Both the position numbers and the translations under genes were made by a program. From Allobranchiibius sp. CTAmp26 (GTDB taxonomy: Bacteria; Actinomycetota; Actinomycetes; Actinomycetales; Dermatophilaceae), in assembly GCF_017565405.1 (NCBI RefSeq), contig NZ_JAGEKR010000002.1:1-64000 (forward strand): a stretch of 64,000 nucleotides of DNA. Direction: 5' to 3'. Positions 1-64,000 of the stretch are shown here, piece by piece; position 1 is the first letter of the stretch, and each line of letters starts with the position of its first letter. Under the pieces are notes generated by a model, which worked only from the letters and a program-made list of their open reading frames with translations, ran no database searches and was not told where the DNA came from.

Positions 1-1
1 A

Positions 2-41
2 CTGGCCGCAAACGCAAACCGCTAGCACCGACGCAAACCGC
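2..41. repeat. Edge copy of a short intergenic repeat
   Basis: The motif ACGCAAACCGC occurs at 12-22 and again, as GACGCAAACCGC, at 30-41. It also occurs at 28883-28894 inside a long inverted repeat. The stretch CTGGCC-N4-ACGCAAACCGC is shared between 2-22 and 28874-28894, so this looks like one arm of the same repeat family, cut by the window edge. Function is unknown. Confidence 0.45.
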
Positions 42-53
42 CGCGACGGTCGG

Positions 54-1019
54 TCAGTCGGCGAGGAGGGCGGCGTACCGGGGGAGGTCGACGTTGCCGC
101 CGGACAGGATCACGCCGACCCGCAGCCCGGCGAGCTCGGAGCGCAGGCTGCGCGCGGCGGCGTACGCCAGGACGCCGGTCGGCTCGACCACGGCCTTGCA
201 GGTGCCGGCGAGTGACCGCATCGCCGCGACGAGCTCGGCGTCGGCGACCCGCACGATGTCGCGCACCTCGCGGCGGATGACGGGGAAGGTCAACTCGCCG
301 AGGGCCGTCGTCTGGGCGCCGTCGGCGAGGGTGCGGGGCACCTCGATCCGCACGATCCGGCCGGCATCCAGAGACTGCTTGCCGTCGTCGCCGGCCGCCG
401 GTTCGGCGCCGTAGACGACCGCCTCGGGGCAGATCGCCCGGACGGCGAGGCAGGTGCCCGCCAGCAGTCCGCCGCCACCGAGCGGGGTGATGACGACGTC
501 CAGCGGGCCGACCTGCTCCAGCAGTTCCAGTGCAGCGGTGCCCTGGCCGGCGATGACGTCGGGATGGTCGAACGGCGGCAGCAGCATGGCACCGGTGCGC
601 TCGGAGATCTCGGCGGCGATGGCTGCCCGGTCCTGCGTATGCCGTTCGTAGAGAACGACGTCCGCACCGTATCCCCGCGTGGCCGCCAGCTTCGAGGTCG
701 GCGCGTCGGAGGGCATGACGATCGTGGCCGGCACACCCAGCACCTGCGCCGCCAACGCGACGGCCTGCGCGTGGTTGCCGGAGGAGAACGCCACCACCCC
801 GGCCGGGCCGACGCGGCCGCACAGCGCGTTGTACGCGCCGCGGAACTTGAAGGAGCCTGTGCGCTGCAGGTGCTCACCCTTGAGGAAGAGCCGCAGACCG
901 AGCTCGGCGTCGAGCCGGGTGGAGGTGAGCACCGGCGTGCGGTGTGCGACGCCGTGCAGGCGTTCCGCGGCGGCGCGCACAGCGGCGATGTCCGGACTGC
1001 TTTGGACCTGGCCGGGCAC
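54..1019 (-). CDS. Threonine/serine dehydratase (PLP fold type II)
   Basis: Predicted cytoplasmic PLP enzyme of 321 aa that would deaminate threonine or serine to the 2-oxo acid and ammonia. SFKFRGA at 58-64 holds the PLP-binding Lys60, SSGNHA lies at 81-86, and the phosphate-binding GGGGLLAG loop at 183-190. It has no C-terminal ACT/regulatory domain, so it is of the short catabolic or serine-racemase-like type, not the isoleucine-inhibited IlvA type. The GTG start sits 2 nt after the stop of the gene upstream. A longer reading frame runs back to 1400 but only as a shadow of that gene. It is the last gene of a three-gene operon with 1022-1501 and the MFS exporter. The exact substrate (Thr, Ser, or racemisation) cannot be told from sequence. 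Confidence 0.85.
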   Translation of the reverse strand: MPGQVQSSPDIAAVRAAAERLHGVAHRTPVLTSTRLDAELGLRLFLKGEHLQRTGSFKFRGAYNALCGRVGPAGVVAFSSGNHAQAVALAAQVLGVPATIVMPSDAPTSKLAATRGYGADVVLYERHTQDRAAIAAEISERTGAMLLPPFDHPDVIAGQGTAALELLEQVGPLDVVITPLGGGGLLAGTCLAVRAICPEAVVYGAEPAAGDDGKQSLDAGRIVRIEVPRTLADGAQTTALGELTFPVIRREVRDIVRVADAELVAAMRSLAGTCKAVVEPTGVLAYAAARSLRSELAGLRVGVILSGGNVDLPRYAALLAD

Positions 1020-1021
1020 GG

Positions 1022-1501
1022 TCAGGACTTCTGCTGCTTCTCCAGCTGCTTGCGCGCGGCGGCCTCGGCCTTCTTGGTGCCGTAGTCCTGCGCCTGCTTC
1101 GCGGCGAAGACGATCACCACGGTGCCGACGGCCATCCACACGCGCGGGTGCTTGATGCCCTTCCCGATCAGGTAGCGCTCGGCGCGGGCGTCCATCTTGA
1201 GCCCGAATCCGGAACTGATGAGGGTCAGACCGCCCGCTGCGGCGGCGATCGCGGATCCGGCGGAGGCCGCGGTGGCCGCGCGGGTGCGGGTCGGCTTCGT
1301 GCCGAGCTCGCCACCGTCGTCGGCGTTGCCGCGCGATGCGAGGAAGACCGAGCCGGCCGTGCCGGCGGTGTTGGCGAGCCGCAGTCCGCGGCGTCCCCAT
1401 TTCGGCAACCGCGCGGGCTGCAGGAAGACGCCGGCCCCGGCGGCGGTGGCCGCGGCGGCGTTCTGGACGATCGGGGAGCGCAACAGGTCGGTGGAGGCCA
1501 T
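1022..1501 (-). CDS. Conserved hypothetical protein, likely membrane-associated
   Basis: Protein of 159 aa that I do not recognise. It begins MASTDLLRSPIVQNAAAATA, contains Ala/Gly-rich hydrophobic stretches at about 15-30 and 75-95 and another around 125-140, and ends in a charged Lys/Gln tail. Two or three membrane segments are plausible. The ATG at 1501 is chosen because the upstream extension to 1684 is Arg/Pro-rich antisense-like sequence overlapping the MFS gene. It sits 10 nt after the MFS gene and 2 nt before the dehydratase, so it is probably cotranscribed with both. Confidence 0.6.
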   Translation of the reverse strand: MASTDLLRSPIVQNAAAATAAGAGVFLQPARLPKWGRRGLRLANTAGTAGSVFLASRGNADDGGELGTKPTRTRAATAASAGSAIAAAAGGLTLISSGFGLKMDARAERYLIGKGIKHPRVWMAVGTVVIVFAAKQAQDYGTKKAEAAARKQLEKQQKS

Positions 1502-1511
1502 GCGCGTCAGC

Positions 1512-2744
1512 CTATGCCGCGGCGTACGCCGCCTCGTCCACCCGCGAGCTCGACCGGTGCAGCGCACTGCGCGCGGTGATCGCGAGGGCGGCGGCCAATG
1601 CGCACGCCGACACGGTGGTCGCGAACGCACCGGTGGCGCCATGCGCGTCGGCGAGGTGCCCGGCGACCGTTGTCCCGCAGGCATATCCGAGTCCGGTGGC
1701 TGCCGCGAGCAGCGTCATCGCGGCGGCGACGCGCGGTGCGGGAGTCAGGGTCTCGCCGAGCGTGAACGTGGTGATCATGTACGGCGCGACGCAGAGGCCG
1801 AGCACCAGCAGCACCGGCACCAGGGTCACCAGCGAGTGCACGAGCAGCAGCGGGGTGGACAGCACGAAGAGCGCGACGGCAGCGACGCGCAGGCGCGCGG
1901 CGTACCCGAACGAGGCAGGTACCGCGGCCATGCCGATGCCCGCCAGCACGCTGCCCACGCCGAGCAGGGCGTGGAACAGGCCGGCGAGAGGCGCGTGTCC
2001 GGCATTCGTCGCGATCACCGTCGTGCCGGTCTGGACCGATCCGAAGACGGCGCCGATCAGCAGTTGCGCCACGCAGAGGACGGCGATCGACCGGGTCAGC
2101 AGGCGGGTGCGGGGCACGTCGCCGGAGCTGGTGCGCCGGGCGAGAGCGGCCGTGGGGTGCAGCGCGAACCAGGAACCGAACACCGCGAGGATCACGGCGG
2201 CTCCCTCGAGTGCGAACTGCGGACCCGCGAGCGCTCCGAAGATGCCGACGAACGCCGGGCCGAGCACGAACGACGCCTCGTCGGCGGCGCCCTCGTAGGA
2301 GAACGCCGTATCGACCAGGCGGACGGGATGCCCACGCCGGGCGATGATCGGCCGCCAGCGCACCCGTGCCAGCGGCCCGACCTGGGGCAGCAGGAAGCCG
2401 GTGACGGCGCAGATCGCGGCATCGACCTGCCAGGCGGTCCCCGACCGGGTGAGGACCACCACCAGGGCCAGTCCGATCGCACCGGCGACCGACTGGAAGA
2501 ACGCGATCGGTCGTTGGCCGATGCGGTCGGCGGCGGAGCCGAAGAGTGGCGCGCCGACGGCGTTCGCGAGGGCGAGCGCACCGGCGCAGCCGCCACCGAT
2601 GCCGTAGCTGCCGGTGCGTCCCGCGACGAGCAGGAGGACTCCGAGCTGGCTCATCGCGAGTGGCAGGCGCGCGAGGAACGCGATGGCGATGTACCGGCGA
2701 CCGCTGATGGCGAAGAGCGCTCGGTAGGACGCGACAGGGGACAT
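1512..2744 (-). CDS. MFS transporter
   Basis: Integral membrane protein of 410 aa with about twelve hydrophobic segments, typical of the major facilitator superfamily. A motif-A-like loop GSAADRIGQRP lies at 69-79, between TM2 and TM3. The start ATG at 2744 gives MSPVASYRALFAISG; the frame continues upstream to 2834 without similarity to the family. First gene of a minus-strand operon with the hypothetical protein and threonine-dehydratase-like enzyme, and divergent from the DUF1330 gene. Substrate unknown; the neighbour hints at an amino-acid-related compound, but this is inference. Confidence 0.8.
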   Translation of the reverse strand: MSPVASYRALFAISGRRYIAIAFLARLPLAMSQLGVLLLVAGRTGSYGIGGGCAGALALANAVGAPLFGSAADRIGQRPIAFFQSVAGAIGLALVVVLTRSGTAWQVDAAICAVTGFLLPQVGPLARVRWRPIIARRGHPVRLVDTAFSYEGAADEASFVLGPAFVGIFGALAGPQFALEGAAVILAVFGSWFALHPTAALARRTSSGDVPRTRLLTRSIAVLCVAQLLIGAVFGSVQTGTTVIATNAGHAPLAGLFHALLGVGSVLAGIGMAAVPASFGYAARLRVAAVALFVLSTPLLLVHSLVTLVPVLLVLGLCVAPYMITTFTLGETLTPAPRVAAAMTLLAAATGLGYACGTTVAGHLADAHGATGAFATTVSACALAAALAITARSALHRSSSRVDEAAYAAA

Positions 2745-2897
2745 GCGGGGTGACTCCGATGGTGCGGTTCGGCGCGCGACCTCCCACCCAACGGTCGCGC
2801 CATGTTCCCTGTGCGGCACCGATTCTACCGGCATGATCGGGGACGTCCGCGCATCGTGGGCGGGGCAGGATCAGACGACTCGAGGGGCGTGCAGAGC

Positions 2898-3206
2898 ATG
2901 ACAAAGGGATATTGGGTCGGTCGGATCGATGTCAGCGACCCGGATCGGTACGCGCAGTACGCCGCCGTCAACGGGGCCGCGTACGCGGCGTACGGCGGTC
3001 GTCTTCTCGTGCGCGGTGGGGGTTTCGAAGCGGTCGAGGGCGCCGCGCGGTCGCGCAACGTGGTGATCGAGTTTCCCTCGTACGAGCAGGCGTTGGCGTG
3101 CTATCACTCGGATCTCTATCAGTCGGCACGCGCTCTGCGGGAGAACGCGGCCACCATCGAGCTGATCGTGGTCGAGGGCTATGACGGACCCCAGCCGGGC
3201 GAGTGA
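2898..3206 (+). CDS. DUF1330 domain protein
   Basis: Small cytoplasmic protein of 102 aa matching the DUF1330 (dimeric alpha-beta barrel) pattern: MTKGYWVGRIDVSDPDRY at the N-terminus, a central GGRLLVRGG, FPSYEQALACYHSDLYQ, and a C-terminal IVVEGYDG. The family has no agreed function. The ATG at 2898 is preferred over upstream in-frame starts because the domain begins exactly there. Its 3' end overlaps the next gene by 26 nt in another frame, so the two are probably coexpressed. Confidence 0.85.
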   Translation: MTKGYWVGRIDVSDPDRYAQYAAVNGAAYAAYGGRLLVRGGGFEAVEGAARSRNVVIEFPSYEQALACYHSDLYQSARALRENAATIELIVVEGYDGPQPGE

Positions 3207-3819
3207 CCTACCCCCGTGGGGGACGACGTGGCGACCTCGGCCGACGGCCCGGCCCTCCTCGGCGCGGCAGCGATGGGCGGCCGTGGCCGTCGTGCTCGCA
3301 CTCGTCGCAGGGATCGCCGCCTGGGTGATCGTGCAGAACAACCGACACGAGGGTCACGCAGTGGCGTTCGTCGCGCCGTACGACGCCCACCGCGCGGAAG
3401 CGCCCCATCGGACCGGTGCGGGCTGCTTCTCCCCGCGGACGCCGAGCGCACCCGAGGCCGGGAAGCTGGTCTGGGTGGATCCGGACCCGACCGGGGCGAC
3501 GGCCGTGTGGCAGCCGGGTCTGAACAACAAGGTCTGCCACATCCTGGTGACCCGGGTGGATCGCACCCAGGCGACAGCCATCGCGCGGCAGATCGACGCG
3601 TCGAAACCCTTCCCCGACGGCCCGATCAGCTGCCCCATGGACGACGGCACTCGCGTCGACCTCTATTTCGCCTACGCCGGCTCGACTCGACAGCAGATGG
3701 CCGTCGTGACCCTCACGGGGTGCGCCGAGGTCTTCGCGCCGGGCCGAGACGCTCGACTGGCCCCTGGTCTGGACGGCATCGAACCCCAGGTGTGGGCGCA
3801 GCAGAACTCGGCCCCCTGA
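3181..3819 (+). CDS. Hypothetical protein with one membrane anchor
   Basis: Protein of 212 aa with a cytoplasmic N-terminus, one transmembrane helix at about 32-51 (AAVAVVLALVAGIAAWVIV), then an extracytoplasmic domain of about 160 aa with four cysteines that could form disulfides. I do not recognise the domain. The start overlaps the DUF1330 gene. A second long frame (3216-3890, +) is Arg-rich and looks like a shadow. Confidence 0.65.
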   Translation: MTDPSRASDLPPWGTTWRPRPTARPSSARQRWAAVAVVLALVAGIAAWVIVQNNRHEGHAVAFVAPYDAHRAEAPHRTGAGCFSPRTPSAPEAGKLVWVDPDPTGATAVWQPGLNNKVCHILVTRVDRTQATAIARQIDASKPFPDGPISCPMDDGTRVDLYFAYAGSTRQQMAVVTLTGCAEVFAPGRDARLAPGLDGIEPQVWAQQNSAP

Positions 3820-3873
3820 GGCTGCCGGTGCAGTTCAAGGCTGGTGGGGCCTCGTGGCCGGGTGATCGACTGG

Positions 3874-3886
3874 CAGACTCGCGGGT
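3874..3886 (+). promoter_or_regulatory. -10 hexamer for leaderless CPBP gene
   Basis: CAGACT at 3874-3879 is followed by 7 nt and then the ATG at 3887, with no ribosome binding site between. This matches the leaderless architecture seen many times in the window. Confidence 0.45.
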
Positions 3887-4633
3887 ATGAGCGCGTGGGA
3901 TGCCGTGGTGGCACGCGCCCGCGACTGGGTGGGCAAGGGCTCGCAGCTGTCGTGGGTGGTGCCGATCGAGCGCGACCACTGGGAGACCCAGCGGGAGTTC
4001 CAGCACCGCCGCAAGGTCACCGCCGCGACGCTGGTCGTGGGGACGCCGGTGCTTCGTTACGCCCTGTCCCGCAAGCCCGGTAGCCGGGAGTTCTACGCGT
4101 CCACCCTGGTCCTGGCGGGCATCTGGGCCGGCGGTGCGTTCGCCTCCGGCCCGCTGCACGCCGGCTGGAGCAGCACCCGCAATCCCGGTAAGAACACCCG
4201 GCCCGTCGTGCGCCCCATGGCCATCGGTGCCGGCGCCGTCGTCTTCTTCGCCGCCGGCGCGGCGGTCATCGCCCGCATCCCGGTCCTGCGGCGGCCGGTG
4301 CTCGCCGTCCTCAACCACGCGCGCTTCGGCTCGCTCCCGGTGGTCGTGCCCCTCACGCTCATCACCGGGGTCGGCGAGGAGTTCTTCTTCCGCGGCGCGC
4401 TCTACGCCGCGACCAAGCAGCCGCACCAGATCGCCATCACGACAGCGGTCTACACCGTCGCCACCGGGATCACCGGCAACCCGATGCTCGTCTTCGCCGC
4501 GGGGGTCCTCGGCCTCCTAGTGGCCATCGAACGGCGCACCACCGGCGGCGTCCAGGGACCGATCATCATCCACCTGACCTGGTCGACGGGCATGCTGCTG
4601 GTGCTGCCACCGCTCATCGAGTACCGCCGCTGA
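3887..4633 (+). CDS. CPBP family intramembrane metalloprotease
   Basis: Multi-pass membrane protein of 248 aa. The CPBP/Abi signature EExxxR is present as E164-E165-FFF-R169 in GVGEEFFFRGALY, and a conserved His follows in a late membrane helix (IIIHLTW, near 228). The family includes type II CAAX prenyl endopeptidases and bacteriocin-immunity proteins; the physiological substrate here is unknown. It starts with a probable leaderless promoter and is followed 29 nt later by an NAD(P)-binding protein gene. The prediction of a protease rests on motifs alone. Confidence 0.8.
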   Translation: MSAWDAVVARARDWVGKGSQLSWVVPIERDHWETQREFQHRRKVTAATLVVGTPVLRYALSRKPGSREFYASTLVLAGIWAGGAFASGPLHAGWSSTRNPGKNTRPVVRPMAIGAGAVVFFAAGAAVIARIPVLRRPVLAVLNHARFGSLPVVVPLTLITGVGEEFFFRGALYAATKQPHQIAITTAVYTVATGITGNPMLVFAAGVLGLLVAIERRTTGGVQGPIIIHLTWSTGMLLVLPPLIEYRR

Positions 4634-4662
4634 GGCGGGCCCGTGCTGGACGACGTAGGCGC

Positions 4663-5673
4663 ATGGAAACCATGACCCCCGGCCGCGCCCTCGTGCTCGG
4701 CGCCACCGGATACGTCGGGTCCCGGCTGGTGCCGCAGCTGCTGGACGCCGGATGGTCGACCCGGGTCATGAGTCGCCATCCGCAGCGACTGGCCGACCGT
4801 GCCTGGAGTGCGCGCGCGGAGGTCGTCGGCGGCGATGCGTCACGTGCGCAGGACATGGCGGCCGCGTGTGCGGACGTCGACGTCGTCTACTACCTGCTGC
4901 ACTCGATGGACGGCACGGGTGACTTCGCCCAGCGGGATCGCGAGCTGGCAGACGTCTGCGCGCAGGTCGCCGCGGACGCCGGCGTACGCCGCATCGTCTA
5001 CCTCGGCGCGCTGCACCCGAGCGGCCCGCTGAGCCCGCACCTGGCCTCGCGCGTGGAGGTGGGCGAGATCCTGCTCGCCGGCGAGGTGCCGACGACCGTG
5101 CTGCAGGCGGCCGTGGTGCTGGGGGCCGGCTCGGCGTCGTTCGAGCTGCTACGCCACCTGAGCGCCCGGCTCATCGTGGCGCCGGCGCCCGACTGGGTGC
5201 TGAATCGCTTGCAGCCCATCGCGATCCGTGACGCGCTGCACTACCTCGTCGAGAGCGCCTCGATGGCGTCGGGCATCAACAGGTCCTTCGACATCGGCGG
5301 ACCCGACGTGCTCAGTTACCGCGACATGGTCCTGCAGTACGCCGACATCGCGGGTCTGCGCCGCCGTCACCTGCTCACCCTGCGCGCGCCGAAGCTGCTG
5401 ACCGGCATCGCCGGCGAGGTGGTCGGGCGTTTGACGCCGGTGCCCCGGGGAGTGGCGGCCCCGCTGGTCGGCAGCCTGGTGCACGAGGTCATCTGCCACG
5501 AGCACGACATCCAGGGGCTCATCGAGCCCGAGCTCGGCGGCCTGCTCAGCTTCGAGCTCGCCGTACTCGCCGCGCTGGAGAACGAGGGGCGGGGCGAGCA
5601 CGGCCGGTTGCCCGAGCCGGGCGCCCAGGACCCGGCGTACCGGACGGTGGCCGACCCGACCTGGGCCGGCTGA
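4663..5673 (+). CDS. NAD(P)-binding atypical SDR (NmrA/YbjT-like)
   Basis: Rossmann-fold protein of 336 aa with the dinucleotide motif GATGYVG at 13-19, near the N-terminus, then VMSRHP, which fits NADP recognition. It resembles NAD(P)H-binding, epimerase-like proteins of the YbjT/NmrA group (about 300-500 aa); the substrate is not known. An alternative ATG at 4672 would start at MTPGRALVLG. It is followed by an SRPBCC protein after 44 nt; a short SDR next to an SRPBCC protein recalls two-domain proteins that fuse these parts. Confidence 0.75.
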   Translation: METMTPGRALVLGATGYVGSRLVPQLLDAGWSTRVMSRHPQRLADRAWSARAEVVGGDASRAQDMAAACADVDVVYYLLHSMDGTGDFAQRDRELADVCAQVAADAGVRRIVYLGALHPSGPLSPHLASRVEVGEILLAGEVPTTVLQAAVVLGAGSASFELLRHLSARLIVAPAPDWVLNRLQPIAIRDALHYLVESASMASGINRSFDIGGPDVLSYRDMVLQYADIAGLRRRHLLTLRAPKLLTGIAGEVVGRLTPVPRGVAAPLVGSLVHEVICHEHDIQGLIEPELGGLLSFELAVLAALENEGRGEHGRLPEPGAQDPAYRTVADPTWAG

Positions 5674-5717
5674 CCAGGCCCGATCTGCTCTCTCCCACAA
5701 CGACTCTCAAGGACACC

Positions 5718-6185
5718 ATGACCCGATTCACCGCGCACAACCACTCCACTGCGGACGTCGACGCGTCGAAAGAGCAGATCTGGGCGGCGCTCACCGATCC
5801 GGATCTGCTGCCCCGGCTGACGCCGTTCCTCAAGCGGATCGACGTCGTCGACGGCAGGTGGGTGTGGACGTTGACCTCGATCCCGGTGCTGACCAAGCAG
5901 ATCTCACCGAGCTTCACCGAGGTGATGACCTTCGAGCCGCAGACGAAGATCACCTTCACCCACGACCCGAGCAAGACCGACGAGCAGGCGGGCGCGGAGG
6001 GGTCCTACACCCTCACGCCGAACGGCGCGAAGACGCACCTGGCGATCGATCTGGAGGTGTCGGTGGATCTGCCCCTGCCCAAGCTCGCCAAGCCGGGCGT
6101 GCTGGCCGGGATGAACACGGTGATGGCGGCGATGGGCAGCCGGTTCGCGAGCAACCTGCTCAAGCACCTGGACGCCGGCCGCTGA
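5718..6185 (+). CDS. SRPBCC family protein (DUF2505-like)
   Basis: Protein of 155 aa with the START/Bet v1-like helix-grip pattern: N-terminal beta strand with DVDASKEQIWAALTD, a series of beta strands, and a long C-terminal amphipathic helix (MNTVMAAMGSRFASNLLKHL). Such proteins bind hydrophobic ligands or lipids. DUF2505 is the closest group I recall. A ribosome binding site AAGGA precedes the ATG. It ends in front of a strong bidirectional terminator. Confidence 0.7.
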   Translation: MTRFTAHNHSTADVDASKEQIWAALTDPDLLPRLTPFLKRIDVVDGRWVWTLTSIPVLTKQISPSFTEVMTFEPQTKITFTHDPSKTDEQAGAEGSYTLTPNGAKTHLAIDLEVSVDLPLPKLAKPGVLAGMNTVMAAMGSRFASNLLKHLDAGR

Positions 6186-6204
6186 TCGGGCCCGCACATC
6201 GGGT

Positions 6205-6238
6205 GTACGCGCGCGCTCGATCCGGCGCGCGCGCGTAC
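6205..6238. terminator. GC hairpin between convergent genes
   Basis: Twelve-base arms GTACGCGCGCGC (6205-6216) and GCGCGCGCGTAC (6227-6238) pair perfectly around a 10-nt loop. It lies between the convergent SRPBCC and lactate-monooxygenase-like genes and probably ends both transcripts; it has no U-tract. The alternating CG arms could also form Z-DNA. Confidence 0.65.
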
Positions 6239-6260
6239 TCCCGACGCAGGGAGTCGTCCG

Positions 6261-7550
6261 TCAGTGCGCGGCGGGCACCAGGATGTCCGGCGAGAACTGG
6301 TCGGTCGAGGTGAGCCCGGCCACCGCCATGCTGAGGTCGAACTCGGCCTGGAAGTTGCGCAGCACCTCGCGCACGCCGTCCTCACCGGCCAACGCGAGCC
6401 CGTAGATGTAGGGCCGGGCGATACAGACCGCGGTCGCGCCCAGCGCCAGTGCTTTGAACGCATCTGCGGCGCAACGGATCCCGCTGTCGAAGAGGACCGG
6501 CACCCGACCACCGACACGCTCGGCGACCGCCGGAAGCGCGTCCAGCGAACCGATCGCCCCGTCCAGCTGGCGGCCGCCGTGGTTGGAGACGATGACCCCG
6601 TCGACGCCGTACTTCAGAGCCAGCTCGGCGTCCTGCGGCGACTGGATGCCCTTGACGAGGATCGGCAGGTCGGTGAGGTCGCGCAGCCACGCCAGCTCCT
6701 CCCAGTTCAGCGACAGACGTCCGAAGAGCTCCTGGAAGGTGCGGACCGAGGCCATCGGGAGCTTGGACCGCAGGTTGGCCCGGAAGTCACCGGGGTGGGC
6801 CCGCGCGATGGTGCCGAGCGCACGCACGGCGGATGGGGTCGGCCGTCGGTCGACGGAGGGAATTTGCCCGTCCTGCAGGCGCTTTCGAGTGATGTCCTGA
6901 AAGACCGGATCTGAGGTGTAGTTGGCGATGCCCCGCGCGCGGGCGAACGGGGAGTACGCGCGGTCCAGATCCAGCGTGCGCCAGCCCAGGAGCATGGTGT
7001 CGAGCGTGACGACGATGGCGCTGGCGCCGATCGCCTCCGCGCGACGTACGAAACTGCGGGCGAGGTCGTCGTCGGCGCTCCAGTAGAGCTGGAACCACCG
7101 CTCGTGGTCGCCGAGCTCGTCCGCGATCGCCTCCATCGGGTAGGACGCCTGCGAGGAGATGATCATGGGTACGCCGCTCGCCTTCGCCGCGCGCGCCACG
7201 GCGAGGTCGGCGTCCGGGTGGCACATCTCCAACACCCCGACCGGCGCGGTGAGGAACGGGCTGGGGTGCCGGCGCCCGAACAACTCGATGGACTGGTCGC
7301 GCTCGGACACATCGCGCAGCACCCGGGGCACAAGTTGCCAGTGCGCGAAAGCGTTGCGGTTGTTGACGATCGTGCGTCCGGTGCCCGCGCCGGTCTCGAC
7401 GTACGACCGGGCATCGCCGCTCATCGCACGCAGTCCCTCGTGCTCCAGCCGGTCAGGGCTGACCGGCACCCCTGGCGTGGTGCCGAAGACACCCGCCTGG
7501 TAGATCTGCGACTGCACGTGGCGGCCGATGTCCCGCAGGGAGATGCTCAT
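6261..7550 (-). CDS. Lactate 2-monooxygenase-like FMN enzyme
   Basis: FMN-dependent alpha-hydroxyacid oxidase family protein of 429 aa. It has the catalytic HGGRQLDG segment (SNHGGRQLDGA), the FMN-binding TAPVGVLEM and VLFDSGIRC regions, and the long internal insertion (from about DPVFQDITRKRLQDG to ELFGRLSLNWEEL) that distinguishes lactate 2-monooxygenase from shorter lactate or glycolate oxidases. Lactate monooxygenase turns L-lactate plus O2 into acetate, CO2 and water. The ATG at 7550 (MSISLRDIGRHVQSQIYQAG) matches the family start; upstream extension to 7625 is unlikely. It is divergent from the aldo/keto reductase. Substrate could be another 2-hydroxyacid. Confidence 0.8.
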   Translation of the reverse strand: MSISLRDIGRHVQSQIYQAGVFGTTPGVPVSPDRLEHEGLRAMSGDARSYVETGAGTGRTIVNNRNAFAHWQLVPRVLRDVSERDQSIELFGRRHPSPFLTAPVGVLEMCHPDADLAVARAAKASGVPMIISSQASYPMEAIADELGDHERWFQLYWSADDDLARSFVRRAEAIGASAIVVTLDTMLLGWRTLDLDRAYSPFARARGIANYTSDPVFQDITRKRLQDGQIPSVDRRPTPSAVRALGTIARAHPGDFRANLRSKLPMASVRTFQELFGRLSLNWEELAWLRDLTDLPILVKGIQSPQDAELALKYGVDGVIVSNHGGRQLDGAIGSLDALPAVAERVGGRVPVLFDSGIRCAADAFKALALGATAVCIARPYIYGLALAGEDGVREVLRNFQAEFDLSMAVAGLTSTDQFSPDILVPAAH

Positions 7551-7596
7551 GGCGCTCACACTCGCACAGCCGTACGCGCGGGGTGGTGCCCCGGAG

Positions 7597-7609
7597 TAGC
7601 GTTTCGGGA
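7597..7609 (+). promoter_or_regulatory. -10 hexamer for leaderless aldo/keto reductase
   Basis: TAGCGT at 7597-7602, a 7-nt spacer, then GTG at 7610. This decides the GTG at 7610 over the in-frame GTG at 7583. Confidence 0.55.
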
Positions 7610-8473
7610 GTGCTGAAATCCACATATCCCCTTGCCGGCCACGACGTCCACCGCATCGGCTTCGGTGCCATGCAGCTGCCCGGTCCCGGAGTGATGGGCC
7701 CGCCCCGCGATCACGACCAGGCGATCGCCGTCCTGCGTCGTGCCGTCGAGCTCGGCGTCGATCACATCGACACCGCTCAGTTCTACGGCCCGGACGTCTC
7801 CAACGAACTCATCCGCGAAGCCCTGCATCCGTACGGCGACGACCTGGTCCTGGTGTCCAAGGTGGGCGCGCGCAGGGACACCACCGGCGCCTGGCTTCCC
7901 GCGCTGGAGCCCGCCCAGCTGAAGGAGGACGTCGAGCAGAACCTGCGCACCCTCGGCGCCGAGCAGCTCGGTGCGGTCAACCTGCGGCTGCACGAGGACG
8001 ACGGCTCCGTCCAGGACGCCGAGCCGCAGGACGAGCTGGCGGCCCAGCTCGAAGCGATGAAGCAGCTGCGCGACGAGGGCAAGATCGCCGGCATCGGCAT
8101 CTCGACGGCGACGCTGGACCAGGTGCGCACGGCGCACGAGAGCGTCGGCCTGGTCTGTGTGCAGAACGCGTTCAGCTACGTCGATCAGAGCGATGCGGGC
8201 GTGCTCGACTACTGCACCGAGCAGGGCATCGCCTACGTGCCGTACTTCCCGCTCGGCTCGGCCTTCCCGCACCTGCCCAAGGTCACCGATGACGAGCAGG
8301 TCAAGGCCGTCGCCCAGCGCCTCGGTGTCACGCCGGCCCAGGTGGGGCTCGCGTGGCTGCTGCGCCGGGCGGCGAACGTGCTGCTCATCCCGGGCACGTC
8401 CTCCGTCGCGCACCTGGAGGACAACATCGCGACCGGCGACGTCGAGTTGGCCGCGGGCGACCTCGCGGGCTGA
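7610..8473 (+). CDS. Aldo/keto reductase
   Basis: NADPH-dependent carbonyl reductase of 287 aa with the family tetrad: D54 and Y59 (DTAQFYG), K84 (VSKVG) and H128 (NLRLHEDD), plus the C-terminal cofactor region IPGTSSVAHLEDN. Closest to the AKR subfamily of NADP-dependent oxidoreductases without an assigned physiological substrate. The GTG at 7610 is preferred because of the upstream -10 hexamer with 7-nt spacing. It is convergent with the M15 peptidase gene, separated by a strong hairpin. Confidence 0.88.
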   Translation: MLKSTYPLAGHDVHRIGFGAMQLPGPGVMGPPRDHDQAIAVLRRAVELGVDHIDTAQFYGPDVSNELIREALHPYGDDLVLVSKVGARRDTTGAWLPALEPAQLKEDVEQNLRTLGAEQLGAVNLRLHEDDGSVQDAEPQDELAAQLEAMKQLRDEGKIAGIGISTATLDQVRTAHESVGLVCVQNAFSYVDQSDAGVLDYCTEQGIAYVPYFPLGSAFPHLPKVTDDEQVKAVAQRLGVTPAQVGLAWLLRRAANVLLIPGTSSVAHLEDNIATGDVELAAGDLAG

Positions 8474-8485
8474 CGAGCGACGTAC

Positions 8486-8522
8486 GGCGGCGGCCCGGGG
8501 CGACGTGCCCCGGACCGCCGCC
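8486..8522. terminator. Bidirectional hairpin terminator
   Basis: A 16-bp stem (8486-8501 with 8507-8522, one mismatch) and a 5-nt loop GACGT lies between convergent genes. There is no U-tract, as is usual in high-GC Actinobacteria. Confidence 0.75.
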
Positions 8523-8527
8523 GGCGC

Positions 8528-9583
8528 TCACCCCACGAAGGTGTAGTGCCAGTACTCCCCGACGCCCGGCGTGGAGTACTCCTTGGGGCGCTGGAAGCCC
8601 CAGTTGAGGGCGTTGGCCGTCAGCCACTTGTCCTGGGGCGTGCCCCAGTAGTAGATCGAGGTCGAGCCGCCCTTGGTGGTCTGGGTGTCGAAGTCGATCG
8701 CCTGACCCAGGCCGTGGTTGGACGTACCGGGAACGGCGGCCTGCGAGCCGAGCAGGGCGTAGTAGAACTGCTGCTTGACCAGCGGCCGGTAGGCCTCGGA
8801 GATGGACAGGTTGTAGCCGAAGGCGGCCTTGAACGCCGTGTTCATCGCCGCCAGCGAGTCCCGCGCTCCACACGCCAGGTAGCGCGGGGTGGTGGGCTCC
8901 CAAGAGGTGCCGAGGGCACTGTCAGCGGCGCACATCTCCGCCGCGGGCATCACGCCGTTGTAGGACGCCTGGGTGGGCGAGGTCTGCAGCATCGCCGTGC
9001 TGATGAAGCGGCCCGCGTACGTGCCGGCGGTGATCCGGAACCAGGCGTAGTTCACGTAGGTGCCGGTGAACGCCACGCCCTGTTTGACGGTCGCCACGAC
9101 CGCCGAGCGGTAGCTGTACGACGCACGGATGTTGGGGGTGGCCCAGCCGGTGACGACGTACCGGGTGACGTTGGGGGTGGACACCACGGCGCTCGAGCCC
9201 GCGCCGGAGCCCAGCGGCTGTGCCGGGTTGGTCGTGGTGACGCTGTACGCGCTCATCCACCGGCCCGTGTACGTGCCCGAGGTCGCCTGCACCCACCCGG
9301 CAGTGCTGCCGCTGCCGAGGACACCGCTGAACTCGTACCCGGTGCCCGGCCTCGCGACGAAGGTCGCGGTGTTGGAGGAGTTCGTGCGGAACGATGCGCC
9401 TGCGCTTCCGGCGTACAACGTCCAGACCGTCGAGCTCGCGGGTCGGATGGTCGCCGGAGCAGTCGCTGTCTGCGTGCTGGCATCGGGGTGGAACTGCGCG
9501 GCCTGGGCCGGACCGGCGGCGAGTGAGACGAGGGCGGCGATACCGAACGCAACGCTTGTGGCGCGGCGGATCGTTGTGACCAT
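8528..9583 (-). CDS. Secreted M15 family D-alanyl-D-alanine carboxypeptidase with SH3-like repeats
   Basis: Exported protein of 351 aa. A Sec signal peptide covers about 1-28 (hydrophobic GIAALVSLAAGPAQAA with an AQA-type cleavage site). Two or three SH3-like cell-wall-binding repeats occupy about 45-200 (repeated pattern GxxYxFxGxxxxGWVxxTSGTYTGRW). The C-terminal peptidase domain carries the zinc signature of VanY/M15B: EAYRPLVKQ, SNHGLGQAIDFD (HxxxxxxD) and EYWHYTF (ExxWH-like). It probably trims peptidoglycan stems. An AAGGAG site precedes the ATG at 9583. Confidence 0.85.
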   Translation of the reverse strand: MVTTIRRATSVAFGIAALVSLAAGPAQAAQFHPDASTQTATAPATIRPASSTVWTLYAGSAGASFRTNSSNTATFVARPGTGYEFSGVLGSGSTAGWVQATSGTYTGRWMSAYSVTTTNPAQPLGSGAGSSAVVSTPNVTRYVVTGWATPNIRASYSYRSAVVATVKQGVAFTGTYVNYAWFRITAGTYAGRFISTAMLQTSPTQASYNGVMPAAEMCAADSALGTSWEPTTPRYLACGARDSLAAMNTAFKAAFGYNLSISEAYRPLVKQQFYYALLGSQAAVPGTSNHGLGQAIDFDTQTTKGGSTSIYYWGTPQDKWLTANALNWGFQRPKEYSTPGVGEYWHYTFVG

Positions 9584-9724
9584 GGATTCTCCTTGGGGCG
9601 CGTGTGGCACGTGAGGCCACGGAATCTAGGTAGCCGGCGCCCGCCGGAAGAGCTTTGAATCCCTGTGTATCTGGTCGTTATCGGCGTGTCGCGAAGAGTT
9701 CAGACAGGTTGTATGCCCTCTTTA

Positions 9725-9742
9725 CCTGCGGTTGACCGCAGG
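9725..9742. terminator. Perfect 8-bp inverted repeat downstream of uxaC-uxuB
   Basis: CCTGCGGT (9725-9732) and ACCGCAGG (9735-9742) pair around a 2-base centre. It lies between the end of the uxuB-like gene and the start of the peptidase gene, both on the minus strand. It may terminate the former or be an operator for the latter. The rest of 9584-9791 holds only the peptidase promoter region. Confidence 0.4.
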
Positions 9743-9791
9743 GAGGGTCGTCTTCGCGGTGCAGGGTGGAATACGGTCCGTCAAGTACGGC

Positions 9792-11177
9792 TCAGCCGGC
9801 CGCCCGCTTGTCCAGCTCGGCGACCTGCCGAAGGACGGTCTGCCTCACCCGTTCGTCGTGGATCCCGAGCCAGCTCAGCACGCGTTGGACAGCCTCGTCC
9901 GACGTACCCCGCGCCAGGTCGGTGACCTCGTCAGCGCGTACGTCGCTCACGGATGCACCGTGGCCGCGCAGGTGGGCGATCCACCCGGCGACCAGACGCG
10001 TCGCACCGGGGTCGACCCGTCCGTCCTCCAGCCCGGCCAGGATCACCGGCACCGCTCGGATCGGCACCTTCTGCGAACCGTCGGCGGCGATCTGTGCGAG
10101 CAGGTGCCGGATGGCGGCGTTGCCGAAGCGGTCCCGCAGGCTCGCGCAGTAGTCGTCGAGTTCTGCGGCGGGAAGTTCGAGGTGGGCGCAGGCGGCCCGC
10201 CACCACTGCTCGACCCACCCACTCACCACGGGGTCGCCGATCGCCTCGGCGACGGTCTCGTGGCCGCGGATCGACCCGGCGTACGCCATCAGCGAGTGGG
10301 CGCCGTTCAGCAGCCAGAGCTTGCGCTGCTCGAAGGGACGTACGTCCTGCACGAACCGTGCCCCGGCGTCGTCCCAGGCGGGTCGGCCGCTGGGGAAGTC
10401 CCCGGCGAGGATCCACTCGGTGAACGGCTCGGTCGGCACAACCTCGGGATCGTCCACGCCCAGCTGCCGGGACACCTCGGTGCGGTCCTCGTCGGTGGTG
10501 CGCGGGGTGATCCGGTCGACGACGGTCGTGACGAACGAGACGTTGTTTTCGATCCAGCCGGTCAGCGTCGGATCGACAGCGGTGGCGAGCTGGCCGACGA
10601 CCTTCGCCATCACCGCGCCGTTGTCGGGCAGGTTGTCGTTGGAGACGACGGCGAGCGGCCCGGCGTCCGCGGCGCGCCGGGCTAGCAGGCCGGCCACCAT
10701 GCGCCCCGGTGTCGTGGCCACGACCCCGGCGACCGGGTCGGCCACCAGGGCCGCGATGTCGTCGCGGACGGCGGGGGACTCGGTGTCGAGGTCACCCGTG
10801 GAGGACCGGCAGTAGCCCGCCTCCGTCACGGTGGCGGTCACCACGGCCAGGTCGGGACTCGCGAAATACGCCCGCAGCGCCACCATGTCGTCGGCCGCGT
10901 GGACCGCACTGAGGCTCGAGACGACCTCAGGGCGGGCCCCGTCCGGGCCGCGGACCAGCAGCGTGTAGAGCGAGTCCTGCGCGCCGAGCGCGACTGCGGC
11001 CGCCGGCGACCGGCCGGTGAAGGCCGCGTAGCCCCACTCGGTGGCATCGGGGGCGTGCTCGGTGTACCAGGCCGCGTGCGCCCGGAAGAAGTTGCCCAGC
11101 CCGAGGTGTACCAGGCGCACGGGTGCGGGCGGGCGGCCGTCCCGACGGCGGTCGAGCGGGCGCAGCGGCCCGCTCAC
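9792..11177 (-). CDS. uxuB: Fructuronate reductase / mannitol dehydrogenase family
   Basis: Long-chain mannitol dehydrogenase family oxidoreductase of 461 aa. The N-terminal Rossmann domain has LVHLGLGNFFRAHAA (about 22-36), then VSNDNLPDNG; the catalytic domain carries KLWLLNGAHSLMAYAG with the family Lys, Asn and His. With uxaC directly upstream, it most likely reduces D-fructuronate to D-mannonate with NADH. The GTG start at 11177 overlaps the uxaC stop (GTGA), so the two are translationally coupled. No uxuA (mannonate dehydratase), the next enzyme of the classical pathway, is in the window. Mannitol or other polyol specificity is the main alternative. Confidence 0.85.
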   Translation of the reverse strand: MSGPLRPLDRRRDGRPPAPVRLVHLGLGNFFRAHAAWYTEHAPDATEWGYAAFTGRSPAAAVALGAQDSLYTLLVRGPDGARPEVVSSLSAVHAADDMVALRAYFASPDLAVVTATVTEAGYCRSSTGDLDTESPAVRDDIAALVADPVAGVVATTPGRMVAGLLARRAADAGPLAVVSNDNLPDNGAVMAKVVGQLATAVDPTLTGWIENNVSFVTTVVDRITPRTTDEDRTEVSRQLGVDDPEVVPTEPFTEWILAGDFPSGRPAWDDAGARFVQDVRPFEQRKLWLLNGAHSLMAYAGSIRGHETVAEAIGDPVVSGWVEQWWRAACAHLELPAAELDDYCASLRDRFGNAAIRHLLAQIAADGSQKVPIRAVPVILAGLEDGRVDPGATRLVAGWIAHLRGHGASVSDVRADEVTDLARGTSDEAVQRVLSWLGIHDERVRQTVLRQVAELDKRAAG

Positions 11178-12604
11178 AGCTTGAAGGCCGTGGTCGGCAC
11201 AGTGGTCACGAGGTCGAGGGCAGTCTCCAGCGCCTCGTCCTCTTCGAGCTGGTGCTCGGCGACGAGGCGGGCCAGGTACCCCGCGTCGAGGCGACGGGAC
11301 ATGTCGTGCCGGGCGGGGATGGACAGGAAGGCCCGGGTGTCGTCGACGAAACCGGACGTGCGGTAGAAGCCGGCGGTCTCCGTGGTCGCCGCGCGGAAGC
11401 GGCGTACGGCATCCGGTGCGTCGAGGAACCACCACGGCGCGCCGGCGTAGACGCTCGGGTAGAACCCGGCGAGAGGGGCGATCTCGCGGGAGAAGACCGT
11501 CTCGTCGAGGGTGAAGAGGATCAGCTGGAAACCGTCGGCTGTCCCGAACTCGTCCAGCAGAGGTTGCAGCCCCTGGGTGAACTCCACCGTCACCGGGATG
11601 TCGCTGCCGGTGTCCGGCCCGAAGCGCCGCGTCGTCGCGGTGTGATGGTTGCGGTGGACGCCGGGGTGCAGCGTCATGACCAGACCGTCCTCGGTGGCCA
11701 TCCGAGCCATCTCCACGAGCATGTGCCGGCGCAGGGCCGTGGCGTCCTGCGGCCGCACCCGCGCGGCGATCGCGTCGTCGTAGATCCGGGCCGCCTCGGC
11801 GTCGTCCAGCGTCAACGTGACGACGTCGAGGTGGCTGTGGTCGGAGGACACGGCGCCGTGGTCCTTGAAGTAGCGACGACGATCGGCCAGGGCCGCGACG
11901 TACCCGGCGTACGAGCCGGTGTCGATCCCCGAGGCCTGCGCCAGCGCTGCCATGAGGTCGGGGAAGTCGGACCGGGCGGGCTCGAGGTACTTGTCCGGCC
12001 GGAACGTCGGCACCACCCGGTGCGCGAATCCGGCGTCGTCGCGCAGGGCGGCGTGGGAGCGCAGGTCGTCGACGGGGTCGTCGGTCGTCGCCAGGACGTC
12101 GATGGCGAACCGGTCCATCAACGCCCGTGGCCGGAATTCCGGACGGGCTAGGGCGTCGGCGATTTGGTCGTAGATGGAGTCGGCGGACTCCAGGGAGGGG
12201 CGGACGGTGACGCCGAAGACGTCCGCGATCACGGTCTCCATCCAGAACCGGCTCGGCGTGCCGCGGAAGGCGGCCCACTGACCGCAGAACAACCGCCAGG
12301 CGCGCCGGGCACCCTCCGCGTCCGGGGTGTCGTCGCCGACGCCGAGTTGTTCCAGGGGGATTCCCTGCGCATGCAGGAGGCGGAAGACGTAATGGTCCGG
12401 TGAGAGCAGCAGGGAGGTCGGATCGCCGAACGGCGAGTCGTCGGCGAGCCACTGCGCCGGCACGTGTCCGTGCGGGGAGATGATCGGCTGGTCCTGGACC
12501 GCGGCGTACAGCCGTCGCGCGATCGCCCGGACGCCCGGGTCCGCGGGGAGCAGCCGGTCGGGCGAGAGCGTGAGCCGATCCGTGGGCGCAGCGAAGGACG
12601 TCAT
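11174..12604 (-). CDS. uxaC: Glucuronate isomerase
   Basis: Protein of 476 aa of the UxaC family (amidohydrolase-like barrel), which isomerises D-glucuronate to D-fructuronate (or galacturonate to tagaturonate). Seen: the metal-binding ISPHGHVPAQW at 42-52 with His45 and His47, the DVLATTDDPVDDL region, the HLDVVTL segment, and the C-terminal RRFRAATTETAGFYRTSGFVDDTRAFLSIPARHD. The ATG at 12604 gives MTSFAAPTDRLTLSPD; a GACGAT hexamer 6 nt upstream suggests leaderless transcription. It is divergent from larA across 82 bp, so the uronate genes and the nickel-pincer module share a promoter region. Confidence 0.9.
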   Translation of the reverse strand: MTSFAAPTDRLTLSPDRLLPADPGVRAIARRLYAAVQDQPIISPHGHVPAQWLADDSPFGDPTSLLLSPDHYVFRLLHAQGIPLEQLGVGDDTPDAEGARRAWRLFCGQWAAFRGTPSRFWMETVIADVFGVTVRPSLESADSIYDQIADALARPEFRPRALMDRFAIDVLATTDDPVDDLRSHAALRDDAGFAHRVVPTFRPDKYLEPARSDFPDLMAALAQASGIDTGSYAGYVAALADRRRYFKDHGAVSSDHSHLDVVTLTLDDAEAARIYDDAIAARVRPQDATALRRHMLVEMARMATEDGLVMTLHPGVHRNHHTATTRRFGPDTGSDIPVTVEFTQGLQPLLDEFGTADGFQLILFTLDETVFSREIAPLAGFYPSVYAGAPWWFLDAPDAVRRFRAATTETAGFYRTSGFVDDTRAFLSIPARHDMSRRLDAGYLARLVAEHQLEEDEALETALDLVTTVPTTAFKL

Positions 12605-12686
12605 GGTGCCATCGTCGCGCGCTCGATCACCCCACCACGGGCAGGTCCCACTTGCCGCTCGCAGGGTGGCCGGTGAAGGTGGAGGC
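12605..12686. promoter_or_regulatory. Shared divergent promoter region uxaC / larA
   Basis: Only 82 bp separate the starts of uxaC (minus) and larA (plus). The short arms CCACC...GGTGG and GGCA...TGCC within it could be an operator, but I cannot assign a regulator. The larA side has GGTGGAGG just before the ATG. Confidence 0.4.
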
Positions 12687-13994
<1,308 letters not shown>

Positions 13995-13998
13995 GGTC

Positions 13999-14835
13999 AT
14001 GAATCGAGATCTGGCGTCGGTCACCCCGCAGGTCGAGCGGGCGCTCGACGGTGTGCAGCGCCTCGGGGTCGCCTACTCCGGCGGCGTCGACTCCTCGCTG
14101 CTGCTCGCACTGGCCGTACGCGCGCTCGGCCCCGACCGGGTCGTCGCCGTCCTCGGTGTCTCGCCGTCGCTGGCCGCCGACGAACGTGCCGGCGCCCATG
14201 ATGTCGCCGCCGCGATCGGCGTCCCCGTCGTGGAGATCGTCACGCACGAGGGTGACGACCCGGCGTACCGGGCCAACGGCCCCGACCGGTGCTACCACTG
14301 CAAGAACGAGCTCTTCACCCGGATCGGGAGCGACGTCGTCGCGGCGTACCGTCTCACGGCCGTCGCGTACGGCGAGAACGCCGACGACACCCGTCGTCCC
14401 GACCGGCCGGGCGCGTTGGCGGCGACCCAGCACGGCGTGCTGCGACCGCTCGCGGACCTCGGACTCACCAAGGACGACGTGAGATCGCTCGCCCGTGAGC
14501 TCGGACTGCCGAACGCCGACAAACCGGCCGCACCCTGCCTGGCGTCCCGCATCCCGCACTTCACGCCCGTCGACCCAGAGAGGCTGGCCCAGGTCGAGGC
14601 GGTCGAGCACGCGCTGCGGGAGCTCGGCTTCGCCGACTGCCGGGTGCGTCACCACGGGGAGGTCGCGCGCGTCGAGGTGACCGTCGACGATCTGACCCGC
14701 GCGGCCACGTCACCGCTGCGCGAACAGCTGGTCGCCGCCGGGCGGCGGGCCGGATTCGACTTCGTGGCGCTCGACCTCGTGGGGATCCAGTCCGGCGCCT
14801 TCAGCCTGCCCCTCGTGGCGGTGAACGGTGGCTGA
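13999..14835 (+). CDS. larE: LarE, ATP-dependent sacrificial sulfur transferase
   Basis: Protein of 278 aa that inserts sulfur into the nickel-pincer precursor. The PP-loop SGGVDSS is at 27-33; cysteines C98 and C101 are in DRCYHCK, and C180 in KPAAPCLASR matches the cysteine that L. plantarum LarE gives up as sulfur donor. Three cysteines leave open a cluster-using LarE type. The gene starts 4 nt after larA and overlaps larB by 8 nt. A longer frame starting at 13777 overlaps larA and is rejected. Confidence 0.92.
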   Translation: MNRDLASVTPQVERALDGVQRLGVAYSGGVDSSLLLALAVRALGPDRVVAVLGVSPSLAADERAGAHDVAAAIGVPVVEIVTHEGDDPAYRANGPDRCYHCKNELFTRIGSDVVAAYRLTAVAYGENADDTRRPDRPGALAATQHGVLRPLADLGLTKDDVRSLARELGLPNADKPAAPCLASRIPHFTPVDPERLAQVEAVEHALRELGFADCRVRHHGEVARVEVTVDDLTRAATSPLREQLVAAGRRAGFDFVALDLVGIQSGAFSLPLVAVNGG

Positions 14836-15517
14836 GCCGGATCCCCTGGAGGGGGTGGCCGAGCTCGACCTGCAGCGGGCGGCGCGCCGGGGCTACCCCG
14901 AGGCGGTCTACTGCGAGGGCAAGAGTCCGGACCAGGTGCGCGCGATCGCCCAGGCGTTACGGGATGCCGACCCGAGCGAAAAGCCCTCCGGCGCAACGCT
15001 GTTCACCCGGTGCTCGGATGACCACCTGGACGTTCTGGCGGACGTCTTCTCCGATGCGGCGATCGACGAGACCGCCCGTCTCGTCGCGTGGCCGCCGGAG
15101 CCTCCGGTGCCGGTCGGTGGCCCGGTCGTCGTGGTGTGTGCTGGCACCTCGGATCTGCCGGTGGCGCGCGAAGCGGTGCTGACCGCCACCTACCTCGGAC
15201 GGCACTGCGAACTCGTCGTCGACGTCGGGGTCGCCGGGTTGCACCGGATCCTCGCGCGGCTGCCGGTGCTGCGGGCCGCGCGGGTCATCGTGGTCGTGGC
15301 AGGCATGGACGGTGCCCTGCCGAGCGTGGTCGCCGGCCTGGTGTCGGCGCCTGTCGTGGCCGTGCCGACCTCTGTCGGGTACGGCGCGGCGTTCGGCGGT
15401 CTCGCACCGCTGCTGACCATGCTCAACGCCTGCGCTCCTGGAGTCGCCGTCGTCAACATCGACAACGGGTACGGCGCCGGCCACCTGGCCGCGCAGATCG
15501 CCGCGCCCGCGGACTGA
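14828..15517 (+). CDS. larB: LarB, nickel-pincer cofactor carboxylase/hydrolase
   Basis: Protein of 229 aa of the LarB family, which carboxylates nicotinic acid adenine dinucleotide in the first step of nickel-pincer nucleotide synthesis. The C-terminal half has the PurE-like core: VVVVCAGTSDLPVAREA, VVDVGVAGLHRIL, VVVAGMDGALPSVVAGL and VGYGAAFGGLAPLLTML. GTG start, overlapping the end of larE by 8 nt, so translation is probably coupled. Ends 21 nt from the convergent larC stop. Confidence 0.93.
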   Translation: MAEPDPLEGVAELDLQRAARRGYPEAVYCEGKSPDQVRAIAQALRDADPSEKPSGATLFTRCSDDHLDVLADVFSDAAIDETARLVAWPPEPPVPVGGPVVVVCAGTSDLPVAREAVLTATYLGRHCELVVDVGVAGLHRILARLPVLRAARVIVVVAGMDGALPSVVAGLVSAPVVAVPTSVGYGAAFGGLAPLLTMLNACAPGVAVVNIDNGYGAGHLAAQIAAPAD

Positions 15518-15538
15518 CTCGCGGGCCGGCCCTACCGG

Positions 15539-16768
15539 TCAGGAATCGGTCGGCGGCAGCAGCGCACCTGTGTGCAGGCCGTGCGCCGCCGCGGCAGCGG
15601 CGGCATCGTCGAGCAGTTGGCGGACGCTCACGTTCGCGCCGCGCGCGGCGGCCGCTGCGTCCTCGAACTCGGGTGTCGCATGCAGGATCCGTCCGGCGGC
15701 GTCCAGCGACACCTTGATCCGGACGGGTCGGCCGTGCACCTCAACGGTCCGCCAGTCCCGTTGCAGCGCAACGCGATCGACGGCGTACGACCGGCTCCCG
15801 AAAGTGCTGGTGAGCGAGTGGACGAGGTCTTGCAGGCGCGGTCGGTCGCCGACGGAGCACAGGACGGACAGCGTGTGTGCCGGGCGTCCCTTCTTCATCA
15901 GGATCGGGGTGAGCCACGCGTCCGCGGCACCGGCGTCGACGAGCTCGGTGAGGACCGTCGGCCACACTCGCGGGTCGAGGTCGTCGACGTTCGCCTCGAG
16001 CACCCACAGCTCCTCGGTGACCGCCTGCCCGGTCACCGCGGTGCGCTCACCGATGCAGACGCGTACGACGTTGGCCCGCCCGGGGATGTCCCGCGTGCCG
16101 GCGCCGACACCCACCGTCAGCACTCGCATCGGGGGGAGGGGTTCGCAGGTCGCCGCCAGGGCTCGCACAATTGCGACGCCGGTCGGGGTGGCCAGCTCTC
16201 CGGTGCCGCCCGCGAGCAGCTCCCATCCGGTCCCGAGCTCGAGCACCGCGGGCACGGGCACGGGCAGGTCGCCGTGCGCGCCCGTCACCCGGCCCGATCC
16301 CACCGCGATCGGGCCTGCGCTGACGGACCGCACCTCGTGCCAGTGCAGGGCCGCGCAGACACCGACCACATCGGCGATCGAGTCCCAGGCGCCGACCTCG
16401 TGGAAGTGCACCTGCGCGGGATCCACCCCGTGGACCCGCCCCTCGGCGGCCGCCAACGTCTCGAAGACCCGCTGCGCCGACGCCGCGACGGCCGGATGGA
16501 GGGGTGCCTCGGCGATGAGTTCCCGGATGTCGCACCACCGGCGGTGCGGCTGATCGGCGGCGATGGGTGCGACGTCGATCTTTGTGCCGCGTTGCCCCGC
16601 CCGGGTCACCTCGTGCGCGGTCACCCGGACCGTGCCCGGTACGACGGCGTCCACCGCGTCCTGGACCGCGGACAGGGGGGCTCCGGTGTCGACGAGGGCG
16701 CCGAGCAGCATGTCGCCCGCGATACCGGCTCCGGCATCGATCCACGCGTGCCGTTCGGGCTCAGCCAC
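15539..16768 (-). CDS. larC: LarC, nickel insertase for pincer cofactor
   Basis: Single continuous reading frame of 409 aa of the LarC family, which uses CTP to insert nickel into the pyridinium bis-thiocarboxylate cofactor. N-terminal DAGAGIAGDMLLGAL (about 12-26), histidine-rich VHFHEVGAWDSIADVVG, GELATPTGVAIVRALA, and a C-terminal domain with EANVDDLDPRVWP and MKKGRPAHTLSVLC. In Lactobacillus larC is split and needs a frameshift; here it is intact. It faces larB and has its own promoter: TAGCTT 6 nt before the GTG start suggests a leaderless message. Confidence 0.92.
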   Translation of the reverse strand: MAEPERHAWIDAGAGIAGDMLLGALVDTGAPLSAVQDAVDAVVPGTVRVTAHEVTRAGQRGTKIDVAPIAADQPHRRWCDIRELIAEAPLHPAVAASAQRVFETLAAAEGRVHGVDPAQVHFHEVGAWDSIADVVGVCAALHWHEVRSVSAGPIAVGSGRVTGAHGDLPVPVPAVLELGTGWELLAGGTGELATPTGVAIVRALAATCEPLPPMRVLTVGVGAGTRDIPGRANVVRVCIGERTAVTGQAVTEELWVLEANVDDLDPRVWPTVLTELVDAGAADAWLTPILMKKGRPAHTLSVLCSVGDRPRLQDLVHSLTSTFGSRSYAVDRVALQRDWRTVEVHGRPVRIKVSLDAAGRILHATPEFEDAAAAARGANVSVRQLLDDAAAAAAAHGLHTGALLPPTDS

Positions 16769-16774
16769 GCCGCA

Positions 16775-16780
16775 AAGCTA
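16775..16780 (-). promoter_or_regulatory. -10 hexamer for leaderless larC
   Basis: Read on the minus strand, TAGCTT is followed by 6 nt and the GTG start at 16768. Confidence 0.5.
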
Positions 16781-16817
16781 CCGTCGGCGTCCGGCTGCGG
16801 GTCGCCCCGGCACATTC

Positions 16818-16868
16818 GCCGACTGCGGGATTCGCGCCTGGCGCCATCTGCCGACTGCGCGATTCGCG
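16818..16868 (+). repeat. Two 19-bp direct repeats in gene-free stretch
   Basis: GCCGACTGCGGGATTCGCG (16818-16836) and GCCGACTGCGCGATTCGCG (16850-16868) differ at one base and start 32 bp apart. A third, inverted partial copy (GCAGTCGGC) lies at 16911-16919. They occupy the 343-bp gene-free region 16769-17111, which also holds the DnaA boxes, an AT-rich patch and a possible SOS box. Function unknown. Confidence 0.6.
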
Positions 16869-16939
16869 TGCCATACGCGGCGCAGGTGTCACATCCGTAT
16901 CGCGACATACGCAGTCGGCCGGTGGGGTCCGCCGGCGGG

Positions 16940-16987
16940 TGTGGATAACCCATGAAATCCCCACCGCGTGGAGGGGGATGTGGATAA
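16940..16987 (-). other. Pair of exact DnaA boxes
   Basis: TTATCCACA (read as TGTGGATAA on the plus strand) occurs exactly at 16940-16948 and 16979-16987, same orientation, 39 bp apart, followed by an AT-rich patch (about 16988-17012). There is no dnaA, dnaN or parAB nearby, so this is not oriC. It could be a DnaA-titrating or regulatory site, or chance. Confidence 0.5.
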
Positions 16988-17048
16988 CTCTTGAACGAAT
17001 GATTAATATTCGCAGCGGTATTGGCGAGATTCACCCTTGTGTCTTTGT

Positions 17049-17064
17049 TCGAACACGCGTATGA
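17049..17064. promoter_or_regulatory. Possible degenerate SOS (LexA) box
   Basis: TCGAAC-ACGC-GTATGA lies 48 bp before the DUF222 gene. The actinobacterial LexA box is TCGAAC-N4-GTTCGA; the left half is exact and the right half matches only in part. DUF222/13E12 genes of mycobacteria are known to carry such boxes. Confidence 0.35.
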
Positions 17065-17111
17065 TTCAACGTATAAGGACGATCTGGAAACCGACAGCCC
17101 GAGGAGGGGCC

Positions 17112-18542
17112 ATGGCGCAGTCGACGAGCGACCTGCAGGCACCCGCCGCGCCGGGCACGGGTGCCCGGTTGATGGGTCTGCTGGGCGAGTTCAAGACCGC
17201 GTTGGATGAGTGGCCCGGTGCGTTGTATCAACTGGGTGAGACCGAGCTGGGCGAGGTCGTCGGGTCGATGCTGCAGATCGGGACACGGGGAGAGAACGTT
17301 GCCGCCCTGGCCACCGCGGACGCCCTCGGTCGGGGAACGGTCGCGAACTCCACCGCGACCGGTGCGCCCGCGTGGGTGGCCCGCCAGGCTGCCGGTGTGG
17401 AACCGGGCGTCGTACGCCGGGTCGGTGCCGTGGGTGTGGACTGCGCCGATCCACGTAACCGGGTCGTGGCCGATGCCTTGGCGACCGGGTCCGCGAGCGT
17501 GCCGGTGGCGGCGGCCGCGTTGCGGGAAGTGCCCCGGATCCTGCCCCAGCTGCCCTGCGCGGACCGGGACGACCTGCTGGGTCGGTACCTGTCGCTGTCG
17601 GATCACGGTTGGCGGACTCTGCGGGAGCTGAGCACCCGGATCCTGGGCGAGTACGCCCCCGAACGCCTCGTCCGGGACGAGGAACGCCAGCAGGAGTGCG
17701 AGTCGGTGTACTGGGCCGAGCTGGCCTCCGGACTGACCCGGTTCGTCGCCGAACTCTCCGGTGGCCACGCCGGCGTCGTCAAACACGCCCTGCGAGCCTT
17801 GTCCGCACCGGCACCACGAGCCTGCCCCGCCGACACCCCGAGCGCACCCGACGGCCCGTCGGATGCGGGTCCCCTGCTGGAAACCGAGACCGATACGCCC
17901 GAGCGGGATACCCGCACTCCGGCCAAGCGCCGCGCGGACGCGCTGGTGCGGCTGGTCGACACCGCGGCAGGTGTTCTGGACAGCACGACGCAGCGGCCGG
18001 TCGGGGAGTTCGGTGGGACCGCGAAGATCCTGGTCACCATGGACTACTCGACCTTGTACGAAGGGCTTCGCGACGCTGGCCGGCTCGAACTCGGTTCACC
18101 AGACAGCGGATCCGCACCGACGTACCTGCCCGGCATCGGACGCACCACCGACGGGGATTACCTCGACGGGGGCACGCTGAGGCGGCTCGCGTGCGATGCG
18201 GACCTGATCCCGACCGTCCTCGGCACAGACTCTGAACCGCTGGACGTCGGCCGTGCCAAACGCCTCTTCACCGGCGGATTACGGACCGCGATCATCCACC
18301 GAGATCAGCACTGCAGCTTCCCCGGATGTGATCGACCACCGGACTGGTGCGACGCTCACCATGTGACGCCCTGGTGGGCCGGCGGCGAAACCACCCTGAC
18401 CAACGCCGCACTGCTCTGCGCACGCCACCACACCATCGTCCACCGCGACCTGCTCACCGCCCAGGTCACCACCACCGGTGTCACCTGGGACCTCACGCCA
18501 GGACTCATGCCCACCAGGCCCGGGCAGAACCCAGCAGCATGA
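17112..18542 (+). CDS. DUF222 / HNH endonuclease domain protein (13E12 family)
   Basis: Protein of 476 aa. The N-terminal two thirds are the DUF222 helical domain typical of the multicopy 13E12-REP family of Actinobacteria; a proline-rich linker (about 240-285) follows. The C-terminus is an HNH nuclease: CSFPGCDRPPDWCDAHHVTPW, then TLTNAALLCARHH, with two Cys pairs for zinc and the HH catalytic site. A GGAGG site precedes ATG 17112. These genes are often close to mobile or stress-induced DNA, but their role is not established. Ends 20 nt before tRNA-Lys, which is on the other strand. Confidence 0.88.
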   Translation: MAQSTSDLQAPAAPGTGARLMGLLGEFKTALDEWPGALYQLGETELGEVVGSMLQIGTRGENVAALATADALGRGTVANSTATGAPAWVARQAAGVEPGVVRRVGAVGVDCADPRNRVVADALATGSASVPVAAAALREVPRILPQLPCADRDDLLGRYLSLSDHGWRTLRELSTRILGEYAPERLVRDEERQQECESVYWAELASGLTRFVAELSGGHAGVVKHALRALSAPAPRACPADTPSAPDGPSDAGPLLETETDTPERDTRTPAKRRADALVRLVDTAAGVLDSTTQRPVGEFGGTAKILVTMDYSTLYEGLRDAGRLELGSPDSGSAPTYLPGIGRTTDGDYLDGGTLRRLACDADLIPTVLGTDSEPLDVGRAKRLFTGGLRTAIIHRDQHCSFPGCDRPPDWCDAHHVTPWWAGGETTLTNAALLCARHHTIVHRDLLTAQVTTTGVTWDLTPGLMPTRPGQNPAA

Positions 18543-18561
18543 CCGGCGTGGGCTGCCTGAG

Positions 18562-18634
18562 TGGGCCCTCCGGGGCTCGAACCCGGAACCTACGGATTAA
18601 AAGTCCGCAGCTCTACCAATTGAGCTAAAGGCCC
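18562..18634 (-). tRNA. tRNA-Lys (UUU)
   Basis: A 73-nt tRNA on the minus strand. The acceptor stem GGGCCTT pairs with AGGGCCC (one G-U pair), followed by discriminator A. The D-arm is TAGCTC-AATTGGTA-GAGC, the anticodon loop CTTTTAA with anticodon TTT, and the T-arm CCGGG-TTCGAGC-CCCGG. The CCA end is not encoded. TACGCT around 18658-18663 may be its -10 element. Confidence 0.97.
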
Positions 18635-18831
18635 GTGCGCGTGCAGCGCCCCGACAGCGTAGTTGCACGCCTTCGCCGCCGCGAAAACGCCGTACAGACG
18701 AGTGCCGGAGGGGCCCCCGAAGCGCACAACGCCCTGCGCGGTGCGTGCAGCGCTTACTCATCGAGCTTTCAGGCGAGCGAGCGAGCATATGAGGCGCGCG
18801 ATGCTGCGCCTAAGGAGACGGGGATCTTCAG

Positions 18832-20103
18832 ATGTTCGAACCGAACAGCGCGGTGCTCGTGGTGCTGCTGTGGGTGCTCAGCGCCGCGGCCATCGTGGCC
18901 GTCGCTCTGGTGTGGCCGCTGCTCGCGGCGCGTCGGCCGACGATGGTGCTCGGGCGGCTCGCCACCCAGGTGGGCGCGTCGGCACTGGCCGTGCTGGCCG
19001 TCGCCGCGACCCTGAACCAGCAGAACGGCTGGTACGCCAGCTGGTCCGACCTCGCCCGCGACATCAGCGGCACGCCACCGGCGGTGCAACGCGAGGCGTT
19101 GAAGGGCAACCTGCAGTCGGCGCAGTACAACGGGCGCGAGGCGGCGGCCGCCAACCTGCGTGCGCAACGGTTGTTCGGTGCGGAGCGGGCCGTGTTCGCT
19201 CGCAACGCGAAGCTGCGCATCAGCTCCGTCCCGCACGGCCAGTGGGTGCACGTCGTCATCCCCGGGCTCGGCCGGGCCGCGGGCCGCGGGGCCGGCAAGG
19301 CCATGGTCTGGCTGCCGCCCGCGTACGTCGACGGCCCGCAGCAGGCGACGTACCCGGTCATCGAGGCGTACGCCGGCGTCCCCGGCAGCCCCGCGGACTA
19401 CTCCAAGCGGATGGGCCTGCAGAACATCATCGTGCACGCCCACCAGGCCGCCGGCCTCGTCGAGCCGGTCGTGGTCGTCCCCGACTACACGCCGTCGGGC
19501 ATCGACACCGAGTGCACCAACAGCGGTGGCATCGCGATGGAGACCTGGCTCACCAAGACCGTCCCCGCGTGGACGGTGCGACACCTGCGGGTACGCCCCG
19601 ACAAGGCGTCGTGGGCCGTGATGGGGTTCAGCGCGGGCGGCTTCTGCGCGGAGGTGAGCGCGTTCCTGCACCCGCAGCAGTACGGCGCGGCGCTGCTCTT
19701 CGGCACCTACAACAACCCCGACTGGGGCAACTGGCTGCCGTACGGCCGTCGTAACGCATGGCCCGCGCGCTACTCCATGCTCAGCGTCGTACGACGCCAG
19801 CCGCCTCCCGTCGACGTGTGGGTCGAGGTCTCCGAGGGCGACCGGTTCGCCGGGCCGCCGAGCGAGAACCTGATCCGCGCGACGCACGGGCGGATGTCGG
19901 TCACCGCCGTCTATCTCGCGCAGGCCGGTCACCGGTTCGATGTGTGGCAGGCGGTGATGCCACGGGCGCTGGAGTGGCTGGCGCACGCCGAACCGGGCTT
20001 CCGCGGCAGCACCAGCGATCAGATTGCGCTGGGTGCGGCCCGCGCCCGGGCTGGCGACCGTCTGGTGCTGCGCGCTCGCGAGCAGCGCACCCGCCCCGCC
20101 TGA
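18832..20103 (+). CDS. Membrane-anchored esterase, Ag85/esterase-D-like
   Basis: Protein of 423 aa. Two hydrophobic helices at about 7-33 and 41-62 anchor it, then an extracytoplasmic alpha/beta-hydrolase domain of about 300 aa. The nucleophile elbow is GFSAGG with Ser267; Asp in VPDY and a late His (AGHRFDVW) are candidate triad residues. It resembles the esterase family that includes mycolyltransferases and esterase D; in a non-mycolate organism the role is unknown. The gene begins 55 bp before the helicase and is read in the same direction. Confidence 0.75.
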   Translation: MFEPNSAVLVVLLWVLSAAAIVAVALVWPLLAARRPTMVLGRLATQVGASALAVLAVAATLNQQNGWYASWSDLARDISGTPPAVQREALKGNLQSAQYNGREAAAANLRAQRLFGAERAVFARNAKLRISSVPHGQWVHVVIPGLGRAAGRGAGKAMVWLPPAYVDGPQQATYPVIEAYAGVPGSPADYSKRMGLQNIIVHAHQAAGLVEPVVVVPDYTPSGIDTECTNSGGIAMETWLTKTVPAWTVRHLRVRPDKASWAVMGFSAGGFCAEVSAFLHPQQYGAALLFGTYNNPDWGNWLPYGRRNAWPARYSMLSVVRRQPPPVDVWVEVSEGDRFAGPPSENLIRATHGRMSVTAVYLAQAGHRFDVWQAVMPRALEWLAHAEPGFRGSTSDQIALGAARARAGDRLVLRAREQRTRPA

Positions 20104-20158
20104 CCCGCGCCGCGCCGGTGGTCCGCGCGCCGGCGCGGGTAGGGGAAACTTGGAGGCG

Positions 20159-22699
20159 ATGAACCTCCTCGACGCCCTTCCACCCGACGCCGGGCCCGAC
20201 GAGGTCTATGCCACCTTCACCACGTGGACGGCACAGCAGGGGCTGACGCTCTACCCGCACCAGGACGAAGCCGTCGTCGAGATCCTGGCCGGCGCCAACC
20301 TGATCCTGTCCACACCCACCGGCTCCGGGAAGTCCCTGGTCGCCACGGGCGCCCTGCTCGCCGCGCTCGCCGACGACCGGGTCTCGTTCTACACCGCACC
20401 CATCAAGGCGTTGGTCTCGGAGAAGTTCTTCGCGCTCTGCGAGGTCTTCGGCGCCGATCAGGTCGGGATGCTCACCGGCGACGCGTCGGTCAACGGCGAC
20501 GCCCCGATCATCTGCTGCACCGCCGAGATCCTCGCCAACATCGCGTTGCGCGAAGGGGCGAAGGCGGACGTCGGGATGGTCGTGATGGACGAGTTCCACT
20601 TCTACTCCGAGCCCGAACGCGGGTGGGCCTGGCAGGTGCCGCTGCTGGAACTGCCGCAGGCGCAGTTCGTCCTGATGTCGGCGACGTTGGGTGACGTCGG
20701 ACTCTTCGAGCGGGAGCTGACCGCGCGTACCGGAAGGTCCACCGCCGTCGTGACCGGCGTGGACCGCCCGGTGCCGCTGTCCTTCTCCTGGGCGATAACA
20801 CCGATCCACGAGACGATCGAGGAGCTGCTCAGCACCCACCAGGCGCCGGTCTACGTCGTGCACTTCACCCAGGCGTCGGCGCTCGAACGGGCCCAGGCGC
20901 TGCTCAGCATCACCATCGCGAGCAAGGCCGACAAGGAGCGCATCGCCGAGGCGATCGTCAACTTCCCCTTCTCCGCCGGTTTCGGCAAGACGCTGAACAA
21001 GCTGGTGCGCAACGGGATCGGCGTACATCACGCCGGGATGCTGCCGAAGTACCGCCGCCTGGTCGAGACGCTCGCCCAGGCGGGTCTGCTGCAGGTCATC
21101 TGCGGCACCGACACTCTCGGGGTCGGGATCAACGTGCCGATCCGCACCGTGCTCTTCACCGGTCTCACCAAGTACGACGGCACGCGCCAGCGGGTGCTCA
21201 AGGCGCGGGAGTTCCACCAGATCGCCGGTCGCGCAGGCCGTGCCGGTTTCGACACCAGCGGGTCGGTCGTCGTGCAGGCGCCGGAGCACGCGGTGGAGAA
21301 CGCACGGTTGGTCGCGAAGGCCGGCGACGACCCCAAGAAGCTGCGCAGGGTGCAGCGCAAGAAGCCGCCGGAAGGCTTCGTCAACTGGACCGAGGAGACC
21401 TTCGACCGGCTCGTCGGCGCCGAGCCCGAGGCCCTGCAGTCCCGAATGCGGGTGACCCACTCCATGCTGCTCAACGTCATCGCGCGCGACGGCGATCCGT
21501 TCCAGGGCCTGCGTCGATTGATGCGGGAGAACCACGAGGACCCGCGTCGACGGGCACGTCTGTCCCGCAAGGCGATCGACCTCTACCGGGAACTGCTCGC
21601 GGCGGGCGTCGTCGAACGGCTCGACACCCCCGAGGTCGACGGGCGCGGGGTGCGCCTCACCATCGATCTGCAGGACAACTTCGCGCTCAACCAGCCGATG
21701 GCGCCGTTCGCACTCGCCGCGCTGGAACTGCTCGACCCCGAGTCCGACGAGTACGCGCTCGACGCGGTGTCGGTGATCGAGGCCGTGCTGGAGGATCCCC
21801 GACCGATCCTGATGGGGCAGCGTTTCCGTGCCCGGGGTGAGGCCGTGGCCCGGATGAAGGCCGAGGGGATCGAGTACGACGAGCGGATGGAGCTGCTGGA
21901 GGAGGTCACCTGGCCGCAGCCACTGGCCGAGCTGCTCGACGCGGCGTTCGAGACCTATCGCAGCAACCAGCCCTGGGTCGGCGACAACGCGCTCTCGCCC
22001 AAGGCAGTGGTGCGCGAGATGTACTCGTACGCATGGTCGTTCGCGGACCTGGTGAAGCAGTACGAGCTCAGCAGGTCCGAGGGGATCGTGCTGCGCTACC
22101 TCACGGACGCCTACCGCACGCTGCGACAGACGGTGCCGGATTCTCGCAAGACGCCCGAGCTCGCCGACCTCATCGAGTGGCTCGGCGAGGTCATCCGACA
22201 AACCGACTCCAGCCTCATCGACGAGTGGGACCGGCTCAACGACCCCGCGGCGCAACTCCTCACCACGACCCCCGCACCGCCCCAGAAGCGGTCGATCACG
22301 AGCAACCCCCGCGCGTTCCGGGTGCAGATCCGCAACGCGATGTTCCGCCGGGTGCAGCTGGCCGCGCGCCGGGACATCGTCGCGCTCGCCGTCCTCGATC
22401 GGGACGCCGCCGCGGCGACCGAGCCGCCGACCGAGATCGTGATGGACGAGCGGGCGTGGGTCGAGGATCTCGCGGCGTACTTCGCCGACCATGACGAGAT
22501 GGGTGACGGCTCGGCGGCGCGCGGGCCGGCATATCTGCAGATCCGAGAAGGTAAGGACGTCTGGGAAGTGCGCCAGGTCATCGACGACCCCGCCGGTGAC
22601 CACGACTGGGGCATCGACGCCCAGCTGCCGATCGCCGCGTGCGACGATGCGGGCACCGCGGTCGTCGTGGTCCTCGGACTCAACCGCCTCGACCACTGA
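20159..22699 (+). CDS. Ski2-like DEAD/DEAH RNA helicase with DUF3516
   Basis: Protein of 846 aa. Walker A STPTGSGKS is at 51-59, the DEFH box at 144-147, motif III SATLGD, and motif VI QIAGRAGRAGFDT. The C-terminal 350 aa match the DUF3516 extension found in actinobacterial Ski2/Mtr4-like helicases of about 840 aa. Predicted to unwind RNA in decay or ribosome maintenance; this is by family. A frame extends upstream to 20024 inside the esterase, but ATG 20159 has the family start MNLLDALPPD and a GGAGG just upstream. Confidence 0.88.
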   Translation: MNLLDALPPDAGPDEVYATFTTWTAQQGLTLYPHQDEAVVEILAGANLILSTPTGSGKSLVATGALLAALADDRVSFYTAPIKALVSEKFFALCEVFGADQVGMLTGDASVNGDAPIICCTAEILANIALREGAKADVGMVVMDEFHFYSEPERGWAWQVPLLELPQAQFVLMSATLGDVGLFERELTARTGRSTAVVTGVDRPVPLSFSWAITPIHETIEELLSTHQAPVYVVHFTQASALERAQALLSITIASKADKERIAEAIVNFPFSAGFGKTLNKLVRNGIGVHHAGMLPKYRRLVETLAQAGLLQVICGTDTLGVGINVPIRTVLFTGLTKYDGTRQRVLKAREFHQIAGRAGRAGFDTSGSVVVQAPEHAVENARLVAKAGDDPKKLRRVQRKKPPEGFVNWTEETFDRLVGAEPEALQSRMRVTHSMLLNVIARDGDPFQGLRRLMRENHEDPRRRARLSRKAIDLYRELLAAGVVERLDTPEVDGRGVRLTIDLQDNFALNQPMAPFALAALELLDPESDEYALDAVSVIEAVLEDPRPILMGQRFRARGEAVARMKAEGIEYDERMELLEEVTWPQPLAELLDAAFETYRSNQPWVGDNALSPKAVVREMYSYAWSFADLVKQYELSRSEGIVLRYLTDAYRTLRQTVPDSRKTPELADLIEWLGEVIRQTDSSLIDEWDRLNDPAAQLLTTTPAPPQKRSITSNPRAFRVQIRNAMFRRVQLAARRDIVALAVLDRDAAAATEPPTEIVMDERAWVEDLAAYFADHDEMGDGSAARGPAYLQIREGKDVWEVRQVIDDPAGDHDWGIDAQLPIAACDDAGTAVVVVLGLNRLDH

Positions 22700-22777
22700 C
22701 GTGGTCGAGGCAACGAGCGTGGCGTGGCAGGTGCGGGCAGCACCGAGCACTCCCCGCGGCATCGAACCGGAGGACAT

Positions 22778-25186
22778 GTGAGCCAGACACCGACCGCCAC
22801 CTACCGCCTGCAGCTGCACGCCGGCTTCACCTTCGCGGACGCGGCAGCCCAGACCGGGTACCTGCGCTCCCTCGGCGTCTCCCATCTCTATCTGTCGCCG
22901 ATCCTGCAGGCGGCGGCCGGCTCCATGCACGGGTACGACGTCGTGGACCACTCGCGCATCAGCGCCGACCTGGGCGGCCTCGCCGGCTTCGAGGCACTGG
23001 TCGCAGCGGCGCACGCGGACGACCTGGGCATCGTGGTCGACGTCGTGCCCAACCACATGTCGTTCGTGGCGCCGGAGAATGTGAACCACCCGGTCTGGGA
23101 GCTGCTGCGTGACGGGCGCGATGCGCCGACCGCGGAGTGGTTCGACGTGGACTGGAAGGCCGGCGGCGGGCGCCTCGGGCTGCCGATCCTCGGGTCGTCG
23201 CTGCAGGAGGTGCTCGACGCGGGGGAGATCACCCGCGACGAGCTCGACGGCGAGCCGGTGCTGCGCTACTTCGATCACGTCTTCCCGCTGGCGCTCGGCT
23301 CCGAGCACACCGAGGACCTCGCCGCCCTGCTCGACCGGCAGCACTACCGGCTGGCGAGCTGGCGGGAGAAGGATGAGGTGCTCAACTACCGCCGGTTCTT
23401 CGAGGTCGACGGACTGATCGCCGTGCGCGTGGAGCTCCAGGAGGTCTTCGACGCCACCCACGCGCTGCTGTTGGAGTTGCACCACCGCGGGCTCATCGAC
23501 GGTTTCCGGATCGATCACCCCGACGGTCTCGCCGACCCGGTGGAGTACTTGGAGCGGCTCACGCGAGCGTGCCGTGGCGGCACCCCGATCTGGGTGGAGA
23601 AGATCCTCGAGGGGGACGAACGACTGCCGCGCAACTGGCAGTGCGCCGGCACGACCGGGTACGACGGCCTCCGCGTGCTGCAGGCCGCACTCACCGACCC
23701 CGTGGCCGCGCCCGTGATCGCGCAGGAGTGGGCTGCCACCGGCGGCGACGCCGACTTCGAGGAAGAGGTGCTGGCCGCCAAGCGTCAGGTCGTGGCGCAG
23801 TCGCTGGCGCCGGAGGTCGAACGGCTCATCCGTCGGGCCCGTGAGGCGCTGCCAGACCTGGACACCGAGCAGTTGCGCGAGGCGATCGTGGAGCTGCTGG
23901 TGGCCGGTGAGGTCTACCGCGCGTACGTGCGCCCGGAGCACCGGATGAGCAGGGTCGCGCGCGAGCGGCTGGCGGAGGCCTTCGGGCGCGCCATTGAGGC
24001 CCGGCCCGACCTCTCGGCCACGCTTGAGGCGCTCGTGCCGCTCACGGTGATGGCCGAGGACGACGACGCCGCAACGGATTTCGCGGTCCGGCTGCAGCAG
24101 ACCTGGGGCCCGGTGATGGCCAAGGGCATCGAGGACACGACGTTCTACCGTTGGCACCGGCTCATCGCGCTCAACGAGGTCGGCAGCGACCCGACCGTGC
24201 TCGGCAACGCGTCACCGGCGTCCCTGCACGACTGGGCGGCGTGGCAGCAGGAGTACTGGCCGCACACGATGACCACCCTGTCGACTCATGACACGAAACG
24301 CAGCGAGGACACCCGCGCGCGCATCCTGGCCGTCGCCGGCGACCCGGCCGCGTGGTCCGAACTATCCCGGATCGCACGGGAACTCGCCGTCACGGCAGAC
24401 GTCGACCTGCCCACGGCCCACCTGGTCTGGCAGACCCTGCTCGGCGTCGGCGACATCGGCGACGAGCGGCTCACCGGCTACCTGCAGAAGGCATTGCGGG
24501 AGGCCAAGGAGCACACCGCATGGGTCGACGGTGACGAGAAGTACGAGCGGCGCGTCATCGACTTCGCCACCACCGCGATGCGCGAGGGGCCGCTGCACGA
24601 GGCTCTGGACCGCGTGGTCGCCGCCAACAGCGGCGCGATCCGGGCGGTCACCCTGGGTGCGAAGCTGATCCAGCTGACGATGCCCGGGGTCCCCGACACC
24701 TATCAGGGGTGTGAGTCGGTGGACCTGTCGCTGGTCGATCCGGACAACCGGCGGCCCGTCGACTACGCCGCCCGCGCGCGGTCGCTGGGCGCGACGGATC
24801 GCTCGGATCTGGCCGTCGAGAAACTGCAGCTGGTCGCTGCCGTGCTCGCCGCGCGGCACCGCGAGCCGGCCGCGTTCGGTGGCGAATCGTCATACACGCC
24901 GGTGTTGTCCGACTCCGAGCACGTGGTCGGTTTCGTCCGCGCTCACGCACCGGGTCGGGTGTCCGGGGTGCTGCATCGTGGTCGCCGCGCGACGTTCGCG
25001 ACGCTGGTGCTGCGGGCCCCCTCACGGTGGGATCGGGAGGGCGGTTTCACCGGTGAGACGGTGACCCTGGAGTCGGGCACCTGGACCGACCTGTTGAGCG
25101 GTCGGTCGTTCGACGTCGATGAACGCATCGCTGCGGCGGACCTTTTCGCCGGCACGCCCGTGTTGTTCCTGGAGAAGGTGGCCTGA
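22778..25186 (+). CDS. treY: Maltooligosyl trehalose synthase
   Basis: GH13 family enzyme of 802 aa that converts the reducing end of a maltooligosaccharide to a trehalose unit. It starts with the TreY hallmark ATYRLQLHAGFTFADA, then HLYLSPI, GSMHGYDVVDH, DVVPNHMSF, and the nucleophile region DGFRIDHPDGL, followed by IWVEKILEGDE with the acid Glu. GTG at 22778 has a GGAGG upstream. Its stop overlaps the treZ start by 1 nt. The debranching enzyme treX/glgX is not in the window. Confidence 0.95.
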   Translation: MSQTPTATYRLQLHAGFTFADAAAQTGYLRSLGVSHLYLSPILQAAAGSMHGYDVVDHSRISADLGGLAGFEALVAAAHADDLGIVVDVVPNHMSFVAPENVNHPVWELLRDGRDAPTAEWFDVDWKAGGGRLGLPILGSSLQEVLDAGEITRDELDGEPVLRYFDHVFPLALGSEHTEDLAALLDRQHYRLASWREKDEVLNYRRFFEVDGLIAVRVELQEVFDATHALLLELHHRGLIDGFRIDHPDGLADPVEYLERLTRACRGGTPIWVEKILEGDERLPRNWQCAGTTGYDGLRVLQAALTDPVAAPVIAQEWAATGGDADFEEEVLAAKRQVVAQSLAPEVERLIRRAREALPDLDTEQLREAIVELLVAGEVYRAYVRPEHRMSRVARERLAEAFGRAIEARPDLSATLEALVPLTVMAEDDDAATDFAVRLQQTWGPVMAKGIEDTTFYRWHRLIALNEVGSDPTVLGNASPASLHDWAAWQQEYWPHTMTTLSTHDTKRSEDTRARILAVAGDPAAWSELSRIARELAVTADVDLPTAHLVWQTLLGVGDIGDERLTGYLQKALREAKEHTAWVDGDEKYERRVIDFATTAMREGPLHEALDRVVAANSGAIRAVTLGAKLIQLTMPGVPDTYQGCESVDLSLVDPDNRRPVDYAARARSLGATDRSDLAVEKLQLVAAVLAARHREPAAFGGESSYTPVLSDSEHVVGFVRAHAPGRVSGVLHRGRRATFATLVLRAPSRWDREGGFTGETVTLESGTWTDLLSGRSFDVDERIAAADLFAGTPVLFLEKVA

Positions 25187-26919
25187 TGCAGGGCTTCGAG
25201 GTGTGGGCACCCACGGCCGAGCGCGTGGAGCTGGTGCTGGCGGACGAGACGGTGCCGATGACCCGCACCGGTGAGCGGTGGACCACCGACCGGCCCGCCG
25301 CTGCGGGGCAGCGGTACTCCTACCGGGTCGACGGCGCGGGTCCCTTCCCGGACCCGCGCTCGCGGTATCAACCCGAGGGTCCGGGCGAACCGTCCGAGAT
25401 CGTCGACCCGTCGACGTTCTCGTGGACCGATCAGGCGTGGCTGGGAGCGTCCCTCGAGGCCGCGGTGATCTACGAGCTGCACATCGGCACCTTCACCCCC
25501 GACGGCACGCTCGACTCCGCGATCGAGCAGATCGACCACCTCGTCGACCTCGGTGTGACGCTGGTGGAGTTGATGCCGGTCGCGAGCTTCCCCGGCAATC
25601 GCGGCTGGGGGTACGACGGCGTGGACCTCTACGCGGTGCACGCGGCGTACGGCGGTCCGCAGGCGTTGGCACGGTTCGTTGACGCCTGCCACGCGCGTGG
25701 CCTCGGGGTGTGTCTGGACGTCGTCTACAACCACCTGGGGCCCAGCGGCAACTACCTGTCGGAGTTCGGTCCGTACTTCACCGACCGGCACCAGACGCCC
25801 TGGGGCTCTGCGGTCAACCTCGACGCCCCAGGAAGCAACGAGGTACGCCGCTTCATCATCGACAACGCGCTCATGTGGTTCCGTGACTACCACCTCGACG
25901 CTCTCCGGCTGGATGCCGTGCACGCCCTGGTGGACGAACGTGCGGTGCACGTCCTGGAGCAGCTCGCCACCGAAACCGACCAGCTGGCAACGCAGTCGGG
26001 CAGACCGCTCACGCTGATCGCCGAGTCGGACCGCAACGACCCGGCCACCGTCACGGCTCGAGGCGACGGGGGAGACGGTGGCCTCGGCCTGGCCGGTCAG
26101 TGGGCCGACGACGTGCACCACACCTTGCACGTGCTGCTGACCGGGGAGTCGCAGGGCTACTACGCCGACTTCACCGACCCCGGCGCCTTCGCCAAGATCG
26201 CCCGTACGCCGTTCTTCCACGACGGCACCTGGTCCAGCTTCCGGCAGCGCGACCACGGCCGGCCCGTCGTACCCGCGTTCACCCCGGGCTGGAAATTCGT
26301 GGCGTCGCTGCAGACCCACGATCAGGTCGGCAACCGGGCCACCGGTGAACGTCTCTCGCACCTGGTGGGCCGCAGCAGGCTGGCCGCGGGGGCGACCCTG
26401 CTGCTGACGCTGCCGTACACCCCGATGCTCTTCATGGGGGAGGAGTGGGGTGCCTCGACGAAGTGGGCGTACTTCACCGACCACCAGGAGCCCGAGTTGG
26501 CCAAGGCCGTGTCCGAGGGGCGGCGCAACGAGTTCGCCGAGCACGGGTGGGGCGATGCGGTGCCCGACCCGCAGGCCGCATCGACTGCCGAGGACTCCAC
26601 GCTGCGGTGGGACGAGGTCGCGCGGCCGGATCACACCCGGTTGCTGGCCTGGTACCAGGAGCTCATCCGGTTGCGACGTGCGGTGCCCCACCTCGCCGAT
26701 CCGACGCTCGGTGTGACCGACGTGCGCCGTGATGGGGACGTGCTGTCCTACCAACGTGGCGGTTATACAGTCGTCGTCAATCTGTCAGCTAATTGCGCGA
26801 CCCATCCGTTCGGCGGTGACAGCGAGCTGCTCGCCTCGTGGGATGCAGAGTGCTGCGGTGGCGTGCTCACGCTCGAGCCGAACGGCTCGGCCATCTACGG
26901 ACCCTCATCGAGGGAGTGA
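25186..26919 (+). CDS. treZ: Maltooligosyl trehalose trehalohydrolase
   Basis: GH13 enzyme of 577 aa that releases trehalose from the TreY product. An N-terminal CBM48-like domain (FEVWAPTAERVELVL) precedes the barrel with VVYNHLGPSGNYL, the nucleophile in DALRLDAVHALVD, the acid Glu in LIAESDRND, and LQTHDQVGNR. Size is normal for TreZ. ATG overlaps the treY stop (TGATG), so translation is coupled. Together they provide the OtsAB-independent trehalose route. Confidence 0.95.
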   Translation: MQGFEVWAPTAERVELVLADETVPMTRTGERWTTDRPAAAGQRYSYRVDGAGPFPDPRSRYQPEGPGEPSEIVDPSTFSWTDQAWLGASLEAAVIYELHIGTFTPDGTLDSAIEQIDHLVDLGVTLVELMPVASFPGNRGWGYDGVDLYAVHAAYGGPQALARFVDACHARGLGVCLDVVYNHLGPSGNYLSEFGPYFTDRHQTPWGSAVNLDAPGSNEVRRFIIDNALMWFRDYHLDALRLDAVHALVDERAVHVLEQLATETDQLATQSGRPLTLIAESDRNDPATVTARGDGGDGGLGLAGQWADDVHHTLHVLLTGESQGYYADFTDPGAFAKIARTPFFHDGTWSSFRQRDHGRPVVPAFTPGWKFVASLQTHDQVGNRATGERLSHLVGRSRLAAGATLLLTLPYTPMLFMGEEWGASTKWAYFTDHQEPELAKAVSEGRRNEFAEHGWGDAVPDPQAASTAEDSTLRWDEVARPDHTRLLAWYQELIRLRRAVPHLADPTLGVTDVRRDGDVLSYQRGGYTVVVNLSANCATHPFGGDSELLASWDAECCGGVLTLEPNGSAIYGPSSRE

Positions 26920-26925
26920 GACCTA

Positions 26926-27552
26926 GTGTCCGACAACGACTCTCGTCCACCACGCCGCCCGGCTCTGCGTTCGTCCGGGGAGCTGGAGGCGTACGCCGGG
27001 TCGAGTGACCCTGCCGAGCTGTCCGAGGCCGCGCACGAGACCGCGGCGGCACTGGTCGGGACCGGCCGAGCAGCGCACGATCCGCAGGTGACGGCCAAGC
27101 TCGTCAACCTGGTCGACGAGCTCGGCATCTCCACGCTCGCGGAATTGTGGGCCGACCGGCCCGCGACGAGTCTCCCCGGCGCGCTCTGGCGCCTCTACAC
27201 GCTGCGCGAATGGGTACGCCGTGACCCGGTCGGTGCCGCACGCGACTACGAGGCCGGTCGCGGGAGCGCCGAGGTCGCCCACGCCGTGGCCGGGTCGGCG
27301 GAGCCCCCGACACCCGAGGCCGTCCAGCAGCTGACCGATCAGATCCTCGCCGGCGTCTTCGAGGGCGACCTCGCGGTCGCGCTCGAGCGCGCAGCGGCGT
27401 TCTGCCGGGTCGTCTCGGTCGGTCGCGCCCACCGGGTCGACGATGCGGACAGTGCGGCGTCCACGCAGACCACTCGCGCGGCTGCGCTGCTTACCACGGC
27501 GAGCGATCTGTCCCGCTGCGCCGCGCTCTGGCGGGCCGGCAAGCTCGACTGA
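26926..27552 (+). CDS. Conserved actinobacterial hypothetical protein
   Basis: Acidic, alpha-helical protein of 208 aa without membrane segments or signal peptide. Not recognised beyond a general likeness to hypothetical proteins annotated in other actinobacteria. It starts with GTG 6 nt after treZ and so probably belongs to the treYZ transcript, but nothing in its sequence suggests a carbohydrate role. It is followed by a nested palindrome. Confidence 0.65.
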   Translation: MSDNDSRPPRRPALRSSGELEAYAGSSDPAELSEAAHETAAALVGTGRAAHDPQVTAKLVNLVDELGISTLAELWADRPATSLPGALWRLYTLREWVRRDPVGAARDYEAGRGSAEVAHAVAGSAEPPTPEAVQQLTDQILAGVFEGDLAVALERAAAFCRVVSVGRAHRVDDADSAASTQTTRAAALLTTASDLSRCAALWRAGKLD

Positions 27553-27573
27553 CGGCACGGCCGCCGTACGACG

Positions 27574-27635
27574 CTGACGGCGTTCCCGTTCGTTGACGGC
27601 GTTCGAACGCCGTCAACCGTCGCGAACGCCGTCAG
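27574..27635. repeat. Nested palindrome with four copies of TGACGGCGTTC
   Basis: The 11-mer TGACGGCGTTC occurs at 27575-27585 and 27594-27604, and its complement GAACGCCGTCA at 27605-27615 and 27624-27634. The middle pair makes a perfect 24-bp palindrome (27593-27616, arms TTGACGGCGTTC), enclosed by the outer pair. It lies between convergent genes and may act as a two-way terminator or cruciform, but its order is more elaborate than a simple hairpin. Confidence 0.75.
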
Positions 27636-27660
27636 GGTGCGGGTCGGTGGATCTTCCGGG

Positions 27661-28269
27661 TCAGTCGAACCGGTGGATGTCCGACGGCGGGCCCGGTCGG
27701 TCGAGGTGGATGACCTCCGGCGGGTTGCCCCACTCGTCCAGACCCAGCCGCGACATCGGTGCCAGCCCCTCGAAGGTGGGGTGGTCGCCGTCGAGGATGT
27801 CCGGATCGATGGCGAACGCCGTCACCCGACCGATGATCAGCGTGGAGTCGCCGAGCTGGAGCATCGTGTGCATCACGCACTCGATGGACGCCGGCGACGC
27901 CGCGACCCGCTGCGGCCGCACCGTGTCGCTGTCCTCCATCGTGAGGCCGAGCTCGGCGGCCTCGTCATCCGAGGGATCGAAGCGCGCCGAACTGTTGTTG
28001 ACCGCGTGCTTGAGACGCTGCGTCGCGACGTTGACCACGAACTCACGGGTGTCGCGCACGTTGCGGACAGTGTCCTTCTCGCCGACCGAGGAGAAGGCGA
28101 CCATCGGCGGATCCGCGCACACCACCGTGAAGAACGAATGCGGCGCCAGGTTGCCGACACCGTCGCCGGACACCGTCGACACCCAGGCGATGGGCCGCGG
28201 AACGACAAGCGAGTTGAGCAACGGATAGGGCTTCACGCCATCGTCGCCGGGGCGCATCACGGTTCGCAT
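27661..28269 (-). CDS. Flavin reductase family protein (FMN-binding split barrel)
   Basis: Protein of 202 aa of the flavin reductase/FMN-binding split-barrel family: PRPIAWVSTVSGDGVGNLAPHSFF at the N-terminus, PMVAFSSV, KDTVRNVRDTREFVVN, and an IGRV-type segment. Members reduce FMN or act as flavin-binding oxygenase partners. The ATG at 28269 has TACGGT 6 nt upstream, so it is probably leaderless. An in-frame ATG at 28257 is an alternative start. A frame to 28449 runs into the structured region and is rejected. Confidence 0.82.
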   Translation of the reverse strand: MRTVMRPGDDGVKPYPLLNSLVVPRPIAWVSTVSGDGVGNLAPHSFFTVVCADPPMVAFSSVGEKDTVRNVRDTREFVVNVATQRLKHAVNNSSARFDPSDDEAAELGLTMEDSDTVRPQRVAASPASIECVMHTMLQLGDSTLIIGRVTAFAIDPDILDGDHPTFEGLAPMSRLGLDEWGNPPEVIHLDRPGPPSDIHRFD

Positions 28270-28275
28270 GCAGCC

Positions 28276-28281
28276 ACCGTA
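28276..28281 (-). promoter_or_regulatory. -10 hexamer for leaderless flavin reductase
   Basis: On the minus strand TACGGT is followed by GGCTGC (6 nt) and the ATG at 28269. Confidence 0.5.
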
Positions 28282-28383
28282 TGCGGCTGCCCTGGTGGGA
28301 GATCGGCCGGAGCCCGGATCGCTGCGCAGCGACGATCGATCGACCGAGCCCCCGGTGCGGAACATTCCGGCCGGTCGCCCCGT

Positions 28384-28483
28384 TAGGATCGGGTGTGCGT
28401 CGGGCCGCGGCAGCCCCGGGTCCCAAATAAAGCCGCTACGAGCGGCCACGCGCCGTGAGGCGCTCCCGGCCCGACGCGCACAC
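28384..28483 (+). ncRNA. Candidate structured RNA element, unassigned
   Basis: GTGTGCGTCGGGCC (28393-28406) pairs with 28468-28483 (one 2-nt bulge), closing a multibranch structure. Inside are two tight hairpins, GCCGCT-ACG-AGCGGC (28432-28446) and GCGCC-GTGA-GGCGC (28450-28463). TAGGAT at 28384-28389 upstream is a possible -10 element. Another stem, CTGAC...GTCAG, may follow near 28496-28530. I do not recognise a known RNA family, and no plus-strand gene follows; it could also be read as terminator plus flanking palindrome on the minus strand. Confidence 0.4.
28425..28446 (-). terminator. Rho-independent-like terminator of the Cys/His mini-gene
   Basis: On the minus strand GCCGCT-CGT-AGCGGC is followed by TTTATTT. 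This is the only hairpin in the window with a clear T-rich tail. It lies about 80 bp after the stop of the 28527-28772 gene and is nested in the larger stem described at 28384-28483. Confidence 0.6.
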
Positions 28484-28526
28484 TTCCTGGGCCAGCTGAC
28501 CGCGTGCGTCGCTGTAGGGCGACCCG

Positions 28527-28772
28527 TCAGTCCCGGTGGTCGGTCGTCTTCAGCTTGACCTTGTGGGTGCCCTTGCAGGAGTTCTCGTGGTCCTTGGCGT
28601 CAGCCCGCGCCTTGTCCCGCGAGCGTCGCGCCCGGCCCCGCCACTCGCAGCTCTTGCAGAACCCGTAGGCGAAGCTGCCGTCGTCCTTGGTGGAACTGTC
28701 GGGCTCCGGAGCGGGCGTAGGGACGTCGGCTGAAGCCTTCTTCCGCTTCTTCTTGTCCTTGTCCTTCGCCAC
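28527..28772 (-). CDS. Small basic Cys/His protein, possible zinc ribbon
   Basis: Hydrophilic protein of 81 aa from GTG 28772, beginning with a lysine-rich stretch (AKDKDKKKRKK), an acidic Pro/Asp/Ser linker, then FCKSCEWRGRARR and KDHENSCKGTHKV. The Cys-x2-Cys pair plus the later His/Cys could bind one zinc, and the basic tail suggests nucleic-acid contact. Not recognised as a named family. An ATG at 28787 gives five more residues. Confidence 0.6.
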   Translation of the reverse strand: MAKDKDKKKRKKASADVPTPAPEPDSSTKDDGSFAYGFCKSCEWRGRARRSRDKARADAKDHENSCKGTHKVKLKTTDHRD

Positions 28773-29085
28773 CCGGCAATTGTGCACGCCTGCTCAAGCC
28801 GGGCTGGGTCGGGCCTCGACATTGCTGCGCACGCCGAGGTGGGGGTTTTGCGTCTCCGGCCAGTGCTGCAGCCCTGGCCACGGACGCAAACCGCGCACCT
28901 CGCCGTACCCCACCCTGACGCCCGGGCGCCCACTGTCGCGCACGCATGCTGCGGTGCGGAGCGGCTTCGACGGTGCACTGGTCCTGAGATGCGCAGCTGT
29001 GCCTTCTCGGCTGAGCTTCGTCGCGCTCCGCTTCGGCCGCGTGCTCGCTTCGCTCGCCCGCAACCTCCGCTGCGCGCTCCTCAGC
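28773..29085. other. Gene-free stretch of 313 bp
   Basis: No credible gene: frames here have antisense-like composition. It contains the 28835-28902 hairpin repeat and the 29007-29093 inverted repeat, with runs of CTCGCTTCGCTCGC-type sequence. Confidence 0.6.
28835..28902. repeat. Long imperfect inverted repeat (29-nt arms)
   Basis: Left arm 28835-28863 and right arm 28874-28902 match at 23 of 29 positions around a 10-nt loop. The core TTTGCGTC/GACGCAAA is shared with the repeats at the start of the window (12-41), so it seems to be a dispersed intergenic palindrome. Confidence 0.6.
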
Positions 29086-29093
29086 TCAGCCGA
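29007..29093. repeat. 11-bp inverted repeat flanking 65 bp at the pstB end
   Basis: TCGGCTGAGCT (29007-29017) and AGCTCAGCCGA (29083-29093) are perfect complements. The right arm overlaps the last codons of pstB. The intervening sequence is a run of GCTTCGCTCG-like units. Possible terminator or repeat insertion. Confidence 0.5.
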
Positions 29094-29862
29094 AGCGACC
29101 GGAGATGTAGTCCTCCGTCGCGCTCACCTCGGGGTTGTTGAAGATCTTCTGGGTGTCGTTCATCTCGATGAGGCGGCCCGGCTTGCCGGTGGCCGCGAGG
29201 TTGAAGAACGCCGTCTTGTCCGACACCCGCGATGCCTGCTGCATATTGTGGGTGACGATCACGATCGTGTAGCGGTCCTTCAGCTCGGTGACCAGGTCCT
29301 CGATGGCCAGCGTCGAGATGGGGTCCAGCGCCGAGCACGGCTCGTCCATCAGCAGCACCTGCGGCTCGACCGCGATGGCCCGCGCGATGCACAGCCGCTG
29401 CTGCTGACCACCGGACAGTCCGGCGCCGGGCTTGCCGAGGCGGTCCTTGACCTCGTTCCATAGGTTCGCGCCTCGCAGCGACTGCTCGGTCTTCTCCTCC
29501 AGCAGCTTCTTGCCCTTGACGCCGTTGAGGCGCAACCCGGCGGTCACGTTGTCCCGGATCGACATGGTGGGGAACGGGTTGGGGCGCTGGAAGACCATGC
29601 CGACGGTGCGCCGTACGCCGACCGCGTCCACTCCGGGCGCGTACAGATCCTGGTCGTCCAGCCGCACGGACCCCTCGACCCGGCCGCCGGGGATGACCTC
29701 GTGCATCCGGTTCAGCGTGCGCAGGAACGTTGACTTGCCGCAGCCCGACGGTCCGATGAAGGCCGTGATGGACCGCGGCTCGATCGTCATCGTGACGTCC
29801 TCCACCGCCTTGAAGTCGCCATAGAAGACGTTGAGGTCCTTGACGTCGATTCGCTTGCCCAT
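29086..29862 (-). CDS. pstB: Phosphate ABC transporter ATP-binding protein
   Basis: ATPase of 258 aa energising high-affinity phosphate uptake. Walker [10 protein letters not shown] is at 37-45, Q-loop region [12 protein letters not shown], signature LSGGQQQR, Walker [12 protein letters not shown] and the switch His in VTHNMQQ. Normal length. Last gene of pstSCAB, 32 nt after pstA. phoU is not beside it. Confidence 0.97.
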
Positions 29863-29894
29863 GGGGTTGATTCAGTCGCTTTCGTCTAGACGGG

Positions 29895-30857
29895 TCAGCG
29901 CTTGACCCGGGTCAGTCGACCGATCAGCCGGCCGAGGAGGTTGATGGCGAGGACAAGCAGGATGAGGGTCAAGGCCCCACCCCAGACGCGGTCCGCGGAT
30001 ATCGGGCTGCTGATGTTCCCGGACTGGTTGTAGATCAGCGTCGGCAGGGACGCGATGCCCGCCGAGGCCGCCGGGTTGTAGGTCAGGTACTGGAAGTACG
30101 TCGTGAGGAACAGCCAGGGCGCGGTCTCGCCCAGCACGCGGGCCAGCCCGAGCAGCGCACCGGTGATGATGCCGGAGATGGCAGTGGGGAGCACGACCCG
30201 CACCACGGTCTTCCACTTCGGCACGCCGAGGGCATACGACGCCTCACGCAACTCGTTCGGTACGAGCTTCAGCATCTCCTCGGTGGACCGGGTGACGACC
30301 GGGATCATCAGCATCGTCAACGCCAGGGCTACGCAGATCGGCACCAGTTGCTGCTGCAACGTGGTCACCCAGACGGCGAACACGAAGAGCGCGGCGACGA
30401 TCGAGGGGATGCCGCTCAGGATGTCGACCATGAAGCTGACCACCCGTGCGATGCGGGCATTGGTGCGCCCGCCGCTGCGGCCGTACTCCACGAGATAGAT
30501 CGCCGTCATCACGGCGATCGGGATCGCGATCAACGAGGTGATCAGGCCGATCTCGACGGTGCCGACAATCGCGTGTCGGGCGCCGCGGATGTTGGTGTCG
30601 AAGCCGGGAGGGAGCGCCCCGGACTGGTCCTTCTGCCACCACGTCATGGACGCGACCGAGTGCCAGCCCTTCGACACCACGATCCACAAGATCCAGACCA
30701 GCGGGATGAGGGCGATGAGGAAGGCCAGCCACACAAGGACGGTCGCCGCGTTGTTGCGCAACGCCCGCCCGCCGGAGCGACCGGTGTCGAGGTCGGGGAG
30801 GGCTTCGTCGACGGCAGGGGCCGGTGCGGCGCTGCTGCCCTGGTTCGTGGTGCTCAC
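29895..30857 (-). CDS. pstA: Phosphate ABC transporter permease PstA
   Basis: Membrane protein of 320 aa with about six helices and the EAA-type loop ELREASYALGVPKWKTVVRVVLP, which contacts PstB. The N-terminal 45 aa are hydrophilic. The GTG start overlaps the pstC stop (GTGA). Confidence 0.95.
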   Translation of the reverse strand: MSTTNQGSSAAPAPAVDEALPDLDTGRSGGRALRNNAATVLVWLAFLIALIPLVWILWIVVSKGWHSVASMTWWQKDQSGALPPGFDTNIRGARHAIVGTVEIGLITSLIAIPIAVMTAIYLVEYGRSGGRTNARIARVVSFMVDILSGIPSIVAALFVFAVWVTTLQQQLVPICVALALTMLMIPVVTRSTEEMLKLVPNELREASYALGVPKWKTVVRVVLPTAISGIITGALLGLARVLGETAPWLFLTTYFQYLTYNPAASAGIASLPTLIYNQSGNISSPISADRVWGGALTLILLVLAINLLGRLIGRLTRVKR

Positions 30858-31861
30858 TCAGAGAACTCCCTACGGCGCTCGACGATCACTCGGGCGATCG
30901 CGTTGACGATGAACGTCAGGATGAACAGCACCAGTCCGGCGGCGATGAGGGCTCCCATCGCGTCGGCGTTGTTCTGGTTCTCCGGGGCGTCGCCGGCGAT
31001 CTGAGAGGCGAAGGTCGCTCCGCCGTTCATCAGGGATGCTGTGAAGCGCTGTCCGCCCGGCAGCGCCGTGAGGATGAACAGCACGGCGACGGTCTCGCCG
31101 AGAGCCCGTCCGAGACCGAGCATGGAGGCGCTGATCACTCCCGGCCGACCGAACGGGAGCACCGCGGTGCGAATCATCTCCCAGCGGGTGGCGCCCAACG
31201 CGAGAGCGCCCTCCTTGTGCGTCACCGGGGTCTGGGCGAACACCTCGCGCGACAGCGCGGTGATGATCGGCAGGATCATCACCGCCAGTACGACGCTGAC
31301 CATGAGGATCGTGGCGCCGCCCGTCACGCCTGGTACTGCCTTGAAGAGCGGGATCCAACCCAGCCAGTCCTGCAGGAAGTTCTGCACATGGGTGAACTTG
31401 GGGGCCACGACGTAGATGCCCCAGATGCCGTAGACGATCGAGGGCACGGCGGCCAGCAGGTCGATCAGGACAGCTCCGATGCGGGAGAGCCACGCCGGTG
31501 CGTAGTGCGTGAGGAAGAGCGCGATGCCCACGGAGAACGGCACGGCGAGCAGCAGCGCGACGACGGAGGAGACGACCGTCGTCCAGAGCAACTGGGCGAT
31601 CCCGAAGCGCTGGCCCGCGGCGTTCCACTCGCGGGAGGTCAGGAAGTTGATCTGGTCCTTGCCGATGGCCGGGATCGCCTGCGCCAAGAGGAAGATCCCG
31701 ACGAGCGCGACCACGACGACCACGAGGAGCCCGGCACCCATGGCCAGACCGCCGAAGACCCGATCACCCGTCGTACCGGTCGAGGCTCCAGCACCCGGAT
31801 CCGGACCGTCGGACGGATCGGACAGTCCGTCGCCGACGGAGACTCCGGTGATCGATGACAT
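30854..31861 (-). CDS. pstC: Phosphate ABC transporter permease PstC
   Basis: Membrane protein of 335 aa with about six helices and the coupling loop ALALGATRWEMIRTAVLP. It has a hydrophilic N-terminal extension of about 35 aa rich in Asp, Gly and Ser. An 81-bp gap with a strong stem-loop separates it from pstS. Confidence 0.95.
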   Translation of the reverse strand: MSSITGVSVGDGLSDPSDGPDPGAGASTGTTGDRVFGGLAMGAGLLVVVVVALVGIFLLAQAIPAIGKDQINFLTSREWNAAGQRFGIAQLLWTTVVSSVVALLLAVPFSVGIALFLTHYAPAWLSRIGAVLIDLLAAVPSIVYGIWGIYVVAPKFTHVQNFLQDWLGWIPLFKAVPGVTGGATILMVSVVLAVMILPIITALSREVFAQTPVTHKEGALALGATRWEMIRTAVLPFGRPGVISASMLGLGRALGETVAVLFILTALPGGQRFTASLMNGGATFASQIAGDAPENQNNADAMGALIAAGLVLFILTFIVNAIARVIVERRREFSE

Positions 31862-31898
31862 GAGTTCCTCGGAAGGCGTGGGAGGGAGAGGGCCGGTT

Positions 31899-31935
31899 CG
31901 GGCTCCGCAAGACTCCCAGAGTCTCGCGGAGCCCG
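31899..31935 (-). terminator. Intra-operon stem-loop between pstS and pstC
   Basis: Two 17-nt arms (31899-31915, 31919-31935) pair with one mismatch around a 3-nt loop. No T-tract. Such a hairpin would protect or partly terminate the transcript, giving more pstS than pstCAB, as expected for a binding protein. Confidence 0.65.
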
Positions 31936-31942
31936 AGGTCGA

Positions 31943-33091
31943 TCAACTGATGGCGTTGACCGCGGTCACGACCTTGGCCTGGATGGCCGAGGGCAGCGGA
32001 GCTGACCCGACCGTGGACAGCTTGCCCTGGAACTCCGGGGAGACCAAGTAGGACAGGAACGACTTCACGCCCTTGCCGGTGGTCGCATCCGCGTACTTGC
32101 TGCAGACGATCTCATAGGTCACCAGGACGATCGGGTAGGTCCCGGCGGCCTTGGTGGCGTAGTCGAGCTTCAGCTTCAGGTCGTTGCCGGTGCCGGCGAT
32201 CTTCGCGGCCTCGGCGGCCTTGCTGGCAGTCGCAGCGGTCAGCGCGACGGCGCCGCCACCGTTGTCGACCTGGGCCATCGTCAGGTTGTTGGTGATCGCG
32301 TAGGACCACTCGACGTAGGTGATCCCACCGTCGGTCGCCTTGACGGCGGAGCCGACGCCCGCGCTCTTGGGCTTGCCCTGGCCGACCTTGCCGGCCCACG
32401 CCTTGGCGTGCTTGGCGGTCCAGTCGGTCGGGTCGGTGGTGTTCATGTAGTTGGTGAAGTTGTCCGTGGTGCCCGAGGAGTCAGAGCGGAAGAACACGGA
32501 GATCTTGGTGCTCGGCAGCTTCACACCCTTGTTCGCGGCCGCGATCGCCGGGTCGTTCCAGGCGGTGATCTTGCCGCTGAAGATCTTGGCGATCAGGGTC
32601 GACGTCAGCGTCAGCTTGCCGACACCCTTGAGGTTGTAGGCGACCGCGATCGGGCCGACGACCATCGGCAGGTCCCAGGCCGGGGATGCGCACGCGGCGG
32701 CGGCCTTGGCCGGCTCGCCCTTCTCGGAGTTCAGCGCGGAGTCCGAACCGGCCCAGCCGACCTGCTTGGCGAGGAATGCGGTGACGCCCTGGCCCGAGGA
32801 GGTGGGGGCGTAGTTCACCTTGGCGCCGGAGCACTTGCTGGCGAAGTCGGTGGTCGCGAGCTGCATGGCGTTGCCCTGGGCGGTCGAGCCCTGGCCGCTG
32901 AGGCTGCCGCTGAAGCAGCTGCTGTCAGCAGTCTTGGTGCCGGCCGCGACGCTCGAGCTGGAGGACGAGCCGGAGCCGGAGGCGGAGCCAGAGCCGGTCG
33001 AGCCGGTGTTGGAGGAGCTACCGCAGGCGGACAGGGCGAGGGCTGCGGCAACGGCGACACCGCTGGCGCGGCCGATGGACGTGATCTTCAC
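31943..33091 (-). CDS. pstS: Phosphate-binding lipoprotein PstS
   Basis: Lipoprotein of 382 aa: lipobox LSAC with Cys23, then a Ser/Gly-rich linker and a periplasmic-binding-type domain. Phosphate-binding segments are visible as GQGSTAQGNAM, SDSALNSEKG, and FFRSDSSGTTDNF. It starts with GTG at 33091 with an AGAGG site upstream. The PHO box lies about 85-130 bp upstream of the start. Confidence 0.96.
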   Translation of the reverse strand: MKITSIGRASGVAVAAALALSACGSSSNTGSTGSGSASGSGSSSSSSVAAGTKTADSSCFSGSLSGQGSTAQGNAMQLATTDFASKCSGAKVNYAPTSSGQGVTAFLAKQVGWAGSDSALNSEKGEPAKAAAACASPAWDLPMVVGPIAVAYNLKGVGKLTLTSTLIAKIFSGKITAWNDPAIAAANKGVKLPSTKISVFFRSDSSGTTDNFTNYMNTTDPTDWTAKHAKAWAGKVGQGKPKSAGVGSAVKATDGGITYVEWSYAITNNLTMAQVDNGGGAVALTAATASKAAEAAKIAGTGNDLKLKLDYATKAAGTYPIVLVTYEIVCSKYADATTGKGVKSFLSYLVSPEFQGKLSTVGSAPLPSAIQAKVVTAVNAIS

Positions 33092-33175
33092 TTCGTGGGA
33101 CCTCTCGGGTCAGGCGACATAAACACGAACGACTGGCGGACCCGACTGGCCCGACGAGACCGCACGCTAAGGAGA

Positions 33176-33219
33176 CCGGGTGACCCGTTGGCCCCTACCG
33201 GGTGAACGCCGGGTGAACG
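33176..33219 (-). promoter_or_regulatory. PHO box upstream of pstS
   Basis: The 11-mer CCGGGTGAACG is repeated in tandem at 33198-33208 and 33209-33219, with a third in-phase copy CCGGGTGACCC at 33176-33186. Read on the minus strand the units are CGTTCACCCGG, the direct-repeat unit of PhoP binding sites in Streptomyces. A TAGCGT at 33165-33170 downstream could be the -10 element. Confidence 0.85.
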
Positions 33220-33315
33220 ACACCTATCAATCGGGCGGCGACGACACCGACACCGGGAGACGGTGAGGTATATAGGCGGTCAAGCGAAAGTGTCGAGCGG
33301 GAGTCGGTACGCCGG

Positions 33316-34248
33316 TCAGGGCCGGTTGCGCTCCACCGACACGACCCGGGCCGCGTCGCCCACGTCGACCATCTGACAGATGAGAGCCTCACCCTTCTCC
33401 AGCCCGTCGCGGGCCCGTTCGAGCAGCGCGGTGCAGGCCGCACCGGGGGTCGCCTGCTCGGCCAGCCGTCGGAGCAGGGCCGGAAGGACCGGCCGGTGGG
33501 TGCACAGCGCGGTGAACTCGCCGCGGTCCAGCGCACGTTCCACGTGCCGCACGGCGCGCTCCGGTTCGGTGGCGAAGACCTCCTCGGAGAGCCCGCGCTT
33601 CTCCCGGAGCTGCAGGTGCTGCGCGCGGGCGTACGGCGCGACGGTCGCCACGCACCGGGCCGACGGGGAGGTCACCAGGCGGCGCACGCCGTACGCGCCG
33701 AGCGCCGCCGTCAGGGAATCGGCACGCTTCCTGCCCGCCTGGCTGAGGGGGCGATCCGTGTCGGAGTCGTTCCATGAGGACCGTGACACCGCGTCGCTGT
33801 GCCGGACGAGCACCAGTGCCCAGGTCCGCAGGGCGCCGCGTCGGTCCGCGTCGAGCAGCGCCTGCAACTGCAGGGAGTCCCGCGCGTAGGTCAGCCGCGC
33901 CCGCGCCTGGGGCGGGGTGAGCCACTCGATCTGGTCGATCTCGTTCTCCAGGTCTCCCGACCCTCCGACGACCTGGGCCGCCCAGTAGCGCACCTCCTTG
34001 AGACTGCCGTCACGCAGGCCGTAGACGGCGCGGGGAAGGGGCACGCCGAGGCGCGGTTGCAGCCCCGTCTCCTCCAGGACCTCCCGGGCGGCCGCGCCGG
34101 CCCAGCACTCACCGGGGTCGAGCTTGCCCTTGGGCCAGGACCAGTCGTCGTACCGCGGTCGGTGCACCAAGGCGACCTGGAGCACCCCACTCTTGCGACG
34201 CCATACGAGCGCACCCGCAGCTGGTTGCCCACCGCCCGGGGCGGTCAC
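33316..34248 (-). CDS. Nudix hydrolase fused to histidine phosphatase (MutT1-like)
   Basis: Two-domain protein of 310 aa. The Nudix box GX5EX7REUXEEXGU is exact at 41-63 ([11 protein letters not shown]...REVLEETGL). The second domain, from about 143, is a histidine phosphatase with VLVRHSD (His150). This is the arrangement of mycobacterial MutT1, which hydrolyses 8-oxo-GTP/dGTP and diadenosine polyphosphates. The GTG start overlaps the ppk stop (GTGA). Confidence 0.88.
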
Positions 34249-36557
34249 CGACGCCGCGCCTTCTTGCGGCGCTTGGCGTAGGTATCGATCAGGTGCTGCT
34301 GCAGGTCGCTCAGGGGCACCCCGTGCTCGTCGAGGTTGTGACGCTCCCACCGGCCGTCTCCGTGCAACGCCCACGACGAGGTCTCGTCCGAGACACCGAG
34401 GTCGAGCAGGTTGCCGAGGGTCGCGACATGGCGCGGTGCGGTGATGCGCACCAACGCCTCGACGCGCCGGTCCAGGTTGCGGTGCATCATGTCGGCGCTG
34501 CCGATGAAGATGACGTCGTCCTCGCCCTCGACCTGGAAGCGGAAGACGCGGGAGTGCTCCAGGAAGCGCCCGAGCACCGAGCGCACCTTGATGTTCTCCG
34601 ACAGGCCCTCGATGCCCGGTCGCAGGGCGCAGATGCCGCGGACCCAGATGTCGACCTTGGCGCCCGCCTGGGACGCGCGGTAGCAGGCGTCGATGATCTG
34701 CTCGTCGACGAGGGAGTTGACCTTGATCTGGATGCGGGCGTCCTTACCCCCGCGCGCGGCCTCGGCGACCTTGCTCATCCGCTCGACCAGGCCGGTGCGC
34801 ACCGAACGCGGTGCGACCAGCAGCCGGCGGAACTTGGCGCGCGGCGCCATCCCGGAGAGCTGGTTGAACAACCGGGACAGGTCCTCCCCGACCTCGGGAT
34901 CGCAGGTGAGGATCCCCAGGTCCTCGTAGAGCCGCGCCGTCTTCGGGTTGTAGTTGCCGGTGCCGACGTGGCAGTAGCGCCGCATCGACTCACCCTCCTG
35001 GCGTACGACGAGGCACAGCTTGGCGTGCGTCTTCAGCCCGACCATCCCGTAGACCACGTGCACGCCCGCGCGCTCCAGCTTGCGGGCCCAGGTGATGTTG
35101 TTCTCCTCGTCGAAGCGTGCCTTGAGCTCCACCACGGCCAGCACCTGCTTGCCGGTCTCGGCAGCCTCGATCAGGGCGTCGATGATGGGGGAGTCGCCGG
35201 ACGTGCGGTAGAGGGTCTGCTTGATCGCGAGCACGTGGGGATCGGCCGCGGCCTGCTCGATGAACGCCTGCACGGAGGTCGAGAACGAGTCGTAGGGGTG
35301 GTGCAGCAGGATGTCGCCGCCGCGCATCGCCTCCAGGACGTCGGACTGGGTGGACCGCTCGATCGGTGCCAGATCCGGGTGGACCATCGCCACGAACGCG
35401 GGCCAGCGCAGCTCGGACCGGTCCAGGTCGGCGACCGCGTTCAGTCCGCGCAGGTCCAGCGGTTCGGGCAACCGGTAGACCTCGCGCTCGTGCACGCCGA
35501 GTTCGCGGACGAGCAGGTCCATCACGTGGTCGTCCATGTCGTCGGCGACCTCGAGGCGGATCGGGGGCCCGAACCGGCGGCGGGTGAGCTCTCGTTCCAG
35601 CGCGGTCAGCAGACTCTCGGCGTCGTCCTCCTCGACCTCGAGGTCCTCGTTGCGCGTGACCCGGAAGGTGAAGTGCTCGCGCACCTCCATCCCCGGGAAG
35701 AGCGCCCCCAGGTGCTCGGCGATGACGTCCTCGATGGCCACGAACCGGGTGTTGAAGAGGGGATCCTCCCCCTCGTCGGGCTCGAGTTCGATCAACCGCG
35801 GCAGCAGCGGCGGCACCTTCACGCGGGCGAAGTGCTCGCGCTCGGTCTTGGGGTTGATCAGGATCACCGCGAGGTTGAGCGACAGTCCGGAGATGTAGGG
35901 GAACGGGTGCGCCGGGTCGACGGCCAGCGGCGTCAGCACCGGGTAGATCCGCGACTGGAACAGGTCGCCGAGGTGGGTGCGGTCGGCGTCGGTGAGCTCC
36001 GCGGGCCGCAGGATCCGGATGCCCTCGTCCTGCACGGCCGGCCGGATCTGCTTCTGGAACAGCTGGGCGTGCACGTGCATCAGCTTGTGCGCGGCGTGCG
36101 AGATCTCGTCGAGCACCTCGCGGGGCTCCAGGCCGGAGGCGGAGCGTACGGCGAGGCCGGTGGCGATGCGGCGTTTGAGGCCGGCCACCCGCACCATGAA
36201 GAACTCGTCGAGGTTGCTGGCGAAGATCGCGAGGTACCGGGTCCGCTCGAGCAGGGGCACGGCCGGGTCGGCCGCGAGTTGCAGGACGCGTTCGTTGAAC
36301 TGCATCCAAGAGATCTCCCGGTCCAGGAACCGGTCGTCGGGCAGCTCCTCGTCCTGGGGGTCGAACTTCAGCTCGGGCGCGACGCGTACGAAGCGACCGT
36401 TCGCACCGCGCGCGCGGGCATGAGCGCCCGCCGAACGCCGCGCCAGACGCACCAGATTCGCGTCGCTGGACGTCGAATGGTCGATGTCCTCCGTCCGGTC
36501 GTTCTCGGCGGTCTTCTCGTCGATGCGGTGGGACGTGGCTCCGGACTGGGATTCCAT
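34245..36557 (-). CDS. ppk: Polyphosphate kinase 1
   Basis: Enzyme of 770 aa that makes polyphosphate from ATP. After a charged N-terminus of about 65 aa come the PPK N domain ([26 protein letters not shown]), the head domain, and the two PLD-like catalytic domains. The autophosphorylated His is His511 in GLKTHAK and the second catalytic His is His668 in [14 protein letters not shown] precedes ATG 36557. It sits with the pst operon, a common phosphate-metabolism cluster. Confidence 0.96.
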
Positions 36558-36607
36558 GGCGCGATCCTCCCACGGTCGGGAACGCCTGGACACCGGTCAA
36601 TCCATGG

Positions 36608-37528
36608 CTACAGCGTGTACATCACATCCGCGCTGGCCTTCTCGAACCCCCAGCCGCGGTAGGTCGCGATCGCGGGCGCGTTGTCGCCCTCGACGTACAG
36701 GTCGATGGTGCGCACACCTGCCGCCGCGAGATGCGCCAGACCGAGCGCCGTGACCGCGCGGCCGAGGCCGAGACCCTGGTACGCCGGGTCGACGGCGACG
36801 ACGTACACCTCGCCCTCCGCGGCACCGGGCGGCTCGATCTTGGTCCAGTGCGACGCCGCCAGAACGGGATCCTGGCCGCTGACGTCCTCGATGAGCAGCA
36901 GGCCGCGAGGGTCGAACCAGTCCTGTTGCATACGCTCCTGCAGGTCCGCCAGGGTCATCCGGCCCTGCTCGGGGTGGTGGGCGAACGCGCGTGCGTTGAC
37001 CGCGAGCCACGCCTCGTCGTCCGCGCCCGGTACGAGGTGCCGGGACGCGAACCCCGTCGGCAGGGACGGCTCCGCGATCGCGGGCTCACCCAGCACGGGT
37101 CGGGCCATCATCCACAGCTCGCGCACCACGCGCAGCCCGTGGCTGGTGGCCAGGGACCGGGCGGCCGGCAGGTCGCCGTGCGCCCAGACCCGGGCGCCCG
37201 GACTGTGTTCGTTGACGACCAGATCCAGCAGGCTGGCGCCGTAACCGTGGCGCCGGTGCGCGGGGTGGACGACCAACTCGTACGACGTGCGACTCGCGTC
37301 GGAAATCGCGATCGCGATCAGTTCACCGTCGACGTCGTGCCACACCATCGCGGGCTCGCCCTCGTCTGTGCCCTCTGTGCCCCGTGCACTCGTCGTGTCA
37401 TCGGAGGCCTGCCCGCGCCGGGCGGTCAGCAAGGTCTGCTCGGACAGGGGGGCCACGCCGTCGGCGTCCTCGGCGGCGCGTGCGAGATCGGGCAGCTGGG
37501 CACGGACCTGCTCGGCGGTGAGCGTCAT
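36608..37528 (-). CDS. mshD: Mycothiol synthase
   Basis: Acetyltransferase of 306 aa that acetylates Cys-GlcN-Ins to finish mycothiol. Two GNAT domains: ELVVHPAHRRHGYGASLL at 84-101 and VVAVDPAYQGLGLGRAV at 243-259, plus the MshD segment FAHHPEQGRMTL. ATG 37528 matches the family start; an upstream frame to 37978 crosses the WhiB-like gene. Confidence 0.93.
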   Translation of the reverse strand: MTLTAEQVRAQLPDLARAAEDADGVAPLSEQTLLTARRGQASDDTTSARGTEGTDEGEPAMVWHDVDGELIAIAISDASRTSYELVVHPAHRRHGYGASLLDLVVNEHSPGARVWAHGDLPAARSLATSHGLRVVRELWMMARPVLGEPAIAEPSLPTGFASRHLVPGADDEAWLAVNARAFAHHPEQGRMTLADLQERMQQDWFDPRGLLLIEDVSGQDPVLAASHWTKIEPPGAAEGEVYVVAVDPAYQGLGLGRAVTALGLAHLAAAGVRTIDLYVEGDNAPAIATYRGWGFEKASADVMYTL

Positions 37529-37705
37529 ACCGGCGATTCCACCAGACGCCCGTCCGTTCGTCGACGGCGGTGCGCGATCGGATCGGACACCGCCAGGGGC
37601 CTGTGCGAGTCGATCGGTGAGTGATTCACGTGTGCGCTCGATGGGTATCCCGCACGAGACGTCCCAGGTCGACCTGGGCGAACTCGGTGAGAGGGAGACA
37701 GGCGC

Positions 37706-37969
37706 ATGAAATGGATCCCACCGAAGGACGCAAGCGACAGCCAGCGCCGTCTGCACGACGCCCTCCGCGTCGTGCGCTCGGCCGATGGACATGTCCCGTG
37801 TGAGACCGATCCGTCCCTGTGGACGAGTAACAACGTCGACGACCGGGAGGCAGCAGCACATCGGTGCCGATCCTGCGTCGTGCAGGTCGAGTGCTCCGAG
37901 GCCAGCGGCAGCGAGCGGATCGGCGTATGGGGTTCCCGGATCCGATCCGCCGGATCGAGGGAGTGGTAG
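37706..37969 (+). CDS. Degenerate WhiB-like iron-sulfur protein
   Basis: Protein of 87 aa with four cysteines in WhiB order (C32, C54, C57, C63: C-x21-C-x2-C-x5-C) and the turn motif GVWGS at 73-77 in place of the usual GVWGG. The usual basic helix after that turn is short and ends at residue 87. A [4Fe-4S] redox regulator is the likely identity, but sequence around the motif is divergent. GAGGGAG precedes the ATG. It reads towards the alcohol dehydrogenase, 100 bp away. Confidence 0.65.
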   Translation: MKWIPPKDASDSQRRLHDALRVVRSADGHVPCETDPSLWTSNNVDDREAAAHRCRSCVVQVECSEASGSERIGVWGSRIRSAGSREW

Positions 37970-38069
37970 ATCCCCCACCTCGGTACTGGAACGGCCGGCC
38001 CACGGGTCGACAACAGCAGCTCAGCCCGTCCGCGACCTGTCGTGGACGCCTTCAAGCAAAGGACGCATG

Positions 38070-39203
<1,134 letters not shown>

Positions 39204-39209
39204 ACGGCG

Positions 39210-39246
39210 ACGCCGGCCGGACACCCGCGGGGTGTCCGGCCGGCGT
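39210..39246. terminator. Perfect 17-bp hairpin terminator
   Basis: ACGCCGGCCGGACACCC (39210-39226) pairs fully with 39230-39246 around loop GCG. It separates convergent genes and probably stops both transcripts. Confidence 0.85.
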
Positions 39247-39269
39247 TCGTTCGGTACGCCGGAGCGCGC

Positions 39270-39881
39270 TCAGTCGGTCGCCGGGTACCCCTGCGTCTTG
39301 AGCAGTCTCGCCAGGTGCACCGCGTTGGCCCCGGCGACCTTGGTGGTGGCCGCCGTCGTCTCCGGGACGCTGTCGAGGTCCTTGTAGTCGGTGCTGTGCA
39401 TGGCCTCGCCGTTCCAGTAGCTCACGCCTTGGGCCGGGATCGTGAACCCGACGTCGTTCAGGCACTGGTAGATGATGCCGCTGATGTGGTGAGCGCCGTC
39501 CTCGTTGCCCACCACGACCGCCACGCCGACCTTCCCGAAGGTCTGTGGGCGACCGTGATCGTCGGTCTCGGACAGTTCCGCGTCCAGGCGCTCCAGCACG
39601 CGCTGACAGACACTGCTGGGCTGACCCATCCAGGTCGGCGTGGCCAGGACCAGGATGTCGGCGTCGATCACCTGTCGGCGGATCGTCGGCCACGCGTCGC
39701 CTTCACCCATGTCGAGTTCGACCCCGGGCCGCACGTCGTGGTCGACGACCCTGACGACACTGCTCGCGACACCGGGCATCGCCTCGAGCACCTGACGCGC
39801 GAGCAGTTCACTGCTCGATGCGGTCGGGCTCGAGTTGAGCGTGCACACCAGCGCGACGGCACTGATCGTGGGATCTGCCAT
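39270..39881 (-). CDS. NAD(P)H-dependent FMN reductase / flavodoxin-like
   Basis: Flavodoxin-fold protein of 203 aa: an N-terminal beta strand and phosphate loop CTLNSSPTASSS, the flavin segment TPTWMGQPSSVCQRVLERL, and VGNEDGAHH. Resembles WrbA/NADPH-dependent FMN reductases used in quinone or oxidative stress. Its neighbour upstream is an SDR in the same direction (106 bp away). Confidence 0.8.
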   Translation of the reverse strand: MADPTISAVALVCTLNSSPTASSSELLARQVLEAMPGVASSVVRVVDHDVRPGVELDMGEGDAWPTIRRQVIDADILVLATPTWMGQPSSVCQRVLERLDAELSETDDHGRPQTFGKVGVAVVVGNEDGAHHISGIIYQCLNDVGFTIPAQGVSYWNGEAMHSTDYKDLDSVPETTAATTKVAGANAVHLARLLKTQGYPATD

Positions 39882-39987
39882 GAGGTCTCCTCCGAATGGG
39901 AGCGGTCCCGCACGAGATGGCGGGACGATCGCTCTCTTCGCAGGCTGTCACACGGTGGGCGTTCCGCGCAGGGGCTGCTCGACGGGG

Positions 39988-40653
39988 TCAGTCGGCGCTG
40001 ATCTGCCGGCGGAACTCCTTGCGTTCGGAGTGCAGTTCCCACAGGTGCTGGGCGAGTACCTCAGGGCTCTTCTCCTTGTCGCCGGCGATGATCTGACCGC
40101 CGATGATCAGCTGGGAGACCTGGATGCCCTCCTCACCGAGCACCTCGTTCAGCAGCTGCGCGTACGCCGCCTGTCCGGCGAACGCGACCGAGGTGCCCGT
40201 GACGTTGCGACCCGGGGTGACGGCCGATCCGCCGTTGACGAACAGGATCGTGCCGCGGTTCTTGCCGAGGAAGCGCATCCCGGGGACGACCTGGTGCACG
40301 GCGGCGACGGGTCCGTAGATCGAGAACTCGATCGGGCCGACGAGGTCGGCCGGGGTCGTCTCCAGCACCGGGCGCATGAAGTCCTTCTGCGGCAGAGGGC
40401 TGTACTGCAGGACCTCGATCGGGCCGAGGGTCTCGGTGACCTGCTCCAGTGCCGCCGCGATGGACGCCGGGTCGCGGACATCGGCCACGAAGCCAGCAGC
40501 CTGCACGCCGTCGTCCTGTAGCTCGGCCGCCAGGGCGTCTACTCGTCCGCGGTGCCGCGAGATCAGGCCGACCGCGAACCCTTCCTCGCCGAACCGGCGA
40601 GCGACGGCGGCGCCCAGGCCCTTGCCTGCTCCGATGATCGCGATCGTGGTCAT
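39988..40653 (-). CDS. Short-chain dehydrogenase/reductase-like
   Basis: Rossmann protein of 221 aa with the motif GAGKGLG near 8-14 and ISRHRGRVDAL (NADP preference). The usual SDR Tyr-x3-Lys site is replaced: at that place the chain reads VAFAGQAAYAQLLNEVL, without the Lys four residues after Tyr, so classical SDR catalysis is doubtful. ATG 40653; the frame upstream to 40737 is not conserved in type. Confidence 0.7.
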   Translation of the reverse strand: MTTIAIIGAGKGLGAAVARRFGEEGFAVGLISRHRGRVDALAAELQDDGVQAAGFVADVRDPASIAAALEQVTETLGPIEVLQYSPLPQKDFMRPVLETTPADLVGPIEFSIYGPVAAVHQVVPGMRFLGKNRGTILFVNGGSAVTPGRNVTGTSVAFAGQAAYAQLLNEVLGEEGIQVSQLIIGGQIIAGDKEKSPEVLAQHLWELHSERKEFRRQISAD

Positions 40654-40781
40654 GTCAGCTCCTGTCGGAAGATCTGTACGGAGTGCGGCGCCGCCGATGG
40701 CTGTCACTTGATCGTGCTGCGGCAGCGGATCGATCAACGCGCCGGTTTGGTCCCGACTCGAACTCGTGGGACGTCGCCAGG

Positions 40782-41777
40782 CTACTGAGCCGCAGTGTGC
40801 GACCTGCTGCCGGCCGGGTCGCCTGCCGCGATCGAGCGGTGCACCCCTCTGACCTGCGGAGGGTGCGCGTGGGCGAGCTGAGCGTGAGCGCGTTCGAAGG
40901 CGCCCTCGGCCGTGTGGGCGGCGACGGCCGCCGCGCCGGCCGGGACGATGACCAGCAAGGCGCCGAGCACCGCGGCGGGCAGGCGGGTACGGCGTCGCGG
41001 CTGCAGCAGCACCCGCACCCGGTAGGCCACGGCGTCCTCGGCAGAGGCGAGCCGGGTGGTCGTCGCCTCCGCCGAGGTGACGCTGGTGGCCGCGGCGACG
41101 ATGGCACCGGCGACGACGCGCCGGTCACCGGTCTGATCGGCGGCCATCTCGTCGGCCCACCGTTCCGTCGAGAGGCGCACCGCCCGCCGCACCGGGCGCA
41201 GGATCGGGTTGGCCGCCGTCGCGACCTCCACCAGCTGAAGGTAGACGTGATGCCGGGCGACGAGGTGCGCCTGCTCGTGGGCGATCAGCGCCCGCCGGTG
41301 CCCCGGGCCGAGGGCCGCCAGCACCGGTGCGCCCACCACGACCCGTCCCGGAAATCCGGCCAGCGCGTGGGGTGATTCGGCGTCATCGGTGATGACCAGC
41401 CCGGCGACGTTCGGCATCTGCCGGCACGCAGCCGCCGAGCGCCACAGCGAACGGCCCTGGCCGACGAACGTCGTGAGCGACCGGATGAGCAGGACCGACA
41501 CGACAGCGCCGGCCAGGAGGCCCGCCCAGGGTGCCGGGTTCGAACCGTGCAGCTGGCGCACGCTCCAGCCGCCGGCGGCAGCGATGAACGGAATGCCCGC
41601 GACCGTCTCGAAGCCCAGGATGCAGGCGATGAACCCGGCGCAGGCACTCACCGCGAGGGCGCCGGCGGTGAGCAGCATCGTCGCCGACGCCGGCCTCATC
41701 GAGCGCACCAGGACGGGTGCGGCCACGGCCAGGGCGATGCCCGCTCCGAGGCAGGCGATCAGTGCGCTGACGGTCAC
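40782..41777 (-). CDS. M56 family membrane metallopeptidase (BlaR1-like)
   Basis: Protein of 331 aa with four or five membrane helices. Zinc site HEQAH (H167, E168, H171) in a cytoplasmic loop, and a downstream Glu (STERWADEMAAD) as third ligand. It lacks the extracellular penicillin-sensor domain of true BlaR1. Overlaps the BlaI-like gene by 4 nt; presumably cleaves this repressor or another protein. Confidence 0.85.
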   Translation of the reverse strand: MTVSALIACLGAGIALAVAAPVLVRSMRPASATMLLTAGALAVSACAGFIACILGFETVAGIPFIAAAGGWSVRQLHGSNPAPWAGLLAGAVVSVLLIRSLTTFVGQGRSLWRSAAACRQMPNVAGLVITDDAESPHALAGFPGRVVVGAPVLAALGPGHRRALIAHEQAHLVARHHVYLQLVEVATAANPILRPVRRAVRLSTERWADEMAADQTGDRRVVAGAIVAAATSVTSAEATTTRLASAEDAVAYRVRVLLQPRRRTRLPAAVLGALLVIVPAGAAAVAAHTAEGAFERAHAQLAHAHPPQVRGVHRSIAAGDPAGSRSHTAAQ

Positions 41778-42172
41778 GGCTGCCCGCCCGGCTCGTCGGC
41801 CTGCGGAGCCCCGGTGGCTTCGGTCAGGAGCTGGGCGAGGAGGCGCGCGTCGTCGGCGCTCAGGTCACCGATGAATCGGGACATCACCGCCGACCGGTCC
41901 TCATGCGAGTCCATCAGGCGCCGCATCTGGTGTGCTGCCAGTGCCGCGCCCATGGTGGCGGTCGACTCGACCAGGCCGTACCGGTAGGTGCGTCCCGCCG
42001 GAGCGCGGCGCAGCACGCCCTTGTCGCACAGCCGGGCCAGCGTCGTCATCACGGTCGTGTAGGCCAGCGGGCGGGCGAGTGCCGCGTGGATCTGGGGGGT
42101 CGTCAACTCCTCGCCCGCGGCGGCGATGGCCGCGACGACCTCCCGTTCCAGTGCACCCGGCTGGCGCCGCAT
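41774..42172 (-). CDS. BlaI/MecI/CopY-family repressor
   Basis: Winged-helix protein of 132 aa: LTTPQIHAALARPLAYTTVMTTLARLCDKGVLRR is the recognition region, followed by GRTYRYG wing and a dimerisation tail. The M56 protease next to it fits the BlaI-BlaR1 type of control, in which the protease removes the repressor. A dyad operator overlaps its own -10, and the divergent PAP2 gene may share it. No beta-lactamase lies nearby. Confidence 0.88.
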   Translation of the reverse strand: MRRQPGALEREVVAAIAAAGEELTTPQIHAALARPLAYTTVMTTLARLCDKGVLRRAPAGRTYRYGLVESTATMGAALAAHQMRRLMDSHEDRSAVMSRFIGDLSADDARLLAQLLTEATGAPQADEPGGQP

Positions 42173-42179
42173 TCCGACC

Positions 42180-42198
42180 TACTATTCATCGAGTAGTA
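42180..42198. promoter_or_regulatory. Dyad operator for the BlaI-like repressor
   Basis: TACTA (42180-42184) and TAGTA (42194-42198) form an inverted repeat, and TACTATTC is directly repeated at 42180-42187 and 42197-42204. The site sits 8 nt upstream of the BlaI-like ATG and overlaps its AATAGT -10, so the message is probably leaderless and autoregulated. Confidence 0.65.
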
Positions 42199-42288
42199 CT
42201 ATTCGCATTCTGCAACAACCACACGATGCGGTATCGGCAGGCACGATGCAATCTCGGGCCGCACCATGATCGAAGGAATCACCCACCG

Positions 42289-42945
42289 ATGGCTCTGGAC
42301 ACCGGCAGCAACTTGGATCTCTTCCTGTGGGTCAACCGGATCGCTCAGCGGACACCCTGGCTGCACGGATCGATCGAGGCGTTCGCGAAGTACGGCGTCC
42401 TGCTCTTCGCGGTCCTGTTGTTGATCGGTCTGTGGGCGGCCAGATCCGCCGACGACGCGCGACTGGCCAAGGCAGGGTGGGCGTGCGTGGCCACCCTGCT
42501 CGCCGTCGCGGTCAACCAGCCGATCGTGCACCTGGTCCACGAAGCGCGCCCGTACGCGACCCATCCCCACATCCTGGTCCTGGCCTCGCGCAGCACCGAT
42601 CCGGGCTTCCCGTCCGACCACGCCACGATGGCCGGTGCGGCCGCCGTCGGGATCCTGCTCGCGAGCCGCAAGCTCGGCCTGTTCGCGCTCCTCGCGGCGC
42701 TCGTGCTGGCGGCCAGCCGGGTATACATCGGTGCGCACTATCCCCTCGACGTCCTCGCTGGTCTGATCCTGGGCGCTGCCGTGGCAGTCCTCGGGTGGAT
42801 CCTCGTGCGCCGCATCCTGGTTGCGACAGTGCACCGGATCCGCGTCCTGCCGGGACTGCGCAACGTCTTCGGCCCGCGCGTCCAGGCCGGTACGACGCCC
42901 GCCACCGATCCGAGAGCGTCCGCGTCGCGCGCGTACCGGGCTTGA
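42289..42945 (+). CDS. PAP2-family membrane phosphatase
   Basis: Protein of 218 aa with five or six helices and the lipid phosphatase motifs: HEARPY, PGFPSDHATMAG (SDH at 109-111) and SRVYIGAHYPLD (143-154). Undecaprenyl-diphosphate or phosphatidate phosphatase-like. It is divergent from the BlaI/M56 pair across 116 bp, hence possibly under BlaI control and part of a cell-wall stress response. Confidence 0.85.
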   Translation: MALDTGSNLDLFLWVNRIAQRTPWLHGSIEAFAKYGVLLFAVLLLIGLWAARSADDARLAKAGWACVATLLAVAVNQPIVHLVHEARPYATHPHILVLASRSTDPGFPSDHATMAGAAAVGILLASRKLGLFALLAALVLAASRVYIGAHYPLDVLAGLILGAAVAVLGWILVRRILVATVHRIRVLPGLRNVFGPRVQAGTTPATDPRASASRAYRA

Positions 42946-43003
42946 GAGCACCGGAGCAGCGGCACGATAGGAGTCGACCAGTCCGCATGAGTCGAGGAGC
43001 CCG

Positions 43004-43771
43004 ATGACCGGCACCGCACTGTTCCTCGCCGTCTTCCTGGCGTGTGCCGTGGAGGCGGTCGAGGCGTTGACGATCACGCTGGCGGCCGGGACGTCACGCG
43101 ACCGGCGCTCGGCACTGACGGGAGTCGGTGCCGCGATCGCCGTCCTCGCGGTCCTGGTCGCGGTGCTCGGGCCCGCGGTCAGCGCAATCCCGTTGACCGC
43201 GCTCAGACTGCTGGTCGGAGGTCTACTCCTGATCTTCGGGATCGGCTGGCTGAGGAAGGCGATCCTGCGCGCGAGCGGGCAGAAGGCCATGCGGGACGAG
43301 GACGCGGCCTACCAGCGCGCGGTCGCGGCGGCTCGTGCCGCCGACCCGGATCGACGGCCGCTGGTCGGTGACTGGTTCGCCTTCACCCTGGCGTTCAAGG
43401 GGGTCCTGCTCGAGGGGCTCGAGGTCGTCTTCATCGCGCTCACCTTCGGCAGCAACCAGCACGACGTCCCGTTGGCTGCAGTGGCCGCACTGGCCGCCGT
43501 ACTCGTCGTGGCGGCAACGGGTTTCGCGGTGCGCGCACCTCTGGCACGGGTGCCTGAGAACGCGATGAAGCTGGTCGTCGGCGTGATGCTCGTGTCGTTC
43601 GGCACCTTCTGGGGGGCCGAGGGAGCCGGCGCGCGCTGGCCCGGCGGCGACGCCGCACTGCTCGTCATCGTTCCCCTCACGGCGGTCGTCACCTGGGCAC
43701 ACGTCCAGGCATTCCGTCGCTGGCAGCCCGGACCGGCGTCGCGCGACGCGGGCGCCACGGGGGCGGTCTGA
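43004..43771 (+). CDS. COG4280-like membrane protein with FTR1-type ExxE motifs
   Basis: Membrane protein of 255 aa with six or seven helices. ExxE motifs occur in both halves: E17/E20 in ACAVEAVEALT and E137/E140 in VLLEGLEVVF. The second, LEGLE, resembles REGLE of FTR1 iron permeases. Belongs to the COG4280-type predicted membrane proteins. A 70-aa membrane protein follows 1 nt later and a multicopper oxidase lies convergent. Confidence 0.65.
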   Translation: MTGTALFLAVFLACAVEAVEALTITLAAGTSRDRRSALTGVGAAIAVLAVLVAVLGPAVSAIPLTALRLLVGGLLLIFGIGWLRKAILRASGQKAMRDEDAAYQRAVAAARAADPDRRPLVGDWFAFTLAFKGVLLEGLEVVFIALTFGSNQHDVPLAAVAALAAVLVVAATGFAVRAPLARVPENAMKLVVGVMLVSFGTFWGAEGAGARWPGGDAALLVIVPLTAVVTWAHVQAFRRWQPGPASRDAGATGAV

Positions 43772-43772
43772 G

Positions 43773-43985
43773 ATGCGCTGGATCGTCGGTTTCGGGCGGT
43801 TCTGCTGGGAATTCGTCATCGGCGACGACTGGCTCGTGGCCGCTCTCGTCGTCCTCGGCCTGGACGGGACATATCTGCTTGCGCACGCCACCGCAGCCCC
43901 GGCCTGGTGGTTGCTGCCGGCCTTCGTCCTGGTCGCGCTGCCGGTCAGCATCATCCGGCTGATTCGCCGCACCCCGCGAGGCTGA
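43773..43985 (+). CDS. Small two-helix membrane protein
   Basis: Protein of 70 aa with two hydrophobic helices (about 18-36 and 43-62) and a basic C-terminus IRLIRRTPRG. Not recognised. It starts 1 nt after the FTR1-like gene and is probably its accessory subunit by position. Confidence 0.65.
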   Translation: MRWIVGFGRFCWEFVIGDDWLVAALVVLGLDGTYLLAHATAAPAWWLLPAFVLVALPVSIIRLIRRTPRG

Positions 43986-44012
43986 GCTCACCCTCGCCGC
44001 CGCGGATTCCGT

Positions 44013-45578
44013 TCACTGCACGTAGGAGACGACGGCCATCATCCCGCGGGCTGCGTGGTAGGCGTTGTGACAGTGCGTCAGCCACTGCCCAGGGTTGTCA
44101 GCGTCGAAGAAGACGCTGACGGTCTCCATCGGCTTGACCACGACCGTGTCCTTGCGGGGCCCGGTGGCCCCGACCTGGAAGGTGTGCCCGTGCAGGTGCA
44201 TCGGATGCCACATCATCGTGCGGTTCGCGAAATCCAGGCGCACCCGGTGGCCGGCCCGGATATCGACGGCGGACGCGAACGGGTCGGACTCGTCGTACCG
44301 GCGGCCGTTGATGCCCCAGTCGTACCTCGACATGGAGCCGGTCATCGCGAGCGTGTGCGTCACGTCCGCCTCCTTGGGCGCCAGCCGCACTGAGGGGTCG
44401 GCGGCCGTCATCCTCGCCCCGATCACCTTCCCGCCCAGTCGGGTCGGCACGCTCGCGGCGGTCGGGCGGCGGCCGCGGCCGGCATCCAGGATCGCGAAAG
44501 TCCGGCCGGTCTTCCCTTCCGCCAGCACCGTCAACGGCACGGGATGATCCGGCACGGTGACCAGCACGTCGAACCGCTCACCCATCCCGAGGACGAGGGC
44601 GTCCACCTCCTGGTGCACCACCGGAAAGCCGTCGGTGTGCGTCACGGTCAGCCGGACCCCCGGAATGCCGACCCGGTACGCGGTGTCACCGGCGGAGTTG
44701 ATCAGCCGGATGCGGACCCGCTGCCCGGCCTTGGCCCGGAACACTTCCGGATCCAGCGGGTCCCGACCGTTGACCAGGTGGAGCGGATAGTTCACGTCCC
44801 CTCCGTCGCTGCCGAGGAACGGGCTGGCCGTCGACGAACCGCCGCCACTCATCCCCGACATCCCCGACATCCCGGACCTGCCCGAGCCCGTCGAGCCCAT
44901 GCCCTTGGACAGCGTGGCCGCCTGGATCGCCGGCGTGCGACCGTCGATCCCGTCCAGCCAGTCGTCGAGCAGGACCACCCACTCCGCGTCGTAGGGGAGC
45001 GGCTCGTGCGGGTCGTCGACGATCAACGGCCCGTACAGCGCGCGGTCGCGCTGGAGTTCCATGTGCGAGTGGTACCAGTAGGTGCCCGGGTGCGCGGTCT
45101 TGAACGTCGCGGTGAACGCCGCACCGGGCGCGGTCGCGGCCTGCGTCAGGGCAGGGACGCCGTCCATGTCGTTGCGCAGCGCCAGCCCGTGGAAGTGCAT
45201 CGAGGTCGCCTCGGGCAGGCCGTTGTGCTGCGCGACGGCCAGGGTGTCTCCTACCCGGGAGCGCAGCAGCGGGCCGGGCAGTCCCCGGTTGTAGCCCCAG
45301 GTCTGCACCGGGGCGCCCCCGATCCGTGTGCTCATCGCGGTCGCGTTCAGCGCGGCGCCGATCGTGCGCCCACTTCCCGGCCGCCCTGCTTCCGTCCGTC
45401 GCACCAGTGGATCCGTGGGGCCGACGCGTCTCACAGGGGAGCTCGGGGACGCCGCCGTACGGGTCGTCGCCGCGTCGTTCGAACACGCGCCGACGACGCC
45501 CACGCCCGCAGCCGCGGCCAGCGTGAACAGTGACCGGCGGGTCACGTTCCTTGTCGTCACAGGCTTATTCACGCTCAT
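44013..45578 (-). CDS. Multicopper oxidase with Tat signal and Met-rich insert
   Basis: Laccase/CueO-like enzyme of 521 aa. Twin-arginine signal RRSLF at 14-18 followed by a lipobox-like VGAC (Cys32). Copper motifs: HFH at 128-130, HSH at 170-172, HPMHLHGH at 458-465, and HCHNAYHAARGM at 502-513 with axial Met513. A Met/Gly/Ser insert (GMSGMSGMSGG, about 236-247) is like the copper-binding Met-rich segment of CueO. ATG is immediately downstream of a CsoR-type box. Probably exported and oxidising Cu(I), Fe(II) or phenols. Confidence 0.92.
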   Translation of the reverse strand: MSVNKPVTTRNVTRRSLFTLAAAAGVGVVGACSNDAATTRTAASPSSPVRRVGPTDPLVRRTEAGRPGSGRTIGAALNATAMSTRIGGAPVQTWGYNRGLPGPLLRSRVGDTLAVAQHNGLPEATSMHFHGLALRNDMDGVPALTQAATAPGAAFTATFKTAHPGTYWYHSHMELQRDRALYGPLIVDDPHEPLPYDAEWVVLLDDWLDGIDGRTPAIQAATLSKGMGSTGSGRSGMSGMSGMSGGGSSTASPFLGSDGGDVNYPLHLVNGRDPLDPEVFRAKAGQRVRIRLINSAGDTAYRVGIPGVRLTVTHTDGFPVVHQEVDALVLGMGERFDVLVTVPDHPVPLTVLAEGKTGRTFAILDAGRGRRPTAASVPTRLGGKVIGARMTAADPSVRLAPKEADVTHTLAMTGSMSRYDWGINGRRYDESDPFASAVDIRAGHRVRLDFANRTMMWHPMHLHGHTFQVGATGPRKDTVVVKPMETVSVFFDADNPGQWLTHCHNAYHAARGMMAVVSYVQ

Positions 45579-45583
45579 ACGGT

Positions 45584-45600
45584 ATACCCCTATGGGGTAT
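45584..45600. promoter_or_regulatory. CsoR-type operator before the multicopper oxidase
   Basis: ATACCCC-TAT-GGGGTAT is a perfect palindrome 5 bp upstream of the oxidase start. It matches operators of CsoR-family repressors and the three sites at 49.6-49.8 kb. Confidence 0.85.
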
Positions 45601-45618
45601 GCCGGAGAATGGCTCGTC

Positions 45619-46647
45619 TCAGGCGCGGTGCGAGCCCGCGGGGCTGGTGTGGACGGTCGCAGCCGTCAGCCGGCGTACCTGGGCCACGAGTCGGGTCTCG
45701 ACGTGGTGTGCCAGGTCGTGCGCCTCGGCCTGGCTGAGCTCCGGTGCGATCGAGACGTCGACTTCCGTGCGCAGGGTGTGTCCGATCCATCGGATCCGCA
45801 ACTCACGGACGTCCTCGACGCCCGGGACGGCAAGGGCGGCCGCGGTGGCGTGGTCGACGAGGTCGGGGTCGACGGCGTCCATCAGCCGGTCGCCGACCTG
45901 CCGGATCGCCGAGCGCAGGACGCCCAGGATGCCGACGGTGATGAGCAGCCCGACGATGGGGTCCGCGGCACGCCAGCCGAGCGCGACTCCGGCGGCGCCC
46001 AGGAGCACGGCGAGCGAGGTGAAACCGTCGGTGCGAGCGTGCAACCCGTCGGCGACCAGTGCGGCCGAGCCGATCCTGCGCCCGACGCCGATCCGGTAGC
46101 GGGCGACGACCTCGTTGCCGGCGAACCCGATGATCGCGGCACCGGCGACCGCCCACAGGTGGGTCACCTCCTGGGGATGCAGCAGCCGTCGGATCGCCTC
46201 GTACGCCGCCAGCACACTGGAGAGCGTGATCATCGCGACCACGAACACCCCGGCGAGATCCTCGGCGCGGCCGTAGCCGTAGGTGAAGCGTTTGGTGGCC
46301 GCCCTGGTCCCGAGGCGGAAGGCGATCAGCAGCGGGACCGCGGTGAGCGCGTCCACGATGTTGTGCAGCGTGTCCCCGAGCAGGGCGACCGAGCCGCTGA
46401 GCACGACGATCGCGCCCTGGACGAGGGCCGTGAGTGCGAGCAGCAGGAACGAGATCACGAGCGCACGCCTGCCTTCGGCATTGGCCTCCAGGGTGTCGTC
46501 GATCTGGTCGGCGCTGTCGTGCGCGTGGGCGCCGAAGACCTCTGAGACGGCATGCCGGATCCGCCCCCATCCCGACCCGTCGTGGTCATGGTCGTGCCGA
46601 TGCTCATGAGGGCGGTGATCATCGAGCTGCGGTGATCGTGTGGCCAT
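45619..46647 (-). CDS. Cation diffusion facilitator (zinc/cobalt exporter)
   Basis: CDF transporter of 342 aa. His-rich N-terminus (HRPHEHRHDHDHDG at 11-24, HAHD at 41-44), six helices, HxxxD metal motifs in GDTLHNIVDA (91-100) and ADGLHARTDGF, and a C-terminal metal-binding domain. HxxxD in both helices fits Zn(II) or Co(II). ATG 46647; divergent from the ArsR gene with an operator between. Confidence 0.9.
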   Translation of the reverse strand: MATRSPQLDDHRPHEHRHDHDHDGSGWGRIRHAVSEVFGAHAHDSADQIDDTLEANAEGRRALVISFLLLALTALVQGAIVVLSGSVALLGDTLHNIVDALTAVPLLIAFRLGTRAATKRFTYGYGRAEDLAGVFVVAMITLSSVLAAYEAIRRLLHPQEVTHLWAVAGAAIIGFAGNEVVARYRIGVGRRIGSAALVADGLHARTDGFTSLAVLLGAAGVALGWRAADPIVGLLITVGILGVLRSAIRQVGDRLMDAVDPDLVDHATAAALAVPGVEDVRELRIRWIGHTLRTEVDVSIAPELSQAEAHDLAHHVETRLVAQVRRLTAATVHTSPAGSHRA

Positions 46648-46703
46648 CTGTCTCGCTGCTCCCGTTACCGTCGTCGAACCGGCCGTCACGGTATCAGGAA
46701 TAC

Positions 46704-46719
46704 ATGAACATAAATTCAT
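46704..46719. promoter_or_regulatory. ArsR/SmtB-type operator
   Basis: ATGAA-CATAAA-TTCAT lies between the divergent CDF and ArsR genes. It matches the AT-rich TGAA...TTCA dyads bound by CzrA/SmtB/NmtR-like repressors. Confidence 0.75.
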
Positions 46720-46744
46720 ACGTTCCTCGAATATGCTTCGCCCC

Positions 46745-47110
46745 ATGGGTCATGCAGGGGCGCCTCGTGCGTCGGAGGCGGCGGTCGGTCGGCTGAGTGC
46801 TTCGACCGCGACGGCCGTCGCGCAGACCCTGCAGGCCCTCGCGACGCCGTCGCGGCTGCTGATCCTGGACTGCCTGCGCGAGGGCCCGTTGCCGGTGACC
46901 GAGCTGGCGGCGGCGGTCGGGATGGAGCAGTCGGCGTGCTCTCACCAGCTGCGGCTGCTGCGCACGCTCGGACTGGTCGTCAGCACCCGCCAGGGTCGCT
47001 CGGTGATCTACGCCCTGTACGACGGGCACGTGGCCGAGCTGTTGGACCAGGCCCTGGACCACACCGAGCACCTGCGCCTGGGGTTGAGCAACCAGCTCGG
47101 CACCGACTGA
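46745..47110 (+). CDS. ArsR/SmtB-family zinc-type repressor
   Basis: Winged-helix protein of 121 aa with the recognition helix MEQSACSHQLRLL. The C-terminal helix carries D93, H95, H106 and H109, spaced 0, 2, 13, 16: the exact alpha-5 Zn(II)/Co(II) site of CzrA. So it most likely senses zinc or cobalt and represses the CDF gene. An ATG at 46733 is an alternative start; GAATAT at 46729-46734 may be the -10. Confidence 0.9.
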   Translation: MGHAGAPRASEAAVGRLSASTATAVAQTLQALATPSRLLILDCLREGPLPVTELAAAVGMEQSACSHQLRLLRTLGLVVSTRQGRSVIYALYDGHVAELLDQALDHTEHLRLGLSNQLGTD

Positions 47111-47147
47111 CGGCCGAGACGTCGCCGCTGACGTCGCCGCTGCCCCC

Positions 47148-49382
47148 CTAGTGGGAGAACCGGACGTTCGGCAGGACCCGGGCCAGCCAGGCGGGGGTAT
47201 GCCAGGCCGCGCGGCCGGTCAGCCGCAGGACGACCGGCAGCAGGATGAGCCGGATGCACAGCGCGTCCAGGAAGACCGCGACCGCGAGGATGATGCCCAT
47301 CTCCTTGGGCGCCAGCGGCCCGGACAACGCGAACGTCATGAAGACCGCGACCATGACCCCGGCCGCAGCGACGACCACCCGCCCCGAGGTGCGGAGCGCT
47401 TCTCGCATCGCGTGCTGGGGGTCGCCGGTGGCGTCGTAGTGCTCCCGAGCCGCGGAGAGCAGGAAGAGCGTGTAGTCCATCGCGACCCCGGTGAGCATCG
47501 CGCCGAAGAAGAGTGGCGCCCACGCGTCGACGAACCCCTGGGGTTGGAATCCGAGCAGACCGGACAGGTGGCCGTCAGCGAAGATCAGCTTGCCGACGCC
47601 GAACGCCGCGGCGATCGAGGCGAGGTTGGTGACCGTGCCGACGAACGCGACCAGGGGACTGCCCAGCGCGATGAGCAGGAGCAGGAAGCCGAGCCCGATC
47701 AGCAGGCCGAAGACGAGAGGAGTGCGCGAGGACAGCACCTTCTCCAGGTCGTGGTTCTCCGCGGCGGCACCCCCGATCAGGGTGCCGCGGGGCAGTTCGG
47801 TGCGAAGCCGATCGATGGTGGTGCCGGTGGCCTTCGCGGACGCGTCGGTGGTGGGGACGGTCATCACCATGGTCCATCCGTTGTGCTGGCCCCCGGGCAG
47901 TGTCGCCGCGACGCCGGGATCCTTGGACAGGGCGGCTCGGGTGGCCGTGGCCTCGGTGGTGGGGGTGACGACCTGGAGCATGCCGGGTGCGCCCGGCCCG
48001 AACGCCGTGGTGACCTGCTGGTAGCCGGCGCGCGCGGACTGATCGGCGGGGATGATCGCGATCGAGGGCATCCCGGTGCGCAGCCCCGCGACCGGGGCGG
48101 CGAGGATCGCCAGGACCGCCAACGCCATGGTGCCGGTGGCCCAAGGGTGACGGTGCAGCAGGGCGCCCCAGCGGTGCATCACCAGTTCCATTCCTCGTCG
48201 ACCGGTGGCGGCGTGACGGGCGGTGCGGCGGAGAGTGCCGGGCAGTCGTACGCGGCCGGCGTCGATCTTGGTGCCCAGTGTGCCCAGGACGGCGGGTAGC
48301 AGGGTGAGCGTGGCAGCCAGGACGGCGATGACGGCGAGCATGATGCCCAGGGCCATCGAACGGAACGCGGGGCTGGGCACCAGCAGCACGGTGGACAGGG
48401 AGACCAGCACGGTGATCCCGGAGAATGCGACGGCCTTGCCGGCGGTGCCCATGGTCTCGGCGATCGCGTCGACCGCGGCTTGTCGGTCTCCGGGTGCGGC
48501 GGACCGGTGGCGCAGTGCAGATCGGAACCGTACGACCAGGAACAGGGCGTAGTCGATCCCGAGCGCGAGGGCGAACATCATCGCGAAGTTCAGGGCCCAC
48601 ACGCTGACGGGCGCGATGTGGGTGGAGATGACCAGCGCGCCGGCGGCGGTGAGCAGCCCGACCATGGTGAGCATCAGTGGCAGTCCGGCGGCCACGAGGC
48701 CGCCGAACGCGAGGACCAGGACGATCATGGTGACCGGCCAGGACAGGACCTCGGACTTGATCATGGCGGCGTGGTTGACCTTGTTGAAGTCCGACCACAG
48801 GGCGCTGTCGCCGGTGAGGTCGACCGACACGGTGGGAGTGGCCAGGTGCGCCAGCGGCGCAGTCAGATCGTCCGCGGCGCGGACCATCGTGTTCGCGTCC
48901 GCTGCGGCGCCCGCCTGAACGATCGCCGTCGCGCCGTCGCGCGACAGTGACGACCCCGGTTGCGGGCCGAGGACCGTACTCACCCGTGGGTCGGCCTTGA
49001 GCAGCGCCTCGACCTGGGAGACGAGCTTCTGCGCATGGGGGTCCTTGGCGATCGGCCCGGTGCCGTCGTGGATGACGACCTGCAAGGCAGTCGCACCCAT
49101 ACCGTGGAAGTTGCGCTGGATGACCTGGCGCGCTTGGACGGACTGGCTACCGCTGTCCTGCCATCCCGCTCCGGACAGGGCCGACTCGACCTTGGGTGCG
49201 AAGGCCCCGAAGAGGGCCAGCGCGATCAGCCACAGGACTAGGACCGCGCCGAGGTGCGACCCTGCCCAGGCTCCGAGGCGCGCCAGACCGGTATGACGTC
49301 TCTTGTCAGGTTGTTCGCCGTCGGTGGTAGCGGGGGATGGGGTCGAGTGGTGGGGCGTTGTGGCCCGGCTGATGGAAGTCAC
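47148..49382 (-). CDS. MMPL/RND-family transporter
   Basis: Protein of 744 aa with the 12-helix MMPL arrangement: one N-terminal helix, a large extracellular loop, five helices, a second loop, six helices. Conserved segments include FALGIDYALFLVVRFRSALRH and AMLTGVAMDYTLFLLSAAREHY, with the Asp-Tyr pairs of proton transfer. Substrate unknown (lipid, drug or siderophore). It starts 33 nt after the Cys-rich mini-gene and is under the same operators. Confidence 0.9.
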   Translation of the reverse strand: MTSISRATTPHHSTPSPATTDGEQPDKRRHTGLARLGAWAGSHLGAVLVLWLIALALFGAFAPKVESALSGAGWQDSGSQSVQARQVIQRNFHGMGATALQVVIHDGTGPIAKDPHAQKLVSQVEALLKADPRVSTVLGPQPGSSLSRDGATAIVQAGAAADANTMVRAADDLTAPLAHLATPTVSVDLTGDSALWSDFNKVNHAAMIKSEVLSWPVTMIVLVLAFGGLVAAGLPLMLTMVGLLTAAGALVISTHIAPVSVWALNFAMMFALALGIDYALFLVVRFRSALRHRSAAPGDRQAAVDAIAETMGTAGKAVAFSGITVLVSLSTVLLVPSPAFRSMALGIMLAVIAVLAATLTLLPAVLGTLGTKIDAGRVRLPGTLRRTARHAATGRRGMELVMHRWGALLHRHPWATGTMALAVLAILAAPVAGLRTGMPSIAIIPADQSARAGYQQVTTAFGPGAPGMLQVVTPTTEATATRAALSKDPGVAATLPGGQHNGWTMVMTVPTTDASAKATGTTIDRLRTELPRGTLIGGAAAENHDLEKVLSSRTPLVFGLLIGLGFLLLLIALGSPLVAFVGTVTNLASIAAAFGVGKLIFADGHLSGLLGFQPQGFVDAWAPLFFGAMLTGVAMDYTLFLLSAAREHYDATGDPQHAMREALRTSGRVVVAAAGVMVAVFMTFALSGPLAPKEMGIILAVAVFLDALCIRLILLPVVLRLTGRAAWHTPAWLARVLPNVRFSH

Positions 49383-49415
49383 GTCGGTCTCTTTCGCGGT
49401 GTGGTCGGGCGTGGG

Positions 49416-49589
49416 TCAGTTGCGGCCACGGAGCCGGCGCAGGAGGGATACCTGAGGCGCGGTGGCGCCGGCGGGGTGGCCGGGGCAGCGGTCGGCGCGG
49501 GGGACGCCGGCCATGACCTGGTCGACGTGATGTCCGCAGCCGGCCCAGGTGGTCTTGCCGCAGGCCTTGCAGGTGGCGGGTCGGCACAT
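49416..49589 (-). CDS. Small Cys/His-rich protein of a CsoR regulon
   Basis: Protein of 57 aa beginning MCRPATCKACGKTTWAGCGH, with five Cys in the first 32 residues and a sixth position CPGH near 35-38, a layout suited to binding zinc, copper or an Fe-S centre. I recall such mini-proteins (Cys-x2-Cys then TTWAGCGxHVDQVM) in many Actinobacteria without a named function. AAGGAG site before ATG 49589. First gene of an operon with the MMPL transporter, behind two CsoR-type boxes. Confidence 0.75.
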   Translation of the reverse strand: MCRPATCKACGKTTWAGCGHHVDQVMAGVPRADRCPGHPAGATAPQVSLLRRLRGRN

Positions 49590-49621
49590 GAGGAGCTCCT
49601 TGTGGGTAACGGGGATGAATC

Positions 49622-49639
49622 GATACCCTGGGGGGTATC
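49622..49639. promoter_or_regulatory. CsoR-type operator A
   Basis: GATACCC-TGGG-GGGTATC, an inverted repeat 32 bp upstream of the mini-protein start on the minus strand. Confidence 0.75.
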
Positions 49640-49656
49640 GAGAGATACAAGAGTAC

Positions 49657-49672
49657 ATACCCCTAGGGGTAT
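49657..49672. promoter_or_regulatory. CsoR-type operator B
   Basis: ATACCCC-TA-GGGGTAT lies in the centre of the 224-bp divergent region; a 16-bp perfect palindrome. Confidence 0.85.
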
Positions 49673-49758
49673 TCCATGACGAGGCGGATCTGTCGGTGGT
49701 CTACGTCACGCGGCGGGAGTGGGGGCGGCAGGAATGGTGCGGCCGGCCCCGTCGTTGC

Positions 49759-49774
49759 ATACCCCAGTGGGTAT
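49759..49774. promoter_or_regulatory. CsoR-type operator C
   Basis: ATACCCC-AGT-GGGTAT lies 39 bp before the DUF302 start; it would control the DUF302-CsoR-like pair and so autoregulate the repressor. Confidence 0.85.
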
Positions 49775-49813
49775 TCGACCCACGGCTCCGGCGCGACACG
49801 AAAGAGGACTCTC

Positions 49814-50218
49814 ATGAGCTACACCCTCAGCACGACCATCGACCGGCCGTTCGGCGACGCGGTCCAGGCGACCCGTGAGGCCCTTGCCGACCAGGGTTTC
49901 GGGGTCCTCACCGAGATCGACCTCGCCGGCACCCTCAAGACCAAGATCGGCGCCGACATCGAGCCGCAGGTCATTCTGGGTGCCTGTCGCCCGCCGCTGG
50001 CGTACGCCGCCGTTCAGGCCGAGCCGTCCATCGGACTTCTCCTGCCGTGCAACGTCGTCGTCCGCTCGATCGACGAGCGGCGAACCGCCGTCGAGGCCAT
50101 GGATCCGGACGTCATGGTGACCCTGACGGGTAACGCTCGGCTGGCGGACGTTGCCGCCGACGCTCGTGGCAGGCTCACCCGGGCCCTCGCCTCGTTGACC
50201 GGACCCACCGCGTCCTGA
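49814..50218 (+). CDS. DUF302 domain protein
   Basis: Protein of 134 aa with the DUF302 pattern: SYTLSTTIDRPFGDAVQATREALADQGFGVLTEIDLAGTLK, then GACRPPLAYAAVQAEPSIGLLLPCNVVV and DPDVMV. Two cysteines (ACRPP and LPCNV) and a compact alpha/beta fold. Function not established; DUF302 genes often lie beside sulfur or metal stress genes. AGAGGA precedes ATG 49814. Followed 42 nt later by the repressor gene. Confidence 0.88.
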   Translation: MSYTLSTTIDRPFGDAVQATREALADQGFGVLTEIDLAGTLKTKIGADIEPQVILGACRPPLAYAAVQAEPSIGLLLPCNVVVRSIDERRTAVEAMDPDVMVTLTGNARLADVAADARGRLTRALASLTGPTAS

Positions 50219-50233
50219 CCCATCAGCCACTGA

Positions 50234-50527
<294 letters not shown>

Positions 50528-50585
50528 CTCCTCGCACACGCGGCGCGCGGGCCGGCGTCGTGACGAGCTCGCCCGGCAGCGGCTA

Positions 50586-51293
50586 CTAGGCCGGAGCGGT
50601 CTGCTCTTCCGGCGCGCGCATCTCGTGGACGCCCACGAAGCGGTAGCCGACGTTGCGCACCGTCCCGATCAGCGACTCGTTGTCCGGGCCGAGCTTCGCG
50701 CGCAGCCGGCGGACGTGCACGTCGACGGTGCGGGTGCCGCCGAAGTAGTCGTACCCCCACACCTCCTGCAGCAGCTGGGCACGCGTGAAGACTCGGCCGG
50801 GATGCTGCGCCAGGTGCTTGAGCAGCTCGAACTCCTTGTAGGTCAGGTCGAGCGCCCGGGTGCGGATCCGGGCGGAGTACGCGTCCTCGTCGATGGTCAG
50901 CTCGCCGGCAGAGATGCGGGTCGGCTCGTCCTCGGTCTGCGGCGTCGTCCTCGTCATGGCCAGCCGGATCCGGGCCTCCACCTCGGCCGGCCCCGCCGAT
51001 TCCAGCAGGACGTCGTCCAGCTGCCACTCGCTGGTGAGCGCCGTCAAACCACCCTCGGTGAAGATGGCGATGAGCGGCGTGGAGAGGCCCGTCGTTCGCA
51101 GCACGCGCGTCAGGCCGCGCGCATTGGCCAGGTCGCGCCGGGCGTCCAGGAGCACGACATCGCACTCCGGCGGGTCGACCAGCGCCTGCGGTTCGGTGGG
51201 GAGCACACGCACCCGGTGGCCGAGCAGACCGAGGGCCGGAAGCACCTCGACACTCGCGCCGCGAGCGTCGGTGAGGAGCAACAGGCGTGCCAT
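50586..51293 (-). CDS. glnR: GlnR, nitrogen regulator
   Basis: Atypical OmpR-type response regulator of 235 aa. Receiver half begins [20 protein letters not shown] with conserved Asp50 (VVLLD) but no acidic pocket; DNA-binding half has [20 protein letters not shown] and [16 protein letters not shown], the GlnR hallmark. Activates or represses nitrogen assimilation genes in Actinobacteria. ATG 51293; the frame to 51362 is antisense to the MoaD gene's promoter. No kinase is adjacent, as is normal for GlnR. Confidence 0.95.
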
Positions 51294-51425
51294 GCTGCTC
51301 AAGAATACGATGCCGCAGGCAGGGCGACGGGCCGGAACGGCCGGGCGTGACGCGTGCCACACCGCGCGGAGGCGGCTCGGGGCGTGGGATCCTGGCCGAA
51401 CGACCAGGAGGGGTCAGGAGGGGAC

Positions 51426-51665
51426 ATGGTGCAGATCGTCGTGCGGTACTGGGCCGGCGCGCAGGCCGCCGCCGGCACCGCGACCGAGCAGTTGGAGGGC
51501 CTGACCGTGGGCGACGTGGTCGACTCGGCCACCGAGCGGCACCCCGAGCTGCGCCCGGTCTTCGCGCTCGCCGCGCTCTTGATGAACGGTCGTCGGGTCG
51601 ACGCGGAAGTCCCGTTGGTCGACGGCGCGACCCTCGAGGTGTTGCCGCCGTTCGCCGGCGGCTGA
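51426..51665 (+). CDS. MoaD/ThiS-family sulfur carrier
   Basis: Ubiquitin-like protein of 79 aa ending in Gly-Gly (LPPFAGG), the site that is thiocarboxylated. MoaD (molybdopterin) or another sulfur carrier; no MoaE or MoeB homologue is nearby to decide. Divergent from glnR. Confidence 0.85.
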   Translation: MVQIVVRYWAGAQAAAGTATEQLEGLTVGDVVDSATERHPELRPVFALAALLMNGRRVDAEVPLVDGATLEVLPPFAGG

Positions 51666-51743
51666 CATCGTCCGCGGCGCCCTCTGCAGGCGCCCCGACC
51701 CGCCTGCTTGCGCCACGCGGCGCGCTCATCGCCGAGGTGATGG

Positions 51744-51756
51744 CAGGATTCGGGTC
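51744..51756 (+). promoter_or_regulatory. -10 hexamer for leaderless membrane protein gene
   Basis: CAGGAT at 51744-51749, 7 nt spacer, GTG at 51757. Confidence 0.4.
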
Positions 51757-52575
51757 GTGCCCGAGGGAAGCGAGACCGCCGCCGAACAGGTCGACGCATC
51801 CGCGACGCAGGCGAGGAGCGGCTCCGCGTCCCCGCTGCTGGCGGGGGTCGGCGCGGTCGTGCTCGCCGTCCTTCTGGTCGTCTGCGTGTACGCCGGGTCT
51901 GTCGCACTCGCCGCCGCCTACCTGTTGAGTGCCCTGGTAGTCGCGGTCGGCTGGCCGATGCTGCTCGGCCTGCAGCGCGAGCGGTCCAGTGCGCTCGTAC
52001 TGGGGATCGGCGCGGTCTCGATGGCCATCATCGTGGGTTGGGCCGACACCGCCGACGGGATCCGCTGGGTCACCGCGGCACTGGCCATCTCCCTGGCGCT
52101 GGTCTTCCTGCAGTCGCTGGTGAGTCGGGGTGAGCGCGAGCGGGTCGTCATCTCCCTCGCGGTGATGAGCCTCGGCCTCGGAGCGCTCGCCAGCGGTGCG
52201 TTCCTGGCGGACGCGGCGCTGCGCGTGCACGGCCGGGAGGCGGTCGTCGCCGCCCTGGCCGGGGCCGCGCTCGGTACGGCGCTGGATGCCGTGCTGCACG
52301 GGCGAGGTCGGCTGTCCGAGGCGACCCTGCCGGTCTCACTGCTGCTGGGGATCGGCGCCGGACTCATCGCGGCGGGCATCGCCGGTGTCCCGTGGAACGC
52401 GCCGCTCGTCGCGGGTCTGCTCGGCGCCGCGGTGTCTCACGCGTTCCGCACGATCCTGCGCGGGCCGGCGCGTACGGGTGGGCCGCAGGCTCAGCTCGCG
52501 CTGGGAGCGGCGACCGTGCTGTTCGTCGGTGTGCTGCCGACCGCGGCGGTCTGGATCTTCTCCCGGATCAGTTGA
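51757..52575 (+). CDS. Conserved actinobacterial membrane protein
   Basis: Protein of 272 aa with seven or eight hydrophobic helices after a hydrophilic 25-residue N-terminus. I do not recognise a named family. GTG start behind a probable leaderless promoter. Its last codons overlap the nitrobindin-like gene on the other strand by 8 nt. Confidence 0.65.
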   Translation: MPEGSETAAEQVDASATQARSGSASPLLAGVGAVVLAVLLVVCVYAGSVALAAAYLLSALVVAVGWPMLLGLQRERSSALVLGIGAVSMAIIVGWADTADGIRWVTAALAISLALVFLQSLVSRGERERVVISLAVMSLGLGALASGAFLADAALRVHGREAVVAALAGAALGTALDAVLHGRGRLSEATLPVSLLLGIGAGLIAAGIAGVPWNAPLVAGLLGAAVSHAFRTILRGPARTGGPQAQLALGAATVLFVGVLPTAAVWIFSRIS

Positions 52576-53065
52576 CCCGCTTGAGCTCCGCGGACGCGTA
52601 GCTCTGCAGCGGATGACCGGTGGCGGCCATGTCCATGGCCCACATCAGGTTGGAGTTGACGTAGCCGTAGAGGCGGGTCGCGGCGGCGTACTCCATCGCC
52701 GTGGGGCTGCGCAGCACCCCGTCGGTCCGCAGCTCGATCTTCGCGGGGGTGGTGTTGCCGTAGTACATCTCCACGACTCCGGTCGGGTGCGCCAGCACGA
52801 ACTCGACCTCACCGTCCGGCAGCGGACGCCAGTAGCCGAGCTCGCTGGTGAGCGGCTCGACCTGGTTGCCCGCCTCGTCGAGCAGCCACGTGGTGCTGCG
52901 CCACTCCAGGAACGGGCGACCGTCGTGGCCACAGACGACCTCCTGGCCGAAGTTCACCGAGTCCATGCCCGGGTAGCCCATCACGCCGGCACCCTCCCAG
53001 CGGCCGATCAGCCACGCCAGGGGTGCCAACTCGCGCGGCATGTCCGTGTCCAGTTCGAAAGGCAT
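52568..53065 (-). CDS. Nitrobindin-like (FABP family) beta-barrel protein
   Basis: Protein of 165 aa of the nitrobindin family. The signature GxWxGxG is present as IGRWEGAGVM. The C-terminal helix that normally supplies the heme-binding His reads PLQSYASAELKRVN, with Tyr where heme-binding members have His. So heme and NO chemistry may be lost, as in other family members noted to lack this His. A TACGAT -10 lies 7 nt before ATG 53065. Confidence 0.85.
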   Translation of the reverse strand: MPFELDTDMPRELAPLAWLIGRWEGAGVMGYPGMDSVNFGQEVVCGHDGRPFLEWRSTTWLLDEAGNQVEPLTSELGYWRPLPDGEVEFVLAHPTGVVEMYYGNTTPAKIELRTDGVLRSPTAMEYAAATRLYGYVNSNLMWAMDMAATGHPLQSYASAELKRVN

Positions 53066-53072
53066 GCGCGAA

Positions 53073-53078
53073 ATCGTA
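53073..53078 (-). promoter_or_regulatory. -10 hexamer for leaderless nitrobindin-like gene
   Basis: TACGAT on the minus strand, 7 nt before the ATG at 53065. Confidence 0.5.
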
Positions 53079-53100
53079 CGGCGGATGCGGGCGGGCGCGC

Positions 53101-54144
53101 TCAGCTCACCGTGTTGGGCGTCGCCGAGGAGCTGCTCATCGTGTCCGTCCGCAGACTGGTGCCGAGCTGCTTCATCTTGGGCATGTCGACGACGTCGACG
53201 TCACCGACGGAGTTCGTGGCGAAGCCGGAGAACGGCGCGGTGTAGAAGGTCAGGTCGTTGCCGCTGATGTTGCGCAGGCTCACGCCGAGCCCGATCAGGT
53301 ATGACGTCGAGGTGTCCGTCAGCGTGTACGGCGCGATGGCCGACACCATGTCGAGGGCTCGTTTGGGGTTCTCCAGCGTGCCGCGGGACAGCGCCTTGGT
53401 GACCATGGCGTTGATCCACTCCTGCTGGTCGACGCCGCGGTCGATGTCGCCGCGCGGCAGCTGGTGGCGCTCGCGGGAGAAGCCTAGTGCCTGCTGGCCG
53501 TTCATGTGGTGGTAGCCCTGGGTCCAGGAGCCGAAGCTGCCCTCGCTGTAGGGGTAGCGCACGTAGACGTCGACCCCGCCCATCGCGTTCGTCAGGCTGG
53601 TGAACCCGTCGAAGCCGATCTGGGCGACATGGTCGATGTGCAGCCCGAGCAGGTTCTGCAGCGTCGAGACCAGCAGCTTGGACCCGCCGTAGGAGTACGC
53701 CGCATTGATCTTGTTCATCCCGTGTCCGGGGATCGCCACGTAGAGGTCGCGGGGGAAGTGCACCACCTGGATGCTGCGCCGGTCGCTGCTCACGTGCATC
53801 AGCTGGATGACGTCCGAGCGGCCGTTCTCGCGCAGGTTCTTGCCGCGGGAGTCCGAGCCGAGCAGCAGGATGTTCTGCGCCTTGCCGGCCGCAGCGTCGC
53901 GGGTCGGCCCGTCCGAGGGCAGCAACGAGTTGGAGTGCTGGATCTGGTCCAGCTGGTGATTGACGTAGAGCGCGAGGCCGCCGACCACCAGGACGATCAC
54001 CAGGAGCATCGACAGCAGGGTCAGGCACCCGACCTTGAAACAGCCGGCCTTCTTCTTCTCCTCCGGCAGCTCCGGGCCGCCGCCCTGATCGAGGTCGTCG
54101 ACGGGCTCGGAGGCGGCGCCCTGATGCGCGGGGTCCTGCGTCAT
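53101..54144 (-). CDS. LytR-CpsA-Psr family cell-wall ligase
   Basis: Membrane-anchored protein of 347 aa: N-terminal acidic tail, one helix at about 44-65, extracytoplasmic LCP domain with NILLLGSDSRG, VVHFPRDLYV, NKINAAYSYGG, FSRERHQLPRGDIDRGVDQQ (the Arg/Asp residues that hold the polyprenyl pyrophosphate). It attaches glycopolymers to peptidoglycan. TACACT is 7 nt before ATG 54144. Confidence 0.9.
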   Translation of the reverse strand: MTQDPAHQGAASEPVDDLDQGGGPELPEEKKKAGCFKVGCLTLLSMLLVIVLVVGGLALYVNHQLDQIQHSNSLLPSDGPTRDAAAGKAQNILLLGSDSRGKNLRENGRSDVIQLMHVSSDRRSIQVVHFPRDLYVAIPGHGMNKINAAYSYGGSKLLVSTLQNLLGLHIDHVAQIGFDGFTSLTNAMGGVDVYVRYPYSEGSFGSWTQGYHHMNGQQALGFSRERHQLPRGDIDRGVDQQEWINAMVTKALSRGTLENPKRALDMVSAIAPYTLTDTSTSYLIGLGVSLRNISGNDLTFYTAPFSGFATNSVGDVDVVDMPKMKQLGTSLRTDTMSSSSATPNTVS

Positions 54145-54151
54145 GGCGGTC

Positions 54152-54157
54152 AGTGTA
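54152..54157 (-). promoter_or_regulatory. -10 hexamer for leaderless LCP gene
   Basis: TACACT on the minus strand, 7 nt before the ATG at 54144. Confidence 0.5.
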
Positions 54158-54299
54158 GGTCGGCGTCCGGGCCGAGAACGGGTCCCGAGCCTGGTCATCG
54201 GGTGAAGCGAAGACGCTCCGCCGCGGGCGCTGACAGGTCCGACGGGTCGGGCGGGTCCGTGCCCGGGACTGCCCGGGACAGTCCCGGCGTACCGTTGAC

Positions 54300-55346
54300 A
54301 TGGTGACCACGACAACGCCGAGTCCCTCGCTCACCCGCTCCGGAGCGGTCGACGGACAGGGGATGGACGCGGGGGTTCCCGCGCACTACGGCGACCCGAT
54401 GGGCGAGCAGCGGCGCCTCGTCGCCGGTGACGCACTCGTCGACCTCTCGCACCGCGGCCTCGTCCGGGTGACGGGACCCGACCGCCTCACCTGGCTGCAC
54501 TCGATGACCACCCAGAAGCTGGACGACCTGGCCGCGCACCAGGGCGCCGAGACGCTGGTGCTCAGCCCGCACGGGCACGTCGAGCACGCGATCCATGTCG
54601 TCGACGACGGCGAGTCGGTGTGGCTCGGGGTGGAGCCGGGCACGGCCGAGGCGCTGGTGCAGTGGCTCACCTCGATGCAGTTCATGCTCCGGGTGCAGGT
54701 CACGGACGTGAGCGCCGACTTCGCTCAGTTCGGTCAGGTGTCGAGCGAGGCGGGCAGCGCCGAGCAGTACGCCGCGGACGGCACGCTGGTCTGGGTGGAC
54801 CCGTGGCCGACCATGGGACCCGACACCGCGTCGTACTCCGACGCCGACCCGCACCCGGCGGCCGGACGGCGCTGGCGCGAGGTCATCGTGCCGCGCGAGC
54901 GCGCCGCGGAGTTCATCGGCGACCGGCCCCTGTCAGGCACCCTGGCCGCTGAGGCACTGCGGGTCGCCGACTGGCGGCCCCGGTTGGGCTCCGACACCGA
55001 TCACCGCTCGATCCCGCACGAGTTGGACTGGCTGCGCACCGCCGTGCACTTGCACAAGGGGTGCTACCGCGGGCAGGAGACGGTCGCGCGGGTGCACAAC
55101 CTCGGTCGCCCGCCGCGTCGGGTGGTCTTCCTGCACCTCGACGGCTCCGGTCACGTACTGCCCGAGCCGGGCGCGCAGTTGCGCGTCCCCGGCGTCGAGC
55201 GTCCGGTCGGCACCGTGACGACGGTCGCCCGGCACCACGAGGACGGCCCGATCGCGCTCGCGGTCATCAAGCGCAGCACCCCGACCGACGTCGACCTGGT
55301 CGCCGACGACTGTGCCGCAGCGCAAACGGTGATCGTCACGCCGTGA
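54300..55346 (+). CDS. ygfZ: Folate-binding protein YgfZ (GcvT-like)
   Basis: Protein of 348 aa with the signature KGCYRGQETVARVHNLG, containing the conserved K-G-C-Y-x-G-Q-E. Family members bind tetrahydrofolate and help Fe-S enzymes. Normal length. The next gene overlaps by 4 nt. Confidence 0.92.
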   Translation: MVTTTTPSPSLTRSGAVDGQGMDAGVPAHYGDPMGEQRRLVAGDALVDLSHRGLVRVTGPDRLTWLHSMTTQKLDDLAAHQGAETLVLSPHGHVEHAIHVVDDGESVWLGVEPGTAEALVQWLTSMQFMLRVQVTDVSADFAQFGQVSSEAGSAEQYAADGTLVWVDPWPTMGPDTASYSDADPHPAAGRRWREVIVPRERAAEFIGDRPLSGTLAAEALRVADWRPRLGSDTDHRSIPHELDWLRTAVHLHKGCYRGQETVARVHNLGRPPRRVVFLHLDGSGHVLPEPGAQLRVPGVERPVGTVTTVARHHEDGPIALAVIKRSTPTDVDLVADDCAAAQTVIVTP

Positions 55347-55993
55347 GCGACCCGGTTCGCGCCCTCTACGACACGGTCGCGACGGCGTACGACGAGGCGC
55401 TCGCGAACGAGTTGGACGGCAAGCCCCTGGACCGCGCACTGCTCGCGGGGCTGGTCGACAGCACCGGCGGCGGCCCGGTGGCCGACCTCGGATGCGGACC
55501 TGGGCAGGTCGCCGCGCAGCTTCGCCGTTGCGGGGTCGAGCACGTGGTGGGCATCGACCTGTCCCCGCTGATGCTCGCCGCCGGTCACGCGCGGCACAGC
55601 GACCTCGATTTCGCGGCGGGGGACCTGCGCGCGCTGCCGTTGGCGGACGGCGTCCTCGCAGGTGCGACAGCGTTCTACTCGATCGTCCATCTGCACCCGT
55701 CGCAGCGGCTCGCCGTGCTCCGGGAGATGGCCCGGGTGCTACGGCCGGGCGGTCAGGTGCTGGTCGCCTTCCACGTCGATGCCCCGGGCATCCCGATGGG
55801 CACCGCGCACCGGGAGCCTCAGTTCCTGGGCCACGACGTCACCTTCGACGGCTGGTTCCTCGATCCCGACGACATCGCGGAGGTCGCCGTGGAGGCCGGG
55901 CTGGTGGAGGTGGCCCGCTGCATACGCGCGCCCATCCCGGACCTCGAGTACCCGAGCCGCCGCTGCTACCTGTTCCTCGCCCGCCCGGCGTAA
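55343..55993 (+). CDS. Class I SAM methyltransferase
   Basis: Protein of 216 aa with SAM motif VADLGCGPGQVA, acidic VVGIDLS, and DLRALPLADG. Substrate unknown. GTG start overlaps the ygfZ stop (GTGA), so cotranslated. Confidence 0.85.
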   Translation: MSDPVRALYDTVATAYDEALANELDGKPLDRALLAGLVDSTGGGPVADLGCGPGQVAAQLRRCGVEHVVGIDLSPLMLAAGHARHSDLDFAAGDLRALPLADGVLAGATAFYSIVHLHPSQRLAVLREMARVLRPGGQVLVAFHVDAPGIPMGTAHREPQFLGHDVTFDGWFLDPDDIAEVAVEAGLVEVARCIRAPIPDLEYPSRRCYLFLARPA

Positions 55994-56056
55994 CCCCCCG
56001 GCTCCGCTCCCGCCCGCTCCGACCCACCTCGCCGACGGCGTACGCGGTCTTACTTA

Positions 56057-56070
56057 CTACTTGTGAGTAG
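56057..56070. repeat. Small inverted repeat CTACT-TGTG-AGTAG
   Basis: Five-base arms between the methyltransferase and the XRE gene, adjacent to the CTTGCT dyad. Confidence 0.4.
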
Positions 56071-56094
56071 CATCACGCTTGCTTGATCTTGCAT

Positions 56095-56112
56095 CTTGCT
56101 AACTGCAGCAAG
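56095..56112. promoter_or_regulatory. Candidate operator CTTGCT-N6-AGCAAG
   Basis: A perfect 6-bp dyad just upstream of CATACT (56113-56118), the presumed -10 of the XRE gene, whose ATG lies 6 nt after. Related CTTG units at 56078-56092 repeat in the same direction. Probably the XRE protein's own site. Confidence 0.55.
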
Positions 56113-56124
56113 CATACTGTTCGT

Positions 56125-56493
56125 ATGACACCGAGTCCCGTGAGCGATCTGGGCGGCTTCCTCAAGGAGCAGCGCCAGCAGGCGCAGCTGTCCTTGCGGC
56201 AGCTGGCGGAGCGCTCCGGGATCAGCAATCCCTATCTGTCCCAGATCGAACGGGGTCTGAAGAAGCCCAGCGGCGAGATCCTGCAGGCCCTGGCCAAGGG
56301 GTTGCGCATCTCCGCCGAGCAGCTCTACGTGCACGCCGGTCTGCTCGACGCCGATCCGTCGGGCGGCGAGCGAAGTGCCCTCGACGTGCGTACGGCGATC
56401 CGCGCCGATCCGCTGCTCACCGATCGCCAACGCGGTGTCCTGCTCGACCTCTACGCATCGTTCGTCGATGACGAACCGATGCGCTCCAGCTGA
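56125..56493 (+). CDS. XRE-family regulator (Rv0474-like)
   Basis: Protein of 122 aa with an N-terminal HTH (about 12-62: LGGFLKEQRQQAQLSLRQLA, SGISNPYLSQIERGLKKPSGEIL) and an acidic C-terminal half. Its position just before an HbhA-like gene is the same as Rv0474-hbhA in mycobacteria. Probably leaderless, with a dyad at its promoter. Confidence 0.88.
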   Translation: MTPSPVSDLGGFLKEQRQQAQLSLRQLAERSGISNPYLSQIERGLKKPSGEILQALAKGLRISAEQLYVHAGLLDADPSGGERSALDVRTAIRADPLLTDRQRGVLLDLYASFVDDEPMRSS

Positions 56494-56531
56494 ACCGAAC
56501 ATCCATCACGTCCAACGGAAAGGTACCGATC

Positions 56532-57422
56532 ATGGCTGCCAAGTCATCGAAGAAGACCGAGAACAACACCCCGCTCTACGCGCTCGTCGGTGCTGCCGAC
56601 GCGGCCGTCAACAACGTGCTCGAACTGCTCGACCAGGCCGGTGAGCGCGCGGAGGCGCTGCGCACCGAGACCCAGCCGAAGGCCGTCCAGGCCCGGCTCG
56701 CCGAGACCCAGGGCCGCGTCACCGAGGCCGTGAACGACCTCGTCGCCCAGATCGAGGCGCTCCCGCAGACGGCGACGTCCACCGTCACCCAGGTGCAGAG
56801 CGACCTGGAGAAGTCCTACAACGACCTGGTCGCCCGCGGCCAGAAGGTCATCGACGACCTGCGTAACCAGCCGGTCGCCAAGAAGCTGCAGGCACAGACC
56901 GACAGCCTCACCGGTCGGGCCCGCAAGCAGGCCGACGACGTGCGTAAGCAGGCCGATGGCGTGCGCAAGCAGGCCCGCAAGGCCGCCGTGGGGACCACCT
57001 CCACCGCCAAGAGCACCGTCTTCGCCGGTCGCAAGGAGGTCGCCCGCAACGTCGCCGGTGTGGCCGCCCGCGTGTCCAGTGACACCGCGCGCCTCGAGCG
57101 CGCCGCCGAGCGCGACGGCCGCAGCGCCGCCGCCAAGGAGGGCAACGCCAAGCCGAGCGCCCGCAAGCCCGGCCCGAAGAAGGCGGCTGCCAAGAAGTCC
57201 ACCGCGAAGAAGGCCACCGCCAACAAGAGCGCGGCCAAGACCACCTCCGCCCGGACGACCGCCGCCCGCAAGACCACCACCGCGAAGGCCACGCCGGCCC
57301 GCAAGACCGCGGCGAAGAAGACGACCACGTCCTCGACGCCCGCCTCGACCGGCACCACCGCGAGCACCAGCACCAGCACGACCTCGAGCTCGACCCCCAG
57401 CACGACGAGCTCCAACTCCTGA
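56532..57422 (+). CDS. HbhA-like coiled-coil protein with Lys/Ala-rich tail
   Basis: Protein of 296 aa. The first 150 aa form a helical region like heparin-binding hemagglutinin (YALVGAADAAVNNVLELLDQ, long coiled coil); the C-terminal 140 aa are Lys/Ala/Thr-rich repeats (KKSTAKKATANKSAA) then a Ser/Thr tail. Such tails bind polyanions (heparin or DNA). Follows the XRE gene after 38 nt, with AAAGG before the ATG. Confidence 0.82.
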   Translation: MAAKSSKKTENNTPLYALVGAADAAVNNVLELLDQAGERAEALRTETQPKAVQARLAETQGRVTEAVNDLVAQIEALPQTATSTVTQVQSDLEKSYNDLVARGQKVIDDLRNQPVAKKLQAQTDSLTGRARKQADDVRKQADGVRKQARKAAVGTTSTAKSTVFAGRKEVARNVAGVAARVSSDTARLERAAERDGRSAAAKEGNAKPSARKPGPKKAAAKKSTAKKATANKSAAKTTSARTTAARKTTTAKATPARKTAAKKTTTSSTPASTGTTASTSTSTTSSSTPSTTSSNS

Positions 57423-57429
57423 GCCCTGT

Positions 57430-57459
57430 CCGGTGCGCTGCCCGACGGCGGCGCACCGG
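57430..57459 (+). terminator. Hairpin after the HbhA-like gene
   Basis: CCGGTGCGC (57430-57438) and GCGCACCGG (57451-57459) pair perfectly. Lies 7 nt after the stop codon. Confidence 0.7.
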
Positions 57460-57545
57460 GCAGCACCACGCGACTCCCCGCGACTCCCTGTCCTACCGAT
57501 TCGTCGGTACGACGGGGAGTTTCGGCGTTCTCGGGGGTGGGCACC

Positions 57546-57558
57546 TATCGTGCTGCGG
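57546..57558 (+). promoter_or_regulatory. -10 hexamer deciding the asparaginase start
   Basis: TATCGT at 57546-57551, 7 nt, GTG at 57559. The GTG at 57550 overlaps the hexamer and is less likely. Confidence 0.5.
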
Positions 57559-58524
57559 GTGAGTTCGGTCCAAGCCTTGTCCGGTGCGCCCGTGGTGGCG
57601 CACGTCGTACGAAACGGGTTCGTGGAGTCGGTGCACCACGGGTGCGCCGTCGTGACGGACCCCGACGGCTCGGTGGTCCGGGAGGTCGGGGATGCCGGCG
57701 CCGCGTGCTTTCCCCGCTCCTCCAACAAGCCGTTGCAGGCGGTCGCGATGCTGAAGGCCGGGCTGCAGCTCAACGCCCCGCTGCTCGCGCTGGCCTCCGC
57801 CAGCCACTCGGGAGAGGCCTTCCACCTGGACGGGGTGCGGCAGATACTGGCCGAGAGCGACTTCACGCCGGACGACCTGCAGAACACCCCGGATCTGCCG
57901 TACGACGTGCAGGCCCGCGACGCCTGGCTCGCGGCGGGCCACGGCCCCACCTCCCTGACGCAGAACTGCTCCGGCAAGCACGCCGGGATGCTCGGCGCGT
58001 GCCGCGCGGCCGGATGGGACCCGGCGACCTACCTCGACCCGCAGCATCCCCTGCAGCAGTCGATGGAGCAGACGATCTCCGAGCTCGCCGGTGAGCAGGT
58101 CAGCGCGACCGCGACCGACGGATGCGGCGCGCCCGTGATGGCGATCTCGCTGACCGGGCTCGCGCGCGCGTTCGGGAGGGTCGCGGCCGCGCCCGAGCGC
58201 ACCCACGAGGGCCGCGTGGCGGGCGCTATCCGCGCCCACCCGGACTACCTCGGCGGGACGCGCCGGGACGTCACGGCACTCATCCGCGCCGTACCGGGCG
58301 CCGTCGCGAAGGACGGCGCGGAGGCCGTCTACGCCGTCGGGCTCCCTGACGGTCGGGGATTCGCCGTGAAGATCGCCGACGGCACCCAGCGTGCGCGTCA
58401 GGTTGTGATGGTCGCGCTGCTGCGCGCGGCGGGTATCGACGCTGCCGGTCTGGACGAGATCGGCACGGTGCCGGTGCTCGGCCACGGCGAGCCGGTGGGC
58501 GCCGTCCTCCCCATCGGCATCTGA
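57559..58524 (+). CDS. L-asparaginase II family (Rhizobium-type class 3)
   Basis: Protein of 321 aa that would deamidate asparagine. Ser54-x2-Lys57 (RSSNKPLQA) is the SxxK pair; C137 and K140 ([10 protein letters not shown]) and C189 (DGCGAPVM) match the residues of the R. etli enzymes. Not related to E. coli AnsA/AnsB. GTG at 57559 chosen from the promoter; 57550 is an alternative. Next gene 7 nt later. Confidence 0.88.
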
Positions 58525-58531
58525 GACCGCG

Positions 58532-58957
58532 ATGCGGGCCGTGCTGCAACGCGTCACCCGGGCGCGCGTCGACGTGGGTGACGAGTGCGTCGGGCGCATC
58601 GACGTCCCCGGCCTGGTCGCGCTCGTCGGTGTCACGCATGACGATTCGTCCTCCGAGGCCGACGTTCTGGCCCGCAAGATCGCCGAGCTGCGCATCCTCT
58701 CCGGCGAGCAGTCGGTGCTCGACCTGGGCGCACCGGTGCTCGTCGTCTCCCAGTTCACGTTGTACGGCGACACCCGGCGCGGGCGGCGCCCGTCCTGGGG
58801 TGCGGCGGCGCCCGCGGCGCACGCCGAGCCGCTCGTCGAGCACCTGGTGGCGGAGTTGCGGCAGCGCGACGTGCACGTCGAGACGGGGCGTTTCGGAGCG
58901 CAGATGAGCGTGACGCTCACCGGTGACGGCCCCTTCACCGTCCTCGTCGAGACCTGA
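58532..58957 (+). CDS. dtd: D-aminoacyl-tRNA deacylase
   Basis: Protein of 141 aa that removes D-amino acids and glycine from tRNA. Motifs SQFTLYGDT and [10 protein letters not shown]; start [13 protein letters not shown] is typical. Overlaps no gene; 7 nt after the asparaginase gene. Confidence 0.95.
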
Positions 58958-59038
58958 GACCGGCCGCCGCGGGCTCCTGATCCCGGTTGTCCCGCATCGT
59001 CGCTGCGGATATCGGGCGGTCGGCACAGGCGGCGACCG

Positions 59039-59050
59039 TAGACTTTCGCC
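59039..59050 (+). promoter_or_regulatory. -10 hexamer for leaderless DUF2516 gene
   Basis: TAGACT at 59039-59044, 6 nt, ATG at 59051. Confidence 0.55.
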
Positions 59051-59389
59051 ATGAACCCGCTCAACGGCCTCTTCGTCGTCCAGTTCTGGCTCGGTCTGGT
59101 CCTCGGCCTGGTCATGCTGGGATGCGAGGTCGTGGCGTTCGTGGACTGCCTGCGCCACCGCGAGGACGCGTTCCGTGCCGCCGGCAAGCTGACCAAGAAC
59201 AAATGGCTGCTCATCACCGGGATCGCGCTGGTGCTCGGCTTCCTGACCGTCACCAACCCGATCGGGTTCCTCGGGATCATCGCGATCGTGGGCTCGGCCG
59301 TCTATCTGGTCGACGTACGCCCCGCGCTGCGACAGGTGCTCGGGAAGGCACGGGAGTCCAGCAACCAGGGCCCCTACGGACCCTGGTGA
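59051..59389 (+). CDS. DUF2516 family membrane protein
   Basis: Protein of 112 aa with three helices (about 9-32, 50-68, 70-86). The family (mycobacterial Rv0476) follows hbhA in mycobacteria; here asparaginase and dtd genes come between. Function unknown. Confidence 0.85.
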   Translation: MNPLNGLFVVQFWLGLVLGLVMLGCEVVAFVDCLRHREDAFRAAGKLTKNKWLLITGIALVLGFLTVTNPIGFLGIIAIVGSAVYLVDVRPALRQVLGKARESSNQGPYGPW

Positions 59390-59402
59390 ATCACCTGCGC
59401 TG

Positions 59403-60521
59403 ATGCGGAAGCTGATCGGCCGGGTGCAGCCGTATGCCTGGGGCTCGCGCACCGTGCTCGCGGAACTCACCGGACGCCCCTCACCGGCGGAGGGGCCGGA
59501 GGCGGAGTTGTGGCTGGGCGCGCACGAGGCGGCGCCCGCCGGAGTCGGTGACAACACCCTCGACCACGTCATCGCCGACGACCCCGCCGGCACCCTCGGC
59601 GCCGACCTGGCGGCACACACCGGCGGCAGGCTCCCCTTCCTGCTCAAGGTGCTGGCACCCGAGCGTGCGTTGTCGATCCAGTGTCATCCGGACGCGCGGC
59701 AGGCCCTCGACGCCGTGCCCGGCACGTACGCCGACCGGTCGCCGAAGCCGGAGGCCGTCGTCCCGCTGACGCCGTTCGAGATGTTCGCCGGGATGCTCCC
59801 GTACGACGAGATCGTGGCCCGGCTGGTCAGTCTGAAGATCCCCGAGCTGCACGCGCTCGCCGCCGAATCCCTCACCGCCCACGACATATTGGCGGGCATT
59901 CTCGCGACACCGGCCGATGCACGGCCCGATCTGGTGGAGCGGATGCTGTCGGCCCTCGACGGGTCTCACGCCGTGCCCGACGGCGTGGCCGACGCGCTGC
60001 GCTCCGTGGCGCAGGACTATCCCGGTGACATCGGCCTCATCGTGCTGCTGACGATGCAGCACCGGGTCGAGGCTCCGGGCAGCTACCTCTTCGTCCCCGC
60101 GGGGGTGCTGCACGCGTACGTGCGAGGCGCCGCGATCGAGATCCTCGCCAACTCCGACAACGTCGTGCGCGCGGGCATGACACCCAAGAAGATCGACGTG
60201 CCCGAGCTGCTGAGGATCGTGCAGGTGCACCGCCAGATGGTCTCCGAGGTCGGCGAGCGGCGTGGGCGGGTGGTGCGGTATCCACAGTCGGCAGAACAGT
60301 TCTCACTCTGTCTGGTCGACCCGGGGGAGGAGCCCGCGCCGGTCGCCGTGGCCGGCCCGCGCATCGTGCTGGCGCTGGGCGGGCCGGTGCGGGTGGCGTG
60401 CGACGGGGAGGCGTTGGCTCTCGCTGTGGGCGAGGCTGCCTTCGTCGAGGCGGCAGAGGGTGCCCTGACGATCAGCGGCCCCGGGACGGCGTACGTCGCG
60501 GCCCCCGGTCGACCTGCCTGA
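59403..60521 (+). CDS. manA: Mannose-6-phosphate isomerase, class I
   Basis: Zinc enzyme of 372 aa: PYAWGSRTVLAEL, LSIQCHPDA with zinc ligands, VPAGVLHAYVRG, and SDNVVRAGMTPKKID. Interconverts mannose-6-P and fructose-6-P for GDP-mannose supply. Convergent with the methyltransferase gene. Confidence 0.95.
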   Translation: MRKLIGRVQPYAWGSRTVLAELTGRPSPAEGPEAELWLGAHEAAPAGVGDNTLDHVIADDPAGTLGADLAAHTGGRLPFLLKVLAPERALSIQCHPDARQALDAVPGTYADRSPKPEAVVPLTPFEMFAGMLPYDEIVARLVSLKIPELHALAAESLTAHDILAGILATPADARPDLVERMLSALDGSHAVPDGVADALRSVAQDYPGDIGLIVLLTMQHRVEAPGSYLFVPAGVLHAYVRGAAIEILANSDNVVRAGMTPKKIDVPELLRIVQVHRQMVSEVGERRGRVVRYPQSAEQFSLCLVDPGEEPAPVAVAGPRIVLALGGPVRVACDGEALALAVGEAAFVEAAEGALTISGPGTAYVAAPGRPA

Positions 60522-60526
60522 GCCGG

Positions 60527-60554
60527 CCCGGCACCTCCTTGATCAGGAGCCGGG
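60527..60554. terminator. Weak hairpin between manA and a convergent gene
   Basis: CCCGGC (60527-60532) with GCCGGG (60549-60554), and TCCT with AGGA inside, with a 3-nt bulge. It overlaps the 3' end of the methyltransferase-like gene. Confidence 0.35.
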
Positions 60555-61331
60555 TCGTACGGCGGCCCAGTCGACCGTGATCTCACCCATCCGCCACCGG
60601 GCGGGTCCGTCGTGCAACGGCCAGCCGGCGTCGTGCAACGCCCGCGCGGCCGCGAGGTAGCGCTGCCGCGGCCCGTACGCCGACAGGGGACTGGCTCGTT
60701 CCCACGCCTCGTCCAGTGCGGCCAGGAACGCGTGCACCCGCTCGCCGGGGACGTTGCGGTGGATGAGCGCCTTCGGCAACCGCTCGGCCACGATCGAGGG
60801 TGTCGCCAGATCCGCCAACCGTAGTGAGACGGTCAGCGAGAGCGGCCCGTCGGCGTCCAGCGCCACCCAGCTCGCGACCCGGCCGATCTCGTCGCAGGTG
60901 CCGTCGACCACCAGGCCGTCCGGCGCCAATCGCTCACGCATCCGTGACCAGGCCTGCTCGACGTGCGCCTCGTCGTACTGGCGCAGCACATTGAACGCGC
61001 GCACCACCTGCACACGTCCGCTCACCGGGATCTCGAATCCGCCTCGTACGAAGGACAGTCCGGGTCGCTGTAGGGGGAGCGCGTCGGCGACCCTCGCGGC
61101 TTCGATCTCGACGCCGACCACGTGAGTGTCGGGGCGTACGGCGCGCAGCCGGTGGTGCAGTTCGACGGCGGTGACGGGATACTTGCCGTATCCGAGATCG
61201 ACGACCAGCGGCCGATCGACGGTCCGCAACCGCCACGCCTGGGGCCCGGTGAGCCATCGGTCGCAGCGCCGCAACCGGTTCGGTGCGGTGGTGCCCCTGG
61301 TGGTCAGACCCACCAGTTTCACCTGTTGCAC
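60543..61331 (-). CDS. SAM methyltransferase-like protein next to mshA
   Basis: Protein of 262 aa with a Rossmann-like SAM motif variant [17 protein letters not shown] and [12 protein letters not shown] recall a conserved hypothetical methyltransferase in this place beside mshA in related genomes; substrate unknown. GTG 61331 is chosen because TAACCT lies 7 nt upstream; the frame to 61391 overlaps the mshA start. Confidence 0.75.
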
Positions 61332-61338
61332 GGGGCGA

Positions 61339-61344
61339 AGGTTA
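61339..61344 (-). promoter_or_regulatory. -10 hexamer for leaderless methyltransferase-like gene
   Basis: TAACCT on the minus strand, 7 nt before the GTG at 61331. Confidence 0.5.
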
Positions 61345-61384
61345 CCCAACCTGCCCGATCGGGGCCGTGCCAGACTGGATGGCG

Positions 61385-62719
61385 ATGTCACTCCTCCCCG
61401 AGATCCCCTCCGCCGTGCGGCGAGTGGCGATGATCAGCGTGCACACCTCGCCGTTGGAGCAGCCCGGCACCGGAGACGCCGGCGGCATGAACGTCTACGT
61501 GCTGGAGACCGCGCGACGTCTCGGTGAGCGTGGCGTGGAGGTCGAGATCTTCACCCGCCGCACCAGTGCTGCCTCGGCCGAGGTCGTGCCGGTGGCCCCC
61601 GGGGTCCTGGTGCGCCACATCGACGCCGGACCGTACGAGGGTCTGTCCAAGGACGACCTGCCCGGCCAGCTGTGCGCGTTCGCGGCCGGGGTGATGCGGC
61701 TGGTCGCGATCAGCCCCGAGGGCCACTACGACCTGGTGCACTCCCACTACTGGCTGTCCGGACAGGTCGGGTGGCTGGCCGCCGACCGGTGGAACGTGCC
61801 GCTCGTACACACCATGCACACGATGGCCAAGGTGAAGAACCGCTCTCTGGCACAAGGCGATCGGCCCGAGCCCCCCGGTCGGGAGATCGGCGAGGAGCAG
61901 GTCGTCCGCGCTGCCAGCCTGCTGGTCGCCAATACCGAGATCGAGGCGCGTGAGCTCGTCGAGCTGTACGACGCCGACCCCGCCCGAGTGCGCGTCGTGC
62001 CGCCCGGTGTCGACCTGGTCACCTTCGCGCCGGGTGACCGCGGGACGGCGCGGGAGGCGCTGGAGTTGCCACAGGACGCGGAGCTGGTGCTCTTCGTCGG
62101 CCGGATCCAGGCGCTGAAGGGCCCGGACGTGCTGCTGAAGGCGGCCGCCGAGATGGTGCGGCGCGACCCGCAGCGCCGGCGGCGGCTGATCGTCGCGGTG
62201 ATCGGTGGTCCCAGCGGATCGGGGCTGGACAAGCCCCGGGCCCTGCAGGCTCTTGCGCGCGAGCTCGGGATCGCGGACATCGTGCAGTTCGTGCCCCCGG
62301 TGCCCCGCCAGGAGTTGGCGCGGTGGTTCCGCGCGAGCGACGCGGTCGCTGTGCCGTCCCGCTCCGAATCGTTCGGCCTGGTGGCCCTGGAGGCTCAGGC
62401 GTGCGGCGCGACGGTCGTGGCGGCCGATGTCGGCGGCCTGCCGCGCGCGGTCGGAGCTGCCGGCGTGCTCGTGCAGGGACACGACCCGGCCGTCTGGGCC
62501 GAGCAGCTGCTGTCCGTGCTCGACGCCCCGGATGAGCGGGACGAGGTGGCGCGCAAGGCCGTCGAGCATGCGCAGCGGTACGGCTGGGAGCGCACGACCG
62601 ATGAGTTGCTGGCGGTCTACGAGCGCGCCTGCCGCGACGCTCGCACCGACATCTCGGCGCAGGACGAGGGCTCCGCCCGACTGTTGGAGTTGCCGCTGGC
62701 CGAGGCGGTGATCCCGTGA
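61385..62719 (+). CDS. mshA: D-inositol-3-phosphate glycosyltransferase, mycothiol step 1
   Basis: GT4/GT-B glycosyltransferase of 444 aa that joins UDP-GlcNAc to inositol-3-phosphate. Substrate loop [13 protein letters not shown] near the N-terminus, [38 protein letters not shown] and the C-terminal [17 protein letters not shown] with the EX7E motif. The ATG at 61385 is 8 nt after CAGACT; ATG 61379 is too close to that element. The YbjN-like gene overlaps by 4 nt. Confidence 0.96.
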
Positions 62720-63213
62720 GCCCCGTGAACGGCGACGTGCACGAGACGATCCGGGACTTCCTCGCCGCCAGCGAGTTGGAGTGGGAGACGGGTGCGCGCG
62801 ACGGCGAGTACATCGTGACCCTCCCCGGCGATCGCAAGCTCAAGACGGTCACGTCGCTGCTGGTCGGCGAGAAGGCACTGACCACGACGGCGTTCGTCAT
62901 CCGCCATCCCGACGAGAACGCCGAGCAGTTCTACACCTTCCTGCTGCGGCGCAATCTGCGGATGGGGGCGGTGGCCTACTCCATCGACGGCACCGGCGAT
63001 GTGTACGTCGGCGGTCGGGTACCGCTCGCCGGTGTCGGGGCCGACTACCTGGACGACGTACTGGGTGCGGTCCTGGAGGCGGCCGACGCGCCCTTCAACG
63101 AACTGCTCGTCATCGGCTTCCTGTCGTCGATGAAACGCGAATGGGCCTGGCGGATCAAGCGCGGGGAGTCCACGCGCAACCTCGAGGCGTTCCAGCATCT
63201 GCTCCAGGATTGA
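62716..63213 (+). CDS. YbjN domain protein
   Basis: Protein of 165 aa with the type III secretion chaperone-like YbjN fold: [44 protein letters not shown], and [19 protein letters not shown]. In mycobacteria an orthologue also lies directly after mshA. GTG start, translationally coupled to mshA. Function unknown. Confidence 0.85.
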
Positions 63214-63227
63214 CCGCTCCCCACTTC

Positions 63228-63240
63228 TAGACTGGCCCGC
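63228..63240 (+). promoter_or_regulatory. -10 hexamer for leaderless gpmA
   Basis: TAGACT at 63228-63233, 7 nt, ATG 63241. Confidence 0.6.
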
Positions 63241-63984
63241 ATGACTCACACCCTGGTGTTGCTGCGGCACGGCGAATCCGACTGGAACGCGAAGAATCTC
63301 TTCACCGGGTGGGTCGATGTCCCGCTGACGGACAAGGGCCGCGACGAGGCGACGCACGGCGGCGAACTGATCAAGGACGCCGGGCTGCTGCCCGATGTCG
63401 TGCACACCTCGTTGCTGCGCCGGGCGATCACGACCGCGGGGCTCGCGCTCGACGTCGCCGACCGCCACTGGATCCCGGTGAAGCGTTCGTGGCGGCTGAA
63501 CGAGCGGCACTACGGCGCGCTGCAGGGCAAGGACAAGAAGGCCACGCTGGAGGAGTTCGGCGAGGAGCAGTTCATGACCTGGCGCCGCTCGTACGACGTG
63601 CCGCCGCCCGCGATCGAGCCCGGCTCGCCGTACAGCCAGGACGGCGACCCCCGGTACGCCGACCTCGGCGCCGACGCACCGCGCACCGAGTGCCTCAAGG
63701 ACGTCATCGCCCGCTTCCTGCCCTACTGGGAGTCGGACCTCAAGCCGGATCTGCAGCAGGGCAAGACCGTGCTGGTCGCCGCGCACGGCAACAGCCTGCG
63801 CGCGATGGTCAAGCACCTGGACGGCGTCAGCGACGAGGACATCGTGGGCCTCAACATCCCCACCGGGATGCCGCTGGTCTACCGGCTCGACGACGACTTC
63901 ACGCCGACCGTGGCCGGTGGGGAGTACCTGGACCCCGAGACCGCGAAGGCCGCGGCCGAAGCGGTGGCCAACCAGGGCCGCTGA
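63241..63984 (+). CDS. gpmA: 2,3-bisphosphoglycerate-dependent phosphoglycerate mutase
   Basis: Glycolytic enzyme of 247 aa. Phosphohistidine motif [10 protein letters not shown] with His10, [13 protein letters not shown], and the second His in [11 protein letters not shown]. Complete: the stop at 63984 lies 16 nt before the window end. In many Actinobacteria senX3-regX3 follow it, outside this window. Confidence 0.97.
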
Positions 63985-64000
63985 CCGCCGGTCGGTGGGC

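Follow-up and report, generated by a model that had tools for sequence, protein, structure and literature searches.

Judged by comparison across relatives, the element at 28384-28530 (+) of the stretch of DNA analysed here (64,000 nt, hereafter the window) is a separate small RNA (sRNA) gene on the plus strand, with a core of about 90 nt and a distribution reaching across the class. That a structured sRNA on this strand is real is held with near certainty, and its action in trans is considered probable. The explanation put forward, which is somewhat favoured, is that of a trans-acting stress sRNA whose C-rich strand would pair with mRNAs and whose hairpins would dock a protein. The window belongs to a high-GC actinobacterium, and the element is flanked by two minus-strand genes (Table 1).

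Folding of 28384-28530 (+) returned the anatomy described in a first-pass annotation of this DNA, namely a closing stem with two inner hairpins, together with the additional stem placed there after the element, and the possible -10 noticed just upstream was recognised as TAGGAT. Beyond these features, GGAAC (28359-28363) and an invariant CCCCGGG (28414-28420) were found. From the position of the -10, the 5' end of the sRNA is predicted at about 28392-28397. The fold energy of the single sequence (28384-28530) was not beyond chance (z = -1.78, 12 of 200 shuffles being as good), so the case for an RNA rests on comparison. Among 68 homologous cores, the mean fold z against mononucleotide shuffles was -2.98, and 34 of the 68 fell below -3. 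The 60 nt on the 3' side of the core had a fold z < -3 in 15 of 68 loci, compared to 1 of 204 control windows, and hairpins resembling terminators are often seen there. Covariance-model matches spanned 87-93 nt in 40 class-wide loci.

Table 1. Coordinates of the sRNA element, its putative promoter and the neighbouring genes in the window.
Feature	Positions	Strand	Basis or remark
Linked gene, 208-aa uncharacterised predicted all-helical protein	26926-27552	+	No Pfam/NCBIfam match
Flavin reductase-like gene	27664-28263	-	PF01613
-35 element GGAAC of a SigR/SigH-type (ECF) promoter	28359-28363	+	GGAAC-N18-GTT
GTT of the ECF -10 (28382-28384), overlapping the SigA-like -10 TAGGAT (28384-28389)	28382-28389	+	Motif match
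Conserved sRNA core	28393-28481	+	Covariance-model match 28396-28483, 100 bits
Closing helix, 5' strand	28393-28410	+	Partner is 28465-28481 by folding
C-rich strand CCCCGGG-UCCCA	28414-28425	+	Unpaired in consensus fold; candidate interaction site
Inner hairpin 1, GCCGCU-ACG-AGCGGC	28432-28446	+	Folding and covariation
Inner hairpin 2, GCGCC-GUGA-GGCGC, GNRA-type loop	28450-28463	+	Folding and covariation
Closing helix, 3' strand	28465-28481	+	Folding and covariation over 68 sequences
Downstream stem, possible transcript 3' end or terminator	28496-28530	+	Folding
Small protein gene, lysine-rich, few cysteines	28527-28787	-	Weak DUF6349 match below cut-off
ABC transporter gene, to the right of the element	29086-29862	-	ABC_tran match

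With 28384-28500 as the BLAST query (E ≤ 0.001), 124 of 147 relatives were matched, covering 77 of 87 genera, and the dozen or so best relatives showed 92-98% identity over 82-105 nt. At the weak end of the 124, three genomes (E 7e-4 to 8.6e-4) were probably matched by chance at those places; in one of them (G108), the covariance model places a copy elsewhere in the genome. An alignment was made of 67 of 72 loci, omitting the window's own genome found again, a phage-labelled record, one locus without a local match and two weak matches that did not align with the core. In this alignment 93.9% of cells were paired and 13 of 27 pairs had changed on both sides (97 cells; 0 of 500 shuffles), the closing helix varying by compensating pairs and the two hairpins being nearly fixed.

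The class-wide alignment comprised 68 of 107 sequences, one being retained per group at an alignment score ≥ 0.90. It was made with MAFFT and fitted to no structure, the start of one sequence (L061) being shifted 5 nt by hand, and RNAalifold recovered from it the three-way junction formed by the closing helix and both hairpins. Paired cells made up 95.3% of the total and 14 of 23 pairs had changed on both sides (148 cells; 0 of 500 shuffles), while slid versions of the structure gave at most 47.8% paired and 55 cells. Nearly all of the covariation lay in the closing helix, where 11 of the 12 counted pairs had changed on both sides; one pair had done so in hairpin 1 (C-G to U-A, in 9 sequences) and two in hairpin 2. 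The check across relatives proposed in the first-pass annotation, which took a lack of conservation and covariation as evidence against the element, has thus been run, and both were found. No reading frame was open in more than 48 of the 68 sequences, and a protein-coding reading of the element was rejected for want of a conserved open frame.

The same alignments bear on strand and on two readings that involve no sRNA. Cells with G-U outnumbered those with A/C by 72:18 in the 68-sequence alignment and by 125:15 in the 67-sequence alignment (two weak pairs omitted), an excess which indicates that the plus strand is the RNA. A palindromic protein-binding site acting at the DNA level would account for the long inverted repeat and for the single match in nearly all matched relatives, but pairing in DNA does not predict this asymmetry, and a promoter motif precedes the element; such a site is regarded as extremely improbable. 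Equally remote is the reading of the element as only a transcription terminator, for instance for the minus-strand gene at 28527-28787. The first-pass annotation had held that one inner hairpin with its T-tract works as a terminator on the minus strand, and the pattern itself stood, hairpin 1 with TTTATTT scoring as one on that strand. A conserved terminator function was not supported, as only 23 of 106 loci retained at least 5 A among the 8 nt leading into hairpin 1, and the class-wide conservation and covariation far exceed what a terminator needs.

Within the junction, CCCCGGG was invariant in the 67-sequence alignment and nearly invariant in the 68 class-wide sequences. Its thermodynamic accessibility was only moderate, with mean unpaired probabilities of 0.49 for CCCC and 0.30 for GGG. 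An alternative fold, in which the C-rich strand pairs with hairpin 2, was considered and rejected. It paired 94.4% of cells compared to 95.3% for the three-way junction; at the two of its pairs that varied most, 18 and 21 cells were unpaired, and at each a single sequence had changed on both sides. The energy of a homodimer formed through CCCGGG was -109.8 kcal/mol, compared to -97.0 for two monomers. In the 67-sequence alignment (columns 28-31 and 67-69), GGGUCCC occurred mostly with the loop GUGA and GGGCUCC with GAGA, GACA or GACU in hairpin 2, a co-variation that may reflect a tertiary contact or phylogeny.

Upstream of the core, the motif GGAA[C/T]-N17-19-GTT was present in 56 of 107 loci, compared to 113 of 21400 control 110-mers from the same loci (0.53%), and its spacer was exactly 18 in 48 loci. 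All sites counted in the 67 order-level loci were GGAAC and those in the 40 class-wide loci mostly GGAAT; the window has GGAAC rather than GGAAT, with a spacer of 18. A SigA-like -10 (TANNNT) was suitably spaced in 75 of 107 loci, compared to 227 of 21400 control windows (1.06%). Of the 107 loci, 35 had both motifs, 21 only the ECF motif, 40 only TANNNT and 11 neither. Stress control is therefore not universal, since 51 of the 107 loci were without the strict ECF motif (40 with a SigA-like -10, 11 with neither). In eight loci (L116, L117, L140, L014, L022, L041, L047 and L049), a GTT lay 33-37 nt upstream of the core, and the gap appeared by eye to be filled by an extra 5' hairpin.

The published SigR consensus is GGAAT-N18-19-GTT (PMC9205884). 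Orthologues of SigR (TIGR02947, 356.9 bits) and RsrA (TIGR03988, 93.8 bits) were found above cut-off in the host genome, where GGAAT-N18-GTT lies 45 nt before an in-frame GTG of the sigR gene. The string GGAACA-N17-GTTA occurred twice in the whole genome, once at the RNA. Control of the SigR/SigH type is likely where the motif is present, and we infer that SigR itself reads the promoter of the RNA, another ECF sigma factor being possible. The promoter GGAA[T/C]-N18-GTT before the RNA resembles those of the SigR/SigH regulon, whereas the members of that regulon named in the literature seen are protein genes. No conserved sRNA linked to SigR/SigH was described in the titles and abstract openings listed by the literature search, subscription journals being largely outside that search.

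The linked gene lies 841 nt upstream of the RNA in the window, with the flavin reductase gene in between. Of the 107 loci, 69 encoded a homologue of its product near the RNA; in 58 this gene was upstream in the orientation of the RNA, in 10 it was downstream and reversed, and in 1 it was upstream and reversed. At the genome level, 114 of 394 class genomes had the protein, and 112 of these also had the RNA, compared to 105 of the other 280; 175 had neither (Fisher p = 5e-34, uncorrected for phylogeny). Distances were obtained for the 110 genomes with listed places, 2 of the 112 having no listed place for the RNA. In 89 of the 110, gene and RNA were within 2 kb of each other (median 79 nt), the RNA always on the 3' side of the gene, on the same strand in 79 genomes and inverted in 10; in the remaining genomes they were 2-10 kb apart (12), further apart (2) or on other contigs (7). 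The linkage suggests a function shared between RNA and protein. No Streptomyces- or Mycobacterium-like genome was among the 114, so the protein is not needed everywhere.

The family scan of the linked protein covered 59 of the 69 homologues found, and none of the 59 matched a Pfam or NCBIfam family. AlphaFold2 gave a confident all-helical fold (pLDDT 90.6, pTM 0.82). A Foldseek search of this model against solved structures returned no match at E ≤ 0.001, and VIA-align returned nothing convincing, its best Z (6.3) being in the range of common helical bundles. The structure search of the model thus indicates neither a new fold nor a function.

Orientation and surroundings are informative on whether the RNA is a transcript of its own. 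Where the two are linked, the RNA mostly follows the gene closely and in the same orientation, which makes processing from that gene's mRNA possible, and a cis-acting or processed element, either the 3' UTR of an upstream gene or the leader of a downstream one, would also fit a Streptomyces-like locus, where the RNA is 161 nt upstream of a malic enzyme gene on the same strand, and Mycobacterium, where it comes after a WhiB-family gene of the same orientation. In the window, however, the genes on either side run the opposite way, the RNA is inverted relative to the linked gene in the 10 genomes mentioned, and the promoter motif stands at a fixed distance from the core, so that this reading is considered improbable. 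A separate transcript, as assumed in the leading explanation, fits the occurrence of the RNA in both orientations to the linked gene and in other surroundings elsewhere.

The linkage also bears on an alternative in which the RNA binds a protein or ribonucleoprotein, the hairpins and the C-rich strand forming a recognition surface and mRNA pairing being unneeded. Candidate partners are the linked helical protein, where it exists, or a general one, such as RNA polymerase or the ribosome, in the manner of 6S or Ms1. In keeping with it, the hairpin sequences and CCCCGGG barely vary while the closing helix varies freely, the RNA is present in nearly all genomes with the linked protein, and it adjoins helD in Streptomyces-like loci. 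Against it, the co-occurrence is confounded by phylogeny, the 105 genomes with the RNA and without the linked protein include Streptomyces- and Mycobacterium-like ones, HelD is a neighbour in only four loci, and the linked protein has no family or solved relative indicating RNA binding. This alternative is regarded as a serious possibility, if short of an even chance. The near-fixed hairpins and the linkage to the protein gene speak for a protein partner no less than for mRNA pairing, and the place given to the C-rich strand in the leading explanation, as an mRNA-pairing seed, is accordingly a tentative one.

The other neighbours of the RNA varied between lineages. Scans covered 63 of 67 upstream and 62 of 68 downstream open reading frames (ORFs), the ten omitted being mostly very long or very short. 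The flavin reductase of the window recurred beside the RNA in 3 of 107 loci and the small protein (28527-28787) in 7 of 107. The neighbours were HelD and malic enzyme in Streptomyces-like loci, and a WhiB-family protein and a carboxyltransferase in Mycobacterium loci. To the right of the element, the window holds genes read as a pst-like phosphate transport cluster (29086-33091, minus strand), and DUF47/PhoU_div was found downstream of the RNA in 7 of the 62 neighbours scanned, with imperfect ORF picking; the phosphate genes near the RNA may reflect a phosphate link or chance. Two repeat structures were also observed in the window, namely dense nested inverted repeats at 27575-27640, on the 3' side of the gene at 26926-27552 and probably a terminator, and a long imperfect inverted repeat with CTGAGCT...AGCTCAG arms at 29010-29095, in the stretch that separates the small gene from that of the ABC transporter.

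Of 394 genomes drawn from the class, 217 were matched by a covariance model of the RNA, and these covered 72 of 138 genera, the other 177 genomes giving no match under strict filters that lose some weak matches. The model of the 68 class-wide sequences, applied to a draw of 296 genomes across the phylum, matched 21, all of them in the same class; among the 20 listed of the 275 non-matching genomes, 5 were in the class and 15 outside it. Within the genus Mycobacterium, 54 of 118 genomes matched. Among the matches listed, most genomes had one copy and some two or three. In one locus (L130), two copies stood in tandem (4890-4980 and 5072-5162), each preceded by a promoter-like GGAA[T/C]...GTT site. 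The Mycobacterium-type pattern was found in 11 records, ten from Mycobacterium/Mycolicibacterium and one filed as uncultured Rhodobiaceae, a contig that is probably misbinned. The exact pattern of the window's own variant had no match in named genomes, near records being left out. Plasmid records gave no match to the RNA, and phage records gave one, on a short unannotated scaffold. That scaffold, a 5.6 kb faecal record labelled 'Bacteriophage sp.' (MT838127.1), holds a copy at 3001-3087 with 86% identity and is probably a mislabelled bacterial contig.

The only gathering-level Rfam match in the window was a tRNA (18562-18634). At the gathering score nothing was found at the RNA in the window or in the 14 class-wide loci scanned. 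With the limit relaxed to E = 10, the region 28250-28650 and one Streptomyces-like region gave chance-level matches only. No Rfam model, including those of tmRNA, RNase P and SRP RNA, matched the element, in agreement with the earlier description of it as unassigned and unlike these RNAs or 6S; 6S had no match in the window or the class-wide loci scanned, and 6C none at the gathering score or at E up to 10 (28250-28650).

One member of the family has very probably been reported before. A Streptomyces-like locus reads, in order, HU, malic enzyme, the RNA, a HelD-like gene, an anti-sigma gene (by reading) and an ECF sigma gene, and in four loci assigned as Streptomyces-like from their gene order (L109-L112) the RNA stands beside the orthologue of SCO2952 (HelD), a context different from that of the window, whose own tie to this copy is one of homology alone. 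In S. coelicolor, SCO2950 is hupA, SCO2953 is RsuA and SCO2954 is SigU (PMC4848846), SCO2951 is malic enzyme (PMC7494193), and SCO2952 is HelD, an RNA polymerase recycling motor (PMC8655204). The sRNA scr2952 is one of 11 with confirmed expression and is conserved in over half of the Streptomyces examined (PMC8388888). As the Streptomyces-like copy sits between the SCO2951 and SCO2952 homologues, it is very probably the uncharacterised scr2952, on the basis of location and name rather than sequence. The same paper states that its confirmed sRNAs are in Rfam (PMC8388888), and the Rfam scan of three Streptomyces-like loci (L109, L110 and L111) returned nothing at the RNA. The main text of Moody et al. 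2013 (PMC3765725) contains neither '2951' nor '2952'. The published accounts of scr2952, in the parts covered, differ in giving no class-wide family, structure, sigma factor or protein link.

Other known actinobacterial sRNAs resemble the RNA in part. Like 6C RNA (B11), it is an actinobacterial sRNA with C-rich unpaired bases, but 6C has two stem-loops with at least six C each (PMC8388888), in contrast to the single CCCCGGG strand within a three-way junction here. With Ms1/scr3559 and 6S it shares a stand-alone nature, paired ends and a wide occurrence in actinobacteria, whereas it differs from them in its two inner hairpins. For length, about 160 nt or more in 6S and Ms1, the value here is a model span of 87-93 nt, and the transcript itself may be longer. 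A HAD hydrolase gene marks Ms1 loci in most species (PMC9130861), and none was recognised beside the RNA in the window. As far as Rfam and the literature searched show, the RNA is undescribed as a family, with one likely known member, in Streptomyces.

In the mechanism proposed for the leading explanation, SigR/SigH, responding to thiol-oxidative stress, and in part the housekeeping sigma factor, would drive a transcript of about 90-140 nt acting in trans. The closing helix would protect its ends and clamp the junction, which would in turn present CCCCGGG-YYCC to G-rich sites such as the Shine-Dalgarno regions of mRNAs, and pairing would lower the translation of the target mRNAs during stress. 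The C-rich strand is reminiscent of the loops, likewise rich in C, by which other sRNAs of Gram-positive bacteria pair with G-rich ribosome-binding sites. The two fixed hairpins would serve as a platform on which a protein docks, and in many genera this protein may be the linked helical one.

A broader proposal, judged somewhat less likely than not, is that the RNA is an ancient, class-wide member of the SigR/SigH thiol-stress regulon that forms, over much of the class, a two-gene module with an uncharacterised helical RNA-binding protein. In Streptomyces and Mycobacterium the protein would later have disappeared or given way to another, and the promoter would have shifted between stress-only, dual and housekeeping control. 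To our knowledge, few actinobacterial sRNAs are conserved far beyond a genus. The RNA is a ready candidate for a new Rfam family and is directly testable in Streptomyces. If the proposal is true, an RNA arm would be added to a well-studied stress response, spanning Streptomyces, the mycobacteria and the relatives of the window's organism.
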